DNA of 64,000 bases from Oscillospiraceae bacterium (GTDB lineage: Bacteria; Bacillota; Clostridia; Oscillospirales; Acutalibacteraceae), in contig JAISYX010000022.1 in NCBI GenBank assembly GCA_031269595.1, positions 1 through 64,000 on the forward strand, written 5' to 3'. The translations under genes were made by a program, and so were the position numbers. Below the pieces are notes generated by a model. The model was not told where the DNA came from. It saw nothing but the letters and a program-made list of their open reading frames with translations, and searched no databases. How positions within the stretch are numbered: position 1 is the first letter of the stretch; every line of letters begins with the position of its first letter. Shown in pieces: positions 1 to 64,000 of the stretch.

Positions 1-1115
1 ATTAGGCAAATAAACACGCCCTCTAATATAAGGCAGGCGGTTATTTGGCTAAAGCTGTAGCCCTGCACCTTTAACAGTGCAATTTGGCTTTTGCGTTTGT
101 TTAATGAGCTTAACACCAATAGGTAAATACTTATAAGTAAAAATACAAGTAATGCAATTGAAATTGTTTGCACGGCTTTTGCCAATACAGCACCTCTGGC
201 TATATTATATGTAGGGTCAAACTTGTACCATGGGCGGTCTATATATCTAATTGATTCGGTTGTGTGTAATTCGGGGTGGTCTGCATATTTCGCAGCTTCT
301 TCTTCCATTATGCTCTGCCTTTTTTTGCTTAGCATTTCTATAACTGCGGACACGTTTTCTGATTTGTCTATAACTATGGCATACTCTTTTGCACCCATTA
401 TTTTTGCATCATCGGTTGCAGAATTATCATAAGTCTCTTTCATGTCAGCTAAAGGCAAAAAGACAAGCAAAGGGTCTGCATTATATTTTAATACATCATA
501 AACGCCTATAACCTTAAAGGAAGAGGTGAACACTTTCCAATTATCCTCAGAGGGTGGCTTGCCATAGTCCTTTAACACGCCATAGCTGTATGTAATGGTT
601 TCGCCAATAAAATTCTCTCCCTTTAAAAGGGGCATGTTGGGCTTTATATAAGAGGATGAATTATAATATACACTCGGCTGAAAATGGTTGGGGATTAGCC
701 CCACATTTTTCATTCCGTCTTTTATAGTTTCTCCTGCAACAACCTCAGGGATTAAATTATCATAAAAACTAGTTAATAAAAGTGAGTAGTTATCTATGTA
801 AGCTCCATTTTCTGCAAAATCTAAGGTGCAGCTCTCTATACCAACGCTAATATTACGAAAATCTTCTTGTGCATAGCTTACATGCTCAAGAGCCTTAATT
901 TCATCAAGTATATCCAAATTGGAACCTACAGTTATTGTACGGCACATCTTTTTATCAGGTTGTTCAGCGGCACAGGCGTTAAAGCTTTCTGAAATGCAAT
1001 TAACAACTATGCACAAAAGCATACACAGTGAAATTATGGCAGTAGAAATTACGGCAAATCTTTTGTTGCTTTTTAAATTTGCCAGTGATAGTAAAATAAA
1101 ATGCTTAATATTCAT
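1..1115 (-). CDS. FtsX/MacB-type ABC transporter permease (3' end cut by window)
   Basis: An open frame runs from the ATG at 1115 to the left edge, at least 371 codons with no stop. The product has an N-terminal membrane segment (about residues 20-40), a large extracytoplasmic domain (about 45-310), and a second membrane segment near 316-338. That segment is followed by LNKRKSQIALLKVQGYS, the cytosolic motif typical after TM2 of FtsX-like permeases. Such proteins pair with a LolD/MacB-type ATPase to export peptides or lipoproteins or to drive mechanotransmission. No ATPase is visible here, so the partner probably lies to the left. A weak Shine-Dalgarno AGGTG precedes the start. The C-terminal transmembrane helices lie outside the window. 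Substrate unknown. Confidence 0.75.
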   Translation of the reverse strand, partial: MNIKHFILLSLANLKSNKRFAVISTAIISLCMLLCIVVNCISESFNACAAEQPDKKMCRTITVGSNLDILDEIKALEHVSYAQEDFRNISVGIESCTLDFAENGAYIDNYSLLLTSFYDNLIPEVVAGETIKDGMKNVGLIPNHFQPSVYYNSSSYIKPNMPLLKGENFIGETITYSYGVLKDYGKPPSEDNWKVFTSSFKVIGVYDVLKYNADPLLVFLPLADMKETYDNSATDDAKIMGAKEYAIVIDKSENVSAVIEMLSKKRQSIMEEEAAKYADHPELHTTESIRYIDRPWYKFDPTYNIARGAVLAKAVQTISIALLVFLLISIYLLVLSSLNKRKSQIALLKVQGYSFSQITACLILEGVFICL

Positions 1116-1200
1116 TAACTTCGCACCTGACTTTGTTAAAATTCTTTAATTTAGTTTTTAAGGGAGGCGAAGTAAAGGCTTTGCCTCCCTTGAACTTAAT

Positions 1201-1647
1201 TTAATATGTGTGCATTATTGTGTAACCGGATGACAGTGAGCCATAGGTTGAGCCAGTAAACTCATAATAGTAGCTACTAGCAGCTATAGACTCTTTCTTT
1301 ACGGGAAGATAGTATGTTTTTAAGTCTTTATAGGTATAAGGGCCATGAGTACCCATGGTAGTTGGAGAACCACCAGCGGAAGGAGCGGGCTTTTGCAATT
1401 TGGTTGTCATAGTATAAGTTTCATTGCCTGTGATTAGTTGGTTAATTTTGTCAACCCTCAGGTCAACCTCATGCTTACCTGCAGCGTAGCTTCTGGTTGC
1501 TCCTTTAACGTAGCCGTCTGGGCTTCCTATGTACAAGGTACTTGTATAGCTTGTTGCGCTTACAACCAGTGTAAATAGTGACGCAGCCACTGCCATTGCA
1601 AAAATAATTGCGGTTATTTTCCTGAATATACTTTGCTTTTTAGTCAT
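1201..1647 (-). CDS. Small secreted protein, unknown function
   Basis: 148 residues. A charged start (MTKKQSIFRK) and a hydrophobic core to about residue 30, ending in VVSA, give a classic Sec signal peptide. The mature part is rich in Thr, Ser, Tyr and Gly with no cysteines and no motif I recognise. An AGGAGG Shine-Dalgarno sits 7 nt before the ATG. The gene lies 85 nt downstream of the permease start on the same strand, so it is transcribed toward the permease and may be co-transcribed with it. Toxin-like, bacteriocin-like or surface-associated roles are possible, but nothing in the sequence decides. Confidence 0.6.
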   Translation of the reverse strand: MTKKQSIFRKITAIIFAMAVAASLFTLVVSATSYTSTLYIGSPDGYVKGATRSYAAGKHEVDLRVDKINQLITGNETYTMTTKLQKPAPSAGGSPTTMGTHGPYTYKDLKTYYLPVKKESIAASSYYYEFTGSTYGSLSSGYTIMHTY

Positions 1648-1712
1648 ATTTTTTGCCTCCTGTAATTTAAAATATTATTTGATTAACCACTTGTGCACCA
1701 ATGATTAATACT

Positions 1713-1742
1713 ATAATACACTATTGCGTGAGGCCTTGCCAA
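1713..1742 (-). promoter_or_regulatory. Candidate sigma-A promoter for the small secreted protein
   Basis: On the minus strand TTGGCA (1742-1737), an 18-nt spacer and TATTAT (1718-1713) lie about 65 nt before the start at 1647. The fit is moderate. The remaining DNA up to 1939 is AT-rich and I see nothing else in it. Confidence 0.4.
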
Positions 1743-1939
1743 TAGTTATTTTTTTTTGGTATTTAAAGAAGTGCAAAAGAGTGAATAATTATATAAAGCA
1801 ACACGATGGAATCATGTAATATGACTAGTCTAAGTTTACATTATTAAGTGAATATTGTCAATAGTTGTTGTTCACACAAAAATAAATATCTGCATCTTAA
1901 TTCAGCCGTAAATTCCCAAAAATTCCCCCAAAAAAACAC

Positions 1940-1968
1940 TTGACATTCAACCCTGATGGGTGTATAAT
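1940..1968 (+). promoter_or_regulatory. Sigma-A promoter of the trp operon
   Basis: TTGACA at 1940-1945, a 17-nt spacer and TATAAT at 1963-1968 match the housekeeping consensus perfectly. Transcription would begin near 1975, just upstream of the T-box leader, so control is expected mainly at the leader rather than at initiation. Confidence 0.85.
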
Positions 1969-1974
1969 CCAAAT

Positions 1975-2262
1975 TAATCAAACTGTTGAGGCGAAGTAAA
2001 AAGGCTTTTTACGGGGTTACAGAGAGTTGGGGCTGGTGGAATCCTAACATCTACGAAAAGGCACATTGGGTCGCTGAGGGCGCAGTCAAAGGCCGCAAGG
2101 CTGAGTAAATTGCGACGGTGTTGAAGGCCGTTATCCTTCAGGGGTATGCTTGTACCCTGCTAAGCGCAAAGGGAGCAATCCCTTTGAAATCAAGGTGGCA
2201 CCGCGGATTTTCCGTCCTTGAGCAAATGCATTTATGCTTTTGCTCAAGGGCGTTTTTTTATT
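1975..2262 (+). promoter_or_regulatory. T-box leader (tRNA-Trp sensing) with terminator
   Basis: The T-box core AAGGTGGCACCGCG is at 2192-2205. Upstream lie a Stem I region with an AGAGAG bulge motif and a candidate specifier TGG (Trp codon) at 2067-2069, followed by the usual GAG-rich downstream strand. An intrinsic terminator hairpin (CCTTGAGCAAA pairing with TTTTGCTCAAGG, then a T run) spans 2216-2260 and is mutually exclusive with the antiterminator. In this family, uncharged tRNA binds the specifier and the UGGN bulge and prevents termination, so the trp genes are induced when charged tRNA-Trp is scarce. The specifier was assigned by eye. Confidence 0.92.
2216..2260 (+). terminator. Regulated terminator of the T-box
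   Basis: A hairpin of about 11 bp with an AT-rich loop is followed by seven T. Its 5' arm overlaps the 3' side of the T-box antiterminator, as expected for a transcription-attenuating T-box. Confidence 0.85.
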
Positions 2263-2285
2263 ATATTTAAAGGTGGTTAAACATT

Positions 2286-3746
2286 ATGCTGCAACCAACA
2301 AAAGAGCTTGCTCTAAAGCAATATTCAGGCTACAGAGCCATTCCTCTTTATCAAACTCTGGAAATAGGGGAGCTCACCCCTCTTGCGGTGTTCGAAAAGC
2401 TTAAGGCTCACTCACGGCACTGCTTTATTCTGGAATCTGCAAGCGAGACAGGGGAGAGGGGGCGTTATACCTTCCTCGGCTATGACCCAAAGCTGCTTAT
2501 AACCGCAGAGGAGGGCGAGATATTCGTCAAAAACGGCACAGAGATTAAGGCCTCCTCCCGCAACCCAGGGGAGTTTGTGGCGGGCATTATAGACGATTGG
2601 CGTTCGCCTAAGCTGGAGGGGCTTCCCCCTTTTACAGGTGGGCTTGTGGGCTACTTCTCCTATGAATTTTCAAAGTACGCAGAGCCCTCACTGCGCTTTA
2701 CCAAAAACAACAGGCATTTTTGCGATATGGATTTAATGCTGTTTGATAAGGTGCTGGCCTTTGACTCTGAAAACGAGCTGATTTATATCATAGTAAACTT
2801 TAAAACAGATTATTTTGAAGAAAATTACAACAGAGCCGCCCTAGAGCTTGCCTCTATACGCTCAATTATATTTGAGGGTGAGGCCGCCAGCATCCCTCCC
2901 CTAAAGCTGGAGGGGGAATTTACCGCAACCCACAGCAGGGAGAGGTACTCTGCAATGGTTGAACGTGCTAAGCACCACATTGTGGAGGGGGATATTTTTC
3001 AGGTTGTGCTCTCAAACCGCTTTTCAGCCAAGGCCTCAGGCAGTATTTACGAGGTTTACAAGGGGCTTAGGCATTCCAACCCCTCACCCTATATGTTCTT
3101 CTTTTCAGGTGAAAGGCTGGAGGTGGCGGGCTCTTCCCCCGAAACTCTCTGCCGCTTGAATAACGGCAAGGTTTATACCTATCCTCTTGCAGGCACAAGG
3201 AAGAGAGGCGGCACAGAGGCAGAGGATTTGCAGCTTGAGCGTGAGCTGCTCCTTGACGAAAAGGAGCTTGCAGAGCATAACATGCTGGTGGATTTAGGCA
3301 GGAATGATTTGGGCAGAGTTTCACGCTTTGGCAGCGTTAAGGTGACAAAATACATGGACATCCTGCGCTTTTCACGTGTAATGCACATAGGCAGCGAGGT
3401 AGAGGGCGAGCTTAGGCCGGAGTTAAACGCAGTAGACGTGCTAAGCTCTGTGCTGCCTGCGGGCACTCTCTCCGGTGCGCCAAAGATACGTGCTATGCAG
3501 CTTATAGATGAGCTTGAGGATGATTCCAGAGGCCTTTACGGCGGCGGCGTGGGCTATATAAGCATGAACGGTGATATGGATGTGTGCATAGCAATACGCA
3601 TAGCCTATATGATAGACGGCGAGGTTACAGTGCGTGCAGGTGCGGGCATAGTGGCCGATAGTGTGCCCGAAAATGAGTACACAGAGTGCAGGAACAAGGC
3701 GGGTGCGGTTATAGATGCAGTGCTTAAGGCGGGAGGTAAGGCATGA
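2286..3746 (+). CDS. trpE: Anthranilate synthase component I
   Basis: 486 residues, usual length for TrpE. It converts chorismate plus ammonia to anthranilate, the first committed step of tryptophan synthesis, using ammonia from TrpG. The N-terminal region carries the LLES-like ILES element associated with tryptophan feedback binding. The C-terminal chorismate-binding domain shows LPAGTLSGAPKIRAM near residue 390 and the GxVGYFSYE segment. AAGGTGG precedes the ATG. It is the first gene after the T-box and its stop overlaps the trpG start by 4 nt, suggesting coupled translation of the two subunits. Confidence 0.97.
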   Translation: MLQPTKELALKQYSGYRAIPLYQTLEIGELTPLAVFEKLKAHSRHCFILESASETGERGRYTFLGYDPKLLITAEEGEIFVKNGTEIKASSRNPGEFVAGIIDDWRSPKLEGLPPFTGGLVGYFSYEFSKYAEPSLRFTKNNRHFCDMDLMLFDKVLAFDSENELIYIIVNFKTDYFEENYNRAALELASIRSIIFEGEAASIPPLKLEGEFTATHSRERYSAMVERAKHHIVEGDIFQVVLSNRFSAKASGSIYEVYKGLRHSNPSPYMFFFSGERLEVAGSSPETLCRLNNGKVYTYPLAGTRKRGGTEAEDLQLERELLLDEKELAEHNMLVDLGRNDLGRVSRFGSVKVTKYMDILRFSRVMHIGSEVEGELRPELNAVDVLSSVLPAGTLSGAPKIRAMQLIDELEDDSRGLYGGGVGYISMNGDMDVCIAIRIAYMIDGEVTVRAGAGIVADSVPENEYTECRNKAGAVIDAVLKAGGKA

Positions 3747-4321
3747 TACTTTTAATTGATAATTACGACAGCTTTTCATACAATTTGTACCAGCTGATAG
3801 GCTCTATTAGGGAGGATTTACAGGTTGTGCGCAATGACGCTCTCTCGTTAAAGGAAATAGAGCAGCTGCAGCCTGAGGCAATAATCATCTCACCCGGGCC
3901 GGGGCGGCCGGAGGATGCAGGCATATGCATAGAGGCAATAAGGCATTTTAGCGGCACTGTGCCCATCTTTGGGGTGTGCTTGGGGCATCAGGCCATAGGG
4001 GCGGCCTTTGGCGCACAGGTTACGTATGCATCACGGCTAATGCACGGCAAGGAATCAGCTGTCTCTTACACGGAGGGTGAGCCGCTGTTTAAGGGTATGC
4101 TCCAGCCCTTTAGGGCGGCAAGGTATCACTCCTTGGCAGTGGCAGAAGAGGGCTTGCCGCAATGCTTGCAGCCCATAGCAGTGACCAAGGACGGCGAGCT
4201 TATGGCAATCAGGCATAAAGAGCACAAAACCTACGGCGTGCAGTTTCACCCAGAATCTATACTCACACCGCAGGGCAGACAGATTATAAAAAATTTTTTG
4301 GAGGTATGTACTCATGATTAA
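3743..4321 (+). CDS. trpG: Anthranilate synthase component II (glutamine amidotransferase)
   Basis: 192 residues of class I amidotransferase. The nucleophile elbow GVCLGHQ has Cys79, and VQFHPES supplies His169 and Glu171 of the triad. It releases ammonia from glutamine for TrpE. It overlaps trpE by ATGA and trpD by 8 nt, so the three genes are tightly coupled. In some Firmicutes this subunit is shared with folate synthesis (PabA role). No pabB-like gene is nearby, so that is only a possibility. Confidence 0.96.
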   Translation: MILLIDNYDSFSYNLYQLIGSIREDLQVVRNDALSLKEIEQLQPEAIIISPGPGRPEDAGICIEAIRHFSGTVPIFGVCLGHQAIGAAFGAQVTYASRLMHGKESAVSYTEGEPLFKGMLQPFRAARYHSLAVAEEGLPQCLQPIAVTKDGELMAIRHKEHKTYGVQFHPESILTPQGRQIIKNFLEVCTHD

Positions 4322-5321
4322 AGAGGCAATAATAAAGGCGGCAAGAAGGCAAAATCTAAGCTATGATGAGGCTCTTGGCGTTATGGATGAGATAATGAGC
4401 GGAGAGGCCAGCGAAATTCAAATGTCGGCCTATCTTACAGCTCTTGCGGTTAAGGGCGAGACAATAGACGAAATAACGGGCAGCGCAGCGGGAATGCGCA
4501 AGCACTGCATACGCCTTTTGCATGATAAGGATGTACTTGAAATAGTGGGAACAGGGGGCGACCTCTCAAATTCCTTTAACATATCCACAACCTCTGCCAT
4601 GGTTGTGGCAGCACACGGAGTGCCCGTTGCAAAGCACGGCAACCGTGCCGCAAGCAGCAAGAGCGGGGCGGCGGATGTGCTGGAGGCTCTGGGGGTAAAC
4701 ATTAAGGTAAGCCCTGAAAAAAGCCTTGAATGCCTCAATAAGATAGGCATTTGCTTCCTGTTTGCGCAGAACTATCACATTGCAATGAAGTATGTAGCTC
4801 CTGTGCGCAGGGAGCTATCAATGCGCACTATATTTAACATTCTTGGGCCTATAGTCAATCCGGCGGGGGCAAATATGCAGCTCCTAGGGGTGTATGAGGA
4901 GGATTTAGTTGAGCCTATGGCCAGAGTGCTCTCTAATTTGGGGGTCAAAAATGCCATAGTTGCCTTTGGCAGAGATGGCTTGGATGAAATTTCTGCAGGC
5001 AGCGAGACCTCTATTTGTGAGGTTAGAGACGGCAATTTTGAATCCTATGTAATAGCACCTGAGGATTTTGGCCTTGTGCGCTGCAATAAATCAGATTTAG
5101 TAGGCGGTACACCTGAGGAAAACGCCGAGATAACAAGGCGCATTTTGCAGGGGGAAAAGGGCGCAAAGGCAGATGCAGTTATACTTAACAGTGCCTTTGC
5201 AATATACATTGCTCAAAAGGAGCTTGGCATTCAAGGGGCAATAAAAACCGCAAAGGATATAATTGAATCCGGCAGAGCCTATGCCAAGCTGGAGGAGTTT
5301 ATACGCTTGACAAATGAATGA
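4314..5321 (+). CDS. trpD: Anthranilate phosphoribosyltransferase
   Basis: 335 residues. It transfers phosphoribose from PRPP to anthranilate. The signature glycine-rich PRPP loop GTGGDLSNSFNIST and the following VAKHGNRAASSKSGAADVLE region are present around residues 80-125. It starts inside the end of trpG with GGAGG upstream. Translation coupling stops here: a 407-nt gap containing repeats separates it from trpC. Confidence 0.96.
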   Translation: MIKEAIIKAARRQNLSYDEALGVMDEIMSGEASEIQMSAYLTALAVKGETIDEITGSAAGMRKHCIRLLHDKDVLEIVGTGGDLSNSFNISTTSAMVVAAHGVPVAKHGNRAASSKSGAADVLEALGVNIKVSPEKSLECLNKIGICFLFAQNYHIAMKYVAPVRRELSMRTIFNILGPIVNPAGANMQLLGVYEEDLVEPMARVLSNLGVKNAIVAFGRDGLDEISAGSETSICEVRDGNFESYVIAPEDFGLVRCNKSDLVGGTPEENAEITRRILQGEKGAKADAVILNSAFAIYIAQKELGIQGAIKTAKDIIESGRAYAKLEEFIRLTNE

Positions 5322-5666
5322 GGATGCTATTGACTAAATTTCAAGCACGTTATGCGCAAGCAAATTCCCCTTGCGGAGGGGTGGCAGGCATTCGCAGGGC
5401 TAACATTAAATGCAAAGCTTGGAAATGCCTGACGGGGTGGTTGCGGGCGGCATGCTTTTACTTTTGTGAATTTTGTAGCGTGGTGCTTGCTTATTAGATT
5501 TTGGGCTTTGAGCTCGCTCTTAATTAGGCGTTAATTTAAGGGGTTTGAGGACGTATAAACCACCCTGCCCCGTGGGGCACCCCTCCGAGGGAGGGGAATT
5601 AAGTTCACGCAAACTCTCTATTCTGGCAACAAAAAGCTTAGCAGAGATAAAGTTAAAAAAAGAAAT
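5322..5666 (+). repeat. Non-coding gap between trpD and trpC with GC-rich dispersed repeat halves
   Basis: Segment 5366-5440 (CTTGCGGAGGGGTGGCAG ... GACGGGGTGG) and segment 5561-5600 (CCACCCTGCCCCGTGG ... CCCTCCGAGGGAGGG) are opposite-strand versions of one GC-rich family, so together they form an imperfect inverted repeat. Similar sequences are common between genes in gut Clostridia (my recollection). No convincing ORF or terminator is seen, so the trp transcript probably continues through it. Confidence 0.6.
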
Positions 5667-5725
5667 AAGAAGGATGCAGAAATTCCCGCAAAGCATGGTG
5701 TGCGGGCTCTCTGACACATGGTGTC
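5667..5725 (+). repeat. SD-to-start structured element, copy 1 (trpC)
   Basis: It begins with AAGAAGGATGCAG, then a CCCGCA/TGCGGG stem (short loop), then GCTCTCT. The terminal hairpin is GACAC-ATG-GTGTC. Relative to other copies the outer A-T pair is a G-C pair here, a compensatory change. It ends 3 nt before the trpC ATG. No Shine-Dalgarno lies at normal spacing. Confidence 0.8.
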
Positions 5726-5728
5726 GAT

Positions 5729-6505
5729 ATGATTTTAGATACAATAATAGCCTCCACCCGCAAACGTGTGGAGGCAAAAAAGAGCTTAGTCTCTTTTGAT
5801 ACAATTAAAAAGCAGGCTCAGGCTCTTACAGCTGCGCCGCCCTCCTTTTATCAGGCCTTAAATAAGCAGGGGCTTAGCCTTATCTGCGAGGTTAAAAAGG
5901 CCTCCCCCTCTAAGGGGGTAATCTCTCAAGACTTCCCATATATGCAAATAGCCTCAGCCTATGAGAAGGGCGGGGCGTCGGCAATTTCTGTGCTCACAGA
6001 GCCGGAGTTCTTTCTGGGCTCTCCCGCATACCTTAAGGAGATAGCGGCGGCGGTTAAAATTCCTGTGTTAATGAAGGATTTTGTGCTTGAAAGCTATCAA
6101 ATATATGAGGCACGTGCCCTTGGTGCATCCGCTGTGCTGCTGATATGCGGCGTGCTGAGTGAGGCTGAGCTGAGGGAACATCTAAAGCTGGCGCATTCTT
6201 TAAAGCTGGATTGTCTGTGTGAGGTTCACAGCGCAGCAGAGCTTGAAATTGCGGCACAGTCAGGGGCAAGAATAATAGGTGTTAACAACCGCAATTTAAA
6301 GGATTTTACTGTGGATATAGGCAATGCTCTGGCTATGAAGGCCAAAGCTCCGCAGGGCGTAATATTTGTGGCTGAGAGCGGAATTCAAACCATTGAGGAT
6401 ATACAAAGCTTGAAATCAGCGGGCATAGACGCCGCACTGATAGGCGAAGCCTTTATGCGTGCCGAGGATATTGAGGCAAGAGTAAGGGAGTTTAACAGGG
6501 CATAA
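5729..6505 (+). CDS. trpC: Indole-3-glycerol phosphate synthase
   Basis: 258 residues, a TIM barrel that closes the indole ring from CdRP. It shows CEVKKASPSKG (substrate lysine region), the catalytic VLMKDFV and VNNRNL segments, and a phosphate-binding LIGEAFMR near the C terminus. The ATG at 5729 is directly preceded by a structured repeat instead of a normal ribosome-binding site. The nearest purine-rich SD-like stretch is AAGAAGGA, about 55 nt upstream. Confidence 0.96.
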   Translation: MILDTIIASTRKRVEAKKSLVSFDTIKKQAQALTAAPPSFYQALNKQGLSLICEVKKASPSKGVISQDFPYMQIASAYEKGGASAISVLTEPEFFLGSPAYLKEIAAAVKIPVLMKDFVLESYQIYEARALGASAVLLICGVLSEAELREHLKLAHSLKLDCLCEVHSAAELEIAAQSGARIIGVNNRNLKDFTVDIGNALAMKAKAPQGVIFVAESGIQTIEDIQSLKSAGIDAALIGEAFMRAEDIEARVREFNRA

Positions 6506-6564
6506 CAAAAGAGGCGCGTAACTATGTGCTTTCTTTTTAAAATGACTTTATAGGAGCTGATAGC

Positions 6565-7152
6565 TTGAAAATTAAAATCTGCGGGCTTTTCCGCAGTGAG
6601 GACATAGAATATGCCAATAAGCTAAGGCCTGATTATATAGGCTTTGTGTTTTACGAGCATTCCAAGCGGTTTGTAAGCCCAGCTAAAGCAGCGGAGCTAA
6701 AGGCGGCTCTTGTGCCGCAAATTAAGGCTGTTGGGGTGTTTGTAAATGCAGAAATTGAGTATGTACTAAGCTGTGTAAGCTGTGGTATAATAGATATAAT
6801 CCAGCTGCACGGCAGCGAGAGTGAGGCTTATATCACGGAGCTAAAGGCTCAAACTACAGTGCCTATAATCAAGGCGGGGAGCTATGCAGACCTTGCAAAT
6901 GCAAGCACAGGGGCGGATTTTCTTCTCTTTGACAGCCCGAGCCCGGGCAGCGGCAAGGCTTTTGATTGGAGCAGCATATCCGGTGCGGCAAAGCCCTACT
7001 TTTTGGCGGGGGGCATTAACACTCAAAATATTGAACAGGCCATTGCCCTTGCGCCCTATGGCATAGATGTCTCCAGCGGTGCAGAGCGGGAGGGCGTTAA
7101 AGACTTTGAATTAATGAGCAAAATTATAAATAAGGTAAGAGGAGAGGATTGA
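6565..7152 (+). CDS. trpF: Phosphoribosylanthranilate isomerase
   Basis: 195 residues, starting at a TTG with AGGAG (6552-6556) at good spacing. It isomerises PRA to CdRP. KICGLF at the N terminus holds the catalytic cysteine, and [13 protein letters not shown] carries the aspartate and phosphate-binding glycines. The 59-nt gap after trpC contains only the ribosome-binding site. trpB follows after a single base. Confidence 0.95.
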
Positions 7153-7153
7153 T

Positions 7154-8332
7154 TTGAATAAGGGAAGATTCGGAGAGTTTGGAGGTCAATATATACCCGA
7201 AACCCTCATGAATGAGCTGATAAAGCTGGAGGCTGAGTATAAATCGGCTATGGAGGACGCAGAGTTTAAGGCGGAGCTGGCCAAGCTCATGAATGAGTAT
7301 GCGGGCAGACCCTCGCTGCTCTATAAGGCTGAAAGGCTTACAAGGGAGCTGGGCGGGGCGCAAATCTACCTTAAAAGGGAGGATTTAAACCACACAGGCT
7401 CACATAAAATCAACAACTGCTTGGGGCAGGCACTCCTTGCAAAGAGCATGGGCAAAACACGCCTTATCGCAGAGACAGGAGCAGGCCAGCACGGGGTTGC
7501 AACAGCCACCATAGCCGCATATTTTGGCATGGAATGCGAGATATTTATGGGGGAGGAGGACACTCAGCGGCAGGCATTGAATGTCTACCGCATGGAGCTT
7601 CTTGGCGCAAGGGTGCACCCTGTAAAGACAGGCACACGCACTCTAAAGGACGCAGTTAACGCCGCTCTGCGTGAGTGGACCTCCCGTGTGGAGGACACCC
7701 ACTACCTCATAGGCTCTGTTATGGGGCCGCACCCCTTCCCTTTGATGGTGCGGGACTTCCAGAGCATCATCTCACAGGAGGCAAAGGAGCAAATCCTACA
7801 GGAGACAGGGGAACTTCCTCAAGCTGTAATAGCCTGTGTAGGCGGTGGAAGTAACGCCATGGGCATGTTTTATAACTTTATAGATGAAAAGGACGTGCGG
7901 CTGATAGGCGCAGAGGCCGCAGGCAGGGGCATAGATACAGGTGAGCACGCAGCAACAATTACTAAGGGCAGCATAGGCGTGTTCCACGGGATGAAGTCGC
8001 TGTTTTGTCAGGATGAGGCGGGGCAGATTGCGCCCGTTTACTCCATCTCGGCGGGGCTGGATTACCCAGGCATAGGCCCGGAGCACGCATATCTCCACGA
8101 TATAGGCCGTGCAGAGTACTATCCAATAACAGATGAAGAGGCTGTGTGCGCCTTTGAGCTTCTTGCCAGAACAGAGGGTATAATCTGTGCCATTGAGAGT
8201 GCGCACGCCGTGGCTCAGGCCATAAAGACAGTACCTCAGCTTGATAGCAGCAAAAGCGTGATAATATGCCTGAGCGGCCGTGGCGACAAGGACGCCGCAA
8301 TGATTGCAGCCTACAGGGGGGTAAAGCTATGA
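7154..8332 (+). CDS. trpB: Tryptophan synthase beta subunit
   Basis: 392 residues, the PLP enzyme joining indole and serine. The PLP lysine lies in [14 protein letters not shown] (about residue 80), and the phosphate cup is [10 protein letters not shown] (about 230). It starts at a TTG with AGGAGAGGA upstream overlapping the trpF end. Its stop overlaps the trpA ATG (ATGA), consistent with equimolar alpha and beta subunits. Confidence 0.97.
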
Positions 8333-9105
8333 GCAGAATAGAACAAGCCTTTTCAAAGGGCAAGGCCTTTATAGCCTTTTTAACGGGAGGAGACCCAAGC
8401 ATAGCCGATACCGAACGCTACATTCTGGAGATGGCAGCAGCAGGGGCTGATTTAATTGAGATAGGCGTACCCTTCAGCGACCCTGTGGCCGAGGGCCCTG
8501 TTATAGAGGAGGCGAATCTGCGTGCTCTTAAGCACAACACAAATTTGGATGATTTGTTTGAATTGGTAAAGCGTGTGCGCACTAAGATACAAATTCCCCT
8601 TGTGTTTTTAACCTACTTAAACCCCGTGTTCAAGCGTGGTTACAGCAAATTCTTTAACGACTGCGCCGAATATGGAGTGGATGGCGTGATAATCCCAGAC
8701 ATGCCCATGGAGGAGAGAGGGGAGGCTCTGCCCTTTGCAAGGGCGGCAGGCGTGGATATAATCTCTCTGATTGCTCCAACCTCCAAGGAGAGGGCAAGGC
8801 AGATAGCTAGCGAGGCCACGGGCTTTATCTATATAGTTTCCAGCATGGGCACAACAGGTGTGCGCTCAAGCATTGATACAGACATACAGTCTATAATAAA
8901 TGAGGTGCGCAGCGTTACAAATGTGCCCGCAGCCGTGGGCTTTGGTGTTAACACCCCTCAGCAGGCCGCAGAGCTTGCCAAAATTGCAGATGGGGTTATA
9001 GTGGGCAGCGCAATTGTGCGCCTTATAGCCCAGCACGGAAGCAACGCAGATGCATATATTAAAGAGTACATCAGTGATATGAGCAGTGCGGCTAAGGGTT
9101 TATAA
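8329..9105 (+). CDS. trpA: Tryptophan synthase alpha subunit
   Basis: 258 residues. It cleaves indole-3-glycerol phosphate and channels indole to TrpB. The start is placed at the ATG overlapping the trpB stop, giving the usual length; an earlier in-frame ATG would read 21 residues through trpB. The catalytic Glu49 equivalent is in [11 protein letters not shown]. The second catalytic acid, Asp60 in enteric enzymes, is a Glu here (SDPVAEGP). This is the last trp gene. No strong terminator is visible right behind it. Confidence 0.96.
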
Positions 9106-9206
9106 AAAACTAAAAAGTATCAGTGTCAAAACATTTACCCTGTCATATGATGTAAAAGAGCGTAAATACATGCTCTGACTATAACATATAAGGGAGGAAG
9201 AACCTG

Positions 9207-9347
9207 ATGCTTAAAGGCCTTTTTGGGAATGATACCTGCACTTGGATTTTGATTCTTGTTATCGTATATCTCTTGGTTGCCAATAAGAGCGACTGTGTTG
9301 CTTACGAGGAAGCTGACGCCGGCTTCGGCTTTGGCTGCGGCAGATAA
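9207..9347 (+). CDS. Small single-TM protein with Gly/Cys tail, unknown
   Basis: 46 residues, with AGGGAGGAAG 6 nt before the ATG. A short N-terminal segment (MLKGLFGNDTCTW) is followed by one very hydrophobic helix (ILILVIVYLLVA) and a tail ending GFGFGCGR with cysteines. The layout recalls tiny spore-coat or membrane peptides of spore formers, but no family is certain. It lies 101 nt after trpA and is followed by its own terminator. Confidence 0.6.
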   Translation: MLKGLFGNDTCTWILILVIVYLLVANKSDCVAYEEADAGFGFGCGR

Positions 9348-9368
9348 TACTGCGTAATTAACACAAGA

Positions 9369-9410
9369 GCCGCCGCCAGCGCAAAGCTGGGGGCGGCTGC
9401 TTGTTGTTTA
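9369..9410 (+). terminator. Terminator after the small TM protein
   Basis: A GC-rich hairpin (GCCGCC-G-CCAGC with GCTGG-G-GGCGGC around a GCAAA loop) is followed by a T-rich tail broken by G and C. Confidence 0.6.
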
Positions 9411-9443
9411 CAGGAGGTTTACAGTTTTTTACGATTTTATCTA

Positions 9444-9472
9444 TTGAATGTGCGGTTTGAGTATGCTATATT
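9444..9472 (+). promoter_or_regulatory. Promoter of the first LRR protein
   Basis: TTGAAT (9444-9449), 17-nt spacer, TATATT (9467-9472). The sequence between the -10 and the start is nearly identical to that before the second LRR gene. Confidence 0.6.
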
Positions 9473-9511
9473 TAGAATAAAAAAATATTTGTGAAAAAAG
9501 GATATTTAATT

Positions 9512-12325
9512 ATGAAAAAAATTCTTGCAATGCTTGTTGCGATTTCGCTGCTGTTAACAATGGCTGTTGTGCCGGGAGGGCTTAGTGCTTTTGCGGGGGA
9601 TGATGATATTGTTTATTTTCCTGATGATGTTTTGAAATTCCAATTGAAATTTGTCGGTGTTGACACAAACGGCGATGGAGAGATAACTCAAGGAGAATTA
9701 GCAAAGGTTACAGATCTGTCTATATGGGGACAAGCACATCTTATGTCATTAGAGGGCTTGCAATATGCAGTCAATCTTAAAAAACTGTGGATTGATGATG
9801 GGACTTTTAAAGACCTTTCGCCGCTTTCGGGGCTAACCCAATTAACAAGCTTAGGATTGAGCTGGAATTGGATTGAAGATATATCACCGCTTTCAGGGTT
9901 GACCAACCTTACAAACTTGGAATTGGGTGATAACCAAATAACAGACATATCTCCCCTTGCCAACCTGACAGGATTAACTACACTTACATTGTTTAGCAAC
10001 AAAATTGAAGATATTTCGGCTCTCTCAAACCTGCAAACCTTAGAAAGCCTAGAAATTTACAATAACCGTATAAGCGATCTAACACCCTTAAGCAATCTTA
10101 CATCGCTAAAAACCTTAGATATAAACAACAACTATCTTGCGGCTTCTGAAAGAGATTTGACCGATTTAGGCTCTGAGAACACTGCTGTTATCAAAGCTCT
10201 TAAAAAAAATGGCTGTGATATTAATATAGGCACACAAAAAACCTTTAATTTAAGCCCAAAGGTTAACTTCCCTGACCCGTTTTTAAGGCTTTACTTTGTA
10301 TATAATGGCCCAAGTCAATTGGATATGGAAGCCATAACATCCCTTGACTTTTATGATGCATTGGAAAGTAGAGTACGTGATGAAGCCTGGCGCAATACCA
10401 ATCACTATACCTTTACACCTGAGGAGATTGCACTGTTTGAAGAGTTTGCCTCTATAAACAGGAACATTTATTACGGCAGGGCATATGCCGAGCTTTTGAA
10501 GGAGAAGGGCTTGGGAATACAAAGCTTAGAGGGCTTGCAATACGCAATAAATCTCAAGGAGCTAAAATTGTATGGCAGCGGGGTAGAGGATTTATCCCCT
10601 CTTGCCGGCTTGAAAGGGTTGGAAAGACTGGACTTAAGGAATTCTTTTGTAAGTGACCTTTCTCCGCTTAAAGGACTTTCTAAGTTAACTGTTCTGGACC
10701 TTGACGAGAATTTAATAAGTAACATTTCGGCACTCTCCAGTTTGGTAAATTTACAGGGATTGTATTTGAATAACAATAACATTAGCGATATTTCAGCACT
10801 TTCTAATCTTAAGCAATTATCAATATTGATGTTATTCTCAAATCAGATTTCGGACATCTCTCCGCTGAAGGAACTGGTAAAGTTACGCTTGCTTGAGCTG
10901 TCCAACAATAACATAGAGGATATATCAGCACTTTCAAAGCTTACTCAGTTAGTAAATTTGGGCTTAGGCAACAACCAAATCGGTGACATTACTGCCCTGC
11001 AAGGCCTAAATAAGTTGGAAGTCTTAGGCCTTTCTAACAACAGGATAGTTGATATTTCTGCCATTTCAAAGCTGACAAAGCTCGTAATATTATACTTGGA
11101 AAATAACAATATTACAGATATATCACCTCTGCTTAAGTTATCTAACTTGTTCTATGCAGACACTGAGAACAACTCTGAAAATAAGATAACGGATATTTCC
11201 ACTATTTCAGGGGTTTCAAGCCTCTCAGAACTATATGCGATAAATCCGGAGATGTCCGCATTACCGCATATATCTGACCTATTCTATGTGAATATGAAAG
11301 GGAATTATCTTGATACTTCTAATGCAGATATAGCTAATTTGATTAAGCAAATAGACACTCATGTGTATGAAAATGGCACAGGATATATAGACTATGATTT
11401 ACAAAAAGACCTCCCATTCACCCGCCAATCAGGCTCAACCCGCATAGAAACAGCAATAAACATAGCGCAAACCGGCTGGAGCGAAGGCGCAGAAACAGTA
11501 ATCCTAACCAGCGGCAAAGGCTTTGCAGACGCCCTTGCAGGTGGCTCACTCTCCGCGGCACTGGACGTACCCCTGCTGCTCACCGCAAACCCCGAAACAG
11601 GCCTTGAAGACGATGTTTTGCAGGCAATCAAGGACTTAAAAGCAAATAATGTGGTAATTTTAGGCGGCACAGGCACTGTAAGCACAGACATAGAAGAGGA
11701 GTTGGAAGCTCAAGGCTTAGATGTAGAACGCCGCAGCGGCGGTAATCGCTATGAAACCGCAGTTGACATCGCAACCGCTCTATACGAAAATGCTGAGTTT
11801 GACACAGTCTTCCTAGCAGACGGCAACAACTATCCGGACGCCCTTGCAGGTGCGCCTGTTTCAGGCATTTTGGGTCAACCCATCCTCTTCACCAACTCAA
11901 AGGACAAGAACGTTAGAGAAGAAACTCTCACATTCATAGAGGAGAATGGCATCAAGAATGTGGTAATCCTAGGCGGCAGCAGCAGTGTAAGTGATGAGGT
12001 AAAAAAGGCTCTTGAGGACAAAAACATAGAGGTAAGCCGCATTTCCGGCGGCAATAGATACGAGACAGCACTTAACATCTACAACGAGTACAAAGATATT
12101 TTCACAGGGGATGCAATCACCTTAACAACAGGCACCAACTTCCCCGATGCACTTGCAGGTTCAGCCTACTCTGCAAAGATAGGCGCACCATTGTTCTTGC
12201 TCTCAGACACTTTGAATAGTGCAAATATCCGCACTGCTATCACAGATAGCGGCAGGTCAGAAATCCTTGTTTATGGCGGCAGCGGCTCTTTATCTGATGC
12301 TGCTGTGCTCAAGCATATTCTTTAA
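9512..12325 (+). CDS. Surface protein: leucine-rich repeats plus three CWB2 repeats
   Basis: 937 residues. I place the start at the ATG 9512, preceded by AAAAGGAT, rather than at the in-frame GTG 9491, which lacks an SD. A signal peptide (MKKILAMLVAIS ... LSAFA) leads to an EF-hand-like loop DTNGDGEITQGE (about residues 50-62). Two blocks of internalin-type 22-residue LRRs (NxIxDISxLxxL) follow at about 75-215 and 335-600. The C-terminal 300 residues hold three cell-wall-binding-2 repeats (RIETA, FADALAG, VVILGG motifs). CWB2 triplets bind anionic cell-wall polymers in Clostridia. Likely a surface binding protein; ligand unknown. Confidence 0.88.
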   Translation: MKKILAMLVAISLLLTMAVVPGGLSAFAGDDDIVYFPDDVLKFQLKFVGVDTNGDGEITQGELAKVTDLSIWGQAHLMSLEGLQYAVNLKKLWIDDGTFKDLSPLSGLTQLTSLGLSWNWIEDISPLSGLTNLTNLELGDNQITDISPLANLTGLTTLTLFSNKIEDISALSNLQTLESLEIYNNRISDLTPLSNLTSLKTLDINNNYLAASERDLTDLGSENTAVIKALKKNGCDINIGTQKTFNLSPKVNFPDPFLRLYFVYNGPSQLDMEAITSLDFYDALESRVRDEAWRNTNHYTFTPEEIALFEEFASINRNIYYGRAYAELLKEKGLGIQSLEGLQYAINLKELKLYGSGVEDLSPLAGLKGLERLDLRNSFVSDLSPLKGLSKLTVLDLDENLISNISALSSLVNLQGLYLNNNNISDISALSNLKQLSILMLFSNQISDISPLKELVKLRLLELSNNNIEDISALSKLTQLVNLGLGNNQIGDITALQGLNKLEVLGLSNNRIVDISAISKLTKLVILYLENNNITDISPLLKLSNLFYADTENNSENKITDISTISGVSSLSELYAINPEMSALPHISDLFYVNMKGNYLDTSNADIANLIKQIDTHVYENGTGYIDYDLQKDLPFTRQSGSTRIETAINIAQTGWSEGAETVILTSGKGFADALAGGSLSAALDVPLLLTANPETGLEDDVLQAIKDLKANNVVILGGTGTVSTDIEEELEAQGLDVERRSGGNRYETAVDIATALYENAEFDTVFLADGNNYPDALAGAPVSGILGQPILFTNSKDKNVREETLTFIEENGIKNVVILGGSSSVSDEVKKALEDKNIEVSRISGGNRYETALNIYNEYKDIFTGDAITLTTGTNFPDALAGSAYSAKIGAPLFLLSDTLNSANIRTAITDSGRSEILVYGGSGSLSDAAVLKHIL

Positions 12326-12333
12326 GCAATTAT

Positions 12334-12425
12334 ATAGTCAAACTACTTAAAAACCGACTTGTATTTTAAGATCTACTGCGTCTTCCTACTCGCAAATCCA
12401 TTGCTGGTTTTTAAGTGGTTGGGCT
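12334..12425 (+). repeat. Imperfect palindromic intergenic repeat (MITE-like)
   Basis: It begins ATAGTCAAACTACTTAAAAA and ends with GGTTTTTAAGTGGTTGG, its imperfect inverse. A related copy with the same opening (ATATAGTCGAACCACTTGAA) lies at 37770-37838. No coding capacity. It may also act as a weak terminator for the first LRR gene. Confidence 0.5.
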
Positions 12426-12427
12426 TA

Positions 12428-12456
12428 TTGCATATGGGAATTGAAGATGTTATAAT
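12428..12456 (+). promoter_or_regulatory. Promoter of the second LRR protein
   Basis: TTGCAT (12428-12433), 17-nt spacer, TATAAT (12451-12456). Confidence 0.65.
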
Positions 12457-12495
12457 TCGAATAAAAAAATATTTGTGAAAAAAGGATATTTAATT

Positions 12496-14697
12496 ATGAA
12501 AAAAATTCTTGCAATGTTTGTTGCGATTTCACTGCTGTTAACAATGGCGGTTGTGCCGGGAGGGCTTAGTGCTTTTGCGGGGGATGATGATATTGTTTAT
12601 TTTCCTGATGAGAATTTGAGAAGCTTAGTGCTTCAAACTGCAAAATTTTACAAGCTTGACAAAAATGGTGATAATGAACTTAGTGTGCGTGAACTCTCTT
12701 TTTTAAAGGATTTAGGATTTGTAAAAAACGATATGAACTCACATCCTGATATTGTAGGTGTATCAAATCTTGAGGGCTTGCAATATGCAAAAAATTTAGA
12801 AAGTTTGGCCTTAATAGAGAATAATATTGACGATCTTTCGCCTATTGCAGGGTTAACAAACTTAAAGAGCTTGACCTTGAATGACGGAGCAATTGAGGAT
12901 ATTTCTCCAATTGCTAACTTAACAAAATTAAAAGATCTGGATTTGAGTAACAACAACATAAGTGATATTGCAACGCTTTCAGGTTTAGTAAATCTTAAAA
13001 GGTTGTCTCTTAGCGACAATTCTATTGCGGATTTAACATCTCTGTCTGATTTAACCTTGATTTATGACTTGAAATTGGATAATAATCCTATTTCCAACTT
13101 AACCCCTTTATCTCGATTAGAAAGTATTACATATCTATCATTAAACAATATTAATACTGCGGATATTTCTCCTCTTTCTGAAATGAATAATATCAGAGAA
13201 CTGTCCTTAGACAACAATGGCATAGAGGATATTTCGGTTTGTTCAAGGTATGATTTGCTTACATTGTTGTCGCTGAATGGCAACAAAATTAGCGATATTG
13301 AGACGCTTGCAGACAATAAAGAGCTAACCTATCTTTATATGGATAACAATAGGATAAAAGATATTGCATGGCTTTCGGGATTGACTGGATTGCGTATACT
13401 AAGTTTAAATAATAATGAAATCCGTAATATAGACTCACTAAATAATCTTGAAAAATTACATGAACTTTATCTTTCACATAACAAAATAAGTGATGCATCT
13501 GCATTGCCAATAAACTTATCGTTTAACAACAGACATGATACTTCTGGATTTTTGCATACAATAATTGATTTGTCTGATAATTACTTAACTGATTTTTATT
13601 ACGAGTTTGACAATTGGACAATGGGCTGGTATGATATGAACATATCAAATAACTATATTGATATAAGTGATGGAACATACACAAAAGACTGGCTAGATTA
13701 TTACACTAATGGAGGAGAACATAGGCTTTCTTCAATTAGCATTAATTATGATAATCAAAAACCAATTTCAGAATTGGCTGAACTATCCTTCACCCGCCAA
13801 TCAGGCTCAACCCGCATAGAAACAGCCATAAACATAGCGCAAACCGGCTGGAGCGAAGGCGCAGAAACAGTAAGCCTAACCAGCGGACGTGGCTTTGCAG
13901 ATGCACTCGCAGGCGGCTCACTCTCCGCAGCACTGGACGCACCCCTGCTGCTCACCTCAAACCTATCAACTGGCTTGGAAGATGATGTTTTGAATGCAAT
14001 CAAGGACTTAAAAGCAAAGAATGTGGTAATCCTAGGCGGCACAGGCACTGTAAGCACAGAAATAGAAGCTGCCCTAAAAGCGCAGGGCTTAAATGTAGAA
14101 CGCCGCAGCGGCGGCAACCGCTATGAAACCGCAGTTGACATCGCAACCGCTCTGTATGAAAATGCCGAGTTCGACACAGTCTTCCTCGCAGACGGCAACA
14201 ACTACCCTGACGCCCTTGCAGGTGCGCCTGTGTCTGGCATTCTGGGTCAGCCGATACTCTTCACCAACTCAAAGGATAAGAACGTTAGAGATGAAACCCT
14301 CACATTCATAGAGGAGAATGGCATCAAAAATGTGGTAATCCTAGGCGGCAGTAGCAGTGTAAGTGATGAGGTAAAAAAGGCTCTTGAGGACAAAAACATA
14401 GAGGTAAGCCGCATTTCTGGCGGCAACAGATACGAGACAGCACTTAACATCTACAACGAGTACAAAGATATTTTCACAGGGGATGCAATCACCATAACAA
14501 CAGGCACAAACTTCCCCGACGCACTGGCGGGTTCAGCCTACTCTGCAAAGATAGGCGCACCATTGTTCTTGCTCTCAGACACTTTGAATAGTGCAAATAT
14601 CCGCACTGCTATCACAGATAGCGGCAGGTCAGAATTCCTTGTTTATGGCGGCAGCGGCTCTTTATCTGATGCTGCTGTGCTCAAGCATATTCTTTAA
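12496..14697 (+). CDS. Surface protein: leucine-rich repeats plus three CWB2 repeats (paralogue)
   Basis: 733 residues, start chosen as for its upstream paralogue (ATG after AAAAGGAT). The signal peptide and the CWB2 module (about residues 430-733) are nearly identical to those of the neighbour, also at the DNA level. The EF-hand-like loop (DKNGDNELSVRE) and the LRR block (about 90-360) are clearly diverged. A short non-LRR segment (about 360-425) rich in Asn and Tyr joins the two. The arrangement suggests a tandem duplication in which the anchor stayed homogeneous while the recognition part diversified. Function inferred as surface adhesion or binding. Confidence 0.88.
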   Translation: MKKILAMFVAISLLLTMAVVPGGLSAFAGDDDIVYFPDENLRSLVLQTAKFYKLDKNGDNELSVRELSFLKDLGFVKNDMNSHPDIVGVSNLEGLQYAKNLESLALIENNIDDLSPIAGLTNLKSLTLNDGAIEDISPIANLTKLKDLDLSNNNISDIATLSGLVNLKRLSLSDNSIADLTSLSDLTLIYDLKLDNNPISNLTPLSRLESITYLSLNNINTADISPLSEMNNIRELSLDNNGIEDISVCSRYDLLTLLSLNGNKISDIETLADNKELTYLYMDNNRIKDIAWLSGLTGLRILSLNNNEIRNIDSLNNLEKLHELYLSHNKISDASALPINLSFNNRHDTSGFLHTIIDLSDNYLTDFYYEFDNWTMGWYDMNISNNYIDISDGTYTKDWLDYYTNGGEHRLSSISINYDNQKPISELAELSFTRQSGSTRIETAINIAQTGWSEGAETVSLTSGRGFADALAGGSLSAALDAPLLLTSNLSTGLEDDVLNAIKDLKAKNVVILGGTGTVSTEIEAALKAQGLNVERRSGGNRYETAVDIATALYENAEFDTVFLADGNNYPDALAGAPVSGILGQPILFTNSKDKNVRDETLTFIEENGIKNVVILGGSSSVSDEVKKALEDKNIEVSRISGGNRYETALNIYNEYKDIFTGDAITITTGTNFPDALAGSAYSAKIGAPLFLLSDTLNSANIRTAITDSGRSEFLVYGGSGSLSDAAVLKHIL

Positions 14698-14705
14698 GCA
14701 ATTAT

Positions 14706-14760
14706 AAAAGGGCTGATGCTTTTGGATGTTACCATCCTTCAAGCATCAGCCCTTTTTTTA
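14706..14760. terminator. Bidirectional terminator between convergent genes
   Basis: AAGGGCTGATGCTT pairs with AAGCATCAGCCCTT, with A-rich and T-rich flanks on both sides. It ends both the second LRR gene (+) and the DUF3592-like gene (-). Confidence 0.85.
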
Positions 14761-15426
14761 TTCTCCATTAAACATAGATATATCAACATAGTATTTTTTA
14801 TAGTTGCTGCCGTCTACAAAAACGGTTAAGGAGGTTATGCTGTTGTCGTGCAGATATGCGTTGGGCTTGCTCCAGATGTTCCCGCTTTTAAAGCGGTGTA
14901 TTCTGCCGTTAAAATCTGTAAAATGACACAAAATAATGTAAGGATGAACTCTGTTAACGGTAAAAAAAGGGTTAATCTGAACGGAATCAATATCTGCCCT
15001 TACCCATTTTCCACCCGCAATCAGCCGCTTTTTGCCGAAGCCCTTTAAGACATTCGGCAGACCAGAACCTAAGCCAACAGCAAAGAAAATCAACCCTATC
15101 CCGCCTGGAATAGCCATAAACCACAGCGTCTCCTCGGCTTGTATATCATATGGATTATCAGGGTTGTAATAGAGTTTAACCTTTTGCCCCCTGTAAAATT
15201 CGCTTGAAGAGTAGCTCATGTTGGTTGTGTAGGTTTCACCGTTTTGGGCGGTAAACTCCACCATATAGCCCCCTTGAGGGCTAAAGACAAGCTCCCCCTG
15301 AGCAGTGAGTGCATGGCTGCGGAAGCTTAGCAAAACCGCTCCAAAAATCACCGCAATAAGCAGGGATACAATGCCCGCAGCAGAAAAGGTTACAGCAAAA
15401 AATTTAAAAAAGGAGCGGCTGCCCAT
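14758..15426 (-). CDS. DUF3592-like membrane protein
   Basis: 222 residues with a TM near 12-35 and a second at about 100-125 (WFMAIPGGIGLIFFAVGLG). Between them is a beta-rich domain including GETYTTNMSYSSSEF and the phrase YYNPDNPYD. That resembles DUF3592 proteins, which carry a GxxVxVxYdPxNP motif. It starts 4 nt behind smpB on the same strand with AGGGAGGTAGG upstream. Function unknown. The assignment rests on motif recall. Confidence 0.6.
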   Translation of the reverse strand: MGSRSFFKFFAVTFSAAGIVSLLIAVIFGAVLLSFRSHALTAQGELVFSPQGGYMVEFTAQNGETYTTNMSYSSSEFYRGQKVKLYYNPDNPYDIQAEETLWFMAIPGGIGLIFFAVGLGSGLPNVLKGFGKKRLIAGGKWVRADIDSVQINPFFTVNRVHPYIILCHFTDFNGRIHRFKSGNIWSKPNAYLHDNSITSLTVFVDGSNYKKYYVDISMFNGE

Positions 15427-15430
15427 AAAC

Positions 15431-15898
15431 CTACCTCCCTTGGCTCTTCAGGGTGCGTTCTATGTCACGCTTGGCGTCACGCTTGGCCATGTCCTCACGC
15501 TTATCGTGTAGCTTTTTGCCCTTACAAAGCCCCAGTTGCAGCTTGACTAAAGAGCCCTTAAAGTACAGTGAGATGGGAATGAGAGTGTAGCCCTCCTGCT
15601 TCATTAAGCCGAAGAGACGGTTAATTTCACGCTTGTGCATAAGGAGCTTGCGCACACGCAGGGGGTCACGGTTGAAGATGTTACCCTGCTCATAGGGGCT
15701 TATGTGCAAGCCCTTTACAAGCAGCTCTCCGCCCTCAATGGTGCACCAGGAATCACGCATGTTGGCCTTGCCCGCCCGCAGGGATTTAACCTCTGTGCCG
15801 GCAAGCTCTATGCCTGTTTCAAAGCTCTCTTCAACAAAATATTCATGAAAAGCCTTTTTGTTTTGGGCAATAGTTTTTAACAGTTTAGCTTCTGCCAT
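15431..15898 (-). CDS. smpB: SsrA-binding protein
   Basis: 155 residues. SmpB binds tmRNA and delivers it to stalled ribosomes for trans-translation. It shows the family sequence HEYFVEESFETGIELAGTEVKS, the ELLVKGLHISPYEQGN stretch and a basic C-terminal tail with REDMAKRDAKRDIER. I start at MAEAKLLK (ATG 15898); the longer frame would translate the terminal hairpin of a structured repeat. No canonical SD is directly upstream. No tmRNA gene is seen in the window. Confidence 0.95.
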   Translation of the reverse strand: MAEAKLLKTIAQNKKAFHEYFVEESFETGIELAGTEVKSLRAGKANMRDSWCTIEGGELLVKGLHISPYEQGNIFNRDPLRVRKLLMHKREINRLFGLMKQEGYTLIPISLYFKGSLVKLQLGLCKGKKLHDKREDMAKRDAKRDIERTLKSQGR

Positions 15899-15902
15899 CC
15901 TT

Positions 15903-15976
15903 AGCACCATATGCTGGAGAGCCTGCACACAAAACGCTGTAAAGAGTGTTTTGCGGAGCCTCCTGCGTCCCTTTCA
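15903..15976 (-). repeat. SD-to-start structured element, copy 2 (smpB)
   Basis: On the minus strand: GAAAGGGACGCAGG, a variable stem region, GTGTGCAGGCTCTCC and the hairpin AGCAT-ATG-GTGCT. The second pair is G-C where most copies have A-T, and the innermost is a T-G wobble. It ends 4 nt before the smpB ATG. Confidence 0.8.
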
Positions 15977-15997
15977 ATCCCTTATTTTAAAACTTAG

Positions 15998-16597
15998 CTA
16001 AATCTCCTGTCTGCCGTCAATTGCACGCTTAAGGGTTATTTCATCGGCGTATTCCAAATCGCCGCCCACGGGAATGCCGTAAGCCAGCCTTGTAACCTTA
16101 ACGCCCAAGGGCTTGAGCAGGCGGGATATGTACATTGCGGTGGCCTCACCCTCAACAGTGGGATTGGTTGCCATTATAACCTCTTGAACCTCGCCGCTGT
16201 TCAGGCGGCTGAGCAGCTCCTTGATTTTAAGCTGGTCTGGGCCTATGCTGTCCATGGGGGAGATAACCCCGTGGAGCACGTGATAGAGGCAATCCATCTC
16301 CCTTGTGCGCTCAAAGGCCATAACGTCCCTTGGGTCTTCAACCACACAGATAACTGTGGGGTCACGTGAGGGATTGCGGCAAACAGGACAAAGCTCTGCG
16401 TCCGTAAGATTACAGCAGAGCTTGCATTGATGTATCTTTTCTCTGGCCTCAAGAATGGCTGCGGAGAAGGCCTCGGCCTCTCCCTTAGGCAGATTGAGCA
16501 GATAGAAGGCCAGCCGCTGCGCCGTTTTACGGCCTATCCCGGGCAAACGCTCAAACTGCTCAATAAGGCGTGAAAGTGCAGCTACATTATAGGACAT
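15998..16597 (-). CDS. recR: Recombination mediator RecR
   Basis: 199 residues, standard length. The helix-hairpin-helix start has RLPGIGRKTAQRLAFYLL, and a C4 zinc finger CKLC...CPVC lies near residues 57-72. The Toprim domain has VVEDPRDVMAFE and the conserved end YADEITLKRAIDGRQ. It works with RecF/RecO to load RecA on gapped DNA. It lies 3 nt behind ebfC, in the common dnaX-ebfC-recR order. Confidence 0.97.
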   Translation of the reverse strand: MSYNVAALSRLIEQFERLPGIGRKTAQRLAFYLLNLPKGEAEAFSAAILEAREKIHQCKLCCNLTDAELCPVCRNPSRDPTVICVVEDPRDVMAFERTREMDCLYHVLHGVISPMDSIGPDQLKIKELLSRLNSGEVQEVIMATNPTVEGEATAMYISRLLKPLGVKVTRLAYGIPVGGDLEYADEITLKRAIDGRQEI

Positions 16598-16600
16598 AAA

Positions 16601-16951
16601 TTAAAACATTCCCGGCAGGCTCATGCCGCCTGTAGCAGCGGTTAGGCGGCTTTCTTTATCCGTGTTAACCTTGCGGATAACCTCGGTAACGGCAGAGGTT
16701 ATTAAATCGGAGAGCATCTCAACATCCTCAGGGTCTACAACCTCAGGCTTAATATCCAAGTTGGTTATATCCAGCTTGCCTGTCATTGTTATATTAACGG
16801 TTCCGCCGCCAACGGTGGCCGTATACTCGGTTTCTTCCAGCTCGGCTGTTATTCTTTCAACCTCCGCCTGCATTTTTTGTGCCTGCAGTGCTAGTTGGTT
16901 CATGTTTGTGGGGCCTCCGCCGCCAACGCCTTTGGGTAATCTTGCTTTCAT
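16601..16951 (-). CDS. ebfC: Nucleoid-associated protein YbaB/EbfC
   Basis: 116 residues. It shows the YbaB signature (MNQLALQAQKMQAEVERITAELEE, then VGGGTVNITMTGK and DVEMLSDLITSAVTEV). It binds DNA as a dimer. It sits between dnaX and recR as in most Firmicutes. The extreme N terminus (MKARLPKGVGGGGPTN) is Gly-rich, as in several clostridial homologues. Confidence 0.94.
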   Translation of the reverse strand: MKARLPKGVGGGGPTNMNQLALQAQKMQAEVERITAELEETEYTATVGGGTVNITMTGKLDITNLDIKPEVVDPEDVEMLSDLITSAVTEVIRKVNTDKESRLTAATGGMSLPGMF

Positions 16952-17001
16952 AAAGCTTTACATCCTTTCAAAAATAAAATTCTATATATAGTTTGAATTG
17001 G

Positions 17002-18564
17002 TTAAGATTCAAGGGGGATACCCGCCTCGCTTGCCATGCGCTCCAGCTCAGAGATTGGGCTGTCTTCCTTTTGCATAGCAAGGGTTTTGTAGGGTCCCAG
17101 ATTGCATTGTGATGTGCCAAGGGTTTCTTTAATTGCTGTGCGCAGATATTCCTTTAAATTAGATTGCTTAAGCAGTGCCAAGCCCGTTGTGGGTGCATCA
17201 ACAAATACAAAGCCCTCGTTCCTGTAGCCGCTGGAATCCTTTAATGCGCTGTAAAGCGGCATACAGCTATCCTTTAGCTTGTTTAGTATCTCATTCCATT
17301 GCTCAATTGGAGCGGCCTTCTCTGCCGAGGGCACAACTACAGGTGCTCTTTGCACAGGAGGAGAAGCCCCCGCCTGCTGAGCGGCCTGCGCCCTGTTAAG
17401 GGGAGCTGCGCTAAAGCCTCGCTTTTCAAGTGCCTCTATGCGCCTTGCAAGAGCCGCTGTGCTGTTTTCAAGCTCGGGCTTTGCAATGCGCAGCAGAGCC
17501 ATTTCCAGCTCTGTGCGGCGGTTTGAGCTCCTGCTCATCTTTTCAACTGTGAGTAAGAGGGTATCAATTGCGTGGAGTATATGCTCAAGCTTGATTTGCT
17601 TTGCGCTCTCGTCCAGCCTTTTGCACTCCTCAGAGGAGAGGAAAACAATGCTCTCCGGCCTCTCGATTGACTTGTATATCATAAGACTGCGGAAATGCTC
17701 AATTAGCTCCTCTGTAAGGCGAAGCATGTCCTTTGAGCCCTTGTGCAGGCTGTCTATCTGTTCAAAAAGCTGTGAGACATCCCCGCTTATTACAGCGTCT
17801 GAAATAAGGAAGAGGTGCTCACGCCCCGCAATTCCTGCGGCTCGGCACACCAATGCCTCGTCTATCTCAGAGGAAGCTCCCTCAAACTGGCCTATGCACT
17901 GGTCAAGCAGAGAGAGTGCGTCTCTCATGCCGCCGTCTGCAAGGCGGGCGATTAACAGAGCGGCCTCAGGTGAGAGGGCATAGCCCTCCTGCGTGGCCAC
18001 AAAGGTGAGCCTTCCGCTTATCTCGTGGGGTGAAATGCGCTTAAAATCAAAGCGTTGACAGCGGGAGAGTATGGTTGCGGGGAGCTTGTGAACCTCTGTT
18101 GTGGCAAGTATGAAGATAACGTGCTCAGGCGGCTCCTCCAGTGTTTTTAACAGCGCATTAAATGCGGAGTTTGAGAGCATGTGCACCTCATCTATTATGA
18201 GTACACGATATTTTGCAGTGGCGGGGGTGTACCTGACCTCCTCACGCAAGTCACGTATATCCTCAACTCCGTTGTTAGAGGCGGCGTCCATTTCAACCAC
18301 GTCAAGTATGCTTTCGTTATCAATGCCTATGCAATTTTCACACTTGTTGCAGGGGTTGCCATCCTCAGGGGCAAGGCAGTTAACAGCCTTTGCAAGAATT
18401 TTTGCACAGGTGGTTTTGCCCGTGCCTCTTGAGCCTGTAAACAGGTAGGCGTGAGCCAAACGGCCGGAGGTAAGCTCATTGCGCAGGGTTACCGTAACAT
18501 GGGGCTGGCCGTAAACATCTGAAAAAACCTGAGGCCTCCACTTGCGGTAAAGCACCTGATACAT
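17002..18564 (-). CDS. dnaX: DNA polymerase III subunits gamma/tau
   Basis: 520 residues. It is the clamp-loader ATPase: Walker A GSRGTGKTT (about residue 45), a zinc module CLAPEDGNPCNKCENC (65-82), Walker B DEVHML (about 120) and the SRC sensor SRCQRFDF. The C-terminal part (380-520) is a short tau-like region. It starts just downstream of the SRP RNA gene with AGGAGG 5-6 nt before the ATG. Confidence 0.97.
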   Translation of the reverse strand: MYQVLYRKWRPQVFSDVYGQPHVTVTLRNELTSGRLAHAYLFTGSRGTGKTTCAKILAKAVNCLAPEDGNPCNKCENCIGIDNESILDVVEMDAASNNGVEDIRDLREEVRYTPATAKYRVLIIDEVHMLSNSAFNALLKTLEEPPEHVIFILATTEVHKLPATILSRCQRFDFKRISPHEISGRLTFVATQEGYALSPEAALLIARLADGGMRDALSLLDQCIGQFEGASSEIDEALVCRAAGIAGREHLFLISDAVISGDVSQLFEQIDSLHKGSKDMLRLTEELIEHFRSLMIYKSIERPESIVFLSSEECKRLDESAKQIKLEHILHAIDTLLLTVEKMSRSSNRRTELEMALLRIAKPELENSTAALARRIEALEKRGFSAAPLNRAQAAQQAGASPPVQRAPVVVPSAEKAAPIEQWNEILNKLKDSCMPLYSALKDSSGYRNEGFVFVDAPTTGLALLKQSNLKEYLRTAIKETLGTSQCNLGPYKTLAMQKEDSPISELERMASEAGIPLES

Positions 18565-18661
18565 CTGCGCACCTCCTTAAATATGGTATCTAAAAACCAG
18601 TGTCTGCCCAAAGACGGGCATTTTACGGTAATCTGGGCAGACACATAGGTCTGCCCCTACA
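18565..18661 (-). repeat. GGGGCAGACC palindromic repeat, partial copy
   Basis: Region 18600-18661 carries the right arm GTCTGCCCCTAC and the inner arms (TGTCTGCCC / GGGCAGACA) but lacks the outermost left arm. Full copies are at 23459-23536 and 51294-51370. Confidence 0.7.
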
Positions 18662-18694
18662 GCTCGAGTGAGTAAATAGAGCACTTAAATTAAA

Positions 18695-18884
18695 CAGGCA
18701 GACAAAGCCGCCTAATAAAGCGGAAACAACACGCAAACCGACACACGGACATCAGGCTTGCTGCGGCGCATAGGGAAATTCACTTAATGCTGCTCGGTTC
18801 CCCGCCTGACATGGTTCATGACGCCCCATCGCACAGGGTCCGACATCCGCATGTCGCTTTGCGTGTTATGCTCTGTCTACCTAC
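18695..18884 (-). ncRNA. ffs: Signal recognition particle RNA
   Basis: The minus strand contains GAACCATGTCAGG, GGGGAACCGAGCAGCA and TTAAG, the conserved Ffh-binding hairpin with its GGAA-type tetraloop neighbourhood. The ends pair: AGGTAGACAGAG near the 5' end with CTTTGTCTGCCT near the 3' end, followed by ACACGCAAA with TTTGCGTGT. At about 190 nt it is intermediate between 4.5S and the long Bacillus form. The position beside dnaX is common in Firmicutes. Ends are estimated from the terminal helix. Confidence 0.92.
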
Positions 18885-18887
18885 ACT

Positions 18888-18893
18888 ATTATA
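18888..18893 (-). promoter_or_regulatory. -10 box of the SRP RNA gene
   Basis: A TATAAT on the minus strand lies about 4-7 nt before the inferred 5' end of the RNA. A good -35 is not obvious. Confidence 0.5.
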
Positions 18894-18924
18894 CCATATT
18901 TGAAGAAAATTTTCAATAGTATTT

Positions 18925-18964
18925 ATAAAATTATAAAGGGGCTGCTGTTTGCACGGCAGCCCCT
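18925..18964 (-). terminator. Terminator of the DUF4230-like gene
   Basis: GGGGCTGCCGTGCAAACAGC-type hairpin (minus strand GGGGCTGC pairing with GCAGCCCC), followed on the minus strand by TTTATAATTTT. Confidence 0.7.
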
Positions 18965-18971
18965 AAACAGT

Positions 18972-19655
18972 TTATTTTTTTATAATAACTACAACCCAAT
19001 AATCCTTGTTTACCTTTTGAACCACAGGGTCAAAAATCTTTTTAATTTGAGTTTTTGCTGCAGCATCGGCTTTGTTGTGGGTAAGTGCTGTGTCCAGTTT
19101 CTCTGTCATGGCCTTTTTGGCCGAATCTGTAATTATAGCCTGTTGCTCAGGTGTGACTTTTATATCACCAAAGCGCAAAATGCCGTTATCTGTCTCGTTA
19201 AATCTTATTTTGCTCTCGTCAATGTTTACATTGTCAAGCACAGCTTCGGGAATAGACACCTGTACAAGATTGTATTCCTCATTCAGGGTAATATCAGCAT
19301 CCTTTAATGCGCTTAAGTCAACAATAAACTGACCCTTTCCAACTATGGTCATGGTTTTTGTCTTTTTAAAAATATCCCAGCCAAACCAGCTATCGTCAAG
19401 CTTTTGGTCAATTTCAAGGTTCTGTTCGTATACAATAAGCTTTGCAGTTTCCTTGCCCTCTTTTAAAATTGCATTGCTAAACTCAACCTTAAGGTTGCCC
19501 ATTTGCTCGTCAATCTGGCTGGAGGTAGCATTGCCTAAAACGAATGGTCCCTTGCCGCCCGTGAGCCCGGGCGCAATCAAAATAAAAGCTAAAACGCCTA
19601 AAACAATAATAGCTAACAAAGAAACCAGCCAATAAACTACTGAGCTCTTTCTCAT
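18972..19655 (-). CDS. DUF4230-like membrane-anchored protein
   Basis: 227 residues. One N-terminal TM (about 8-30) is followed by an extracytoplasmic domain with the pattern of DUF4230: a KLIVYEQNLEI strand, a VGKGQFIVDLSAL strand, a VSIPEAVLDNVNID strand, then a helical tail. Function unknown. GGAGG 9 nt before the ATG. It is monocistronic with its own terminator. Confidence 0.65.
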   Translation of the reverse strand: MRKSSVVYWLVSLLAIIVLGVLAFILIAPGLTGGKGPFVLGNATSSQIDEQMGNLKVEFSNAILKEGKETAKLIVYEQNLEIDQKLDDSWFGWDIFKKTKTMTIVGKGQFIVDLSALKDADITLNEEYNLVQVSIPEAVLDNVNIDESKIRFNETDNGILRFGDIKVTPEQQAIITDSAKKAMTEKLDTALTHNKADAAAKTQIKKIFDPVVQKVNKDYWVVVIIKK

Positions 19656-19875
19656 AAAAATGCCTCCTTTGTGCTTAAGGATAACTATGTAAATTTACTT
19701 TCAAGCAAATTATACTAAATTTAAAAGAAAATTGCAAGTATTATTTTACTATTTTGGTAAATATTTTTAAGCCTACAAATAATTTTGAGGTAAAACTTAG
19801 CATGTATTAACATTGTACTTTAACGTAACAATAAGTGTGAAGCAAAGAAAAGTTTTGGCATAAAAGGAGGAAGCA

Positions 19876-21702
19876 ATGAAAAAGAAATTAATAACGCTGA
19901 TACTCTCAGCGTTGATGATATACGGCCTTTCGGCGGGGATGTTTTCGTATGCTGTTATTTACACCCCAAATGCAGCGGTTCATTATAATATGAGTACCAC
20001 TGTAAGCCTTGAACAGTCAGGCTATTACTATATTGAGGCATGGGGCGGCAACGGAGGCCGAGGCACAGACGGCTATGCAGGCGGCGACAGCTCCGAAACC
20101 AAAAGTGAAAGAGGAGGAGACGGCGGCGTTTCAAGTGCTCAGCGGGGGCTGTATTACTTTACAGCCGGAACAAGCCTACAAATTCAGGTTGGCGCAATGG
20201 GAAGCACCAACACCAGCACAGATAAGCAGGGGCACCGCTCCGGCGGCAACGGCGGCGCAGGCTTAAACGGCGGTACAATGTGGTTTGGCACGGGCGGCAA
20301 CGGCGGTTCGGGCGGAACAGGGCAGTCTCAGCCCACCTATGACAACAACGGCAGAGGCGGCGGCGGAGGCGGCGGAGCTTCCGGCGTTTTGATAGGCGGC
20401 AGCGCACAGCTTGTCAGCGGTGGCGGTGGAGGCGGCGGCGGAGCAGGCGCACGCAGAAGAAATGGCGGAGGAAACGGCTCAGCCGGAAACAGCGGAGGCA
20501 AAACCTCCTCCTCCAATGGCGCAAGCGGCGCAGCCGGTGAAAGCGGTTCTCTTGTTCCCGCTGACTATCATTCAGGAGGCGGCGGCGGAGGAGGAGGCGG
20601 CGGCTACAGCCAGGGCGGCAGCGAAGGCGGTGGCGGCTCAAAGGCCTCAGGCATAAGCAACAACTGGGCAGGAGGCGGCAGCGGAGGCGGAGGCGGTGCT
20701 AATTATATAATAAATACCGTTGTATTGCCGGCAGGGCTTAGCTTGCCCACTCCGGAAGCACGTCTAAACGGAGAGCACGGAGATGTGGTAATCACATTTT
20801 TGGGTGAGCCAGTTACAACTACGACATCTACGACGACTACAACGACTACAACGACTACAACGACCACAACCACAACGACCACAACCACAACCACCACACC
20901 CACTACTACGACAACCACAACGACACCACCTACAACAACAGAGGCAACTACAACGACAACCACCACAACGCTACCTACAACAACAGATACCACAACACCC
21001 ACGACAACAACCACCACAACGACAACACCTACCACAACAGAGGCCACAACTACCACACCTACCACCACCACAACATCGACCACAACAAGCGATACTACAC
21101 CAACCACCACACCAACCACAACATCAAACCTCACAACTGCAACAACAGTACCCACCACAACGCCAACTATCACAACAACATCTACAGCAGCAACTACCTT
21201 GCCATCAACAACTGTATTAACAAGTACTACTCCAACAAGCGTGGGAACTAGCACAACTGTATCTACCACAACAAAGCCTATTTTTACTACAACTAAGCTG
21301 CCCTCGGCAACACTTTCGCTGCTGTTTAAAGCAAACGGCGGCAGCGGCGGCACAGTGAGCAAGCCCGTAACCTTTGGCATGAAGGTGGGCGCACTCCCAG
21401 GCACAGGCACAGGCGCACCCACAAGGTCAGGATATAAATTTGAGGGCTGGAGCAGGAATCCGGACGCTGTAAAGGCGGATTTCTTTGAGGATTATATTGT
21501 AGATTTTTATGATAGCATAAACCTTTATGCTGTGTGGTCAAAAAGCAGCACAGGCGGAGAGGGAGGCAATGAGGGCGGTAATGGCGGCATAGAGCCTCCT
21601 AAAACAGCAGATGCACCAATTCCGCGGTATATTTTAATAACCTTGCTTGCCTCTTCAGCTGCATTGGCATGGATAGGCTTAAAAAGAAGAAAGCATAGTT
21701 AA
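19876..21702 (+). CDS. Gly-rich/Thr-rich surface protein with sortase-type anchor
   Basis: 608 residues. Order: signal peptide (1-26), a large Gly-rich domain (about 48-280, GGNGG and GGGGGG runs), a Thr-rich stalk (about 312-475, long T runs with occasional P and E), a Flg_new/InlB-B-type repeat (about 485-555, YKFEGWSRNP ... INLYAVW), then PPKTA (574-578), a TM and KRRKHS. The end is a cell-wall sorting signal with A in place of the usual G of xPxTG. GGAGG precedes the ATG. The Thr stalk is probably heavily O-glycosylated or simply extended (inference). Confidence 0.8.
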   Translation: MKKKLITLILSALMIYGLSAGMFSYAVIYTPNAAVHYNMSTTVSLEQSGYYYIEAWGGNGGRGTDGYAGGDSSETKSERGGDGGVSSAQRGLYYFTAGTSLQIQVGAMGSTNTSTDKQGHRSGGNGGAGLNGGTMWFGTGGNGGSGGTGQSQPTYDNNGRGGGGGGGASGVLIGGSAQLVSGGGGGGGGAGARRRNGGGNGSAGNSGGKTSSSNGASGAAGESGSLVPADYHSGGGGGGGGGGYSQGGSEGGGGSKASGISNNWAGGGSGGGGGANYIINTVVLPAGLSLPTPEARLNGEHGDVVITFLGEPVTTTTSTTTTTTTTTTTTTTTTTTTTTTTPTTTTTTTTPPTTTEATTTTTTTTLPTTTDTTTPTTTTTTTTTPTTTEATTTTPTTTTTSTTTSDTTPTTTPTTTSNLTTATTVPTTTPTITTTSTAATTLPSTTVLTSTTPTSVGTSTTVSTTTKPIFTTTKLPSATLSLLFKANGGSGGTVSKPVTFGMKVGALPGTGTGAPTRSGYKFEGWSRNPDAVKADFFEDYIVDFYDSINLYAVWSKSSTGGEGGNEGGNGGIEPPKTADAPIPRYILITLLASSAALAWIGLKRRKHS

Positions 21703-21706
21703 AATT

Positions 21707-21742
21707 AAAACTGCCTTAAGGCTTAAAATGAGCCTTAAGGCA
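21707..21742 (+). terminator. Terminator of the Gly/Thr-rich protein gene
   Basis: AACTGCCTTAAGGCT pairs with AGCCTTAAGGCAGTT around a 7-nt loop. The T tract is weak. Confidence 0.7.
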
Positions 21743-21763
21743 GTTGCATTTGTTAGTAAGAGC

Positions 21764-21792
21764 TTGCAATGCTACAAAACCTGTGTTACTAT
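21764..21792 (+). promoter_or_regulatory. Candidate promoter of the deacetylase gene
   Basis: TTGCAA (21764-21769), 17-nt spacer, TACTAT (21787-21792), 27 nt before the start. Confidence 0.45.
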
Positions 21793-21819
21793 AAGATAAA
21801 AAAAGGAACGGTAATACAC

Positions 21820-22887
21820 ATGAAGCTTTTATCAATTAAAATATTATACAAAACAGCTGCAATTGCGCTTGTATGTCTTATGACAATAGCAATGACCTCC
21901 TGCGGAGGTGGCAGCAGCAAGGCCTCAAGTCAAGCTGTTGCCTCTGAAGCGGTGTCCTCTGAGCCTCAGGACACAGCCGAGGAGAGCGAAGCCTCCAGCT
22001 CTCAGCAGGAATCAGAGCCGGAAATCCCCACAGAAAACGACAAGCAAACCACCTTTGGCACTGTTTTGGTAACAGGCGATAAGGTTAACATTCGTGCAGA
22101 GGCCAAGTCAGACGCTAAGGTGACAGGCCGTGCAGCAGCGGGAACTGTGCTTGCTCTTCTTAAAAACAGGGGAGAGGATGAGGAGTTTTACAAGGTGAGC
22201 TACGGCGGCAAAGAGGCCTATATTGCGGCCTCGGTGAGCACTCAGCTCTCAGGCACGGGAGTGCAGGCGGCCTCTAAGGGTGAAAAGCTCATAGCCTTAA
22301 CCTTTGACGACGGCCCTGATAAGAACCTCACCCCTCAGCTTTTGGATATACTCAAAAGTGAGGAGGTTCAGGCTACCTTTTTTGTGCTCGGCTCAGCCGC
22401 AAAGGTCAATCCCAGCGTTATCAAGCGTGCGGCGGAGGAAGGCCACCAAATTGCAAGCCACACCTATAATCACAAGGATTTAACCTCTATTTCAGAGGCT
22501 AAGCTTAAGTCTGAAATTAACGATACAGCCAAGGTTATTGAGCAGAATGCAGGCAGCAAGCCCATTGCGCTGCGTCCGCCCTATGGTGCTTATAATGCTG
22601 CGGTTTTAAATGCTGTAGATGTTAATGTTATAATCTGGTCTATAGACCCTATGGATTGGAAGTTTAAGGATGCCGAAATAGTATATCAAAATGTGGTAAA
22701 CGTGGCAAGAGACGGGGATATAGTGCTAATGCACGATGTACACGCAAGCTCCGTTGAGGCCATGAAGAGTATTATACCTGCGCTAAAGCTGCGGGGCTTT
22801 AGCTTTGTTACCATTGAAAAGCTGATTGAGCTGCGCAGCACACCTGCGCACGGGAAGGTTTATAATGATTTGAGGAATGCGGCGTAA
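21820..22887 (+). CDS. Lipoprotein polysaccharide deacetylase with SH3 domain
   Basis: 355 residues, starting at the ATG behind AAAGGAA. A signal with lipobox MTSC is followed by a Ser/Glu/Ala-rich linker. Then an SH3b domain (about 75-130, GDKVNIRAEAKSDAKVTG) and a NodB domain (about 155-345) follow. NodB motifs: TFDDGP (catalytic Asp and metal Asp), SHTYNH (metal His), RPPYG, and LMHDV. It probably removes acetyl groups from peptidoglycan or another surface glycan outside the membrane. The exact substrate cannot be read from the sequence. Confidence 0.9.
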   Translation: MKLLSIKILYKTAAIALVCLMTIAMTSCGGGSSKASSQAVASEAVSSEPQDTAEESEASSSQQESEPEIPTENDKQTTFGTVLVTGDKVNIRAEAKSDAKVTGRAAAGTVLALLKNRGEDEEFYKVSYGGKEAYIAASVSTQLSGTGVQAASKGEKLIALTFDDGPDKNLTPQLLDILKSEEVQATFFVLGSAAKVNPSVIKRAAEEGHQIASHTYNHKDLTSISEAKLKSEINDTAKVIEQNAGSKPIALRPPYGAYNAAVLNAVDVNVIIWSIDPMDWKFKDAEIVYQNVVNVARDGDIVLMHDVHASSVEAMKSIIPALKLRGFSFVTIEKLIELRSTPAHGKVYNDLRNAA

Positions 22888-23307
22888 GTGAAGTGAAAAG
22901 TGAAAAGTTATGGTGGATTTGCTGCGGCAAATTTTGATTAAAAAGTTGTAGGGGACGGGCTTGCCCGTCCCGTTTGCTCCTCGCACGAACCATGGGTCAG
23001 GCAAGCCGTGACCCCTACGAACCCTAAGATTTAGATAAGAAATAATAGATAACACCTACTAGATGCTAGAGGCCAGAGGCTAGAAGCTAGAAATTGCCCA
23101 GTCGCAGTTCCCTCTATAAATTAAGCTTAAACTATTTTTTAATCAAAATTTGCGCAGCAAATTCACCACAATTTTCAACTTTCACCTTTCAATTTTCAAT
23201 TTAAAATTACCCATATGTAAACTTCTTGTTAACATATCACCACAGCCGCAAAGCCCATGCCTTAGCCATTTTTAGCCCATAAAATCCCGCCTCAAATCAC
23301 ACAAAAA

Positions 23308-23336
23308 TTGACTTTTATCAAGGAATATGCTATAAT
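23308..23336 (+). promoter_or_regulatory. Strong promoter-like sequence inside a dispersed repeat
   Basis: TTGACT (23308-23313), 17-nt spacer, TATAAT (23331-23336). The same arrangement, with the spacer largely conserved, is at 40864-40892. No ORF follows either copy. Confidence 0.5.
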
Positions 23337-23340
23337 AACC

Positions 23341-23420
23341 TCACGGCATTAACGGCAGCAAGACTGCCGATGCCTGAGAGAACATTGTTACGTTTAGAGG
23401 TTAGCACTATGTGCTTTTGT
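23341..23420 (+). ncRNA. Candidate small RNA (two hairpins)
   Basis: Directly after the promoter-like sequence, GGCAT...CGGCAG-CAAGA-CTGCCG-ATGCC forms a nested hairpin (23345-23374). It is followed by AGCAC-TAT-GTGCT and four T (23403-23419), which could end a transcript of about 80 nt. Prediction only. Confidence 0.3.
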
Positions 23421-23458
23421 GTAATAACATAACCCTGAATCGGCCATCCATAAAAACC

Positions 23459-23536
23459 GTAGGGGCAGACCTGTGTGTCTGCCCCAAAACAGGTATTTTT
23501 ACGATAATCTGGGCATACACATAGGTCTGCCCCTAC
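23459..23536 (+). repeat. GGGGCAGACC palindromic repeat, full copy
   Basis: Terminal arms GTAGGGGCAGACC and GGTCTGCCCCTAC, with inner TGTCTGCCC and GGGCATACA. 78 bp, non-coding, like a small non-autonomous element. Confidence 0.75.
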
Positions 23537-23554
23537 AAATGATAAAGAGCTCAA

Positions 23555-25624
23555 TTATGCGTTGGCAAGTGCGTTCCAGGTCATAGCTCCCACCTTGCCG
23601 TCTACAGTCAAGCCCAGCACTCGCTGAACAGCCCTCACGGCGGCGTCTGTGCCTGAGCCAAAATCACCGTCTACTGTAACGTGAGGCACAGATGAATTTT
23701 TGTCTGCCAAGCGGTTAATCAGGGTTTGCAGTGTTGACACATAAGAGCCGTACGAGCCCTTTGCCATTAGAATCCCCGGGTACACCGGCGGGGTGTAGGT
23801 GCTGCCTACATTGCTATAGGCATTGACTATTGCCGCCCAGGTTGCAGGGCCTATTTGGCCGTCCTGACTCAAGCCCTTTATCTGCTGGAAGGCTCGCACC
23901 TGCGCCGCACTGGCGGGGCCGTACTTCCCGTCTTCCACTATCTTGGGGATAGAGGGATAAGCATTGCTAATGGCGTTGAGATATTTCTGCATTAAAGCAA
24001 CATCACTGCTGGAATTGTTACCGCCCTGCTTTATTACATACCCGGGATATGCCGGGCCGGTTGTTGGAGGAGTGGGAGGCGTTACAGACCCGCCGCCGCC
24101 AACCTCGGGCAGCCCCTTATAAACCTCATAGAGCTTTTTCCATGTAGCGGGGCCAACCTTGCCGTCGGCAGTTAGGCCGTAATAGCTTTGAAAGGCCTTA
24201 ACCGCAGCGGTGGTGTTGGCGTTAAAGCTGGCGTCCTGTATCACGGTTGGAATAGCACTGTTGTAATTGCCTATGGCGTTTAATAAAAATTGCAGCTGGG
24301 AGACTAATCCCCCTGTGTTGCCCTGCTGAATTGTGGTGGTTGGAGGGCTCACACCCACTCCGTTTTGTATTCCCTCAGAATCCAGCTCGCCCAGTCTGGT
24401 AACTCCGTTATAAATCATGCCTATTTTGTTCCAGGTAGCACGGTCGGTGTTGCCTGTTTGATCCAGAGTAAATATCTTTTGAAAGGCCTTTACCGCCGCA
24501 ATGGTTTGAGGGCCGTAAACGCCGTCGGGAGTTATCTTGGGAATGGCGGGATAGGCCGTGCTTATGCGATTGAGATAGGTTTGAATTTGCAAAACAGGCG
24601 TGCCTGACATTCCGTTGGTAAGGGTATACCCGGGATAGGTTGTAAGCACATTGGATATTAAATTGGTGTGGGCTACCTCTATGTTATTGCCGTAATAATA
24701 CTGTAAAATTTGCAGGGGGGTGTATCCTCGCTCTGCCAAAGAGACTGTGCCCCACTGAGAAAGCCCTGAGCAGGTTGCTGTTGTGCCGTTGCAAAAGGAG
24801 GAGAACAGCGGCTCAGCAAAGCCGATTCTGTGAATGTAATCGCCCAGCAATCTATCCACCGCTTTAGATATATTGCTGGGTATGCTCTGCCCTGGCTTAT
24901 AATATTGGTCCCAGCCGGTGTTATTGGTTATGTCAAAGGTATATCCCTGATTGCGGTACCATTCGGTGTATATTCTGTTAAGGACAAAGGTCATAATAAC
25001 CAGAATATTTGCGTCAATAGAGGCGGCAGGCCAGGTTGCATAGATTTCGCTGGCTGCAACGTTTTTAACATAATCTGCAAAGGGGACAGTAACATTTGCT
25101 GCGCTGGCATTAGTGGGTGAGCCTAAATGCACCGTGATTTTTTCAGGGATTACAACCTCAGGAATGACACGGGGGCTAAGAAGGGCTCGGCTATTAGGCG
25201 GGGCGGAGGGAGTTGGAGAAGGGTCCGGAGCCGGTTGCTGCTGTTGAAAATTCTCAAGAAGTGAATCGGGAGGTACAAATGTGTTGTTGACAGGGGGGGC
25301 GGAAGAGTTTGCGGGAACAAGCGAGACAGGCTGAATAGAGGCAATGCCGTCGTAAATTTCTGCTCCCTCATAAATATTTTCGGTTTTAAAGCCGGCCTTG
25401 CTTACGCTTACATTGTAAGCGGCATAGGGCTCGGGATCGCCAGGGGAAAAATCGTGAACCTTGTCAGGCGCATATAGCTGCACTTCCTCAGTTGAACCGG
25501 AGGAATCGGTGACAAGGTTGTAAAGCACGTTGCCGTCTAGGTCGCTTACAGTGACATAAGCCCCCGAGATAGGCATAGCCTCGCCGGCGTCACGCACCTG
25601 CACGGTTAAATATCCTGTTGCCAT
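23555..25624 (-). CDS. SleC-like spore cortex/SpoIID-type protein with four peptidoglycan-binding repeats
   Basis: 689 residues. N-terminal beta domain (1-95, LTVQVRDAGEAMPISGAYVTV), a Pro-rich linker, a SpoIID/LytB-type domain (about 170-330, YVKNVAASEIYATWP, VLNRIYTEWYRNQGY, CSGLSQWG), then four PG_binding_1 repeats (each with DGxxGPxTxxAVxxFQ). This order matches the SleC family of cortex-lytic proteins of Clostridia and relatives. It has no typical signal peptide, as often for forespore or mother-cell loaded proteins. AAAGGAG lies 10 nt before the ATG. The exact role, hydrolase or structural, is inferred from the family. Confidence 0.8.
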   Translation of the reverse strand: MATGYLTVQVRDAGEAMPISGAYVTVSDLDGNVLYNLVTDSSGSTEEVQLYAPDKVHDFSPGDPEPYAAYNVSVSKAGFKTENIYEGAEIYDGIASIQPVSLVPANSSAPPVNNTFVPPDSLLENFQQQQPAPDPSPTPSAPPNSRALLSPRVIPEVVIPEKITVHLGSPTNASAANVTVPFADYVKNVAASEIYATWPAASIDANILVIMTFVLNRIYTEWYRNQGYTFDITNNTGWDQYYKPGQSIPSNISKAVDRLLGDYIHRIGFAEPLFSSFCNGTTATCSGLSQWGTVSLAERGYTPLQILQYYYGNNIEVAHTNLISNVLTTYPGYTLTNGMSGTPVLQIQTYLNRISTAYPAIPKITPDGVYGPQTIAAVKAFQKIFTLDQTGNTDRATWNKIGMIYNGVTRLGELDSEGIQNGVGVSPPTTTIQQGNTGGLVSQLQFLLNAIGNYNSAIPTVIQDASFNANTTAAVKAFQSYYGLTADGKVGPATWKKLYEVYKGLPEVGGGGSVTPPTPPTTGPAYPGYVIKQGGNNSSSDVALMQKYLNAISNAYPSIPKIVEDGKYGPASAAQVRAFQQIKGLSQDGQIGPATWAAIVNAYSNVGSTYTPPVYPGILMAKGSYGSYVSTLQTLINRLADKNSSVPHVTVDGDFGSGTDAAVRAVQRVLGLTVDGKVGAMTWNALANA

Positions 25625-25702
25625 AATATCATTTCTCCTTTGTTATTTTAAAATAAAAGGTATTGTGATATTATATGCAGAAAGTGCAAAGCGTGCTAAT
25701 AA

Positions 25703-25750
25703 GAGACAAAAAATGAGCTGTTCGCTATCAAAATGATAGCTGAACAACTC
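25703..25750 (-). terminator. Terminator after the 216-residue unknown
   Basis: Minus-strand hairpin (GAGTTGTTCAGCTATC with GATAGCGAACAGCTC, small bulges), followed by ATTTTTTG. Confidence 0.75.
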
Positions 25751-25776
25751 AGATTGTATTTAAATAAATTTAAATT

Positions 25777-26427
25777 TTATTTGCGAACCAATGAATGGCG
25801 AATGTAGTTTTTTAGCTCCTTAAATGCGCTGTGTGTGTCAATTTCATCTAAGGTTTCAATTAATGCAAGTGTTTCGGCGTCGCTCAGTGAATCCTTTTTG
25901 TTAGCTAAAAAGCCTGCACGGTTTTTAACTATGTGCACCAAAATATCATCCTCCAAGGCCTGCTGAGCAATTAAATCGGCTACAAGCTTGCTTTTTGCCG
26001 CAAATTGGATAAAGTCTTTATTCAATAAACGGTAGTTTATCTTGCCCTTTTCATCAGAATAACGGCCTACAATAGCGGCGTATTCTTCGCTGTCTACCAA
26101 GTCGATAGCATCAACCTCAGCTTCGGTAACATCGTCTGCTTCCTTAGCCTGATCAAACACGGCAACCTTGATTTTTCCACGAGAGGAATAGGGCAAGCCC
26201 TCGGTTAAATCCTTTGCCTCTTCTACTGCAGAATCAGGGAAGAAGGCCTTATCTACAGTTCCATAAGGTGCTGTAGCACCGCCGCGCCTGTCTATAGTAA
26301 ATGTTGCGCTAAGGTTTTGGTCTAATCTCAGCAGCTTGAGCCCTGCGCCGCCGGATGCTAATTTAAGCTTGTAAGCAACAGCGGGAATTGTTGAAAGCTC
26401 TACTGCAGGAGTACGAATAATGTTCAT
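25777..26427 (-). CDS. Conserved-looking protein of unknown function
   Basis: 216 residues with no signal peptide or membrane segment. The first half has beta-type spacing (AYKLKLASGGAGLKLLRLDQNLSA). The second half is acidic and helical (SDAETLALIETLDEIDTHSAFKELKNYIRH). GGAGGGTT lies 6-9 nt before the ATG. It is separated by about 150 nt and a terminator from the SleC-like gene. I do not recognise the family. Confidence 0.55.
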   Translation of the reverse strand: MNIIRTPAVELSTIPAVAYKLKLASGGAGLKLLRLDQNLSATFTIDRRGGATAPYGTVDKAFFPDSAVEEAKDLTEGLPYSSRGKIKVAVFDQAKEADDVTEAEVDAIDLVDSEEYAAIVGRYSDEKGKINYRLLNKDFIQFAAKSKLVADLIAQQALEDDILVHIVKNRAGFLANKKDSLSDAETLALIETLDEIDTHSAFKELKNYIRHSLVRK

Positions 26428-26696
26428 GATGAACCCTCCAATATTTTTTGACTTCCGCTACTGTGGCGGGGAATTTGATAAGGCATTTCACTTGCCCCAA
26501 AGGGCAAATTTAGTTGCGAGCTCGCAAAAGCGGGCCGCATGACAGGGTACTCCGAAAAAGATACGAAGTGAAGAGTGAAAAACGAAAAGAGCAAAGTGAA
26601 AAGTACAAACCAGCGAACCCGTTCTTATTTTTCACTTTTCACTCTTCACTTTTCACTTTGACGATTTATCGCCGGTTTGGTGCGCCACAAGTAGTA
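26428..26696. repeat. AGTGAAAAGTGAAGAG repeat region at the left flank of the mobile element
   Basis: 26567-26600 carries GAAGTGAAGAGTGAAAAA-type repeats, and 26630-26660 carries the inverse (TTCACTTTTCACTCTTCAC), forming a long imperfect inverted repeat. The same motif occurs at 22889, 40671-40708 and 41012-41045. No gene. Confidence 0.6.
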
Positions 26697-28147
26697 AAAT
26701 CCGAACCTTTCGCTAAACCCATTATATCAGATAGCGCAATGGTTTTGCAACCCTCTTTGTAATTAAATGTGAGAACGAGCCGGTCGTCAAAGAGATAGAT
26801 GGCGTTCACAAAGCTGTCAATCAATCTTTGCCGCTGTTCCGGCTTTGTAGTATCAATCAGCCGGAATTTGTGAATCCAAAAGGTGACTTGCTCCCTTTTC
26901 AAAAGCGGACGTTGCATTTCTTCTTGCAAAATCTTGACTTCCAAATCGCTCTTGACTTGCTCTAACTCGTCAAGCCGCTGTTTGGTAAAGCTGTTGAAAA
27001 TGCCTTGCTGAATTGCGTTTACAAGGTTCTCTGCGGCTTTTTCCGTGTCCGCAAGCTGTTCCTTGTAGCGGGGTAAATCTATATTTTCTCTTTTCTGCAA
27101 GTCCATTACCAAGTCTGTGATATACTCCACAACCGAATCGTCCATAATCGCTTTCATCGTTTCGGCTACAACAATGTCCTCAATCCACGCCTTTTTGACT
27201 GCCTTTTTATTGCACCCCTTGTGTTTTTTCGCACCCACGCATTTGTAATATTGATGAAATTTGCCTGTTCCGCTCGTTCCGCTTTCGCCCACCATAAACG
27301 CGCCGCACAATCCACAATGCAGTTTTGTTGACAATAAGTAAAGTTCTTCCTTTGCCTTATATCGGGCAGGGGCTTTTTTGTTTTTGGCAAGCCGTTCCTG
27401 CACACGGTCAAACAAATCCTGTGGCACAATAGCGGGAATACCGCCTGGAATAATGGTCTTACTGTAACGGTATTCGCCCAAATAGGCGCGGTTTTTCAGC
27501 ATTCGCTTTACGCTGTCAATGCCCATCACCTTGCCCCTGTGCGGCTGTATACCCTTTTCATTCAGCCAGCGGACAATCTCGGCAACGGTTGCACCCTTGT
27601 CATATTTCTTGAAGGTATCCAACACCGCCGGAGCGGTCAGCGTATCAAGCTGATAGCATTGTTCGCTATCTGTCGAGTAGCCCACAGGCAGACCGCCGCC
27701 GTTGTATTTGCATTTCAGTGCGTTTTCGGTCAAGCCCCTTGTCACCTTTTCGGACAACTCCGCACTGTAAAATTCGGCGTAGCCCTCTAACAGAGATTCA
27801 AGCAAAATTCCTGTGGAATCCTCGGCTATGGTTTCCTTTGCCGATACCACCTTAACACCGTTTCGGCGCAGAATTGCCTTGTAATGTGCGCTGTCATAGC
27901 GATTTCTCGCAAAGCGGTCAAGTTTCCAAACAATTACAACATCAAAGAGGTGCTTGGCACTGTCTTTTACCATGTGCTGAAATTCGGGGCGGTTATCTGT
28001 TTTGGCGGACAAGGCACGGTCAATGTAACTGTTCAAAATGGTAATGCCTTGCTTTTCGGCGTATTCCTTACACTCCCGGATTTGCCCTTCAATGGATTCT
28101 TCCCGCTGATTGTCAGAGGAATATCGGGCGTATATGACACCTTTCAT
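26666..28147 (-). CDS. Large serine recombinase (integrase of the element)
   Basis: 493 residues. N-terminal resolvase domain with the catalytic Ser in ARYSSDNQREESIEGQ, plus VIVWKLDRFARN. The recombinase domain is about 160-260, then a zinc ribbon (CGLC near 278, later C-C pair), then a coiled coil (about 360-430). It overlaps the XRE gene by 4 nt. The last 10-11 residues (about TTCGAPNRR) are read from DNA outside the inferred attL, so the natural C terminus differs in the circular form. It catalyses integration and excision through double-strand breaks at short att sites. Confidence 0.92.
   Translation of the reverse strand: MKGVIYARYSSDNQREESIEGQIRECKEYAEKQGITILNSYIDRALSAKTDNRPEFQHMVKDSAKHLFDVVIVWKLDRFARNRYDSAHYKAILRRNGVKVVSAKETIAEDSTGILLESLLEGYAEFYSAELSEKVTRGLTENALKCKYNGGGLPVGYSTDSEQCYQLDTLTAPAVLDTFKKYDKGATVAEIVRWLNEKGIQPHRGKVMGIDSVKRMLKNRAYLGEYRYSKTIIPGGIPAIVPQDLFDRVQERLAKNKKAPARYKAKEELYLLSTKLHCGLCGAFMVGESGTSGTGKFHQYYKCVGAKKHKGCNKKAVKKAWIEDIVVAETMKAIMDDSVVEYITDLVMDLQKRENIDLPRYKEQLADTEKAAENLVNAIQQGIFNSFTKQRLDELEQVKSDLEVKILQEEMQRPLLKREQVTFWIHKFRLIDTTKPEQRQRLIDSFVNAIYLFDDRLVLTFNYKEGCKTIALSDIMGLAKGSDFTTCGAPNRR
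26697..26706. other. Candidate attL
   Basis: AAATCCGAAC, which on the minus strand encodes the Gly-Ser-Asp of the recombinase C terminus. Sequence to its left would be host DNA. Confidence 0.5.
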
Positions 28148-28503
28148 TTTCTCTGTTCCTCCTGCATTAACCGCAAAACAACTTGTTTGAGTTTATCACT
28201 CATTGGAGAATTGGGGTCAAAGCACATCTCTACAAACTGTTTCATGTCCTCGTTGAACACCTTCGGCTGATAGTCATACAGCTTGCCCTGCGGTTGTTCG
28301 CACCGCCCGAAAATATAGTCCAAAGACACATCAAAATAATCCGCATACCACAGCAAAACAGAATAGGGGGCTTCGGCGTTGCTGTGTTCATAGCGGTTGA
28401 CAGTTGCCTGTTTTAACTCTGCCAGTTCTCCTAATTTTGCTTGTGATAACTTCACGCTTTCTCGCAGCGTTCGTAATCTTTCTCCGACTGTAGGCATTTG
28501 CAA
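28144..28503 (-). CDS. XRE-family regulator of the element
   Basis: 119 residues. HTH_3 domain at about 5-62 (RLRTLRESVKLSQAKLGELAELKQATVNRYEHSNAEAP), then a short helical C-terminal part ending RLMQEEQRK. It is co-transcribed ahead of the recombinase (ATGA-type overlap). GGAG precedes the ATG. It probably represses the element's promoters, including its own (inference from position and inverted repeats). Confidence 0.85.
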   Translation of the reverse strand: MQMPTVGERLRTLRESVKLSQAKLGELAELKQATVNRYEHSNAEAPYSVLLWYADYFDVSLDYIFGRCEQPQGKLYDYQPKVFNEDMKQFVEMCFDPNSPMSDKLKQVVLRLMQEEQRK

Positions 28504-28551
28504 TCACTCCTTTACTGATTATATTATAACCGATATTAGAGTGATTGTCAA
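28501..28551 (-). promoter_or_regulatory. Promoter with flanking inverted repeat for xre-recombinase
   Basis: Minus strand TTGACA (28551-28546), 17-nt spacer, TATAAT (28528-28523). CAATCACTC (28547-28539) and GAGTGATTG (28509-28501) form a 9-bp inverted repeat spanning the promoter and the ribosome-binding site. It could be an operator for the XRE protein or an mRNA hairpin masking the SD. Confidence 0.75.
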
Positions 28552-28577
28552 TACAAAAGCAAAAATGTTTTTTCTAC

Positions 28578-29213
28578 TCATCCATTTGGATATTTCCAGT
28601 TGAACGGCATAAAAGTGCGTCTTCGTGCGTCTTTTATGGCTTCGTCAATTGATGTGAAATCACAATCGTTTTCAGTTTCCATATTGTCATTACACAGAAA
28701 TAAATATATAGTGTCCTCATTTTCATATTTACAAATAGCCATATAACATATTGGTATTTGTTCCGATGTTGCATCAACTGTGACAAAACCGTAATTGCCT
28801 CTGTTGCTTACCATCAAAATAATAGCATTGTCAATTTTGTGGTATATTCGGTCTGTTAAGGTTAATAAAGGATTGCATATCCTTAAAACAATGGCATAGC
28901 CAACCACCTTTGAACCCTCTTGAACAGATAATCGCTTGCCAATCCACAAAGATTTGGGGTAAAATTCGGGAGATATGAAAGTAATTGTTCCGTAGGCTGT
29001 TCCATTAGGCTCAATTTTCCCAACATTATAATAATGATGAATCCCCGTTGTCAAATAATTGTCTTTTATTAAATGGGCAGGGCGATACCCATTTGTAGCG
29101 GCTGTCTTTCTCGCTCCAATGAAGTAGAAAAAGACTTCAACATCGGAATTTTCCCACATAGCAAATAGACCTTCTTTCAAACGATGTACATCCAATACCC
29201 TAATTTCAACCAA
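28578..29213 (-). CDS. EF-Tu-like beta-barrel protein of a mobile element
   Basis: 211 residues. Residues about 25-115 (FYFIGARKTAATNGYRPAHLI, TTGIHHYYNVGKI, ITFISPEFYPKSLWIGK, QEGSKVVGYAIVLRI) resemble the beta-barrel domain of EF-Tu. No GTPase domain is present. The C-terminal 90 residues are acidic and do not match anything I know. Small proteins of this kind occur in clostridial genomes, often misannotated as EF-Tu. Function unknown. An immunity role is a guess. Confidence 0.55.
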   Translation of the reverse strand: MVEIRVLDVHRLKEGLFAMWENSDVEVFFYFIGARKTAATNGYRPAHLIKDNYLTTGIHHYYNVGKIEPNGTAYGTITFISPEFYPKSLWIGKRLSVQEGSKVVGYAIVLRICNPLLTLTDRIYHKIDNAIILMVSNRGNYGFVTVDATSEQIPICYMAICKYENEDTIYLFLCNDNMETENDCDFTSIDEAIKDARRRTFMPFNWKYPNG

Positions 29214-29231
29214 TCAATCTTTCTAACAATA

Positions 29232-29648
29232 TCATTTATATTGGTCAGTTTTAAAGGAACGCCGCTGTCTCTTGTTTTTTTTATGCGCTACATGCATATC
29301 ATCCTCTGTGAAAAATTGTGTAAGAGGGCAACCGCTCTTTATCGGCAATGCGCAGAATATACCTTTAAGCCGCATGAGTTTAGCAATAATACCTTCTTTG
29401 GAATGGTTATTTTCCCTCAAAAACTGCTCGGCTTTTTCTGTGCTCCGAAAGCGTCTATTTCCATAGATTTCAGCATAGCCGTTGTAAATAAGTTTGCTCA
29501 TACCGTAATTCAGTTCGTCCTGTAAGAAAATGGTATGATTCAACAAATCGCCTGTTCTCAAAATATCATTCAACATACATCCTTCTGCATCTGAGGATAA
29601 GGACATTAACAGCCAAATATCGTAAAATTGCCATTTACTTAAATCCAT
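29232..29648 (-). CDS. Unknown protein of the mobile element
   Basis: 138 residues, no membrane segment, 18 nt ahead of the EF-Tu-like gene, so the two probably form one operon. N-terminal half resembles a winged-helix style arrangement (LSSDAEGCMLNDILRTGDLL ... LIYNGYAEIYGNRRFRSTEKAEQFL), with a basic C terminus (KKNKRQRRSFKTD). A DNA-binding role is possible. No family assigned. Confidence 0.5.
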   Translation of the reverse strand: MDLSKWQFYDIWLLMSLSSDAEGCMLNDILRTGDLLNHTIFLQDELNYGMSKLIYNGYAEIYGNRRFRSTEKAEQFLRENNHSKEGIIAKLMRLKGIFCALPIKSGCPLTQFFTEDDMHVAHKKNKRQRRSFKTDQYK

Positions 29649-29711
29649 TACTCACACCTCTTCACAATAAAATACACACCAGATAAAATTCATCCTTCAC
29701 ATCCGCATTTT

Positions 29712-29801
29712 TTACACCCAATAGCCGCTTTTCAACCAATCCTCATAATCCTCAATCTTCATTTCGCTACTCGTTACCTTATCCCGATACTCCCGCGCCG
29801 C
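29712..29801 (-). pseudogene. Remnant of a second DUF6076-like gene (C-terminal end only)
   Basis: Minus-strand translation gives AAREYRDKVTSSEMKIEDYE then DWLKSGYWV and a stop. This aligns with the C terminus of the intact gene upstream (NYRDKVTNGEMPLEQFQAWLDSGRWV). No start or upstream part is present, so it is a leftover of a duplication or exchange. Confidence 0.65.
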
Positions 29802-29838
29802 CGGATATGGCACAGTGCCTTTTTCGACGGATTTTTAG

Positions 29839-30120
29839 TTAAAGCCGATTGTTAAAAAAATCAGAGATTTCCTCAATATCAAGATTGCAGAAGTATGCAA
29901 ACCCTTGATATTCAATCATGATTCTATTTTCATATTCTCCGCAAATCGCACAATGGTGTCTAAAATCCGGCTGTGAAATAACTCCCTCGTTGCGTTCAAG
30001 CATTTGCTTTAATTTTTGACTATGGCTGCGACATAGGTAAGAAGCATCGGTTGTAATCCCACAAAGCATACATTTTATCTTTTTTTCATCATCTACACCC
30101 ATCTTCCCGAATCGAGCCAC
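29839..30120 (-). CDS. Small zinc-finger-like protein
   Basis: 93 residues from a GTG at 30120 (an ATG at 30102 is also possible but has its SD too close). Cysteine pairs CMLC (about 17-20), C-H (about 31-34) and HCAIC (about 57-61) suggest one or two zinc sites. It overlaps the end of the DUF6076-like gene by 28 nt, so translation is probably coupled. Function unknown. Confidence 0.5.
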   Translation of the reverse strand: MARFGKMGVDDEKKIKCMLCGITTDASYLCRSHSQKLKQMLERNEGVISQPDFRHHCAICGEYENRIMIEYQGFAYFCNLDIEEISDFFNNRL

Positions 30121-31073
30121 GCTTGAAACTGCTCCAACGGCATTTCGCCGTTCGTCACCTTATCCCGATAATTCCTCGCTTTTGCCGCCCATTCTTGAAA
30201 CACTTCTCTTGTGATTTTCCCCGCCCGAATCCTTGAAAACCTCGTCTTGTAATGCTTATTATACAGCAAAATCGCGGGGCTGGCGGCAACCTTCTCTTTC
30301 CATTTCGCCATAGAGCCGATTTCCCGGCAGGTCTTGCCGTCAGCGTAAATGCGGTTGCAAAACTCTGTGTTGCCGTGAGCGGTAGAAGGGAAATACTTGC
30401 CGCAGTTTTTGCAGGGCTTAAACGTGACCTCACGCCGCACCACCTCACGCAGAAAGAAATCCACCATATCCGCAATAGAGCGCGGATAAAGCACCTCTGC
30501 CATTGACGAGCCGTCCACACGCTCAAAGCCGGTAGACAAGGGGCGAAAATTGAACAAATCAAGCGAACCATCATAGCCCCTGTATAAATCCGCAACCGCC
30601 TTTTGCACCGTCTTGTCCCGCGCTGTGCCGTCCAAAGCCTTTTTCAGCAAATCCCGAATATGATTCTGCCATGTGGCAAGCTGTGACGGAATCCATGTGA
30701 TATCCTTATATCGCATCAAGCGGTCAACCGCACCCTCAAATTCTTTCCGTTCGTATCGATCAAGCCTGTCCTGCCAATCAATTCGCAGAAATTCAAAAAA
30801 GATGTGTTTCCGCGCCAAGCTGTCAAAAGCGCGGCGCAGATTGAAGGTATCGCCGCTCCCATCCGTCTTAGAATACAACGCCTGTATTTGTTTCCCCATG
30901 TTCCCGGTGGGCTCGTATAAATCATCCACATTCAAATCAAGCAACGCCAAAAGGCTTTGGGTAAACTCAAAGTCTTTTTTGTGCACCAATTTTTTATCAT
31001 ACTCATTTTCGACCGTTCCCCACCCAAACACCTCACGAACGCCGTCCGTCCACACCTTAAATTTATACGCCAT
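30093..31073 (-). CDS. DUF6076-like zinc-binding protein
   Basis: 326 residues starting at MAYKFKVW with GAGGGTG upstream; an earlier in-frame start would add 20 residues through the leader. A zinc knuckle CKNCGKYF ... FCNRIYADGKTC lies at about 225-255. Helical elsewhere. Proteins like this are frequent on clostridial integrative elements, function unknown. It is first in a minus-strand operon whose promoter shares a dyad with the mob promoter. Confidence 0.6.
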   Translation of the reverse strand: MAYKFKVWTDGVREVFGWGTVENEYDKKLVHKKDFEFTQSLLALLDLNVDDLYEPTGNMGKQIQALYSKTDGSGDTFNLRRAFDSLARKHIFFEFLRIDWQDRLDRYERKEFEGAVDRLMRYKDITWIPSQLATWQNHIRDLLKKALDGTARDKTVQKAVADLYRGYDGSLDLFNFRPLSTGFERVDGSSMAEVLYPRSIADMVDFFLREVVRREVTFKPCKNCGKYFPSTAHGNTEFCNRIYADGKTCREIGSMAKWKEKVAASPAILLYNKHYKTRFSRIRAGKITREVFQEWAAKARNYRDKVTNGEMPLEQFQAWLDSGRWV

Positions 31074-31112
31074 TTCGCACCCTCTTTCAGATAAAAGAAT
31101 ATCTTCAAATTT

Positions 31113-31155
31113 ATTATACAATAGTCTTGACAAGTTGTCAAGAGAGTGCTATAAT
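31113..31155. promoter_or_regulatory. Face-to-face promoters sharing the dyad TTGACAAGTTGTCAA
   Basis: Plus strand: TTGACA 31127-31132, 17 nt, TATAAT 31150-31155 (toward mobC/relaxase). Minus strand: TTGACA 31141-31136, 17 nt, TATAAT 31118-31113 (toward the DUF6076-like gene). The two -35 boxes are the two arms of the perfect 15-bp dyad 31127-31141, so a repressor there would close both. Both promoters match the consensus fully. Confidence 0.85.
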
Positions 31156-31405
31156 AAAAATTGCAGAAAACAGAAAAATATATTTCTTGTTTTCTCATTA
31201 CAATGGAAAGTGAGGGCAGGAGTAAAATTGAATGACCGTCCGAACGGCTACTTGTCCGGCAAAGCGCGCCACGACCCGCGAACAGCGGTAGCGCACCAAA
31301 GGCAAGAAAACGGCAGGCTACCAAGAAAGGCAAGTTGTCAGGAAACTGGCTCGGAAAAACGGCGAATAATCGCTGGGAGGTGAAAACGCACAGCAACAGC
31401 GCACG

Positions 31406-31635
31406 GCCGCCGAACGGCGGCTAAATGGCGGGACACGTCGCCATGTGAAAGCTATCGCTTTCACCGCAAAGCCGGACTATCGTCCGCTTCGCTCACCGCC
31501 GCTGTTGCGGCTGGCGGCTCGGCAATCTTCGATTGCCCCGCATTTACTATCCCCTTGGGATAGGCAAGCTTCCTATTTGTATAGACGGCTACCGCCGCCA
31601 TACAAACAGTCGCTTGGTTGGGGGATTCCCCCAAC
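31406..31635 (+). other. Array of hairpins ahead of mobC (candidate oriT or structured leader)
   Basis: Five perfect or near-perfect inverted repeats: GCCGCC-GAAC-GGCGGC (31406-31421), GTGAAAGC-TATC-GCTTTCAC (31445-31464), CGGAC-TATC-GTCCG (31473-31486), GGCAATC-TTC-GATTGCC (31521-31537), TTTGTAT...ATACAAA with an inner CGGC-TACC-GCCG (31576-31606). A sixth, GTTGGGGGA/TCCCCCAAC, is at 31617-31635. Inverted repeats of this kind flank nic sites upstream of MOB genes. No nic site could be assigned. Confidence 0.5.
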
Positions 31636-31666
31636 ACCCCCTTTTACGGGAAAAATTGCAAGGAAG

Positions 31667-31984
31667 GTGATAACTACGAGCAAAAACAAACTTCTCAATT
31701 TCCGCCTGTCGGAATCCGACATGGCGAAAATCAAGACAAAATCCGCAAGGGTGGATTTAACCGTTTCAGCGTTCATTCTGTCCGCCGCGCTGAACAAGCC
31801 GATTGTCGTTATTGATGGCTTGCCGGATGCGGTGAAGGAAATGCGCCGGATCGGGGCGAATGTCAATCAGCTTACAACGCTGGCGAATATGGAAAAAATC
31901 AAGTGCATTGAGCTGTGCGATGTGAAAGAAGAATTGGTGAAAGTATGGCAATCATTAAATTCACTAACTCAAATCACGGGCTGA
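31667..31984 (+). CDS. mobC: MobC-like mobilization accessory protein
   Basis: About 105 residues from a GTG at 31667. The family pattern is clear: LLNFRLSESDMAKIKTKSA (ribbon-helix-helix-like), then AALNKPIVVIDGL, LPDAVKEMRRIGANVNQLT and the C-terminal helix. MobC proteins bind oriT and help the relaxase. The GTG has almost no gap from its AAGGAAG. The codon ACG at 31676 sits at ideal distance from GGAAGGTG, where homologues would be expected to have ATG. The longer frame from 31445 runs through the hairpins and is unlikely. Confidence 0.8.
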   Translation: MITTSKNKLLNFRLSESDMAKIKTKSARVDLTVSAFILSAALNKPIVVIDGLPDAVKEMRRIGANVNQLTTLANMEKIKCIELCDVKEELVKVWQSLNSLTQITG

Positions 31985-33255
31985 AAGCAATCCTCCGCTA
32001 TGTCGCCCAATATGCAAAAACCGAAGCGCGGCTTGTGAGCGGCAAGGATTGTATGCCGGAATCGGCGTTAGCGGAAATGCAGACCGTCAAGCGAATGTAT
32101 GGCAAAGACACCGGGCGGCAGTATATCCACCTCATTCAATCCTTTTCGCCGGAGGAAAAGCTAACCCACGCACAAGCGCATGAAATCGGCGTGAAGCTGG
32201 CAGACCGTTTCCCGGGATTTCAGGCGGTAATCGCCACCCACAAAGACCGGGGGCATATCCATAACCACATTGTGCTGAACTCGGTCAACATGGATACCGG
32301 GCTGAAATGGCAGCAGTCCAAAAAAGAGTTACAGGCAGTCAAAGATTATTCTGACAGCTTGTGTATGGAGCGAGGGCTGACGGTGATAAGCGAAAAATCA
32401 CAGGCGCGTGATATGGGTATAAACGAGTTGAAAGCCGCCGAAAAGGGCGAAAGCTGGAAATTCAAACTTATGAACGCAATCGACAGCGCAATGGAAAACA
32501 GCGCAAACAAGGGCGATTTTATCGCCAATATGGAGCGGATGGGCTACGGTGTCAAGTGGATAGACCATTACAAATATATCACTTACACGACACCGGAGGG
32601 GCAGAAATGCCGCGACAATCGGCTTCACGATGAAAAATATTTGAAGGAAAGGATGGAACAGCATTATGGCATTGGATTTGAAAAATCTCAAAGAGATGAA
32701 TCGACCCGAAGTATTGGTGAAGGAACTGGAAATCAAAGTGCCGGTCATGGGCTTGCCGCCGGAGCTTCTGCGGGAATTGCTAAAAATGCTGTCGGAAATC
32801 GCGCAGCATCAAGAACCGATGCAGAAGAAAATCGAGCAGCTGCCGACTTGGACGGACTGGAAACAGGAGATCATGCCGGAGGTCAAAAGGGCAATGAGCA
32901 GCCACACGGCGGCGGTGGAGAGATACGAAAGAAGTCTGCGCTCAGACTTTTCCAGTCAAGCGGACAACTTGAAACGGAGCATTTCAGCGACAGTCAGCAA
33001 CAAGCTGGAAGGGCTGGAGAAACGCTTGCAGGCGCGGGACAATACGCCGACAAAGCGGATGTGGAAATGGCTCGGAATCGGGGCGTTGATACCGCCGCTG
33101 TTATCGGGGCTGTGGTGGCTATTGAAAACTTTTTGGCTCTGACAGACCCGCCGAAAAAGGAGGAACAAGAGCAAAAGCAAGTCACCGAGCGCAAAAATCG
33201 GCAGAAGAAAAAGCATAAACAATCCCACGACCACGAGTGGGAAATGAGCTGGTAG
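31945..33255 (+). CDS. Relaxase (MOBP-type mobilization nuclease)
   Basis: 436 residues starting at MAIIKFTNSNHG; the longer frame from 31915 has no SD. The N-terminal domain has candidate nicking tyrosines in ILRYVAQYAKTEARL and the metal-binding triad in GHIHNHIVLNSV (about residue 105). It would nick oriT and pilot the strand. It overlaps mobC by 40 nt. The C-terminal third is low-complexity (Gly, Ala, Glu, Gln rich) because that DNA also encodes another protein in a different frame. It ends in a basic segment KNRQKKKHKQSHDHE. Confidence 0.9.
   Translation: MAIIKFTNSNHGLKAILRYVAQYAKTEARLVSGKDCMPESALAEMQTVKRMYGKDTGRQYIHLIQSFSPEEKLTHAQAHEIGVKLADRFPGFQAVIATHKDRGHIHNHIVLNSVNMDTGLKWQQSKKELQAVKDYSDSLCMERGLTVISEKSQARDMGINELKAAEKGESWKFKLMNAIDSAMENSANKGDFIANMERMGYGVKWIDHYKYITYTTPEGQKCRDNRLHDEKYLKERMEQHYGIGFEKSQRDESTRSIGEGTGNQSAGHGLAAGASAGIAKNAVGNRAASRTDAEENRAAADLDGLETGDHAGGQKGNEQPHGGGGEIRKKSALRLFQSSGQLETEHFSDSQQQAGRAGETLAGAGQYADKADVEMARNRGVDTAAVIGAVVAIENFLALTDPPKKEEQEQKQVTERKNRQKKKHKQSHDHEWEMSW
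32666..33142 (+). CDS. Mobilization-type coiled-coil/TM protein nested in the relaxase gene
   Basis: 158 residues in another frame fully inside the relaxase gene. AAGGATGG lies 8-10 nt before its ATG. Composition is normal protein-like: Leu- and Glu-rich helices (LPPELLRELLKMLSEIAQH), a long coiled coil (about 80-130) and a C-terminal TM (WLGIGALIPPLLSGLWWLL). In this stretch the relaxase frame is low-complexity, suggesting the nested frame is the more constrained one. The layout parallels ColE1-type mbeD inside mbeA. Confidence 0.65.
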   Translation: MALDLKNLKEMNRPEVLVKELEIKVPVMGLPPELLRELLKMLSEIAQHQEPMQKKIEQLPTWTDWKQEIMPEVKRAMSSHTAAVERYERSLRSDFSSQADNLKRSISATVSNKLEGLEKRLQARDNTPTKRMWKWLGIGALIPPLLSGLWWLLKTFWL

Positions 33256-33323
33256 AAGGAAGGTGAATTAGATGGTCGTTTTATTTGACGGCGCATAAAA
33301 ATTAAATTCAGGGGGCGATAACC

Positions 33324-33503
33324 ATTAAAAGAAAGGACTACGGCACCGGGATTCCACGGCACGAAATTGAAGCACTTGCAAGGTGCTTGTTGCCTGAAAT
33401 TCAGAAATTTTTCGAGAGCGAGGATGGCAAACGAGAATTTGCGGAATGGAAGGCACAGCAAGCGGGGAAACAGAAAGAGAAAGCTGGCAGGAATACGAGT
33501 TGA
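33324..33503 (+). CDS. 59-residue protein with possible ATT start
   Basis: Frame ATT-AAA-AGA-AAG gives IKRKDYGTGIPRHEIEALAR, then CLLPEIQKFFESEDGKREFA and a Gln/Lys-rich end. The family-like start would be MKRKDYGTG (my recollection of small proteins on related elements). GGGGG lies 8 nt before the ATT, the right spacing for initiation. No ATG, GTG or TTG is available at the N terminus. Either ATT is used, as in infC, or the gene is inactive. Confidence 0.5.
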   Translation: MKRKDYGTGIPRHEIEALARCLLPEIQKFFESEDGKREFAEWKAQQAGKQKEKAGRNTS

Positions 33504-33553
33504 AAATATCAGCAAGGGCGGTAAAGCCGCCGCCCTTGCTCTACATAAGACAG

Positions 33554-33597
33554 GGCGGGGAACGGTGATTATGCCGTTCCCCGCCTATTTTCTTTAT
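33554..33597 (+). terminator. Terminator of the mob operon
   Basis: GGCGGGGAACGG pairs with CCGTTCCCCGCC around an 8-nt loop, then TATTTTCTTT. Confidence 0.85.
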
Positions 33598-33605
33598 CTG
33601 AAAGA

Positions 33606-33634
33606 TTGATTTTTCGGCGGGTTAGTGGTAGAAT
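33606..33634 (+). promoter_or_regulatory. Promoter of cargo gene 1
   Basis: TTGATT (33606-33611), 17 nt, TAGAAT (33629-33634). The -10 context TGGTAGAATAA is repeated in front of cargo gene 2. Confidence 0.6.
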
Positions 33635-33667
33635 AATGATAAAGAAAATTACGGGAGTATACTTGCT

Positions 33668-34132
33668 ATGACATTGCAAACGCCGATAGGTCAGATTTCC
33701 ATTTACCTTGATAATGAGCCGATACCTTTTAAGATTAAGCAATTACCGCTAAATAAAGAACATATTTCCGATATTAACGGCAGGTACAGCTTAACCGTGG
33801 AATTTGAAAATGACAGTTTGACACACTCTCTTAAATGCATGTTTGACAATTATCCGACAGAAGAGATAAAGAACAGCAAGGAATCCGGTGAAGATTTTGA
33901 GTCTTTATCTTTTTATTACGGCAAGCTAAAACTTACGCTTGGTGCAGAGGGCGAGAATTTCAACAGCGGGAAATTTGATTATACCATCTCATACTTGAAA
34001 AACGGCTTGCAATATGACATCAACCCCAAAACCGCCTCTAAATCTTTTCTTTTCGGCGTTGCTTGGATAGTGAACAGCAACGAAAAAAATGAAGTTCAGA
34101 CTTGGTATGCTGCTGACCCATCTTTGATGTAA
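33668..34132 (+). CDS. Cargo gene 1, unknown (beta-rich)
   Basis: 154 residues, no TM or signal, acidic. Beta-type pattern (IGQISIYLDNEPIPFKIKQLP ... LKLTLGAEGENF). GGGAG lies about 10 nt before the ATG. It has its own promoter and terminator. AT-rich compared with the mob genes. An immunity-type role is possible from length and position only. Confidence 0.5.
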   Translation: MTLQTPIGQISIYLDNEPIPFKIKQLPLNKEHISDINGRYSLTVEFENDSLTHSLKCMFDNYPTEEIKNSKESGEDFESLSFYYGKLKLTLGAEGENFNSGKFDYTISYLKNGLQYDINPKTASKSFLFGVAWIVNSNEKNEVQTWYAADPSLM

Positions 34133-34140
34133 TAATTTAA

Positions 34141-34180
34141 GGGGAAAGCCTAACTGCGATTAGCCCCGTATTTTTTGTTT
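34141..34180 (+). terminator. Terminator of cargo gene 1
   Basis: GGGG...CTAA-CTGCGA-TTAG-CCCC followed by TTTTTTGTTT. The core is shared with the hairpin behind cargo gene 2. Confidence 0.65.
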
Positions 34181-34190
34181 CTACGGGGGT

Positions 34191-34219
34191 TTGGCTCTTC
34201 AACGGGAAAATGGTAGAAT
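34191..34219 (+). promoter_or_regulatory. Promoter of cargo gene 2
   Basis: TTGGCT (34191-34196), 17 nt, TAGAAT (34214-34219), in the same local context as the promoter of cargo gene 1. Confidence 0.6.
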
Positions 34220-34246
34220 AAGCACAAGAGAAATGAGGGAAAAAAA

Positions 34247-34624
34247 TTGAATTTTGCGAATCGAGATTGGATCGACTACTCACTTGATTCTATTACTTTC
34301 AATTATGAAACGGCTGAAATCAAAGTTAGCGAGCAACAAACATTTACCATCTGCTGTTTGGATTATATTGCTTTTCAGAATATAGCCCATTGGGACGAAA
34401 ATATAATTTCTGAAATCTCTGTCAGCGAAACAAGCGATTTTCTCCTAAATGCCATAAGCACGATAAAAAGGCGTTATGCTACGGATTATGTTGGCGGCGG
34501 AACCAAACGCCTCAACGATAGTTTTAAGTCATTACTCATTACATTGATTGACGGCAACACAGTAGAGATTGTTGCAAAAGATTTTCAAATTGAGGAACAA
34601 TTAGCAATTAAGGGGCAAGCCTAA
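34247..34624 (+). CDS. Cargo gene 2, unknown
   Basis: 125 residues from a TTG with GAGGG 8 nt upstream. No TM. Starts NFANRDWIDYSLDSITFNYE, with a helix-rich second half (NAISTIKRRYATDYVGGGTK). No recognised family. It shares flanking control sequences with cargo gene 1 but not protein sequence, so the two look like independent inserts in a common cassette format. Confidence 0.5.
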   Translation: MNFANRDWIDYSLDSITFNYETAEIKVSEQQTFTICCLDYIAFQNIAHWDENIISEISVSETSDFLLNAISTIKRRYATDYVGGGTKRLNDSFKSLLITLIDGNTVEIVAKDFQIEEQLAIKGQA

Positions 34625-34642
34625 CTGCGGTTAGCTTGCCCC
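34612..34642 (+). terminator. Hairpin behind cargo gene 2
   Basis: GGGGCAAG-c-CTAAC-TGCG-GTTAG-CTTGCCCC: a near-perfect 13-bp stem overlapping the last codons. The T tract is weak. Confidence 0.65.
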
Positions 34643-34665
34643 TTGCACTATTATATCCATGTGAC

Positions 34666-34735
34666 CTTGTCAAGGTCGGGTAGTATTTTTTCGCTTATAT
34701 CCGGCGAAAAAATCTCCACGCCTACCCTTGACAAG
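34666..34735. repeat. Large palindrome near the right end of the element
   Basis: Outer arms CTTGTCAAG (34666-34674) and CTTGACAAG (34727-34735), middle arms GGTAG/CTACC, inner arms ATTTTTTCGC (34685-34694) and GCGAAAAAAT (34704-34713). A bulge of four bases sits on one side. The outer arms resemble the TTGACAAG half of the dyad at 31127-31141. Confidence 0.8.
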
Positions 34736-34795
34736 ACAAGCCGGGCGGAGGTCATTTCTTGTTTTTTTCGTTGAAGTTGGGATAGTCAAAATATA

Positions 34796-34853
34796 GCACA
34801 AATCCGAACGATTCACCGATTGGAAAAACGGTTGAACGGTTCGGATTATGTGC
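34796..34853 (-). terminator. Terminator of tRNA-Leu, split by the attR core
   Basis: Minus strand GCACATAATCCGAAC (34853-34839) pairs with GTTCGGATTTGTGC (34809-34796), then TATATTTT. The 3' arm contains the inferred attR core, so the end of the terminator is supplied by the mobile element. Confidence 0.65.
34800..34809. other. Candidate attR
   Basis: AAATCCGAAC, a direct repeat of 26697-26706, located in the terminator hairpin of tRNA-Leu. Confidence 0.5.
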
Positions 34854-34856
34854 GTT

Positions 34857-34943
34857 TGGTGCTGGTGACCGGAATCGAACCGGTACGATGTTGCCATCAC
34901 AGGATTTTAAGTCCTGGGCGTCTGCCAGTTCCGCCACACCAGC
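34857..34943 (-). tRNA. tRNA-Leu (anticodon UAA)
   Basis: The acceptor GCTGGTG pairs with CACCAGC, discriminator A, encoded CCA. D-arm GCGGAACTGGCAGACGC, anticodon loop CTTAAAA with TAA, long class II variable arm (TGATGGCAACATCG), TPsiC arm with GGTTCGATTCC. 87 nt including CCA. The promoter is upstream on the minus strand. Confidence 0.97.
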
Positions 34944-34980
34944 ACATGTTGAACAAACGCCTTAAATTTGCCACTGTAAT

Positions 34981-35009
34981 ATGTTAGCATAATTTAGGGC
35001 ATTTGTCCA
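34981..35009 (-). promoter_or_regulatory. Promoter of tRNA-Leu
   Basis: Minus strand TGGACA (35009-35004), 17 nt, TAACAT (34986-34981). Confidence 0.55.
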
Positions 35010-35030
35010 GTATTTTTTACTAAATTTTTA

Positions 35031-35252
35031 TTAAAATTTGCTTCCTATCCATTGAAAAAGACTTTCGCCGGCAGAGGCTATCATTGTCCAGTCGATAATC
35101 CCCTTAATAAGCAGCACAGATGCCGCCGCAATCAACACCGTTACCAGCCACTTTGCCAAACCCGAAAATACCTTGATGGCAAGGTATAATATAAGTACGG
35201 CCAGTCCTATTTGTATTATACCGCTAAGAGCTCCGTTTAAAAAATCTATCAT
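35031..35252 (-). CDS. Small membrane protein, unknown
   Basis: 73 residues, mostly hydrophobic: two TM segments (about 10-30 and 36-55), Gly/Ala/Ile rich, ending FQWIGSKF. AGGAG is unusually far from the ATG, with the palindrome CGCAATTAATTGCG between them. It lies 42 nt behind murC in the same direction, so probably co-transcribed. No family recognised. Confidence 0.55.
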   Translation of the reverse strand: MIDFLNGALSGIIQIGLAVLILYLAIKVFSGLAKWLVTVLIAAASVLLIKGIIDWTMIASAGESLFQWIGSKF

Positions 35253-35294
35253 ACTTGTTTTTACGCAATTAATTGCGCACTCCTTTCGATTGGA

Positions 35295-36689
35295 TTAATC
35301 CTTAGCTTCCAGCTTTTGCTTAATTAGCTTTGCGCATTTGTAAATATCCCCGCAGCCCATGGTTATAACTAAATCTCCGCTGCCTGCGTTTGCTATTACA
35401 TAATCGGCTATCTCCTCAAATGAGCCCAAAAGCTTGCAGGGCTTGTTGATTCTCTCCTGCAGCTGTGAGGAGCTAACGCCTAAATCGTCAACCTCACGGG
35501 CGGGCATTATTTCTGTGAGTATCACCTGGTCGGCTATATCCAGAGCATTAGCAAACTCCTGCAACAAATTCTTAGTTCTAGTGTAGGTAAAGGGCTGAAA
35601 CACCGCCCACACCTTGTTAAAATGCATCTCCTTAACCGCCTTGAGAGTAACCTCAATTTCGGCGGGATGGTGTGCGTAATCGTCTGCCACAGTAAGGCCG
35701 TCAAACACTCCGTGCACCTCATAACGCCTGCCTGCGCCTGTAAATGAGCCAAGGCCGTTTACTATGTCCTGTGGGATTGCACCCGATACATGAGCCGCTG
35801 CGGCGGCCGCAAGGGCATTGTAGATGTTGTGTCTGCCTGGCACCTGGAGTGTGATGTCTGCTAAAGAGGTGCCCTTGTGAACCAGCTCAAATTCCCAGTG
35901 AGAGCCCTCGTTCATGCGTATATTTTTGGCTGTGTAATCGTTATTTTCGCCTAAACCAAAGGTGATAACAGGCAGCTCCACACCCTCCAGAGCCTTTAAT
36001 GAGTTAGCGTCGTCACCGTTGATTACAACAAGGCTTGAGGTCTGCTTGAGGAACTTATTAAATGAGCGTATCACGTTTTCAAGAGTGCCAAAATAGTCTA
36101 AATGGTCGGCATCTATGTTGAGTATAACCGCAATGGCAGGTGTTATTTGCAGGAAGGTATCTACAAATTCGCAGGCCTCACACACCATAATATCACTGTT
36201 GCCCACACGCCCGTTGCCGCCTATAAGAGGCAGCTTGCCGCCTATAAAAACAGTGGGGTCTATTCCTGCGGTCACAAGAATCTGCGCCAGCATAGAGCTG
36301 CTTGTGGTTTTGCCGTGAGTGCCGGAAATAGCAATAGTATTGGGATACCTGCGACAGAGCACGCCCAGCATAACAGAACGCTCAAAGACATGAATTCCTG
36401 CCTCCTTTGCCGCCAGAAGCTCAGGGTTATCCTTTTGGATTGCCGCTGAATATACAAGCAACTGGGCGTCTCCTATATTCTCTGCCCTGTGGCCTATAGC
36501 TACGGGTATGCCCATGCCTCTTATGCGCTTAACGGTATCAGATTCATTGTCTACATCAGAGCCTGTTATTATATAGTTGCCTGTGCTATGAAGTATCTCG
36601 ACTATGGGGCACATTCCTGAGCCGCCTATACCTATAAAATGCAGCCTTTTAAGCCCTGAAAAAATCTCATCTGCGTCTAAATTAACCAT
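35295..36689 (-). CDS. murC: UDP-N-acetylmuramate--L-alanine ligase
   Basis: 464 residues, normal length. It adds L-Ala to UDP-MurNAc in the cytoplasm. It shows the N-terminal Rossmann GIGGSGMCPI, P-loop SGTHGKTTSS (about 115-125), the ADDYAHHPAEI motif near 345 and the C-terminal TMGCGDI. GGAGG 9 nt before the ATG. Other mur genes are not adjacent, though ddl and murI are further along in the window. Confidence 0.97.
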   Translation of the reverse strand: MVNLDADEIFSGLKRLHFIGIGGSGMCPIVEILHSTGNYIITGSDVDNESDTVKRIRGMGIPVAIGHRAENIGDAQLLVYSAAIQKDNPELLAAKEAGIHVFERSVMLGVLCRRYPNTIAISGTHGKTTSSSMLAQILVTAGIDPTVFIGGKLPLIGGNGRVGNSDIMVCEACEFVDTFLQITPAIAVILNIDADHLDYFGTLENVIRSFNKFLKQTSSLVVINGDDANSLKALEGVELPVITFGLGENNDYTAKNIRMNEGSHWEFELVHKGTSLADITLQVPGRHNIYNALAAAAAAHVSGAIPQDIVNGLGSFTGAGRRYEVHGVFDGLTVADDYAHHPAEIEVTLKAVKEMHFNKVWAVFQPFTYTRTKNLLQEFANALDIADQVILTEIMPAREVDDLGVSSSQLQERINKPCKLLGSFEEIADYVIANAGSGDLVITMGCGDIYKCAKLIKQKLEAKD

Positions 36690-36731
36690 TAGTAGTATCC
36701 TCCTGCTAGGTTGCTTTGATTATAATTATAT

Positions 36732-37736
36732 CTATATTAATTTCCATTCAGAAATATTACATTGACCGCTGTTGTTGTTGCCCACGGCAAGCAAGCTTCC
36801 GTCTGCTTTAAGCCCTACAGAAAAAGCCGAGCCTGCGGCTATATCAACTATGTCTTTCCAGTCGGTAATATCACGTTCGCCGTAATTTAAGCTTCCAGCT
36901 GCAAACACCTTGCCTTCTGAGGTAATCCCCAGTGCGTGGCTTGAACCCGCAGCAACCCTTGTAACGGCATCCCAAGGCATTTTATTTGCGGACATGGTTG
37001 CAGATTGCACCACACCGTTCCGCTTGATACACAGAATATCATTTTGAGTAGCATAAATAGCTTGGACATAACGCCAATTTTGAGTTGTATTGCTGTAAGC
37101 ACCCAGAGTTAAAACCCTGCCGTCCTTGCGCAGCCCGCTAATAGAATCATAGGAGACGGCCAGCATTACTATATTCTCCCATTTTGAAACGTCAAAGCGG
37201 GTGGAATTGAGCAGCACCTTGCCATCTTTGGTAAGGGCGGCGGCAAGATTGCCTCCTGCCTCAAGTTCAATTACATCCTGCCATTCTAAAATGGCGATAT
37301 CCTCAGAGTTGGTGCTTACCACAGTGCCGTTAGAACGTAGACCAACAGTAAAGGTTTTTCCTGCTGCAACGCTTATTATATCATGCCATTCGCTTACATC
37401 GCACTGCCCATTTGAGTTATCTCCAACAGCCAGAACAGTGCCGTCGGCATTTAAACCAACAGTGTGGGCACTGCCTGCAGCTATGCTGTGCTTGCGGGTG
37501 GATTTAATAAGCTCGGGTAGCTTTTGGGCGGATTTCTTATTGTTTGAAGAGGCAAAGGAGATAATTGCGTTGCCAAAATCACCTGAAGCCTCAAGCTCCA
37601 AACCATTTTTATAATAATTCAATTTTTGTGCAAAAAATGTTGCAACAAAGGCAATAATTACAATTAATAAGACCTCAAGAACCACCGCACCGTCTTTTTT
37701 TTGAAGACTTGCAAATTTTTTTAGTAAATTTTTCAA
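36732..37736 (-). CDS. Membrane-anchored RCC1-repeat protein
   Basis: 334 residues starting at a TTG 7-9 nt behind GAGGTG. One TM (about 17-40, LEVLLIVIIAFVATFFAQ). A short acidic stretch follows, then six to seven RCC1-type blades with the pattern VAAGxxxTVGLxxxGTVLAxGxNxxGQC. It should form a beta-propeller outside the membrane. Bacterial RCC1 proteins are mostly uncharacterised. Position between murC and an MreB homologue hints at an envelope role, which is only inference. Confidence 0.75.
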   Translation of the reverse strand: MKNLLKKFASLQKKDGAVVLEVLLIVIIAFVATFFAQKLNYYKNGLELEASGDFGNAIISFASSNNKKSAQKLPELIKSTRKHSIAAGSAHTVGLNADGTVLAVGDNSNGQCDVSEWHDIISVAAGKTFTVGLRSNGTVVSTNSEDIAILEWQDVIELEAGGNLAAALTKDGKVLLNSTRFDVSKWENIVMLAVSYDSISGLRKDGRVLTLGAYSNTTQNWRYVQAIYATQNDILCIKRNGVVQSATMSANKMPWDAVTRVAAGSSHALGITSEGKVFAAGSLNYGERDITDWKDIVDIAAGSAFSVGLKADGSLLAVGNNNSGQCNISEWKLI

Positions 37737-37769
37737 GCTTTTCACCTCAATTAAAAATATCTGATATAG

Positions 37770-37838
37770 TCGAACCACTTGAAAAGCGGTGCAAAATAGA
37801 CCGCAAAGACAAGTCGGTTTTTGAGTGGCCTTTCTATA
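37770..37838 (-). repeat. MITE-like intergenic repeat, second copy
   Basis: It starts ATATAGTCGAACCACTTGAA and ends ACAAGTCGGTTTTTGAGTGG, sharing both ends with the repeat at 12334-12425. No coding capacity. Confidence 0.45.
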
Positions 37839-37839
37839 A

Positions 37840-38865
37840 TTAGAATGTATAAATATCTAATGGAGAGAGCGCAATCTCCTCCTCTGTGGCCGAATCCATA
37901 AACTTTAAGGCCTTGCCGCAGCCCAGAGCAACACAGTGCTGGGGGTCGTTAGCCAAAACTGCATTAAGCTTGGTTTTTTTAGACACCAGCTTGTCCATGC
38001 CGTAAAGCTGAGAGCTGCCGCCTGTGAGCAGCACGCCGTTTGTTAGTATATCTCCTATTAGCTCCGGGGCGGTTTGTTCTAAAACCTGCTGTATGCGCCT
38101 TGTTATAAGTATAGTTGGCTCCTCCAGAGCCTCAAATGCGTCATCTGAGGTCATGGTAACAAAGCGGGGAAGACCGTTTAGCAGGCTTCTGCCGCTCACC
38201 CTCATGGAGGCAACGGGATTGCGTGGCACAGCACAGCCAAGATTTATTTTAACCCTTTCGGCCATTCTGGGGCCTATTAACAGGTTAAACTTCTTTTTAA
38301 CATACCTTATAACGGCCTCGTCAAAGGCATGTCCCGCCATTTTAATGGAGTCGCAGCTGGCCATGCCGTTAAGTGAGAGCACGGCAATGTCAGATGTGCC
38401 CCCGCCTATATCCACAATCATGCAGCCCATGGGAGCAGAGATGTCTATGCCCGCACCAATTGCGGCGGCTATGGCCTCTTCAATAAGGCAAACCTTGCGA
38501 GCTCCTGAGGAGTGAAGAGCGTCGCTTACAGCTCTGCGCTCCACCTCTGTTATATTAATAGGCACACACACAACAACTCTGGGCATAAAAACTCTGTTGC
38601 CGCACACCTTTTCAACAAAGTTCATAAGCATTTGCTCGGTTAAATCATAATCTGAAATAACTCCGTCTTTAAGGGGATATATAGGGCGTATCCTCTCGGA
38701 GGTTCTGCCCAGCATTTTATATGCATCAAGCCCGTAGGCGATAATTTCATCTGTATCAATGTCCAGCGCAACCACTGCCGGCTCATCAAGGACTATGCCT
38801 CTCTCTTTGGTAATGATTTGGATACTGGAAGTTCCAAGGTCTATTCCTATATCAATTCCCGGCAA
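37840..38865 (-). CDS. MreB/Mbl-family actin homologue
   Basis: 341 residues from a TTG 8 nt behind AGGAGG; the GTG annotated alternative overlaps the SD itself. Actin-fold motifs: DIGIDLGTSSIQI (phosphate 1), VDIGGGTSDIAVLS (phosphate 2), GVLLTGGSSQLYG (adenosine). Length and the MTSDDAFEALEEP segment place it in the MreB/Mbl/MreBH group. No mreC/mreD follow, so it may be Mbl-like rather than the mreBCD operon copy. Roles: guiding elongation of the cell wall. Confidence 0.9.
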   Translation of the reverse strand: MPGIDIGIDLGTSSIQIITKERGIVLDEPAVVALDIDTDEIIAYGLDAYKMLGRTSERIRPIYPLKDGVISDYDLTEQMLMNFVEKVCGNRVFMPRVVVCVPINITEVERRAVSDALHSSGARKVCLIEEAIAAAIGAGIDISAPMGCMIVDIGGGTSDIAVLSLNGMASCDSIKMAGHAFDEAVIRYVKKKFNLLIGPRMAERVKINLGCAVPRNPVASMRVSGRSLLNGLPRFVTMTSDDAFEALEEPTILITRRIQQVLEQTAPELIGDILTNGVLLTGGSSQLYGMDKLVSKKTKLNAVLANDPQHCVALGCGKALKFMDSATEEEIALSPLDIYTF

Positions 38866-38996
38866 TAGCAGCACCTCCTTTTAAAAATTATATACACTTA
38901 TAATAATACATAAAATTTAAGTAAAAGTCAATTAATTGGAAGTTAATTTTTACCCTATTTTGTGGATTTATTATGAAATTGCACATTATATACGTT

Positions 38997-39042
38997 TAAA
39001 GCCAACATCCGATAGAACGAGTTCTACCGGATGCTGGCTTTA
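38997..39042 (-). terminator. Terminator of the dpaAB operon
   Basis: AAAGCCA-CATCCG-TAGAAC pairs with GTTCTA-CGGATG-TGGCTTT with small bulges. Followed by TTTAAACG on the minus strand. Confidence 0.7.
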
Positions 39043-39050
39043 GTTGCCAT

Positions 39051-39623
39051 TTAAACCAAAACAGGCTGAACCTGCTTGCCCTCCAGAGCCAGCTCCACAG
39101 CCTTGGCTGCCCTTGAAAGATCTGCCACCAAAGAGTTTGGCTTGTTTTCGGGGTCATCCTGCTTGTAGGGTACAAAATAATAATTCTTGGTGTTCATTAG
39201 CACTGCGATATTCTTTGAGGAAGCGGCTAGGCCGTCGTTTGTGGAAATAGCTAAAACCACTGGCTTGCCGTTTCTTAAATGCGCTTTTGCTGCCATTGTA
39301 ACAGCAGTATCTGTTATGCCTCCTGCAAGCTTGCCCAGTGTATTGCCTGTGCACGGGGCTATGATAAGTACGTCCAGAAGAGCCTTTGGACCTATAGGCT
39401 CAACGTCGTAAATTGTGTGCATTATTGGCTTTTCGCAAATGCGTATTATTTTGTGTTTAATTTCTTCGGCTGTGCCAAAGCGTGTGTCTGTCTTGTGTGC
39501 ATTTTCGGACATAATAGGATATATATCCGCACCCTGCTTTTCAAAATCCTCCATGCAGGCAATGGCGGCTTTAAAGGTGCAAAACGAACCTGTAAGCGCA
39601 AAGCCCACTTTTTTATTTCTCAT
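39051..39623 (-). CDS. dpaB: Dipicolinate synthase subunit B
   Basis: 190 residues of the flavoprotein family. ALTGSFCTFKAAI (nucleotide-binding start), LLDVLIIAPCTGNTLGKLAGGITD and the VVLAISTNDGLAASSKNI stretch match SpoVFB. With DpaA it makes dipicolinic acid in the mother cell for loading into the spore core. It overlaps dpaA by 4 nt. Confidence 0.95.
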   Translation of the reverse strand: MRNKKVGFALTGSFCTFKAAIACMEDFEKQGADIYPIMSENAHKTDTRFGTAEEIKHKIIRICEKPIMHTIYDVEPIGPKALLDVLIIAPCTGNTLGKLAGGITDTAVTMAAKAHLRNGKPVVLAISTNDGLAASSKNIAVLMNTKNYYFVPYKQDDPENKPNSLVADLSRAAKAVELALEGKQVQPVLV

Positions 39624-40495
39624 TTCTGTGCCTCCCTAAGTATGCTTCTAACGGTATCTTTGATAATAAGGGCGGAGGAAAAAGGAGAGTATTTGCCTGG
39701 CAAGCCAGGGGCAAATTCTGTTCTTATTCCGTACTTTTCGGCTGCCCTTAGGTCTATACCGCCCGGGTAGGAGGCCAGGTCTATAAGCATAGAGGAACGC
39801 TTCATTTGAGCTATCAGGCCTTCATTTATTACTAATTTGGGAACTGTATTAAATACAATATCTATATTTCGAATTACGCTTTTAAGCTCCTCAAAGCGAA
39901 TGGGAGCATAGCCCATTGTCTCTATCCACGCTAAATCTGTAGATTTGCGTGCCGCTACATAAACCTCTGCTCCCAGAGCCTTAAGCTTGCTGGCTATCAT
40001 TTTACCTATACGCCCATAGCCTGAAACAAGGCATTTTGAGCCGTTGAGCACATAAGGTGCACCTATAAGAGCCAAGGCCAAAGCACCCTCTGCCGTGGCA
40101 AGGGCGTTAAGAATCTGGAACTCCTCTACCTTGTAATAATCAATTACAGGCAGAATCTCCCAGCCTCTGGATATACGTTTAAGACCTTCAGACATCCCCG
40201 CAAAAATCCGTTTGCCCTGTAAGGCTTCAAGCATCCTCTCATCCAAGGACACAGACTTCATGCTAAAGGGTGCGTTTAAAAATGTTGCCACACGAACAAC
40301 GGGCAGAGGAAAAATTATTATCGCACTCATTCTTATCGCTGTAAACACGTCTGTCATTATTACAGAGTCGCCGCAGTAGCCTGCATTTTCAAGTCCGGCT
40401 GAATAAACCGTAAATCCATCCGCAGCAAGACTCCCGGCCAGATAGGCAGAGCGCATATCTCCGCCTATAACTGCGAAACAGCTTTCATTTTCCAT
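39620..40495 (-). CDS. dpaA: Dipicolinate synthase subunit A
   Basis: 291 residues, starting at the ATG 8 nt behind AAGGAGG; a GTG further up is inside the SD. It shows FAVIGGDMRSAYLAGSLA at the N terminus, then a Rossmann part with LVSGYGRIGKMIASKLKALGAEVYVAAR and a terminal YGIRTEFAPGLPGKYSP. It oxidises the product of DapA to dipicolinate. The presence of dpaAB is direct evidence that the organism sporulates or descends from a spore former. Confidence 0.95.
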   Translation of the reverse strand: MENESCFAVIGGDMRSAYLAGSLAADGFTVYSAGLENAGYCGDSVIMTDVFTAIRMSAIIIFPLPVVRVATFLNAPFSMKSVSLDERMLEALQGKRIFAGMSEGLKRISRGWEILPVIDYYKVEEFQILNALATAEGALALALIGAPYVLNGSKCLVSGYGRIGKMIASKLKALGAEVYVAARKSTDLAWIETMGYAPIRFEELKSVIRNIDIVFNTVPKLVINEGLIAQMKRSSMLIDLASYPGGIDLRAAEKYGIRTEFAPGLPGKYSPFSSALIIKDTVRSILREAQK

Positions 40496-40528
40496 AACAA
40501 GAACCTCCTTTTTCACCGCTCTTTTTAT

Positions 40529-40555
40529 TATAATATGGAAAGGCCGCTTTATGGT
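40529..40555 (-). promoter_or_regulatory. Sigma-K-like promoter of dpaAB
   Basis: Minus strand AC (40555-40554), a 16-nt spacer and CATATTATA (40537-40529), matching the mother-cell sigma-K pattern AC-N16-CATAnnnTA. spoVF in Bacillus is a sigma-K gene, which fits. Confidence 0.55.
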
Positions 40556-40565
40556 GAATTAGATT

Positions 40566-40622
40566 TTAGAATAGCAGCCCTCAAAAAGTGATTTTAACAC
40601 TCCTTGAGGGCTGCTATTCTAA
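40566..40622. repeat. Perfect 19-bp inverted repeat
   Basis: TTAGAATAGCAGCCCTCAA (40566-40584) and its exact inverse (40604-40622), with a 19-nt loop containing AGTG/CACT. No T tract on either strand. It could be a terminator for the DUF4190-like transcript or a remnant of an element. Confidence 0.6.
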
Positions 40623-41041
40623 TGGCAAATGGCCAATTTTAATGAAAAGGTTAGTAGGGGGCGGGTAGGGAAAAGTGAAAAGTGAAGAGTGAAAAGTGAA
40701 GAGTTGCGGTGAATTTGCGCAGCGAATCACCACAATTTTCAACTTTCAATTTTCAATTTTAAAAGCCCATATGTAAACTTCTTGTTAACATATCACTCCG
40801 CCCGCAAAGCCCATACCTTAGCCGTTTTTAGCCCATAAAAACCCGCCTAAAACCACACAAAAATTGACTTTTATCTGTGAATATGCTATAATATAACCCA
40901 GCGACTAGAGGCTAGGGTCAGAGGCTAAAAGCTAGAAATCGCCCTGTCGTATTTCCCGCTATAAATTAAGCTTAAACCACTTTTTAATCAAAATTTGCGC
41001 AGCAAATCCACCACAACTCTTCACTTTTCACTCTTCAATCT
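40623..41041. repeat. Repeat mosaic related to 22888-23554, no gene
   Basis: AGTGAAGAGTGAAAAGTG repeats (40671-40708), a segment CCATATGTAAACTTCTTGTT ... GCTATAAT (40768-40893) shared with 23210-23337, and a second segment (40905-41005) shared with 23060-23165. Here the two segments are in the opposite order. A promoter-like TTGACT-17-TATAAT is at 40864-40892. Confidence 0.7.
40864..40892 (+). promoter_or_regulatory. Promoter-like sequence inside the dispersed repeat (second copy)
   Basis: TTGACT (40864-40869), 17 nt, TATAAT (40887-40892). No ORF directly follows. Confidence 0.4.
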
Positions 41042-41536
41042 TCACTTTAAATAAGCCCCCCCCTGCGCTGCGGCACTTACAACTGCCAGCACCGTGATAC
41101 TCAGGCCTATCCCGTTAAGAATAAGCCCCGTAAGAGCAAAGCCGTTTAGTATTCCCTTTTGGTGTTTGTCAGAGGCAAAACAGATTATACCCAACACCAA
41201 GCCTGTAATGCAGAACAACAGAGCAAATATAAAAAGTATTAAATTGCTGATACCTATGCAGGCACAGCCCAAAAAGCTAAGCCAGCCCATAACAAAGGAG
41301 GTAATGCCCAGCCCCAAATTTGCCTTGGGAGGCGCAGGGGGAGCGGCAGCAACGGGCGGCACAGCAACAGGCTGAGCATAATATACAGGCTGCTCCTGCA
41401 CGGGCTGTTGTACATAGCCATATTGTGCTTGAGGCGGCGAATACACCGCCTGAGCGGGCTCGTTTACCTCATTATATGCCCTGTTTTCGGGCAGGGGTGC
41501 AAATGGGGGAATGCTCTTGTTAAAATTATCGTTCAT
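41042..41536 (-). CDS. DUF4190-like membrane protein
   Basis: 164 residues starting at MNDNFNKS, 7 nt behind GAGGAG; a start 5 codons earlier lacks an SD. A Pro/Gln/Ala-rich cytosolic N terminus (about 1-65) is followed by two TM segments (about 75-125), then a soluble loop GIICFASDKHQKGILNGFALTG and a last TM. This matches DUF4190. Function unknown. The start is 5 nt past the stop of the upstream gene, so the two form an operon. Confidence 0.7.
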   Translation of the reverse strand: MNDNFNKSIPPFAPLPENRAYNEVNEPAQAVYSPPQAQYGYVQQPVQEQPVYYAQPVAVPPVAAAPPAPPKANLGLGITSFVMGWLSFLGCACIGISNLILFIFALLFCITGLVLGIICFASDKHQKGILNGFALTGLILNGIGLSITVLAVVSAAAQGGAYLK

Positions 41537-41540
41537 AGCC

Positions 41541-42764
41541 TTACTCCTCAATCCTTCCTTTTGCTATCTCATCCCAGAGCTCTACAAACTCATCAGTTAA
41601 TATTGCATCTCCGCTCGGGAAGTGGCTGTCGAGCCAAACAACGTTTGCAATCATGCGTTTAATGCCCTCAGGGTCATTCTCTTCAACCAAATCGAATACC
41701 TCTCCCATGCTTTCTCTAAGCTCTGTATAGAAGGGGCTTTTTTGATAATCCTTGCCTGCCCATTTGTTTATTATAAAAATGTTTCCCTCTTTAATGGCCA
41801 TATAATCGGCAAACTCATCCTCGCTAACAGCGGCTTGGACAGCCTTGTTTACACGGGTGGTAAATATGGGCTCAAAAAAATCGCATTGTCTGGCTATCTC
41901 CTGAATGCCTGCGGCCTTAAACTCCTTAAGCTCTGCGCCCCTTATACCTCTTTCTTTAAAAAAGAGGTTAGATTCCTGCAAAAACTCAGCTATCTCCGCT
42001 ATGCTTTCAAAATGGAATGGAGATTCCTCGTCGTCAACATCAAAATCACTAGGCTCTTGCTCTTGCTCATAAACCCACCGGCGCATATATGTGCGGTTTA
42101 AAAAGTTAATCTCACTCTGGGTGGGATATTGGTGCTTTTCATATATCTTGGTGTAAATTGTAGGCACTCGCTTAAGCCTTTTGTTTAAGTCAGCAATATC
42201 AAAGTAGCTTATGTCAAAGTCGTCTATGCCCATCCATTCCCTGTATTCCTCATATGCCTCACCTTGCTTATCCTTAAAGGCCTCAACTATGTCATAAAGG
42301 CCTTCAACGCCGCCTGCGTCTTCCACTATGCCCAAGCCCTCTCCGGCTAAAATTCTGGGCAGCTCTTTTGCAGGCAGAGCCTCATCTGTTATAACTTCTT
42401 CAAGGGTGAGAAGAATCTGCCATCCGTCGCCAAAGTCATAGACAAAGCAAAGCAAATCCTCGGGATTAGATAGAACGCTGCTAAGCTTTGTTTTGCTTGC
42501 ATCCTTGGATTCCCCGTCAATGTCTAAATCCATATCCGGCAATTCATAGCGGACAATCAAGGGCTTGGCGTCCTTTGCATTTGGAAGGGACTTAAGCACA
42601 TGTTCAAAATTGAACATGTGGCTTGCCTCCATTTCAAACATTGTCATTATAATATACGCCAAACGTGAGAGCTTCACGTTACCCGCTACCTGAAAGCTGC
42701 GCCAGATAACAGGCTTAAAATCAAGCAGCTCTGCTGTAAGCTGATATATAGGTTGTGTGGCCAT
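41541..42764 (-). CDS. Plasmid pRiA4b ORF-3-like protein
   Basis: 407 residues. The N-terminal 130 residues carry the family pattern (YQLTAELLDFKPVIWRSFQV, LSRLAYIIMTMFEME, FVYDFGDGWQILLTLEE). The rest is acidic and helical with no motif. Domain function is unknown; it occurs in chromosomal genes of many bacteria. It starts with GGGACAAACAATGG on the minus strand, a weak SD. Confidence 0.75.
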   Translation of the reverse strand: MATQPIYQLTAELLDFKPVIWRSFQVAGNVKLSRLAYIIMTMFEMEASHMFNFEHVLKSLPNAKDAKPLIVRYELPDMDLDIDGESKDASKTKLSSVLSNPEDLLCFVYDFGDGWQILLTLEEVITDEALPAKELPRILAGEGLGIVEDAGGVEGLYDIVEAFKDKQGEAYEEYREWMGIDDFDISYFDIADLNKRLKRVPTIYTKIYEKHQYPTQSEINFLNRTYMRRWVYEQEQEPSDFDVDDEESPFHFESIAEIAEFLQESNLFFKERGIRGAELKEFKAAGIQEIARQCDFFEPIFTTRVNKAVQAAVSEDEFADYMAIKEGNIFIINKWAGKDYQKSPFYTELRESMGEVFDLVEENDPEGIKRMIANVVWLDSHFPSGDAILTDEFVELWDEIAKGRIEE

Positions 42765-42788
42765 TGTTTGTCCCTCTCTCTCTATCGG

Positions 42789-43988
42789 TTAATCTACTAG
42801 GCTTGGGTTAAAATCCTCAATCCAAGGCAAGCCCCATTTGTTCAGAGCCTCCATAAATGGGTCTGGGTCGAACTCCTCAATGTTATAAACACCGGCCTTT
42901 TGCCAAGTGCCGTTCATTACAAGCATAGCCCCTATCATGGCAGGAACACCCGTGGTGTAAGAGATAGCCTGTGAGCCAACCTCCCTGTAGCACTCCTGAT
43001 GGTCGCACACGTTGTAGATGTAATAATGCTTCTCCTTGCCGTCCTTTTTGCCTGTAAAGATACAGCCAATGTTGGTTTTGCCCTTGGTTTTGGGGCCAAG
43101 AGAGGCAGGGTCAGGCAGAACAGCCTTTAAAAATTGCAGAGGGACAATCTCCACGCCGTTGTAGTTGATAGGCTCAATAGAGGTCATACCAACATTTTCA
43201 AGGCATTTTAGATGTGTGAGGTAGCTCTGGCCAAAGGTCATAAAAAAGCGTATACGCTTAATGCCCTTAATATTCAAAGCAAGGGATTCCAACTCCTCGT
43301 GGTGCAGCAGATACATATCCTTTTCGCCTATTTGCTTAAAATCATAAACACGCTTTATTTCCATAGGCTCTGTGTGAATCCAGCGGCCGTCCTCCCAGTA
43401 GCTGCCCCTGGCACTAACCTCACGTATGTTAATCTCGGGGTTAAAATTGGTTGCAAAAGGGTAGCCATGGTCACCGCCGTTGGCGTCAAGTATATCTATA
43501 TAGTTAATCTCATCAAAGTGATGCTTTTGCGCATAGGCAGAGAAAACCCCTGTTACACCAGGGTCAAAGCCTGAGCCCAGCAGTGCAGTAATGCCTGCCT
43601 CCTTAAACCTCTCCTTATACTCCCACTGCCATTTATATTCAAATTTAGCGGTGTCCTCAGGCTCATAATTGGCGGTGTCCACATAGTGGGTTTTGGTGGC
43701 AAGACAGGCGTCCATTATGGTTAAATCCTGATAGGGCAAGGCCAAATTGAGCACCACATCAGGCTTAAAGGAGTTAATAAGAGCAACAAGCTCCTCAACC
43801 TTATCCGCATTAACCTGCGCCGTATGGATTTTGGTTTTGCCGCCCTCAAGCTCAGCCTTTAAGGCGTCGCACTTGCTTTTGGTGCGGCTGGCTATCATTA
43901 TTTCTTCAAAGACATCACTGTTTTGGCAACACTTGTGCACGGCAACGCCTGCAACGCCGCCTGCTCCTATTATTAAAGCTTTTCCCAT
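42789..43988 (-). CDS. Saccharopine dehydrogenase family enzyme (carboxynorspermidine synthase-like)
   Basis: 399 residues, GGAGG ahead of the ATG. Rossmann start LIIGAGGVAGVAVHKC, catalytic-domain motifs LNLALPYQDLTIMDACL, YANYEPEDT-like, GFDPGVTGVFSAYA. Length and sequence pattern fit carboxynorspermidine dehydrogenase (LYS1 family) which makes carboxyspermidine or carboxynorspermidine from aspartate semialdehyde and a diamine. Its usual partners nspC (decarboxylase), speA and speE are not in this window. The neighbouring agmatinase homologue supports a polyamine role. Confidence 0.8.
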   Translation of the reverse strand: MGKALIIGAGGVAGVAVHKCCQNSDVFEEIMIASRTKSKCDALKAELEGGKTKIHTAQVNADKVEELVALINSFKPDVVLNLALPYQDLTIMDACLATKTHYVDTANYEPEDTAKFEYKWQWEYKERFKEAGITALLGSGFDPGVTGVFSAYAQKHHFDEINYIDILDANGGDHGYPFATNFNPEINIREVSARGSYWEDGRWIHTEPMEIKRVYDFKQIGEKDMYLLHHEELESLALNIKGIKRIRFFMTFGQSYLTHLKCLENVGMTSIEPINYNGVEIVPLQFLKAVLPDPASLGPKTKGKTNIGCIFTGKKDGKEKHYYIYNVCDHQECYREVGSQAISYTTGVPAMIGAMLVMNGTWQKAGVYNIEEFDPDPFMEALNKWGLPWIEDFNPSLVD

Positions 43989-44033
43989 TTATTTTACCTC
44001 CGAATTTAGATATTAGATGTTAGTTTTTAGATA

Positions 44034-44636
44034 TTAGATTTTTTTATAAAACTTATAAAATTCTGCGCTCCAAAACATTTTTGGCAGAATAATAGTTGAC
44101 TGGCACTCCTGCGGCAGGGTCAGCAGGGGGAAGATGTACCCCTTAAGTCTGTGCTGCGGAATGTGCCTGCGGTGCACCAGCAAAGTAGTAAAGTAGCAAT
44201 TTGGAGTAAGGCCCTGCAACCCTGTGGGGAACTTTACGTTATATAGACGCTCATATTCATCGGTTATAGAATCGGTAATTTTCTTAATATATTCAGGAGC
44301 ATCGCTGACAGCCTTATAACCATTGGTGTTTTTATAGCTATATAGCGTATGCGCAATTGCGGCTAAAGGCATTGGATTTTCATCGTATTCGCCTGTGCTG
44401 AATATAAAGTTGGCAGGGCAATCTGTGTGTGGGAAGAGCTTGAACAATATGCTGTTTGCCTGAACAAGGCAGCCGTAATGTATCTCTCCCTTTGCAAGCA
44501 GGGTGGGCAGCTCATAATAAAGATGATACAGAGTATCCTCCGGAGTTATCCAATCAGGCTCAGGGAACTCGCCGAGCTTGCCTTTTTTAAGCGCAAAGCG
44601 GCGGCGCATTTCGCCTAATTCTTTTATGAAGTCCAT
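44034..44636 (-). CDS. Unknown protein in the polyamine cluster
   Basis: 200 residues from the ATG that overlaps the stop of the agmatinase-like gene by one base, with GGGAG 6 nt upstream. No TM. Distinct aromatic-rich segments (YHLYYELPTLLAKGEIHYGC, LFKLFPHTDCPANFIFST, YTFTTLLVHRRHIP-like). Tight overlap with the agmatinase-like gene suggests a related function. I do not recognise it. Confidence 0.55.
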   Translation of the reverse strand: MDFIKELGEMRRRFALKKGKLGEFPEPDWITPEDTLYHLYYELPTLLAKGEIHYGCLVQANSILFKLFPHTDCPANFIFSTGEYDENPMPLAAIAHTLYSYKNTNGYKAVSDAPEYIKKITDSITDEYERLYNVKFPTGLQGLTPNCYFTTLLVHRRHIPQHRLKGYIFPLLTLPQECQSTIILPKMFWSAEFYKFYKKI

Positions 44637-45499
44637 CACAAACTCCCATTACCAATCACCAGCAGCACTTCCCTAAGTATCTTACAGGCCGCCGCAGTTG
44701 AAATCCCGCTGGGGTCATAGGGCGGGGAGAGCTCGTTTATATCGCAGCCCACTATATTTAAAGTGGAGAGAGCAAGCACCGCATTAAGCAGCTCCTTAAA
44801 GCTTATGCCCCCGGGCTCGGGAGTGCCTGTGCCCGGGAAGCAGGAGGGGTCTAGCACGTCTAAATCTAAGCTAAAATATACAGGCGCAGTGCCGATTTTT
44901 TGCACTGTCTCCTCTAAGCCCTCCATATTAAAAGGGTGAAAATCTGTGTGTCTTTTGGCAAATTCAAATTCGTATTTTTCGCCGCTGCGTATGCCAAACT
45001 GATGTATGCGCCCGTCACCTAAAAAATCCCAAATTCTGCGCATAACAGAGGCGTGAGAGAGCTCCTCCCCAAGGTATTCATCACGTAAATCTGTGTGGGC
45101 GTCAAAGTGAATTAAATGCAAATCTGGGTGCTTTTTAAACACGGCCTTAACAGCTCCAAGGGTGAGCAGATGCTCACCTCCAAGCATAAAGGGGAGCTTG
45201 CCGTCGGTAAGAACCTTACCCGTGTGCGCCTCCACCATGTTAAGAACCCTTTGTGTGTTACCAAAGGGGAAGTCTAAATCGCCGCAGTCAAACACCTTTA
45301 GCTGGGTTAAATCTCTGTTTTGATAGGGTGAGTAGGTTTCAATTCCAAAGGAATCCCCTCTAATTGCACGGGGCGCAAAGCGTGTGCCCGGCCTAAAGGA
45401 GGTTGTGCCGTCAAAGGGTGCACCGAACAGCACAATGCTTGCTTCGCTGTACTCTGCGTCGCATGATATAAATGTTTCTGTGTTTTTTTCAAGCATCAT
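44636..45499 (-). CDS. speB: Agmatinase/ureohydrolase family protein
   Basis: 287 residues. Two neighbouring ATG (45499, 45496) follow GGGGGTG; I took the first. Manganese-binding motifs: GGEH (about 105), HFDAHTDLR (about 130) and SLDLDVLDPSCFPG (about 215). It would convert agmatine to putrescine and urea, or act on a similar guanidino substrate. Next gene overlaps by one base, then the carboxynorspermidine synthase-like gene follows after 45 nt. Pathway assignment is by context. Confidence 0.85.
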   Translation of the reverse strand: MMLEKNTETFISCDAEYSEASIVLFGAPFDGTTSFRPGTRFAPRAIRGDSFGIETYSPYQNRDLTQLKVFDCGDLDFPFGNTQRVLNMVEAHTGKVLTDGKLPFMLGGEHLLTLGAVKAVFKKHPDLHLIHFDAHTDLRDEYLGEELSHASVMRRIWDFLGDGRIHQFGIRSGEKYEFEFAKRHTDFHPFNMEGLEETVQKIGTAPVYFSLDLDVLDPSCFPGTGTPEPGGISFKELLNAVLALSTLNIVGCDINELSPPYDPSGISTAAACKILREVLLVIGNGSL

Positions 45500-45520
45500 T
45501 ATCACCCCCAAGTTTTTATA

Positions 45521-45549
45521 AGTATACCACACATTTTTGCCTGTGTAAA
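45521..45549 (-). promoter_or_regulatory. Promoter of the polyamine-type operon
   Basis: Minus strand TTTACA (45549-45544), 17 nt, TATACT (45526-45521). Confidence 0.6.
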
Positions 45550-45623
45550 TATATTTACCCGATTTTTATAACAACTGTGTTTGCAATATCTGCAATATTT
45601 TTGATTTTTAGTCGAAATAGTAA

Positions 45624-45652
45624 TTGCAAAGTTCCCCGAGTTATAGTATAAT
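45624..45652 (+). promoter_or_regulatory. Promoter of oadB
   Basis: TTGCAA (45624-45629), 17 nt, TATAAT (45647-45652), 53 nt before the start. Confidence 0.6.
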
Positions 45653-45705
45653 TGATTCTGGCATTTTTAAAATTTTAGGACATTAATAATAAGGAGAGAG
45701 CAACA

Positions 45706-46869
45706 TTGGAATTTTTTAACTTTCTAACACAGGGAGTAATGGGCTTTTTTGAAGGGGATAACTGGAAGATGCTGGTTATGTGGGCTGTTGGCGCACTCCT
45801 GATATGGCTGGCAATCAAAAGGGATTATGAGCCCGGCCTGCTTATGCCCATGGGCTTTGGAGCTATTCTTGTAAACATACCCTTTTCAGGGGTTATAGAC
45901 CAAACTCTGGCAGGGGGCATTGAGACAAACGGCATACTGCAATGGCTCTTTAAAATTGGCATAGAGGCCAGCGAGGCCATGCCTCTGCTCTTGTTTATAG
46001 GCATAGGCGCAATGATAGACTTTGGCCCTCTGCTCTCAAACCCTAAAATGCTGCTGTTTGGCGGAGCTGCTCAGTTTGGCATTTTTGCAACTATAGTAAT
46101 TGCGGGCTTGTTTGGGTTCTCTCTTGCAGATTCAGCCGCTATAGGCGTTATAGGCGCAGCAGACGGCCCTACCTCTATTTTAGTCTCTCAGGTGCTGCAC
46201 TCAAAATACATACCCGCTATTGCTGTGGCGGCCTATTCCTACATGGCTCTTGTGCCTGTTATACAGCCCATTGCAATTAAGGCAGTAACAACTAAAAAAG
46301 AGCGCAAAATACGCATGACCTACAATCCTGCATCTATAAGCAGAACCACACGCATACTGTTCCCAATTATAGTAACCGTAGTTGCAGGCTTGGTTGCTCC
46401 CGCCTCTGTAGCCCTTGTGGGCTGCCTGATGTTTGGCAACCTGATACGTGAATGCGGCAAGCTAGAGAGCCTCTCGCAAACAGCACAGGGGCCGCTGGCA
46501 AATCTTATTACCATACTCCTTGGCATTACAATAGCCTTCTCAATGAAGGCAGAGGAGTTTGTGCAATGGAACACACTGCTGATTATGCTGCTGGGCTTGC
46601 TTGCCTTTGTGTTTGATACCATTGGCGGCGTGATGTTTGCAAAGCTTTTAAACCTATTCCTGCCAAAGGGCAAAAAGATTAACCCCATGGTAGGGGGAGC
46701 GGGCATTTCGGCCTTCCCCATGTCTGCAAGAGTTATTCAAAAGATGGCCTTAAAGGAGGATAACCAGAACCACCTGCTTATGCACGCTGTAGGCGCAAAT
46801 GTTGCGGGTCAGATAGGCTCGGTTATTGCCGGAGGCATTATTTTAAGCCTGATACCAGGAATGCTTTGA
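45706..46869 (+). CDS. oadB: Sodium-translocating decarboxylase, beta subunit
   Basis: 387 residues from a TTG with AAGGAGAGAG at good spacing. Nine or more TM segments. The ion-site sequence GAADGPTSILVS (about residue 150) carries the essential aspartate of OadB/GcdB/MmdB. It uses carboxybiotin decarboxylation to pump Na+ out. Alpha and biotin-carrier subunits are not in the window, so whether it belongs to oxaloacetate, glutaconyl-CoA or methylmalonyl-CoA decarboxylase cannot be told. Confidence 0.92.
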   Translation: MEFFNFLTQGVMGFFEGDNWKMLVMWAVGALLIWLAIKRDYEPGLLMPMGFGAILVNIPFSGVIDQTLAGGIETNGILQWLFKIGIEASEAMPLLLFIGIGAMIDFGPLLSNPKMLLFGGAAQFGIFATIVIAGLFGFSLADSAAIGVIGAADGPTSILVSQVLHSKYIPAIAVAAYSYMALVPVIQPIAIKAVTTKKERKIRMTYNPASISRTTRILFPIIVTVVAGLVAPASVALVGCLMFGNLIRECGKLESLSQTAQGPLANLITILLGITIAFSMKAEEFVQWNTLLIMLLGLLAFVFDTIGGVMFAKLLNLFLPKGKKINPMVGGAGISAFPMSARVIQKMALKEDNQNHLLMHAVGANVAGQIGSVIAGGIILSLIPGML

Positions 46870-46890
46870 TTTAATAGTTTTAAAATAACA

Positions 46891-46927
46891 AGAAAGGTAG
46901 AGCGCAGGCTCTTTAACACATGGTGTT
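46891..46927 (+). repeat. SD-to-start structured element, copy 3 (short form)
   Basis: AGAAAGGT, then AGAGC-GCAG-GCTCT (a perfect hairpin), TT, then AACAC-ATG-GTGTT. The large internal stem is missing. It ends 3 nt before the ATG of the OadG-like gene. Confidence 0.85.
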
Positions 46928-46930
46928 CAA

Positions 46931-47299
46931 ATGAAAAAATTACTATTGCTTATCAGCTTTATGCTTATATTAGCCCTTCCCGTATTTGCAGAGGAAGCGT
47001 CAGTTACTCCCGCAACAGATACCGATACACCTGCAATCACAGTATCCTCTATAGCCCCCCCTGTAATTGCAGATGAGGAGGAGCTTGCAAACAACATCCT
47101 TTTTGCTCCAAATGACACTGAGCTGAGCTCGCCGGAGACAGCCTCAGAAGCAGCAACAACAGCAGAGAAGGCAAAGCCCGCAAAGCTTAACGATACTCTG
47201 CTTATAATGGGTCAGGGTATGTTTGGTATACTCCTTGTTATGATAATACTTATACTTGTTACCGTAATACTCAATAAGATAACAAAGAACAAGGAATAG
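46931..47299 (+). CDS. OadG-like small membrane protein
   Basis: 122 residues. N-terminal signal (MKKLLLLISFMLILALPVFA), then an acidic, Ala/Thr/Pro-rich extracytoplasmic part (about 20-85), then one C-terminal TM (MGQGMFGILLVMIILILVTVILNKI). The last segment resembles the single TM of OadG gamma subunits. It follows oadB by 61 nt. Annotated as gamma-like on position and TM only. Confidence 0.5.
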   Translation: MKKLLLLISFMLILALPVFAEEASVTPATDTDTPAITVSSIAPPVIADEEELANNILFAPNDTELSSPETASEAATTAEKAKPAKLNDTLLIMGQGMFGILLVMIILILVTVILNKITKNKE

Positions 47300-47324
47300 A
47301 AGGGCGAGCACAGTTTAAAAAATT

Positions 47325-47401
47325 ATGAAAGGCAGAGACGCAGGCACAGCAAGCAATTTATTAGATATTGTTGGTGTGCTGGCTCTCTAACACATGGTGT
47401 T
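47325..47401 (+). repeat. SD-to-start structured element, copy 4 (proS)
   Basis: GAAAGGCAGAGACGCAGGCA, a variable AT-rich loop, GGTGTGCTGGCTCTCT and hairpin AACAC-ATG-GTGTT. Ends 5 nt before the proS ATG at 47407. GAGA pairs with TCTC. Confidence 0.85.
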
Positions 47402-47406
47402 TAAGA

Positions 47407-48846
47407 ATGGCTAATGAAAATAAAAAGATGGTTGACGCTATCACCTCTATGGATGAGGATTTTGCTAAATGGTATACAGACATAGTTAAAAAGGCTGAGC
47501 TTATGGACTATTCCTCTGTGCGCGGCTGCATGGTTATCCAGCCCTATGGCTATGCCATTTGGGAGCATATGCAGCGCAATTTAGACGACAGATTTAAGGC
47601 ACTTGGCCACGAGAATGTGGCTATGCCCATGTTTATACCCGAATCCCTGCTGCAAAAGGAAAAGGACCACGTAGAGGGCTTTGCTCCTGAGGTGGCCTGG
47701 GTTACTCACGGCGGCAACGAGCAGCTTCAGGAGAGGCTCTGTGTGCGCCCTACTTCCGAGACGCTGTTTTGTGACTACTACTCCCGTGTTATACACTCCT
47801 ACAGGGATTTGCCCAAGCTCTATAATCAGTGGTGCTCAGTTGTGCGCTGGGAGAAGACCACAAGACCCTTCCTGCGCTCTGTGGAGTTCCACTGGCAAGA
47901 GGGGCACACAATGCATGAAACAGCAGAGGAGGCAATCGCCGAGACAGAGCAGATGCTCAACTGCTATGCGGACTTCCTTGAAAACGACCTTGCTATGCCT
48001 GTTATCAAGGGCAAGAAGACGGATAAGGAAAAGTTTGCAGGTGCTGTTTCAACCTATTCAGTAGAGGCTATGATGCATGACGGCAAAGCCCTGCAAAGCG
48101 GCACTTCACACTACTTTGGAGACGGGTTCTCCAAGGCCTTTGAAATACAATTTTCAGGCAGAGATAACACTCTGCAATACCCACACCAAACCTCGTGGGG
48201 TGCTTCAACCCGCATGATAGGCGGCCTTATTATGACACACGGAGACGATAACGGCTTGGTTCTGCCTCCTGCTGTTGCACCTATTCAGGTTATAGTTTTG
48301 CCCATAGCACAGCACAAAGAGGGGGTTTTGGAAAAGGCAAGAGAGCTTACCGCACGCCTTAAAACCTTCTGCCGTGCAAAAATAGACGATTCTGACCAAT
48401 CTCCGGGTTGGAAGTTTGCCCAATATGAGATGAAGGGTGTACCTCTGCGCCTTGAAATAGGCCCCAAGGACATAGAAAAGAACCAGTGTGTGCTGGTTCG
48501 CAGAGACAGCAGGGAGAAGTATTTTATAGGCCTTGAGGAGTTGGAGACTAAAATCCCTGAGCTGCTGGAGGAGCTGCGAAAGGGTCTTTATGAAAAGGCT
48601 CTGGCACGCCGTGAGGCCATGACCTACACCGCCTCTGCCTATGATGAGCTGTGCGATTTAGGCGAAAATAAGCCTGGCTTAATTAAAGCAATGTGGTGCG
48701 GCGAGCTTGTCTGTGAGGAGAAAATCAAGCAGGAGGCAGGGCTTAGCTCACGCAACATGCCCCTTGAGCAGGAGCAGATAAGCGATGTATGCGTATGCTG
48801 CGGAAAGCCCGCAAAGGCCATGGTTTACTGGGGGAAAGCCTACTAG
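47407..48846 (+). CDS. proS: Prolyl-tRNA synthetase (archaeal/eukaryote-like class II form)
   Basis: 479 residues starting at MANENKKMV; the longer frame upstream reads through the structured repeat. Class II motifs: FTF-type VRPTSET, motif 2 [20 protein letters not shown], motif 3 region [17 protein letters not shown]. Lacks the INS editing domain between motifs 2 and 3, as usual for the short (type 3) ProRS. C-terminal zinc-type CVCCGKPA and terminal tyrosine. Charges tRNA-Pro. Confidence 0.96.
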
Positions 48847-48884
48847 ATGTTAGATGTTAGACTTTAGATTTTAGATTTTAGACT
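48843..48884. repeat. TAGATGTTAGAT-type short repeats
   Basis: A run of TAGATGTTAGA / TTTAGATTTTAGA units just behind proS. Similar runs are at 44004-44040. Low complexity, no gene. Confidence 0.5.
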
Positions 48885-48948
48885 GGGCGGATTGTTATCC
48901 GCCCTCACACAAGTTTTAGAGTTTCGATTTTATTAATTAGAGGTTTGT

Positions 48949-49704
48949 ATGCTTAATCAATTTTCACGCACTGAATTGCTTTTGGGCAAGGAGGGTATGG
49001 AGAGGCTAGAGGCCTCTCGTGTGGCTGTCTTTGGCATTGGCGGGGTGGGCGGCTACACCGCAGATGCACTCATTCGCAGCGGCATTGGTGCTATTGATTT
49101 AATAGATGACGACAGAATCTGTCTCACCAACCTTAACAGGCAGCTCCATGCCACACGCAAAACAGTGGGGCAGTATAAGGTAGACGTGGCGGAGGAGCGC
49201 ATTTTAGAGATTAACCCCGCTTGCAGGGTGACTAAGCACAAAACCTTTTATATGCCCGAGACCTCAGCCAATTTTGATTTTACACAGTATGATTATATAG
49301 TAGATGCCATAGACACAGTAAGCGGCAAGCTGGAGATGATATGCAGGGCAAAAGAGGCGGGAACGCCCATTATAAGCTCTATGGGGGCGGGCAACAAGCT
49401 AGACCCAACAGCCTTTGAGGTGGCCGACATTTACCAGACCTCGGTGTGTCCCTTGGCCAGAGTTATGCGCAGGGAGCTTAAAAGGCGTGGGGTGGATTCC
49501 TTAAAGGTTGTATATTCACAGGAAATGCCACTCACTCCCATTGAGGATATGGCCATAAGCTGCCGCACAAACTGCATATGCCCCCCGGGGACAGTTCGCA
49601 AGTGCACCGTTAGGCGGCAGGTGCCAGGGAGCAACGCCTTTGTGCCCTCAGTTGTGGGGCTGATTATAGCGGGCGAAATCATTAAGGAGCTCTCAAGAGG
49701 ATGA
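48949..49704 (+). CDS. tcdA: tRNA threonylcarbamoyladenosine dehydratase (ThiF/E1 family)
   Basis: 251 residues. The adenylating fold: GIGGVGGYTADAL (about 30-42), DDDRICLTNLNRQL (about 53-66), DAIDTVSGK, a catalytic cysteine region SVCPLAR and the C-terminal CICPPGTVRKC. It cyclises t6A37 to ct6A in ANN-decoding tRNAs. AGAGG 7 nt upstream. Its stop overlaps the next start (ATGA). Confidence 0.92.
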   Translation: MLNQFSRTELLLGKEGMERLEASRVAVFGIGGVGGYTADALIRSGIGAIDLIDDDRICLTNLNRQLHATRKTVGQYKVDVAEERILEINPACRVTKHKTFYMPETSANFDFTQYDYIVDAIDTVSGKLEMICRAKEAGTPIISSMGAGNKLDPTAFEVADIYQTSVCPLARVMRRELKRRGVDSLKVVYSQEMPLTPIEDMAISCRTNCICPPGTVRKCTVRRQVPGSNAFVPSVVGLIIAGEIIKELSRG

Positions 49705-51275
49705 CAAGATTATTTGCAAAATATCCTTTAATTACCAAGCTTATCCTTGTGCTTTCGGCTTGGAGCTTGGCGGCGGTTTCGCTCCACCTCTCATTAAATG
49801 GGGAGCACAAGGCTTTTTACTATGCCTTGGGAGCGGTTGACCTGCTTTTAGCTCTGGCTGTGCTGATATATCTTGTGTTTAAAAAGGATTTGCTTGATAA
49901 AATAATTAAGGGAATTAACCTTAAATTGGGGCTGTTTGCCCTTATTTGCGCTTGCTTTGCCGCACAGCAGCTTGCCGAGAGCTCCCTGTGGGGCTTTTCG
50001 GCGACTATGAGACTGCCTGTTGCCCTTCTTCTTGTGCCCGCCTGCTTTGCATGGATTTACCTATTCTGGCAGCACGCAGGCACTTTTCTTTTAAAGATAT
50101 ACAAGAGCTTTAGCAAATTTGAGCGGCTGTTCTTTTTTATAGCCTCCGCCCTTATTTGTGTAGGGATTTTTGTGCTTTTCAGCATGACTAACATCTTCTT
50201 TTCAACAGTAACGCCGCAGGGCACGGAGGTCAGCTATGATGTAATATTTACATCGGATACAAGCATGGTGTTCTTTCAAAAGGCCTTTGTAAACATAAAC
50301 TCCCCGCAGAATTACTGCGACCAGCCCCTGTTTGCGGTGTTCTCGGCACCCTTTGCTATTCCCGCCGAGCTGCTTTCTAAGCTGTTTTATATCATACCCA
50401 ATTCAAATGCAATCCTTTTGCAGATGATGCAGGCTGTTCTGCTGGTTTTTACGCTTATTCTGCACTCAAAAATGCTTGGTTCAAGCCGATTTCTATTCCT
50501 TGCTATTGCAAGCTATCCATTTTTGCTCTGGGTGTTCCCTGTGGAGCAGCTGATATTCTCGCTTTTTTGGCTCACTCTTTTAATTTATGCCTACACACAA
50601 AAGCATGAGCACTGCGATTTATTCTACACCTCAGCGGTGGGAAGCATAGTAACAACAGGGGTTTTGCTGCCTCTGCTGCATAAGAAGCACTTGGTAAAGG
50701 ATATTTTAAAGGCGGCGTTTACGTTCTTCTCAATAACCGTGCTGTTTGGCCAGCTTGGCAATGTGCTTGATATTTACACATACAAGGCTATGATGAGATT
50801 TTCGGGCGGCGGCTTGAGTTTATATGAAAAATTAGGCCAGTTTTTAAGCTTTGTTGCAAGCTGCTTTGTTAAGCCGCCAACCAAATTTGGCTCTAATATT
50901 GAGGGCTTCCCCGCTATACTGCTGGAAAATGCGAGCCTTGAATATATAATAGGCAGCGGACTTATCCTGCTTTTATGCGCACTCTCCTTTGTTGTTAACA
51001 AGAAAAGCCCTTACACAAAAATCTGCATAGGATGGGCTTTATTTTCGCTTATTCTGCTGGGATTTTTGGGGTGGGGAGCGGCCGAAAACGGCATGGTGCT
51101 TTACTCCTTATATTTTGGCTGGTGCTTTATTGCACTTATTGCAAATTTGAGCAAGAAAATACCCAAGCTGCCCGGTATGATTCTGCTGTGCCTGATAACA
51201 GGAGCTATGGCCTTTGTTAATTTAAGGGCTTTGGCAGAGCTGGTTTTGTTTGGAGTTAAGAATTATCATTATTAA
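49701..51275 (+). CDS. Polytopic membrane protein, unknown
   Basis: 524 residues with about 11-12 TM segments. A long extracytoplasmic loop at about 165-215 (TVTPQGTEVSYDVIFTSDTSMVFFQ). Overall shape resembles GT-C-type glycosyltransferases or polysaccharide flippases, but no DxD or other motif is convincing. Coupled to tcdA by a 4-nt overlap. Confidence 0.6.
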   Translation: MTRLFAKYPLITKLILVLSAWSLAAVSLHLSLNGEHKAFYYALGAVDLLLALAVLIYLVFKKDLLDKIIKGINLKLGLFALICACFAAQQLAESSLWGFSATMRLPVALLLVPACFAWIYLFWQHAGTFLLKIYKSFSKFERLFFFIASALICVGIFVLFSMTNIFFSTVTPQGTEVSYDVIFTSDTSMVFFQKAFVNINSPQNYCDQPLFAVFSAPFAIPAELLSKLFYIIPNSNAILLQMMQAVLLVFTLILHSKMLGSSRFLFLAIASYPFLLWVFPVEQLIFSLFWLTLLIYAYTQKHEHCDLFYTSAVGSIVTTGVLLPLLHKKHLVKDILKAAFTFFSITVLFGQLGNVLDIYTYKAMMRFSGGGLSLYEKLGQFLSFVASCFVKPPTKFGSNIEGFPAILLENASLEYIIGSGLILLLCALSFVVNKKSPYTKICIGWALFSLILLGFLGWGAAENGMVLYSLYFGWCFIALIANLSKKIPKLPGMILLCLITGAMAFVNLRALAELVLFGVKNYHY

Positions 51276-51293
51276 GGTTTATGCACTCGCTCT

Positions 51294-51370
51294 GTAGGGG
51301 CAGACCTGCGTGTCTGCCCGGATTGCTGTAAAATCCACGTCTTTGGGCAGACACTTAGGTCTGCCCCTAC
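51294..51370 (-). repeat. GGGGCAGACC palindromic repeat, full copy (inverted orientation)
   Basis: Arms GTAGGGGCAGACC and GGTCTGCCCCTAC. The inner unit reads as the inverse of the copies at 18600 and 23459, so it was inserted in the opposite orientation. Confidence 0.75.
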
Positions 51371-51402
51371 AGGCTTTTAGAGTGAAGCTATTAAGGTTTA
51401 CT

Positions 51403-52026
51403 ATGTTAAAACTATATATCAAACACCTAACCGAAGAAGATCCTGCCGCACTTTTGCCCTTACTCTCTAAAACAAGAAGAGCAAAGGCAGAACGGCTGCG
51501 CTCAAGCTCCCAAAAGCTGGCCTGTGCTTATGGGGAGCTGCTGCTCTCACACGCCTTTGAGCGTGAAACAGGCAGAGCCATGAGCTTTGATAGCCTCTCG
51601 TTTAACCCTTACGGCAAGCCATATTCCTGCGAATACCCCCGCTTAAATTTCAGCATTTCCCACTCGGGAGAATATGTAATGCTGGGGCTGGCCTCTGCTC
51701 CTCTTGGTGTGGATGTTCAAAGGCGAAAATCCGCAAGCGTTGCCGCTGCCAAGCGGTTTTTTACTTCCGAGGAATACGCCTTTGTCGTAAATGGGGAAGA
51801 GGCAGGGGCAGGAGCTCGCTTTGCCGACCTCTGGGCTGTTAAAGAGAGCTACATAAAGGCTCTGGGCACAGGCCTTGCAACGCCATTGAGTTCCTTTAAC
51901 ACAGCAAATTTTCCGCTTAAAATAGGAGAGTATAGCCTCTCCCTTTTAAATGGACTTGACGAGGCTTATTCATGGGCTGTGTGTGTGCAGGGTTCGCTTG
52001 AAAAGGCAGAGATTATTTTTGTGTAG
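51403..52026 (+). CDS. 4'-phosphopantetheinyl transferase (Sfp family)
   Basis: 207 residues starting at MLKLYIKHL behind AAGG; the longer frame runs through a repeat. Motifs FNPYGKPYS, NFSISHSGEY, GVDVQRR (metal Asp) and WAVKESYIKALG (metal Glu, catalytic Lys). Transfers phosphopantetheine from CoA to an acyl or peptidyl carrier protein. No carrier-protein gene is adjacent. Partner is not identifiable from this window. Confidence 0.9.
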   Translation: MLKLYIKHLTEEDPAALLPLLSKTRRAKAERLRSSSQKLACAYGELLLSHAFERETGRAMSFDSLSFNPYGKPYSCEYPRLNFSISHSGEYVMLGLASAPLGVDVQRRKSASVAAAKRFFTSEEYAFVVNGEEAGAGARFADLWAVKESYIKALGTGLATPLSSFNTANFPLKIGEYSLSLLNGLDEAYSWAVCVQGSLEKAEIIFV

Positions 52027-52100
52027 CAGAGGCAGAGACGCAGGCGCAGCAGGCAGACATTTACATAATATTGGTGTGCGATGATTTAACACATGGTGTT
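52027..52100 (+). repeat. SD-to-start structured element, copy 5 (diverged 5' end)
   Basis: GGCAGAGACGCAGGCGCAGC, variable part, GGTGTGCGATGATT (stem 3' side diverged) and the intact hairpin AACAC-ATG-GTGTT. It follows the transferase stop directly. Six bases after it an ATG opens only a 10-codon frame (52107-52139), so no real gene is evident. Confidence 0.65.
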
Positions 52101-52186
52101 TAAAAAATGAGTCATAAAGGGTCAAATTATAAAATATAATTGCAGTAAGAGGCAAAGCGTGGTAAAATTAAGCTTAGATTGAAATA

Positions 52187-52248
52187 AGAAAGGGTGCAGG
52201 AATCCGCACATCAAACTTTGTTTTGCGGTCTCTCTAACACATGGTATT
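52187..52248 (+). repeat. SD-to-start structured element, copy 6 (no gene)
   Basis: AGAAAGGGTGCAGGAATCCG, then CCGCA/TGCGG stem, TCTCTCT and hairpin AACAC-ATG-GTATT (one mismatch). No start codon with a real gene follows. Copy 7 begins about 20 nt later. Confidence 0.65.
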
Positions 52249-52267
52249 CTAGTTCAACAATAATAAT

Positions 52268-52343
52268 GAAAGGTAGGGCGCAGGCGCAACAAATAGGGTT
52301 TTAATATAATGTTGGTGCGCGGGCTCTCTAATCACATGGTGTT
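52268..52343 (+). repeat. SD-to-start structured element, copy 7 (ddl)
   Basis: GAAAGGTAGGGCGCAGGCGC, AT-rich loop, GGTGCGCGGGCTCTCT and a hairpin with one bulged T (AATCAC-ATG-GTGTT). GCGC pairs with GCGC where other copies have GCAC/GTGC. It ends 4 nt before the ddl ATG. Confidence 0.8.
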
Positions 52344-52347
52344 TAAT

Positions 52348-53409
52348 ATGAAAAAATCACTTGCAATACTATTTGGCGGGGTATCCTCTGAGCATGAGGT
52401 CTCACGGCTCTCAGCCGCCGCCGTTATCCAAAACACCCCCAAGGATTTGTTTGATTTACATGTTATAGGCATAACAAAGGATGGCCGCTGGTTCTATTTT
52501 GACGGCGATGTAGAGCTTATCCCCGACGGCCGCTGGGAGAGCTACGAGGGTCTTATCCCCGCCGCAATTTCACCTGACCGCTCTGTCCATGGCATACAGC
52601 TATTCAAGCGCACAGGGGTGCAGAGCATCAAAATTGATGTGTGCTTCCCCGTTATGCACGGCAGCTTTGGGGAGGACGGCACTATGCAGGGCTTGCTGGC
52701 GGTTGCTGGTATCCCCTGTGTGGGCTGCGATGTGGCCTCCTCCGCTATTTGTATGGATAAGGCTTTAACCAACACCATGCTTGAGATAGGCAAGGTGCCG
52801 CAGGCTAAGTTCATCTGGTTTTATATGGATGAATTTGAGAAGAACACCGACGAATACATCAACAGAATAGAGAGCGAGCTGGGCTATCCCTGCTTTATCA
52901 AGCCGGCAAATGCGGGCTCATCTGTGGGGATTAGCAAGGCCGAAAACAAGATAAACCTTATAGAGGGCATAGTTTTTGCCTCCAGCCATGATAAAAAGAT
53001 AGTTATAGAAGAGGGCGTTACAGGTGCGGAGGTTGAGGTGGCCGTGCTTGGCAACCGTGAGCCTATAGCCTCTGTAGTGGGGCAGATTGTCCCTGCGAAC
53101 GATTGGTACGACTATGATGCAAAGTATAATAACGCCGCCTCTGAGCTGTATATCCCCGCCAAAATAAGCGAGGAGAAGCAGCAGGAGGTCAGAGCTGCTG
53201 CTGTTAGAGCCTATAAGCTCTTAGGCTGCTCCGGCCTTGCCAGAGTTGACTTTTTTGTGCGTGAAAGCGATGGTGCGGTGCTGCTCAACGAGCCTAACAC
53301 TATACCTGGCTTTACCTCAATAAGCATGTATGCAAAGCTGTTTGCTGCAAGCGGCATTGAATATCCCCAGCTTATTACAAGGTTAATTGAATTTGCGTTG
53401 GAAAAATAA
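52348..53409 (+). CDS. ddl: D-alanine--D-alanine ligase
   Basis: 353 residues starting at MKKSLAILFGG; the ATG in the repeat hairpin (52336) is in frame and would add MVFN. ATP-grasp fold: FGGVSSEHEVS (N-terminal), VMHGSFGEDGTMQGLL, KPANAGSSVGISKA, and NEPNTIPGFTSISMY. Joins two D-Ala for peptidoglycan precursors. No SD at normal distance. The adjacent murI indicates a cell-wall precursor cluster. Confidence 0.96.
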   Translation: MKKSLAILFGGVSSEHEVSRLSAAAVIQNTPKDLFDLHVIGITKDGRWFYFDGDVELIPDGRWESYEGLIPAAISPDRSVHGIQLFKRTGVQSIKIDVCFPVMHGSFGEDGTMQGLLAVAGIPCVGCDVASSAICMDKALTNTMLEIGKVPQAKFIWFYMDEFEKNTDEYINRIESELGYPCFIKPANAGSSVGISKAENKINLIEGIVFASSHDKKIVIEEGVTGAEVEVAVLGNREPIASVVGQIVPANDWYDYDAKYNNAASELYIPAKISEEKQQEVRAAAVRAYKLLGCSGLARVDFFVRESDGAVLLNEPNTIPGFTSISMYAKLFAASGIEYPQLITRLIEFALEK

Positions 53410-53425
53410 GTTTTTAATAAAAAGC

Positions 53426-53499
53426 AAGAAAGGACGCAGGAAGCCGCACAAATATCCCTTTAATGTGTTTTGTGTGCGGGCTCTCTAACACATGGTGTT
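53426..53499 (+). repeat. SD-to-start structured element, copy 8 (murI)
   Basis: AAGAAAGGACGCAGGAAG, stem CCGCACA / TGTGTGCGGG, CTCTCT and hairpin AACAC-ATG-GTGTT. It ends 4 nt before the murI ATG, and the hairpin ATG is in frame with murI. Confidence 0.85.
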
Positions 53500-53503
53500 A
53501 AGT

Positions 53504-54316
53504 ATGAACCACTTTCCAATAGGTGTTTTTGATTCAGGCTTGGGCGGCCTTACCGCTGTGCGGGAGCTGCGCCGTATTCTGCCCAATGAGAACATAGTAT
53601 ATTTTGGTGACACAGGCCGTGTCCCTTACGGCACTCGCAGTGCCGAGACCATAGAGCACTATGCCTTTCAGGATATGCGCTTTTTGCTAAGCAAAAAGGT
53701 TAAGCTGATTATTGCCGCCTGCGGTACAGTCAGTTCTGTTGCGGCGGGAGCTGCCACGGGGCTTAATATCCCCTTTACAGGTGTGGTTGTGCCTGCTGCA
53801 CATGCCGCCGCCGCTGAAACACGCAACCTTAAGGTGGGCATTATAGGCACATCTGCAACTATACGCTCTAAGTCATATGAAGAGGAGCTTCACCGCATCA
53901 ACGCCCACATTGAGGTGTTCAGCAGGGATTGCCCTCTCTTTGTCTCTATGGTTGAAAACGGCTTTACATCCCCTGATAACGAGATTACCAAGGCTGTTGT
54001 AGAGCACTATATAAGACCCTTTGTTGCTTCCGGAGTAGACACCCTGATTTTGGGCTGCACGCACTTTCCTATTCTTAAAGAGGCCATTGCAAACGTGCTG
54101 GGTGCACGCACAAGCCTGATAGACGCAGGCTACGAGGCCGCACACTATGCCAAGTCGCTCATGGAAAAGGGCGGCATAATGAACAGCAGCACAGAGGCGG
54201 GCAAGTGCTCCTTTTATGTAACCGACCAGATACAAAACTTCTCAAGCATTGCAGGGCTGTTTTTGGGCGAGGATATAACAGGTGACGTTAACAGGGTGGA
54301 TTTAGATACGCTATGA
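53504..54316 (+). CDS. murI: Glutamate racemase
   Basis: 270 residues starting at MNHFPIGVF; an in-frame ATG in the repeat hairpin would add four residues. IGVFDSGLGGLTAVREL, YFGDTGRVPYGTRS, first catalytic Cys in AACGTVSS, second in LGCTHFP. Most MurI enzymes have CNT at the first site; here it is CGT. Makes D-Glu for peptidoglycan. Overlaps the next gene by ATGA. Confidence 0.94.
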   Translation: MNHFPIGVFDSGLGGLTAVRELRRILPNENIVYFGDTGRVPYGTRSAETIEHYAFQDMRFLLSKKVKLIIAACGTVSSVAAGAATGLNIPFTGVVVPAAHAAAAETRNLKVGIIGTSATIRSKSYEEELHRINAHIEVFSRDCPLFVSMVENGFTSPDNEITKAVVEHYIRPFVASGVDTLILGCTHFPILKEAIANVLGARTSLIDAGYEAAHYAKSLMEKGGIMNSSTEAGKCSFYVTDQIQNFSSIAGLFLGEDITGDVNRVDLDTL

Positions 54317-54702
54317 GGATTAAAATAGAGAGCGTAATAGACGACGGCACAGAGCAGCAGTATTTTAACCAAGAGGAGAGCGGCTCTATTACTCAGGAGG
54401 GCGATTCTGTACGGCTGGTTTACGGAGATAAGCCTACAACGCAGCTTATTATAGCCTCCCCTGATAAGGCCTGCATGTTTAAAAGCGGCTCTGAGGCCGC
54501 AAAAATGGAATTTATCAAGGGGGAGCGGACAGCCTCTGTGTATCAGACTGAGTACTTCCCTGTGGAGGTGCAGCTTTACACAAGCAAAATAAGCTGCGAT
54601 TTAAACGAATCAGGCGGCACAATCCGCTTGCATTACAGCATTTTTTTTGATGCTGAGACAGCACATAATGTCAAATTAAAAATAACAATGGAGGCAAAAT
54701 AA
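54313..54702 (+). CDS. DUF1934 family protein
   Basis: 129 residues, a lipocalin/calycin-like beta protein typical of DUF1934: KIESVIDDGTEQQYF, AAKMEFIKGERTASVYQTEYFPV, and GGTIRLHYSIFF. In Firmicutes it is commonly found beside murI or argS. Function unknown. It bridges murI and argS with 4-nt overlap on one side and no gap on the other. Confidence 0.85.
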   Translation: MRIKIESVIDDGTEQQYFNQEESGSITQEGDSVRLVYGDKPTTQLIIASPDKACMFKSGSEAAKMEFIKGERTASVYQTEYFPVEVQLYTSKISCDLNESGGTIRLHYSIFFDAETAHNVKLKITMEAK

Positions 54703-56394
54703 ATGTCCAAACTGGTAAACGAGGTAAAATCAGAAATACGCACCCTATTGCTTGAGGCCGTCGGCCGCTGTGTGGCGGAGGGCGAGCTGCCCGTCGAGCC
54801 TATGTCCGATTTTACAATAGAAGCTCCCTCAGACGTGGCTCACGGCGATTTTGCCGCAAATCTGGCTCTTGTTTCGGCTAAGACCTTTCGTCTGCCTCCC
54901 CGCAAAATTGCCGAGCTTATCTTTGCACAGCTTGCACTTGAGGAGAGCCATTTTGAAAGGGTAGAGGTTGCAGGCCCTGGCTTTATCAACTTTTATTTAG
55001 GCGAAAAGTACTTTGGTGACATTCTAAAGGATATTCTTGCCTTAGGCAGGGAATACGGCCGCTCAGATTTTGGCGGCGGCAAGCGTGTTTTGGTGGAGTT
55101 TGTCTCTGCAAACCCCACTGGGCCTATGCACATGGGCAACGCAAGGGGCGGTGCTCTGGGGGACTGCCTTGCCGCTGTGCTGGATGCGGCGGGCTATTCG
55201 GTGGAGCGTGAGTTTTACATAAACGATGCGGGCAATCAGATTGAAAAGTTTGCCCTCTCATTAGATATACGCTATCAGCAGCTCTTTAAGGGGGAGGAGG
55301 CTGTGCCTCTGCCGGAGGAGTGCTATCAGGGCGGGGACATTAAAGACCACGCAGCGGAGTATGCCAAGCTCCACGGGGATGCTCTTCTTAAGGTGAGCGA
55401 CGAGGAGAGGCGCAGGCTTCTTGCGGAGTATGCACTGCCTCTTAACATAGCAAAAATGCGCAGGGATATTGCCAAATACCGCATTGAATACGACACCTGG
55501 TTCCCTGAGAGCATACTCCACGGCAATGGTGAGCTGGAGGAGACAATCGCCATTCTAAAGGAGAAGGGCTTAACCTATGAAAAGGACGGCGCACTCTATT
55601 ATAAGGCCAGCGAATACGGCTGTGAAAAGGATGAGGTTATAATCCGCTCCAACGGCAACCCCACCTATTTTGCCGTGGATATAGCCTATCACCGCAACAA
55701 GTTTATAAGGGGCTTTGAAAGGTGCATTAACATCTGGGGGGCTGACCACCACGGCCATGTGGCAAGAATGAAGGGCGCAATGGACGCAATAGGACTAGAC
55801 GGCAGCAGGCTGGATATTATCCTTATGCAGCTGGTCAAGCTGCTTTACAACGGCGAGCCGATCAGAATGTCCAAGCGTACAGGCAAGGCCATTCAGCTGG
55901 CCGATTTGCTGGATGAGGTGCCTGTGGATGCCGCACGCTTCCTGTTTAATATGCGTGAGGCAAACTCCCAAATGGATTTTGATTTAGGCCTGGCAATACA
56001 GCAAAATTCACAGAATCCCGTTTACTATGTGCAGTATGCACACGCCAGAATCTGCTCTATCATCAAGGCCTTGGCGGCAGAGGGCATCACTCTGCGAACA
56101 GTAACAGACGCAGAGCTGGCTCTGCTTACCGCACCGGAGGAGCGTGCGCTTATACGCCATCTGGCGGCCTATACAGATGAAATTATAGCCGCCGCCAAGA
56201 GCTATGACGCTGCAAATATAACACACTATGTTGTGGATTTGGCCACGCTGTTCCACAAATTTTATAACGCCTGCCGTGTAAAGGGAGAGGACGAAGCCCT
56301 TACACAGGCACGCTTCACCCTGTGTATGGCCACTAAGCAGGTGATTTTTAACGTGCTGGAGATGCTTAAGGTTAGTGCGCCAGAGAGTATGTAA
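54703..56394 (+). CDS. argS: Arginyl-tRNA synthetase
   Basis: 563 residues, class I. HIGH-type motif HMGNARGG (about 145) following FVSANPTGP, KMSKS-type RMSKRTGKA (about 390), N-terminal additional domain (about 1-110) and a helical anticodon-binding C terminus with DALRY-type hydrophobic repeats. GGAGG 7 nt before the ATG. Last gene of the ddl-murI-DUF1934-argS run. Confidence 0.97.
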   Translation: MSKLVNEVKSEIRTLLLEAVGRCVAEGELPVEPMSDFTIEAPSDVAHGDFAANLALVSAKTFRLPPRKIAELIFAQLALEESHFERVEVAGPGFINFYLGEKYFGDILKDILALGREYGRSDFGGGKRVLVEFVSANPTGPMHMGNARGGALGDCLAAVLDAAGYSVEREFYINDAGNQIEKFALSLDIRYQQLFKGEEAVPLPEECYQGGDIKDHAAEYAKLHGDALLKVSDEERRRLLAEYALPLNIAKMRRDIAKYRIEYDTWFPESILHGNGELEETIAILKEKGLTYEKDGALYYKASEYGCEKDEVIIRSNGNPTYFAVDIAYHRNKFIRGFERCINIWGADHHGHVARMKGAMDAIGLDGSRLDIILMQLVKLLYNGEPIRMSKRTGKAIQLADLLDEVPVDAARFLFNMREANSQMDFDLGLAIQQNSQNPVYYVQYAHARICSIIKALAAEGITLRTVTDAELALLTAPEERALIRHLAAYTDEIIAAAKSYDAANITHYVVDLATLFHKFYNACRVKGEDEALTQARFTLCMATKQVIFNVLEMLKVSAPESM

Positions 56395-56444
56395 TTTATA
56401 ATTTATAATGCAGAATTAGGAGAAGCAAGAAGGATGTGAAAATT

Positions 56445-58214
56445 ATGGAAGCTGCAACAATTGCAGTTAGCGCAGAGATACTTAAACATATTGGTGAACT
56501 TGTGCAAAAGAATGCCCCTGCGATTTTGGCTGCAATACAAAAATCTAGCAAGGATAGAAAAGCTAAAAAACAAATTGATTGCGGCGAGGCCTTTAGAGTT
56601 TATTTAATTGATGCCTTTAAAAAGTATAGCAATGTAAGAACCTTTTTAGCACCTAACCCACAAAACATTGCCGATATTTATGTGGCAGGAGATATACAAA
56701 GGGAAAAGAAGAAAATAAGCACTTGAGAACTGCAAAGCCTACTTGAGATTTCACAATTTTCGTTGATTTCCGGCACTGCGGGCATGGGCAAATCTACTAT
56801 GCTTAAGCATTATTTTGTTGATGCAATATGTAAGCGAGAGCGCATTCCCATTCTGGTTGAGCTGAACAGGCTGCCTCAGTATAAGAATAACCTGTTCGAT
56901 TGCATGTATGATTCTTTGAAAAGGTTTAACTTTACCTTGGATGAAGAGCATTTTAAATATGCCCTGAACTCAGGCTGTTTTATTTTGATGTTTGATGCTT
57001 TTGATGAAGCCCCTGATGGAAAGAGTGTTTTTGAGCAATTGGAGAGGCTTTGTGATGAATACAGCAAAAATTATTTTATAGTAACTACAAGGCCTATGGG
57101 CTCTTACAACCGCTGGCATAGGTTTGATATGTTTGAAGCTCTTCCATTTACTAAAACACAGGCCTACAATGTTATTAAAAGGATAAAATACGACGACAAA
57201 GAGCTGCAAGATAAATTTTTAAAGGAAATGAATAAGACTTTATATAATAAGCACAAGTCGTTTGCATCCATTCCTTTAATGCTTAATATTATGATGCTGA
57301 CATATAAGGATTACAGCGAAATACCCACAAAGATTCATATTTTTTATAAAAATGCATATGCGGCACTTTACCGTTTGCACGATTCAAATAAAGGCGGAGG
57401 CTTTGTGAGAAGCTTGAAATGCGGGTTAAGCTCTGATGAATTTAAAAAGGCAATAATGGAGTTTTGTTTTTGCTCATTTGCCAAAGGCATGTACGCCTTT
57501 AATTTGGGTGAATTGGAAGGAACAATAGCAAAGGTAAGCCTTTTAAAGGATGTAGATCCATACGATTTCATAGAGGATTTACGTACGGCTGTTTGTTTGA
57601 TACAGCAGGATGGGCAAAATTATTATGAATTTACACACCGCTCTTTTCAGGAGTATTTTACTGCTTTATATTTAAAGGAAAATGATACGCCCGAACGAAA
57701 ATGGGCCATTAGGCTAATAGAAAAAACTAATATTAGTCAAATCCGTGTTATAGAAACTTTATGTGATATGGACTTTAAAAAATTTGAAAGAAATGTAGCC
57801 ATTCCAATGATTTGTAGTATATTGGATAATCAAAAAAACAATTGTACAAATAATGATACTTTTAGGATTTATGACTTGGATTTTTTCATTGATAATTACT
57901 CCAATCTTACTCCTGGATATGGAACAGAGACGTTTTGCTTGGACGTTTTGCGTAATTCCTATAATTTCGATTCCATGCCACCATTGATTACTGCGAAGTT
58001 TAAAGAAACCCTTTTTAATATTTGTAAACCCATTGTTAATGGATTTTATCGTTGTAGGTACAAGGATTTTACCGCCACAGAAGAAATGCGTGAGCTTTCC
58101 TTTGGAGAAAACGGCTTTTTTACCAACTACAAAAATTACCTTATAAATTTGCGTGAAGAGCTACTTGCAAAAAGTGCCGCTGCAGATCAAGAATTTGACG
58201 CCCTTTTTACCTAA
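56445..58214 (+). pseudogene. NACHT-type NTPase interrupted by one in-frame TGA
   Basis: Two frames, 56445-56726 and 56763-58214, are the same frame separated only by TGA 56724-56726, with REKKKIST before it and ELQSLLEISQFSLISGTAGM after it. The first part is a helical N-terminal domain (about 94 residues). The second has a P-loop GTAGMGKSTM, a Walker B-like ILMFDAFDEAPDG, a VTTRPMGSYNRW sensor and a C-terminal helical part with THRSFQEYFTALYL. This matches bacterial NACHT proteins linked to phage defence. Start at ATG 56445 behind AAGGATG. Either inactivated by the stop or read through. Confidence 0.75.
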
Positions 58215-58252
58215 CCCATTTATATACAATAAATAACAAAGGAGAACATCCT

Positions 58253-59482
58253 ATGTCCCACTTCCCATTCACCCTACCCCTGCTCTTAGACGGGGGCACG
58301 GGCACAAATCTAATTGCCGCAGGCCTGCCCGCAGGCGTGTGCGTTGAAGATTGGATAATCAAAAATCCTGCCCCGCTGCAAGAGCTGCAAAGGGGCTATG
58401 CTCAGGCGGGCTCAAATGCCGTTTATGCCGCCACCTTTGGGGCAAACAGGGCTAAGCTTGCCCATTACGGCCTTGAAAATCAGGTTGCCGAAATTAACCG
58501 CAAGCTGGTGCAAATCAGCCGTGAGGCAGTGGGCACAGGGGTGCTTGTGGGCGGCGATATGGCTCCTACAGGCCTGTTTATCGAGCCCTATGGCGATGCT
58601 AAGCTTGAGGAAATCATGGCCATATACAGGGAACAGGCCTTCGCTCTTAAGGAGGCAGGCGCAGACTTTATCGGCATTGAGACTATGATGTCCCTGTGGG
58701 AGCTGCGTGCGGCTGTGCTGGCCGCCCGTGAGACAGAGCTGCCTATCTTCACCTCTATAACCGTGGAGGGCAACGGCCGCACTATTATGGGCACGTCCCT
58801 GCTCTCCTGCGTCATAACCTTGCAAGCACTTGGCGTCAGCGCAGTTGGGGTGAACTGCTCCGAGGGGCCTGTGGGCTTAGCTGAGCTGATTGACTCAGTG
58901 TTCCCCTATGCAGAGGTTCCGCTGATTGTCAAGCCGAACGGGGGCAAGCCAGACCCCAATGATAGCTCTAAATTCGACCTAACGGCTCAGGAATTCGCAC
59001 TGCACATGCGCAAGCTAATTGAGGCCGGAGCGAGCGTTTTGGGCGGCTGCTGCGGCACTAATCCGGAGCATATCAGGCTGTTGAATGAGGCCATTGAGGA
59101 GACGCCCACACGCATTCACAGCGAAATTGACACCTTTGCCGCCGCAAATGATAAAGAGGTGTTCTTCCTGCACGAGCCGGAGGGCTTGACCTTCTCCGAG
59201 CCTATCCCCTGCGATTACGACCTTGAGGATACCCTGCTGGATATGGAGGATGAGCGTGTACACGTGGCTCTGGTGAGCCTTAGCAGCGAGGATGATGTGC
59301 AAATTCTCTCAGCGGCGGTGGCAATCACGCCCCTGCCTATTGCAATCAGGTGCGATTCTCTCCAGCTGCTGGAGCAGGCCTTGCTGAACTATCACGGAAG
59401 AGCGGTGGTGGATTCCGCCAGCGATATTGACAGGGAAGAGCTGCAAGCAATCGCAGATAGGTTTGGCGCAATCGTGGTGTGA
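58253..59482 (+). CDS. Homocysteine S-methyltransferase family protein
   Basis: 409 residues, AAAGGAG before the ATG. Barrel with LDGGTGTNLIAAG start, NCSEGP, and the zinc pair in LGGCCGTNPEH (about residues 262-272). A further 110 residues end in a segment resembling the start of a pterin-binding domain (LPIAIRCDSLQLLEQALLNY). It looks like the first part of cobalamin-dependent MetH without the B12 and activation domains. Methyl donor not identifiable. Confidence 0.85.
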   Translation: MSHFPFTLPLLLDGGTGTNLIAAGLPAGVCVEDWIIKNPAPLQELQRGYAQAGSNAVYAATFGANRAKLAHYGLENQVAEINRKLVQISREAVGTGVLVGGDMAPTGLFIEPYGDAKLEEIMAIYREQAFALKEAGADFIGIETMMSLWELRAAVLAARETELPIFTSITVEGNGRTIMGTSLLSCVITLQALGVSAVGVNCSEGPVGLAELIDSVFPYAEVPLIVKPNGGKPDPNDSSKFDLTAQEFALHMRKLIEAGASVLGGCCGTNPEHIRLLNEAIEETPTRIHSEIDTFAAANDKEVFFLHEPEGLTFSEPIPCDYDLEDTLLDMEDERVHVALVSLSSEDDVQILSAAVAITPLPIAIRCDSLQLLEQALLNYHGRAVVDSASDIDREELQAIADRFGAIVV

Positions 59483-59518
59483 AGCATATAGTCAAAATTT
59501 TAAATTATTTTAAACGAG

Positions 59519-59580
59519 TGTAAGGTTTACTTGACACTCGTTTTTCTTTGTGCTATAGTAGGTGTAAAGTAAACCTTACA
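59519..59580 (+). promoter_or_regulatory. Promoter flanked by a 14-bp inverted repeat
   Basis: TTGACA (59531-59536), 17 nt, TATAGT (59554-59559). Arms TGTAAGGTTTACTT (59519-59532) and AAGTAAACCTTACA (59567-59580) overlap the -35 and follow the -10. Probable operator for the XRE protein encoded downstream. Confidence 0.75.
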
Positions 59581-59606
59581 TATGAGTGGAGTTTTAAACC
59601 AAAACC

Positions 59607-59678
59607 AAGAAAGGACGCAGGAGACCTCGCTAAATATTTTAGAATGTTTTGTGTGCGGGCTCTCTAGCACATGGTGCT
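59607..59678 (+). repeat. SD-to-start structured element, copy 9 (XRE gene)
   Basis: AAGAAAGGACGCAGGAGA, variable part, TGTGTGCGGGCTCTCT and hairpin AGCAC-ATG-GTGCT. The second pair is G-C instead of A-T, a compensatory change. It ends 3 nt before the TTG start of the regulator. Confidence 0.85.
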
Positions 59679-59681
59679 AAT

Positions 59682-59885
59682 TTGAAAAACAAAGTAAAAG
59701 CCCTGCGGGAAGCGCAGGGGCTAACTCAAAAGGAGCTTGGGATGATGATGGATGTCTCCCGTCAGGCCATTAACGCCATTGAAACAGGCAAGTATGACCC
59801 CTCTATCTGGCTGGCATACCACCTGGCACAGCAGTTTGATTTAAGCATAGAAGAGGTCTTTGATTTTAAGGAGGGCAAACAATGA
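59682..59885 (+). CDS. XRE-family transcriptional regulator
   Basis: 67 residues from a TTG. It is almost only an HTH_3 domain: KVKALREAQGLTQKELGMMM, SRQAINAIETGKYDPS, then IEEVFDFKEGKQ. Typical of the small regulators paired with a DUF3784/DUF-type membrane protein. It overlaps the next gene by 4 nt. Probably represses its own promoter at the inverted repeat upstream. Confidence 0.88.
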   Translation: MKNKVKALREAQGLTQKELGMMMDVSRQAINAIETGKYDPSIWLAYHLAQQFDLSIEEVFDFKEGKQ

Positions 59886-60328
59886 ACAGATTTTTTAGAC
59901 ATCCCTTAACAAACGCAGTTGGGCTTAGCGTGTTTTCAGGCTTCTATGCTGTGATATTTTTGGGCTTTTCAGGCTTAATCAAATCGCAGATAGGCTGCTC
60001 TGTGCACTCCTTTTGGCAGGGCTGGGATACTCTGCTGGAAGGCTGCGTGCATCAGGTAATTGCAGTGGTGCTGCTTATTCTAACAGGCCTTGTTCTGGCC
60101 TTATTGCTGATAAAGCACAAGCCATATGACGAGTATCACACAACAATTCTTGTGCAATGCCTTGCTATAGCAGTAATTTTGACACTGGCGGCAATAGCAA
60201 TGCTGTTCATTGTGGTTTTGTGGGAGCCAGTGGGAGTGATAGGCAAATTTGCATTCTTCGCCTTAGTTAACTGGGCTGTGGTGGTAGTGGCCGACCTTAG
60301 CTATCTGCTTATATGCAGAAGGCAGTAG
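59882..60328 (+). CDS. Four-TM membrane protein paired with the XRE regulator
   Basis: 148 residues with TM segments at about 12-33, 58-78, 90-115 and 120-142. Short basic ends. No recognised family. Regulator plus small membrane protein pairs are common in Clostridia and their role is unknown. Confidence 0.7.
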   Translation: MNRFFRHPLTNAVGLSVFSGFYAVIFLGFSGLIKSQIGCSVHSFWQGWDTLLEGCVHQVIAVVLLILTGLVLALLLIKHKPYDEYHTTILVQCLAIAVILTLAAIAMLFIVVLWEPVGVIGKFAFFALVNWAVVVVADLSYLLICRRQ

Positions 60329-60335
60329 ATAATAT

Positions 60336-60412
60336 GAAAGGTAGAGACGCAGGCACGATTATTACTTTTTTAATATATTTGTTGGTGTGCGGGCTCTCTA
60401 ACACATGGTGTT
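60336..60412 (+). repeat. SD-to-start structured element, copy 10 (radical SAM gene)
   Basis: GAAAGGTAGAGACGCAGGCA, AT-rich loop, GGTGTGCGGGCTCTCT and hairpin AACAC-ATG-GTGTT, directly abutting the gene ATG. Helix: GAGA with TCTC, GC with GC, GCAC with GTGC. Confidence 0.85.
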
Positions 60413-61747
60413 ATGAAGATACTATTAATACAGCCTAAAATGAACAAGCGGCCTATGGACACCGAGCTAAAAACCAGAATGTCGCCGCCGCTGGGTCTCT
60501 ACACCCTGCTAAGCCTAACTCCTGAGGGGCATGAGGTACGTGTGGTCAATGAGAATATTGAAAAAATCCCGTTTAACTACCCTGCCGATTTAGTTGGAAT
60601 CACTGTTACGCTGGATGTCTTCCCCTCGGCCTGCGACATATCGGCAAAGTTTAGGAGCAGGGGAGTGCATGTTGTTGCTGGCGGGATTCACATTACATGC
60701 AGCGCAGAGGAGTGTCTGCCGCACTTTGACGCCATTTGTGTAGGCCCTGCAGAGCGGGTTTGGGCAAAAATGATTGAGGATGCAGAGAGTGGAGAGCTCA
60801 ACAAAATCTATCAGGATACTCAGGGCTTCAAGGGGGAGGAGATAGCCTCTCCTAAGTACGACAGTATAGATAGAAAAAAATATCTTTATACAAATGTACT
60901 CACAACCAGCCGAGGTTGCCCCTGCCGCTGCGATTTTTGCTATAACAGCTGTGCAAACAGATTCTACGTTCGCAGGCCTGTTGACGATGTTCTAAGGGAC
61001 ATTGTAGCTCTGCACACACGTCATATCTACTTTGTAGATGATAACTTTATAGGCAACCCCGCCTACACCCGCACTCTTGTAGAGGCGATTAAGGGCATGG
61101 GTCTAAAATGGAATGCGGCTGTTACAACAAAAATCCTTAACCATTTAGACTTGCTTGACCTTATGGTGGAATCGGGCTGTCAGAGCCTGTTTATAGGCTT
61201 TGAATCTGTGAACAATGCTGCACTTGCAGCTGTGCACAAGGATAACAGCGCAGAGCTTTATGGCAGGCTTGCAGAAGAACTCCACAAAAGGGGCATAATG
61301 ATTAACGCCAGCATGGTGTTCGGCCTTGACGGAGATGGGTGCGAAACCTTCAAGAACACTCTGGAATGGCTGGTTAAGAACAAAATTGAAACCTTGACTG
61401 CGCATATCCTAACGCCATACCCAGGCACTAAGCTGCATGAGCGCATGGAGGCCGCAGGCCGCATAACAGACGGGAATCTCTCTCATTATAACACGGCGCA
61501 TGTGGTGTTTGAGCCTAAGGGGATAAGCAAAAAGGCTTTATATAAGGGGTACCTGCGCATTTACAGACAGTTTTACTCACTCAAAAATATTTGGCGGCGC
61601 AGACCTAAAAATGCTAAACAGAGAAAGGCATATTTTATGTTCAATCTTATGTACAGAAAATTTGGTTGGTTCTCATCTGCAATTTGCAAGCTTGTGCCCA
61701 TGAGCATTATAGGCCGCATTGGTGAGTGGATTTCGTACCGAGTTTAA
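60413..61747 (+). CDS. B12-binding-domain radical SAM protein
   Basis: 444 residues. N-terminal cobalamin-binding-like Rossmann domain (about 1-135; AGGIHITCSAEEC, CVGPAERVW), then a radical SAM barrel with CPCRCDFC (about 180) and the substrate-binding AdoMet motifs IGFESVNNA, NASMVFGLDGD and LTPYPGTKLHERM. A C-terminal helical part ends GRIGEWISYRV. Class B-type methylases and other enzymes share this layout. Substrate not predictable. Confidence 0.85.
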   Translation: MKILLIQPKMNKRPMDTELKTRMSPPLGLYTLLSLTPEGHEVRVVNENIEKIPFNYPADLVGITVTLDVFPSACDISAKFRSRGVHVVAGGIHITCSAEECLPHFDAICVGPAERVWAKMIEDAESGELNKIYQDTQGFKGEEIASPKYDSIDRKKYLYTNVLTTSRGCPCRCDFCYNSCANRFYVRRPVDDVLRDIVALHTRHIYFVDDNFIGNPAYTRTLVEAIKGMGLKWNAAVTTKILNHLDLLDLMVESGCQSLFIGFESVNNAALAAVHKDNSAELYGRLAEELHKRGIMINASMVFGLDGDGCETFKNTLEWLVKNKIETLTAHILTPYPGTKLHERMEAAGRITDGNLSHYNTAHVVFEPKGISKKALYKGYLRIYRQFYSLKNIWRRRPKNAKQRKAYFMFNLMYRKFGWFSSAICKLVPMSIIGRIGEWISYRV

Positions 61748-61762
61748 GGAGGTTTTTAAACA

Positions 61763-62533
61763 ATGAAATTTTTATCAATTTTAAAAAAAGCTGCATTTCC
61801 TGCAATTATGGCAATTTTGGCACTGCTGTGTTTTGTGCTTGTTATTTTTATGGGTAGTAGTGTTAATACAAGTGTTGGATACTACTTTTATCTGTCACTT
61901 TTTTCTGTTCCTGCAATAAGCTTTGTTTTGCTTGCTTTGTGGCAGGTTAAAAAGCCTTCACATTTTCAAGTGATAACGGTAATAACCGGCGTACTTATCC
62001 CGCTGTATTTAATTGCTTCTCTAATTGGCCTTTTTATTTTCAGCTTTGCATACCAGCTTGACCAATCCACAAGTGACCCCAATAAATACAGCACTGTAAT
62101 GCGTATGACAGTTTCTAATAATCGCATGTCTCATTTCCCAAAGCGTATTCCAAGTGACGCCTATAATATCAAGTTTGATTATTGGGAGTCCAACTGGCTA
62201 GATGCAAATATGGGCTGTCACCTTTCGTTTAGAGCCACGCCCGATACAATTGCAAGCTTGCAAGCGAAGCTGCAAAAGAAAAACAAGGGCATAAAGGCAA
62301 GTGACTATGAAGTTCCCAGTATCATGTCGAACGATGGTATATTTGACGAGGACGCCTATTCGTATTTTGGATTGAATTATGATGATACTTATTATGGAAG
62401 TGAGGATGTTACTTTCTATCTATTTGCGGAGCTTTCAAATTATAGAGAATGTGAGTGGGGTGCAGCTGTAATTCATTCAGAGCACAGGATTATATATAAC
62501 TATTTCTACAATTGTGAGTATGCAGGAGAATAA
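61763..62533 (+). CDS. Membrane protein of unknown function
   Basis: 256 residues. Three TM segments in the first 100 residues (about 10-33, 40-62, 70-97), then an extracytoplasmic domain with Tyr- and Asp-rich sequence (YSYFGLNYDDTYYGSEDVTF). AAGGAGG lies 9-10 nt before the ATG. It follows the radical SAM gene by 15 nt. Family unknown. Confidence 0.6.
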   Translation: MKFLSILKKAAFPAIMAILALLCFVLVIFMGSSVNTSVGYYFYLSLFSVPAISFVLLALWQVKKPSHFQVITVITGVLIPLYLIASLIGLFIFSFAYQLDQSTSDPNKYSTVMRMTVSNNRMSHFPKRIPSDAYNIKFDYWESNWLDANMGCHLSFRATPDTIASLQAKLQKKNKGIKASDYEVPSIMSNDGIFDEDAYSYFGLNYDDTYYGSEDVTFYLFAELSNYRECEWGAAVIHSEHRIIYNYFYNCEYAGE

Positions 62534-62569
62534 CATTAATATACTGATGGTATTAATGAAAAACCCTAC

Positions 62570-64000
62570 CTAAAACCTCTCCATCAGCACCCATCTAACA
62601 GCCCGCCGCAGCCATTCCTCACACTTATAGACACACAGCCAAAGGGGATTTTTCTCCCCCTGCAAAAGCATGGCTTTGTTCAGTGCCTCAAGAGTGGCCT
62701 CGCACTTGGCGTCTTCGGGGCTAAAGGTGCAGTGCTCCGCCTCTGCGGCGGCTGCGGCAATGCCTAGCTCTCTGAAAGGCTCTGTGCTCTCGGCTCGCTC
62801 TGCAAAGGCGGAGAGAGGCTCATCTGCCTTGCGTTTAAGGCCTAGCCTTGCCAGCGGCTTTTCCAGCTTGAGCCATGCCTCTATGGGCTTTTCGTAAACC
62901 TTACCCGCCGCAAACAAGCGCATTGCAACAACAAGGATATACAGCACAAGCAGCAGTAAAAGGCAGCAAATAGCCCCGCTAAGTGTGGGCCTGCTGATTG
63001 TCTTTGCGGGATTTGTAACCGCAGGCTTGGGAATAGTGGGTTTGTTGCTTGGTGGTTGGGTAGGCTTGGGATTGCTTGGGTCAGGCCTTGTTGGGTCGGT
63101 TAGGGGAGGGGTGTACACAAAGCCGCTGCCTGTCAGGTCGGTGTCTGCGACAGAGCCGGAGGCTGTGGGTTCAAAGGGTATCCAGCCTATGCCCTCAAAA
63201 TAGACCTCGCACCAAGCGTGGGCGCAGTTTTCACGTATAAGATATGTACCGTTTTCCTCCTGTTTAACGGGCATAGCAAAGCCCGTTACATACCTTGCAG
63301 GTATGCCCTGAGTGCGCAGCATAACAGTCATTGCGCTGGCAAAATAGGTGCAATAGCCCTCGTTTGTGCTCAGGAACATCTGCACAAAGTCGGAGTAATT
63401 AAAAAAATCATCATTGGGGTCAAGAGTGTAGGTTTTAGTTGTGGCAAGCCACTGCTCCAGCCGCTTTGCTCTTTGGTAGCGGTTGCCATCTCCCATAGCA
63501 TAGGCTGCGTCAGAGTAAACCTCAGGGGGAAGAGCTTCGGGCAGCTGGCAGTAGGTATCGTAAATGTCACGAATATCCTTGCCGCTCTCGGGGAAGGAAT
63601 CCGCATTTTTATCCATCCATTGGTTGAATGCAGAGCTTTCAGTGTTGGGTATTCTGCCCTTGATTGTATAGCTAACTCTTACAGGGTCAGAGGCGAAAAC
63701 CTCCCCGTTGCTGTTGTACATAATAAGCATGTTATCCTGATTCAAGCTTATATCCTTGAATCTAAAGGGCACAGGCAGGCTTTGCATAATGATAAAGGGC
63801 GTTAGCGTAATTTCATAATCCTGCCAAAATTCACTTGGTAAATTGCTTGCCTTGGGCAGATTGATGTTGAAGATTCGGTTAAAATCACCGGTATAAAGCA
63901 CCTTGCTTAGGGGGTAGTTTAAAATTCCTGAGGCACTCTTTTGCCAAGATGAGCCAGTGTACTCTGTGTAAATAGAGGCACGCAGCTTTGTGCGAAAATC
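62570..64000 (-). CDS. Transglutaminase-like membrane protein (N terminus outside the window)
   Basis: The frame stays open to the right edge (33 codons beyond the last in-window start at 63901), so this is the C-terminal 476 residues. A transglutaminase core has Cys in NEGYCTYFASAM (about residues 215-225 of the visible part), His in NCAHAWCEVYF and Asp/Glu in IGWIPFEPTASG. A Pro/Thr linker (TDPTRPDPSNPKPTQPP) leads to one TM and a cytosolic tail. Layout matches TgpA/DUF3488-type proteins. Function of this subfamily is unknown. Confidence 0.85.
   Translation of the reverse strand, partial: DFRTKLRASIYTEYTGSSWQKSASGILNYPLSKVLYTGDFNRIFNINLPKASNLPSEFWQDYEITLTPFIIMQSLPVPFRFKDISLNQDNMLIMYNSNGEVFASDPVRVSYTIKGRIPNTESSAFNQWMDKNADSFPESGKDIRDIYDTYCQLPEALPPEVYSDAAYAMGDGNRYQRAKRLEQWLATTKTYTLDPNDDFFNYSDFVQMFLSTNEGYCTYFASAMTVMLRTQGIPARYVTGFAMPVKQEENGTYLIRENCAHAWCEVYFEGIGWIPFEPTASGSVADTDLTGSGFVYTPPLTDPTRPDPSNPKPTQPPSNKPTIPKPAVTNPAKTISRPTLSGAICCLLLLLVLYILVVAMRLFAAGKVYEKPIEAWLKLEKPLARLGLKRKADEPLSAFAERAESTEPFRELGIAAAAAEAEHCTFSPEDAKCEATLEALNKAMLLQGEKNPLWLCVYKCEEWLRRAVRWVLMERF

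What the first reader, a model, noticed from the sequence alone, without database searches (positions are those of the whole stretch)
56445..58214. Phage-defence type NACHT gene with a single in-frame TGA
Both sides of the stop are intact and in frame, and the stop lies in the linker just before the P-loop. A single substitution from, for example, CGA or TGG could explain it. Alternatives are read-through, or separate expression of the N-terminal domain and an NTPase starting later; the downstream part lacks an SD and an ATG before the P-loop.
Basis: partly seen in the sequence, partly recalled or inferred. Interest (0 to 1): 0.6.

Follow-up and report, generated by a model that had tools for sequence, protein, structure and literature searches.

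The report
Broken bacterial NACHT immunity gene
A gut bacterium carries, squeezed between two housekeeping genes, a foreign-looking immune-sensor gene of a widespread phage-defence type that a single stop codon cuts off before its working part: most likely an ordinary, recent loss of a costly defence gene.

Summary
Window 56445-58214 (+) reads as a 589-residue NACHT protein interrupted once, by TGA at codon 94 (56724-56726). Both sides belong to one gene: 139 of 139 distinct relatives that cover the site, including whole genes of about 600 aa, run through it on a sense codon. The residue there varies freely, so nothing favours a special amino acid. No tRNA-Sec reached its cut-off in the genome, release factor 2 is present, no RNA structure follows the stop, and the next in-frame starts lie inside the first strand of the NTPase or inside the P-loop. 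The gene is AT-rich and sits where several relatives have argS joined directly to the homocysteine S-methyltransferase gene, so it is an acquired single-gene insert. Relatives occur in prophage-like contigs and beside restriction genes, and resemble bNACHT proteins with short C-terminal (SNaCT) domains. Best reading: a recent nonsense mutation (or, less likely, a sequencing error) in an acquired bNACHT gene. Low-level read-through is possible, because TGA followed by G is leaky, but nothing shows that it is used. Ordinary; low interest.

The parts
56445..56726 (+). 5' part of the NACHT gene: 93 codons (helical N-terminal region and beta-hairpin at the entrance of the NACHT domain), ending in the in-frame TGA
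   Evidence: aligned to the N-termini of relatives; phrog_18297 positions 14-99; model: helices 10-34 and 46-61, strands 83-86 and 89-92
56724..56726 (+). the single in-frame TGA, codon 94, followed by G
   Evidence: sense codon in 139 of 139 distinct relatives covering the site
56727..58214 (+). 3' part: NACHT NTPase (Walker A GTAGMGKS, FDAFDE), helical and winged-helix region with FTHRSFQEYF, C-terminal tail; TAA stop
   Evidence: Pfam NACHT 27.2 bits; phrog_18297 E 1.1e-79; model resembles the NACHT region of NLRC4
56395..58252 (+). insert between argS and the homocysteine S-methyltransferase gene, about 1.86 kb, GC 32-39% against 50-57% in the flanks
   Evidence: the two neighbours are adjacent in relatives L174, L177, L178, L191, L192, L193

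Best explanation
An acquired single-gene bacterial NLR-like (bNACHT) sensor, inserted between argS and the homocysteine S-methyltransferase gene, has been cut short by one recent nonsense substitution at codon 94. Translation mainly yields a 93-residue N-terminal fragment without the P-loop, so the sensor cannot bind nucleotide or oligomerise and the gene is inactive, or nearly so, in this genome. In intact relatives the expected action is that of other bNACHT proteins: a trigger during infection switches the NACHT module from closed to oligomeric and sets off an antiviral response. Shown: the single stop, the shared frame, the sense codon in relatives, the insertion. Inferred: that the substitution is real and recent, that the product is inactive, and the defence role.
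For: One stop in 589 codons with homology on both sides. All 139 distinct relatives covering the site have a sense codon there; the residues vary (A, V, S, P, E, I and others). TGA is an ordinary stop here: 13 of 53 predicted genes of the window end in it, prfB is present at 517 bits, and no tRNA-Sec reaches its cut-off, the sub-threshold hits being normal Ser, Leu, Pro and Arg tRNAs. No structure follows the stop (z 0.47). The model puts the stop between the entry hairpin and strand 1 of the NTPase, so neither piece is a complete NACHT unit. Other relatives are broken too: L006 lacks its 5' part, and L013 has a single in-frame TAG at the position of residue 421. The empty site exists in relatives.
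Against: The frame is otherwise clean: no second stop or frameshift, so selection may still act, or the base may be miscalled. TGA followed by G is a leaky context in E. coli (PMC11126739), and basal TGA read-through of about 6% was reported in B. subtilis (PMC7918605), so some full-length protein may be made. No second genome of the genus or species was available.
Confidence: 0.73

Rival explanations
1. Sequencing or assembly error: the gene is intact in the organism and the TGA is a miscalled base or a minority variant in a draft assembly.
For: Draft genome of 148 contigs; the frame has no other lesion; no other genome of the genus was available.
Against: Single-base substitution errors are rare in assembled short-read consensus sequence (general knowledge). 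Broken copies occur elsewhere in the family. No read data were at hand.
Confidence: 0.13
2. Functional read-through: the leaky TGA (followed by G) is tolerated or kept because a small amount of full-length sensor is enough, or because high amounts of an NLR-like protein are costly.
For: The frame downstream is open for 495 codons. In a simulation, unconstrained drift large enough to change 14 of 79 conserved positions would give about 6 stops, and one or none in only 3% of runs, so the gene's divergence arose under constraint. TGA followed by G lowers termination efficiency in E. coli. Genes with in-frame stops often keep dN/dS below 1.
Against: No relative shares the stop. The same data fit a recent loss equally well. 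No stimulatory RNA structure follows the stop.
Confidence: 0.1
3. Two separate products: the N-terminal region alone, and an NTPase started downstream of the TGA.
For: A downstream ORF of 483 codons from TTG 56763 exists mechanically.
Against: TTG 56763 has no SD and falls inside the first NACHT strand (residues 105-109); ATG 56784 lies inside Walker A. No relative has a split gene at this place.
Confidence: 0.03
4. Recoding of TGA as selenocysteine, or use of a variant genetic code.
For: Only that the stop is a TGA; a few relatives have Cys at the column (2 of 139).
Against: No tRNA-Sec reached its cut-off, prfB is present, TGA ends other genes of the window, no hairpin follows, and Cys is not typical of the column.
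Confidence: 0.01

Closest known systems
bNACHT proteins with SNaCT domains (clade 14 of Kibby et al. 2023, as described in PMC12169576: bNACHT02, bNACHT11, bNACHT12)
   Same: Central NACHT module, short C-terminal region, no recognisable N-terminal effector domain; 17 of 37 relatives carry Pfam SNaCT7 and one carries SNaCT6.
   Different: The window protein matches no SNaCT model, and it is interrupted; its place in the published clades could not be tested.
phrog_18297 (phage protein family of unknown function)
   Same: Matches both sides of the stop in order, E 1.1e-79 downstream.
   Different: Members are in phage genomes; the window copy is chromosomal between housekeeping genes, and interrupted.
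Animal NLRs (NLRC4 is the best match in fold and sequence)
   Same: NACHT NTPase with helical and winged-helix parts; Foldseek E 2.5e-12 to NLRC4; sequence profile E 6.9e-7.
   Different: No CARD and no LRR region; identity about 17%.

Membership tests
NACHT / STAND NTPase | Pfam NACHT match with Walker A and Walker B motifs | tested here: met
   27.2 bits against a cut-off of 26.7; GTAGMGKS and FDAFDE present; all 37 aligned members match NACHT
NACHT / STAND NTPase | continuous reading frame through the NACHT module | tested here: not met
   TGA at codon 94, between the entry hairpin and NACHT strand 1; so it is filed as an interrupted copy, not as a working member
bNACHT clade 14 (SNaCT) | short NACHT-associated C-terminal (SNaCT) domain | tested here: inconclusive
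   no SNaCT match in the window protein; 17 of 37 relatives match SNaCT7; the C-terminal tail is divergent
bNACHT anti-phage system | protection against phage | not testable with these tools
   only indirect: relatives next to restriction-modification genes and a terminase gene, 68 relatives in IMG/VR contigs
catalogued defence system | match to a PADLOC defence model | tested here: not met
   no hit for either half; intact relatives hit only candidate models weakly (PDC-S60, best E 7e-11)
selenoprotein | tRNA-Sec in the genome and a hairpin after the TGA | tested here: not met

The most novel reading that the evidence does not exclude
A leaky TGA is kept as a dose limiter: only read-through ribosomes make the full sensor, so a costly immune protein is held at a low level and could rise when termination weakens, for instance during stress or infection.
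Probability: 0.04. Interest if true: 0.6.

Novelty: new member of a known kind. Interest (0 to 1): 0.14.

Why it matters
As a plain nonsense copy it is one more example of the quick gain and loss of defence genes, and of single bNACHT genes landing between housekeeping genes. If the TGA were used by read-through it would be a new way to limit the dose of a bacterial immune sensor.

Tried and rejected
Selenocysteine or a variant code. Structured read-through signal. Downstream restart. A second copy in the genome that could supply the function: none found. Same-species or same-genus genomes: none held. An exact DNA match for the stop region in IMG/VR: none. The first single-protein scan of genome contigs found nothing; the alignment scan found 80 loci. 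Excess change at conserved positions as a sign of decay: the window protein is the most deviant of 37 (14 of 79), but L010, with an open frame, has 13 of 81, and the end branch is long in both, so it does not prove decay. Boundaries of a mobile element: only short chance-level repeats found.

Full report
Observation. The stretch 56445-58214 on the + strand is one reading frame of 589 codons with a single internal stop, TGA at 56724-56726 (codon 94), ending in TAA. Downstream, Pfam calls a NACHT domain just above its cut-off. The phage family phrog_18297 matches the N-terminal part (profile 14-99) and the downstream part (122-499) in the right order.

One gene, not two. Relatives were gathered from the same family and order, from genome contigs and from viral contigs. 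Of 144 distinct relatives, 139 cover the stop column and all 139 have a sense codon there. Most are single genes of about 600 aa, others 780-980 aa with a longer N-terminal region. The residue at that column varies widely, so the column carries no special requirement. An AlphaFold2 model of the read-through protein (mean pLDDT 79.9) puts the stop directly after a beta-hairpin (83-92) and before the first NACHT strand (105-109). The model resembles the NACHT region of NLRC4, as does the sequence profile.

Not recoded, not split. TGA ends 13 of 53 predicted genes of the window. Release factor 2 is encoded in the genome (517 bits). No tRNA-Sec reaches its cut-off, and the weak hits are ordinary Ser, Leu, Pro and Arg tRNAs. 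The RNA after the stop is not unusually structured (z 0.47). In-frame starts after the stop are a TTG at codon 107, inside strand 1 and without an SD, and an ATG at codon 114, inside Walker A; a product started there would lack part of the NTPase core. No relative is split at this place.

Where it came from. The gene is 32-39% GC in flanks of 50-57%. In six relatives argS is followed directly by the homocysteine S-methyltransferase gene with no NACHT gene between (L174, L177, L178, L191, L192, L193; Pfam S-methyl_trans for the window neighbour). So it is an insert of about 1.86 kb, with no mobile-element ends recognised. It is the only NACHT gene found in the genome.

What the family does. Relatives lie next to cytosine methylases, a MutH-type nuclease gene, an NgoFVII-type nuclease, type I restriction genes and a phage terminase gene, and 68 lie in IMG/VR contigs; others are single genes between housekeeping genes, as here. 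17 of 37 close relatives carry the C-terminal domain SNaCT7 and one SNaCT6. According to PMC12169576, clade 14 bNACHT proteins all have SNaCT domains and lack a readily discernible effector, and two of them, bNACHT02 and bNACHT12, protect against phages. A defence role for this family is therefore likely but inferred. The window protein itself matches no SNaCT model and no PADLOC model.

Age of the stop. The window protein differs from its relatives at 14 of 79 highly conserved positions, the most of 37, and has a long end branch (1.61); L010, which is uninterrupted, is similar (13 of 81; 2.02). If drift without constraint had made these changes, about 6 stops would be expected, and one or none in only 3% of runs (the simulation ignores indels and assumes that conserved codons are random codons of the gene). 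So the divergence came mainly before the stop, and the stop is recent, or an error, or tolerated.

Read-through. In E. coli, TGA is the leakiest stop and a following G lowers termination efficiency (PMC11126739). In B. subtilis basal read-through of a catA86 TGA was 6% (PMC7918605). The context here is TGA-G, so a few per cent of full-length protein is possible; nothing shows that it is used.

Verdict. A recently nonsense-mutated, horizontally acquired bNACHT gene is the simplest account (0.73), with a base-call error (0.13) and functional read-through (0.10) as the main rivals. Two other relatives are also broken (L006 lacking its 5' part; L013 with a single TAG at the position of residue 421), so loss in this family is not unusual. 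Interest is low.

Noticed in passing
L013 (G584:C23): A more distant relative (31% identity) in the same order is also interrupted by a single in-frame stop (TAG), at the position of residue 421, just after the FxHRSFQEYF motif.
   Followed up: partly
L006 (G221:C12): A same-family relative (43% identity) lacks its 5' part including the P-loop, with an unrelated membrane-protein ORF directly upstream: a decayed remnant.
   Followed up: partly
L026, L031: In two Streptococcus species the relative sits at the same chromosomal place, between an aminopeptidase-like gene and a polC-like gene, suggesting a fixed landing site or old vertical descent there.
   Followed up: no
L005, L007 and others of 780-980 aa: A long version of the family has about 250 extra N-terminal residues; the two scanned (L005, L007) have Pfam SNaCT14 at the C-terminus and lie beside type II restriction-modification genes; the function of the extra region is not known.
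   Followed up: partly
window 9512-12325 and 12496-14697: Two neighbouring large secreted-protein ORFs with nearly the same signal region (MKKILAM.VAISLLLTMAVVPGGLSAFAGDDDIVYFPD): a tandem duplication.
   Followed up: no
window 26666-33255: ORFs that look like a serine recombinase (26666-28147, -) and a relaxase (31945-33255, +), suggesting an integrated mobile element in the same window (judged from sequence by eye only).
   Followed up: no
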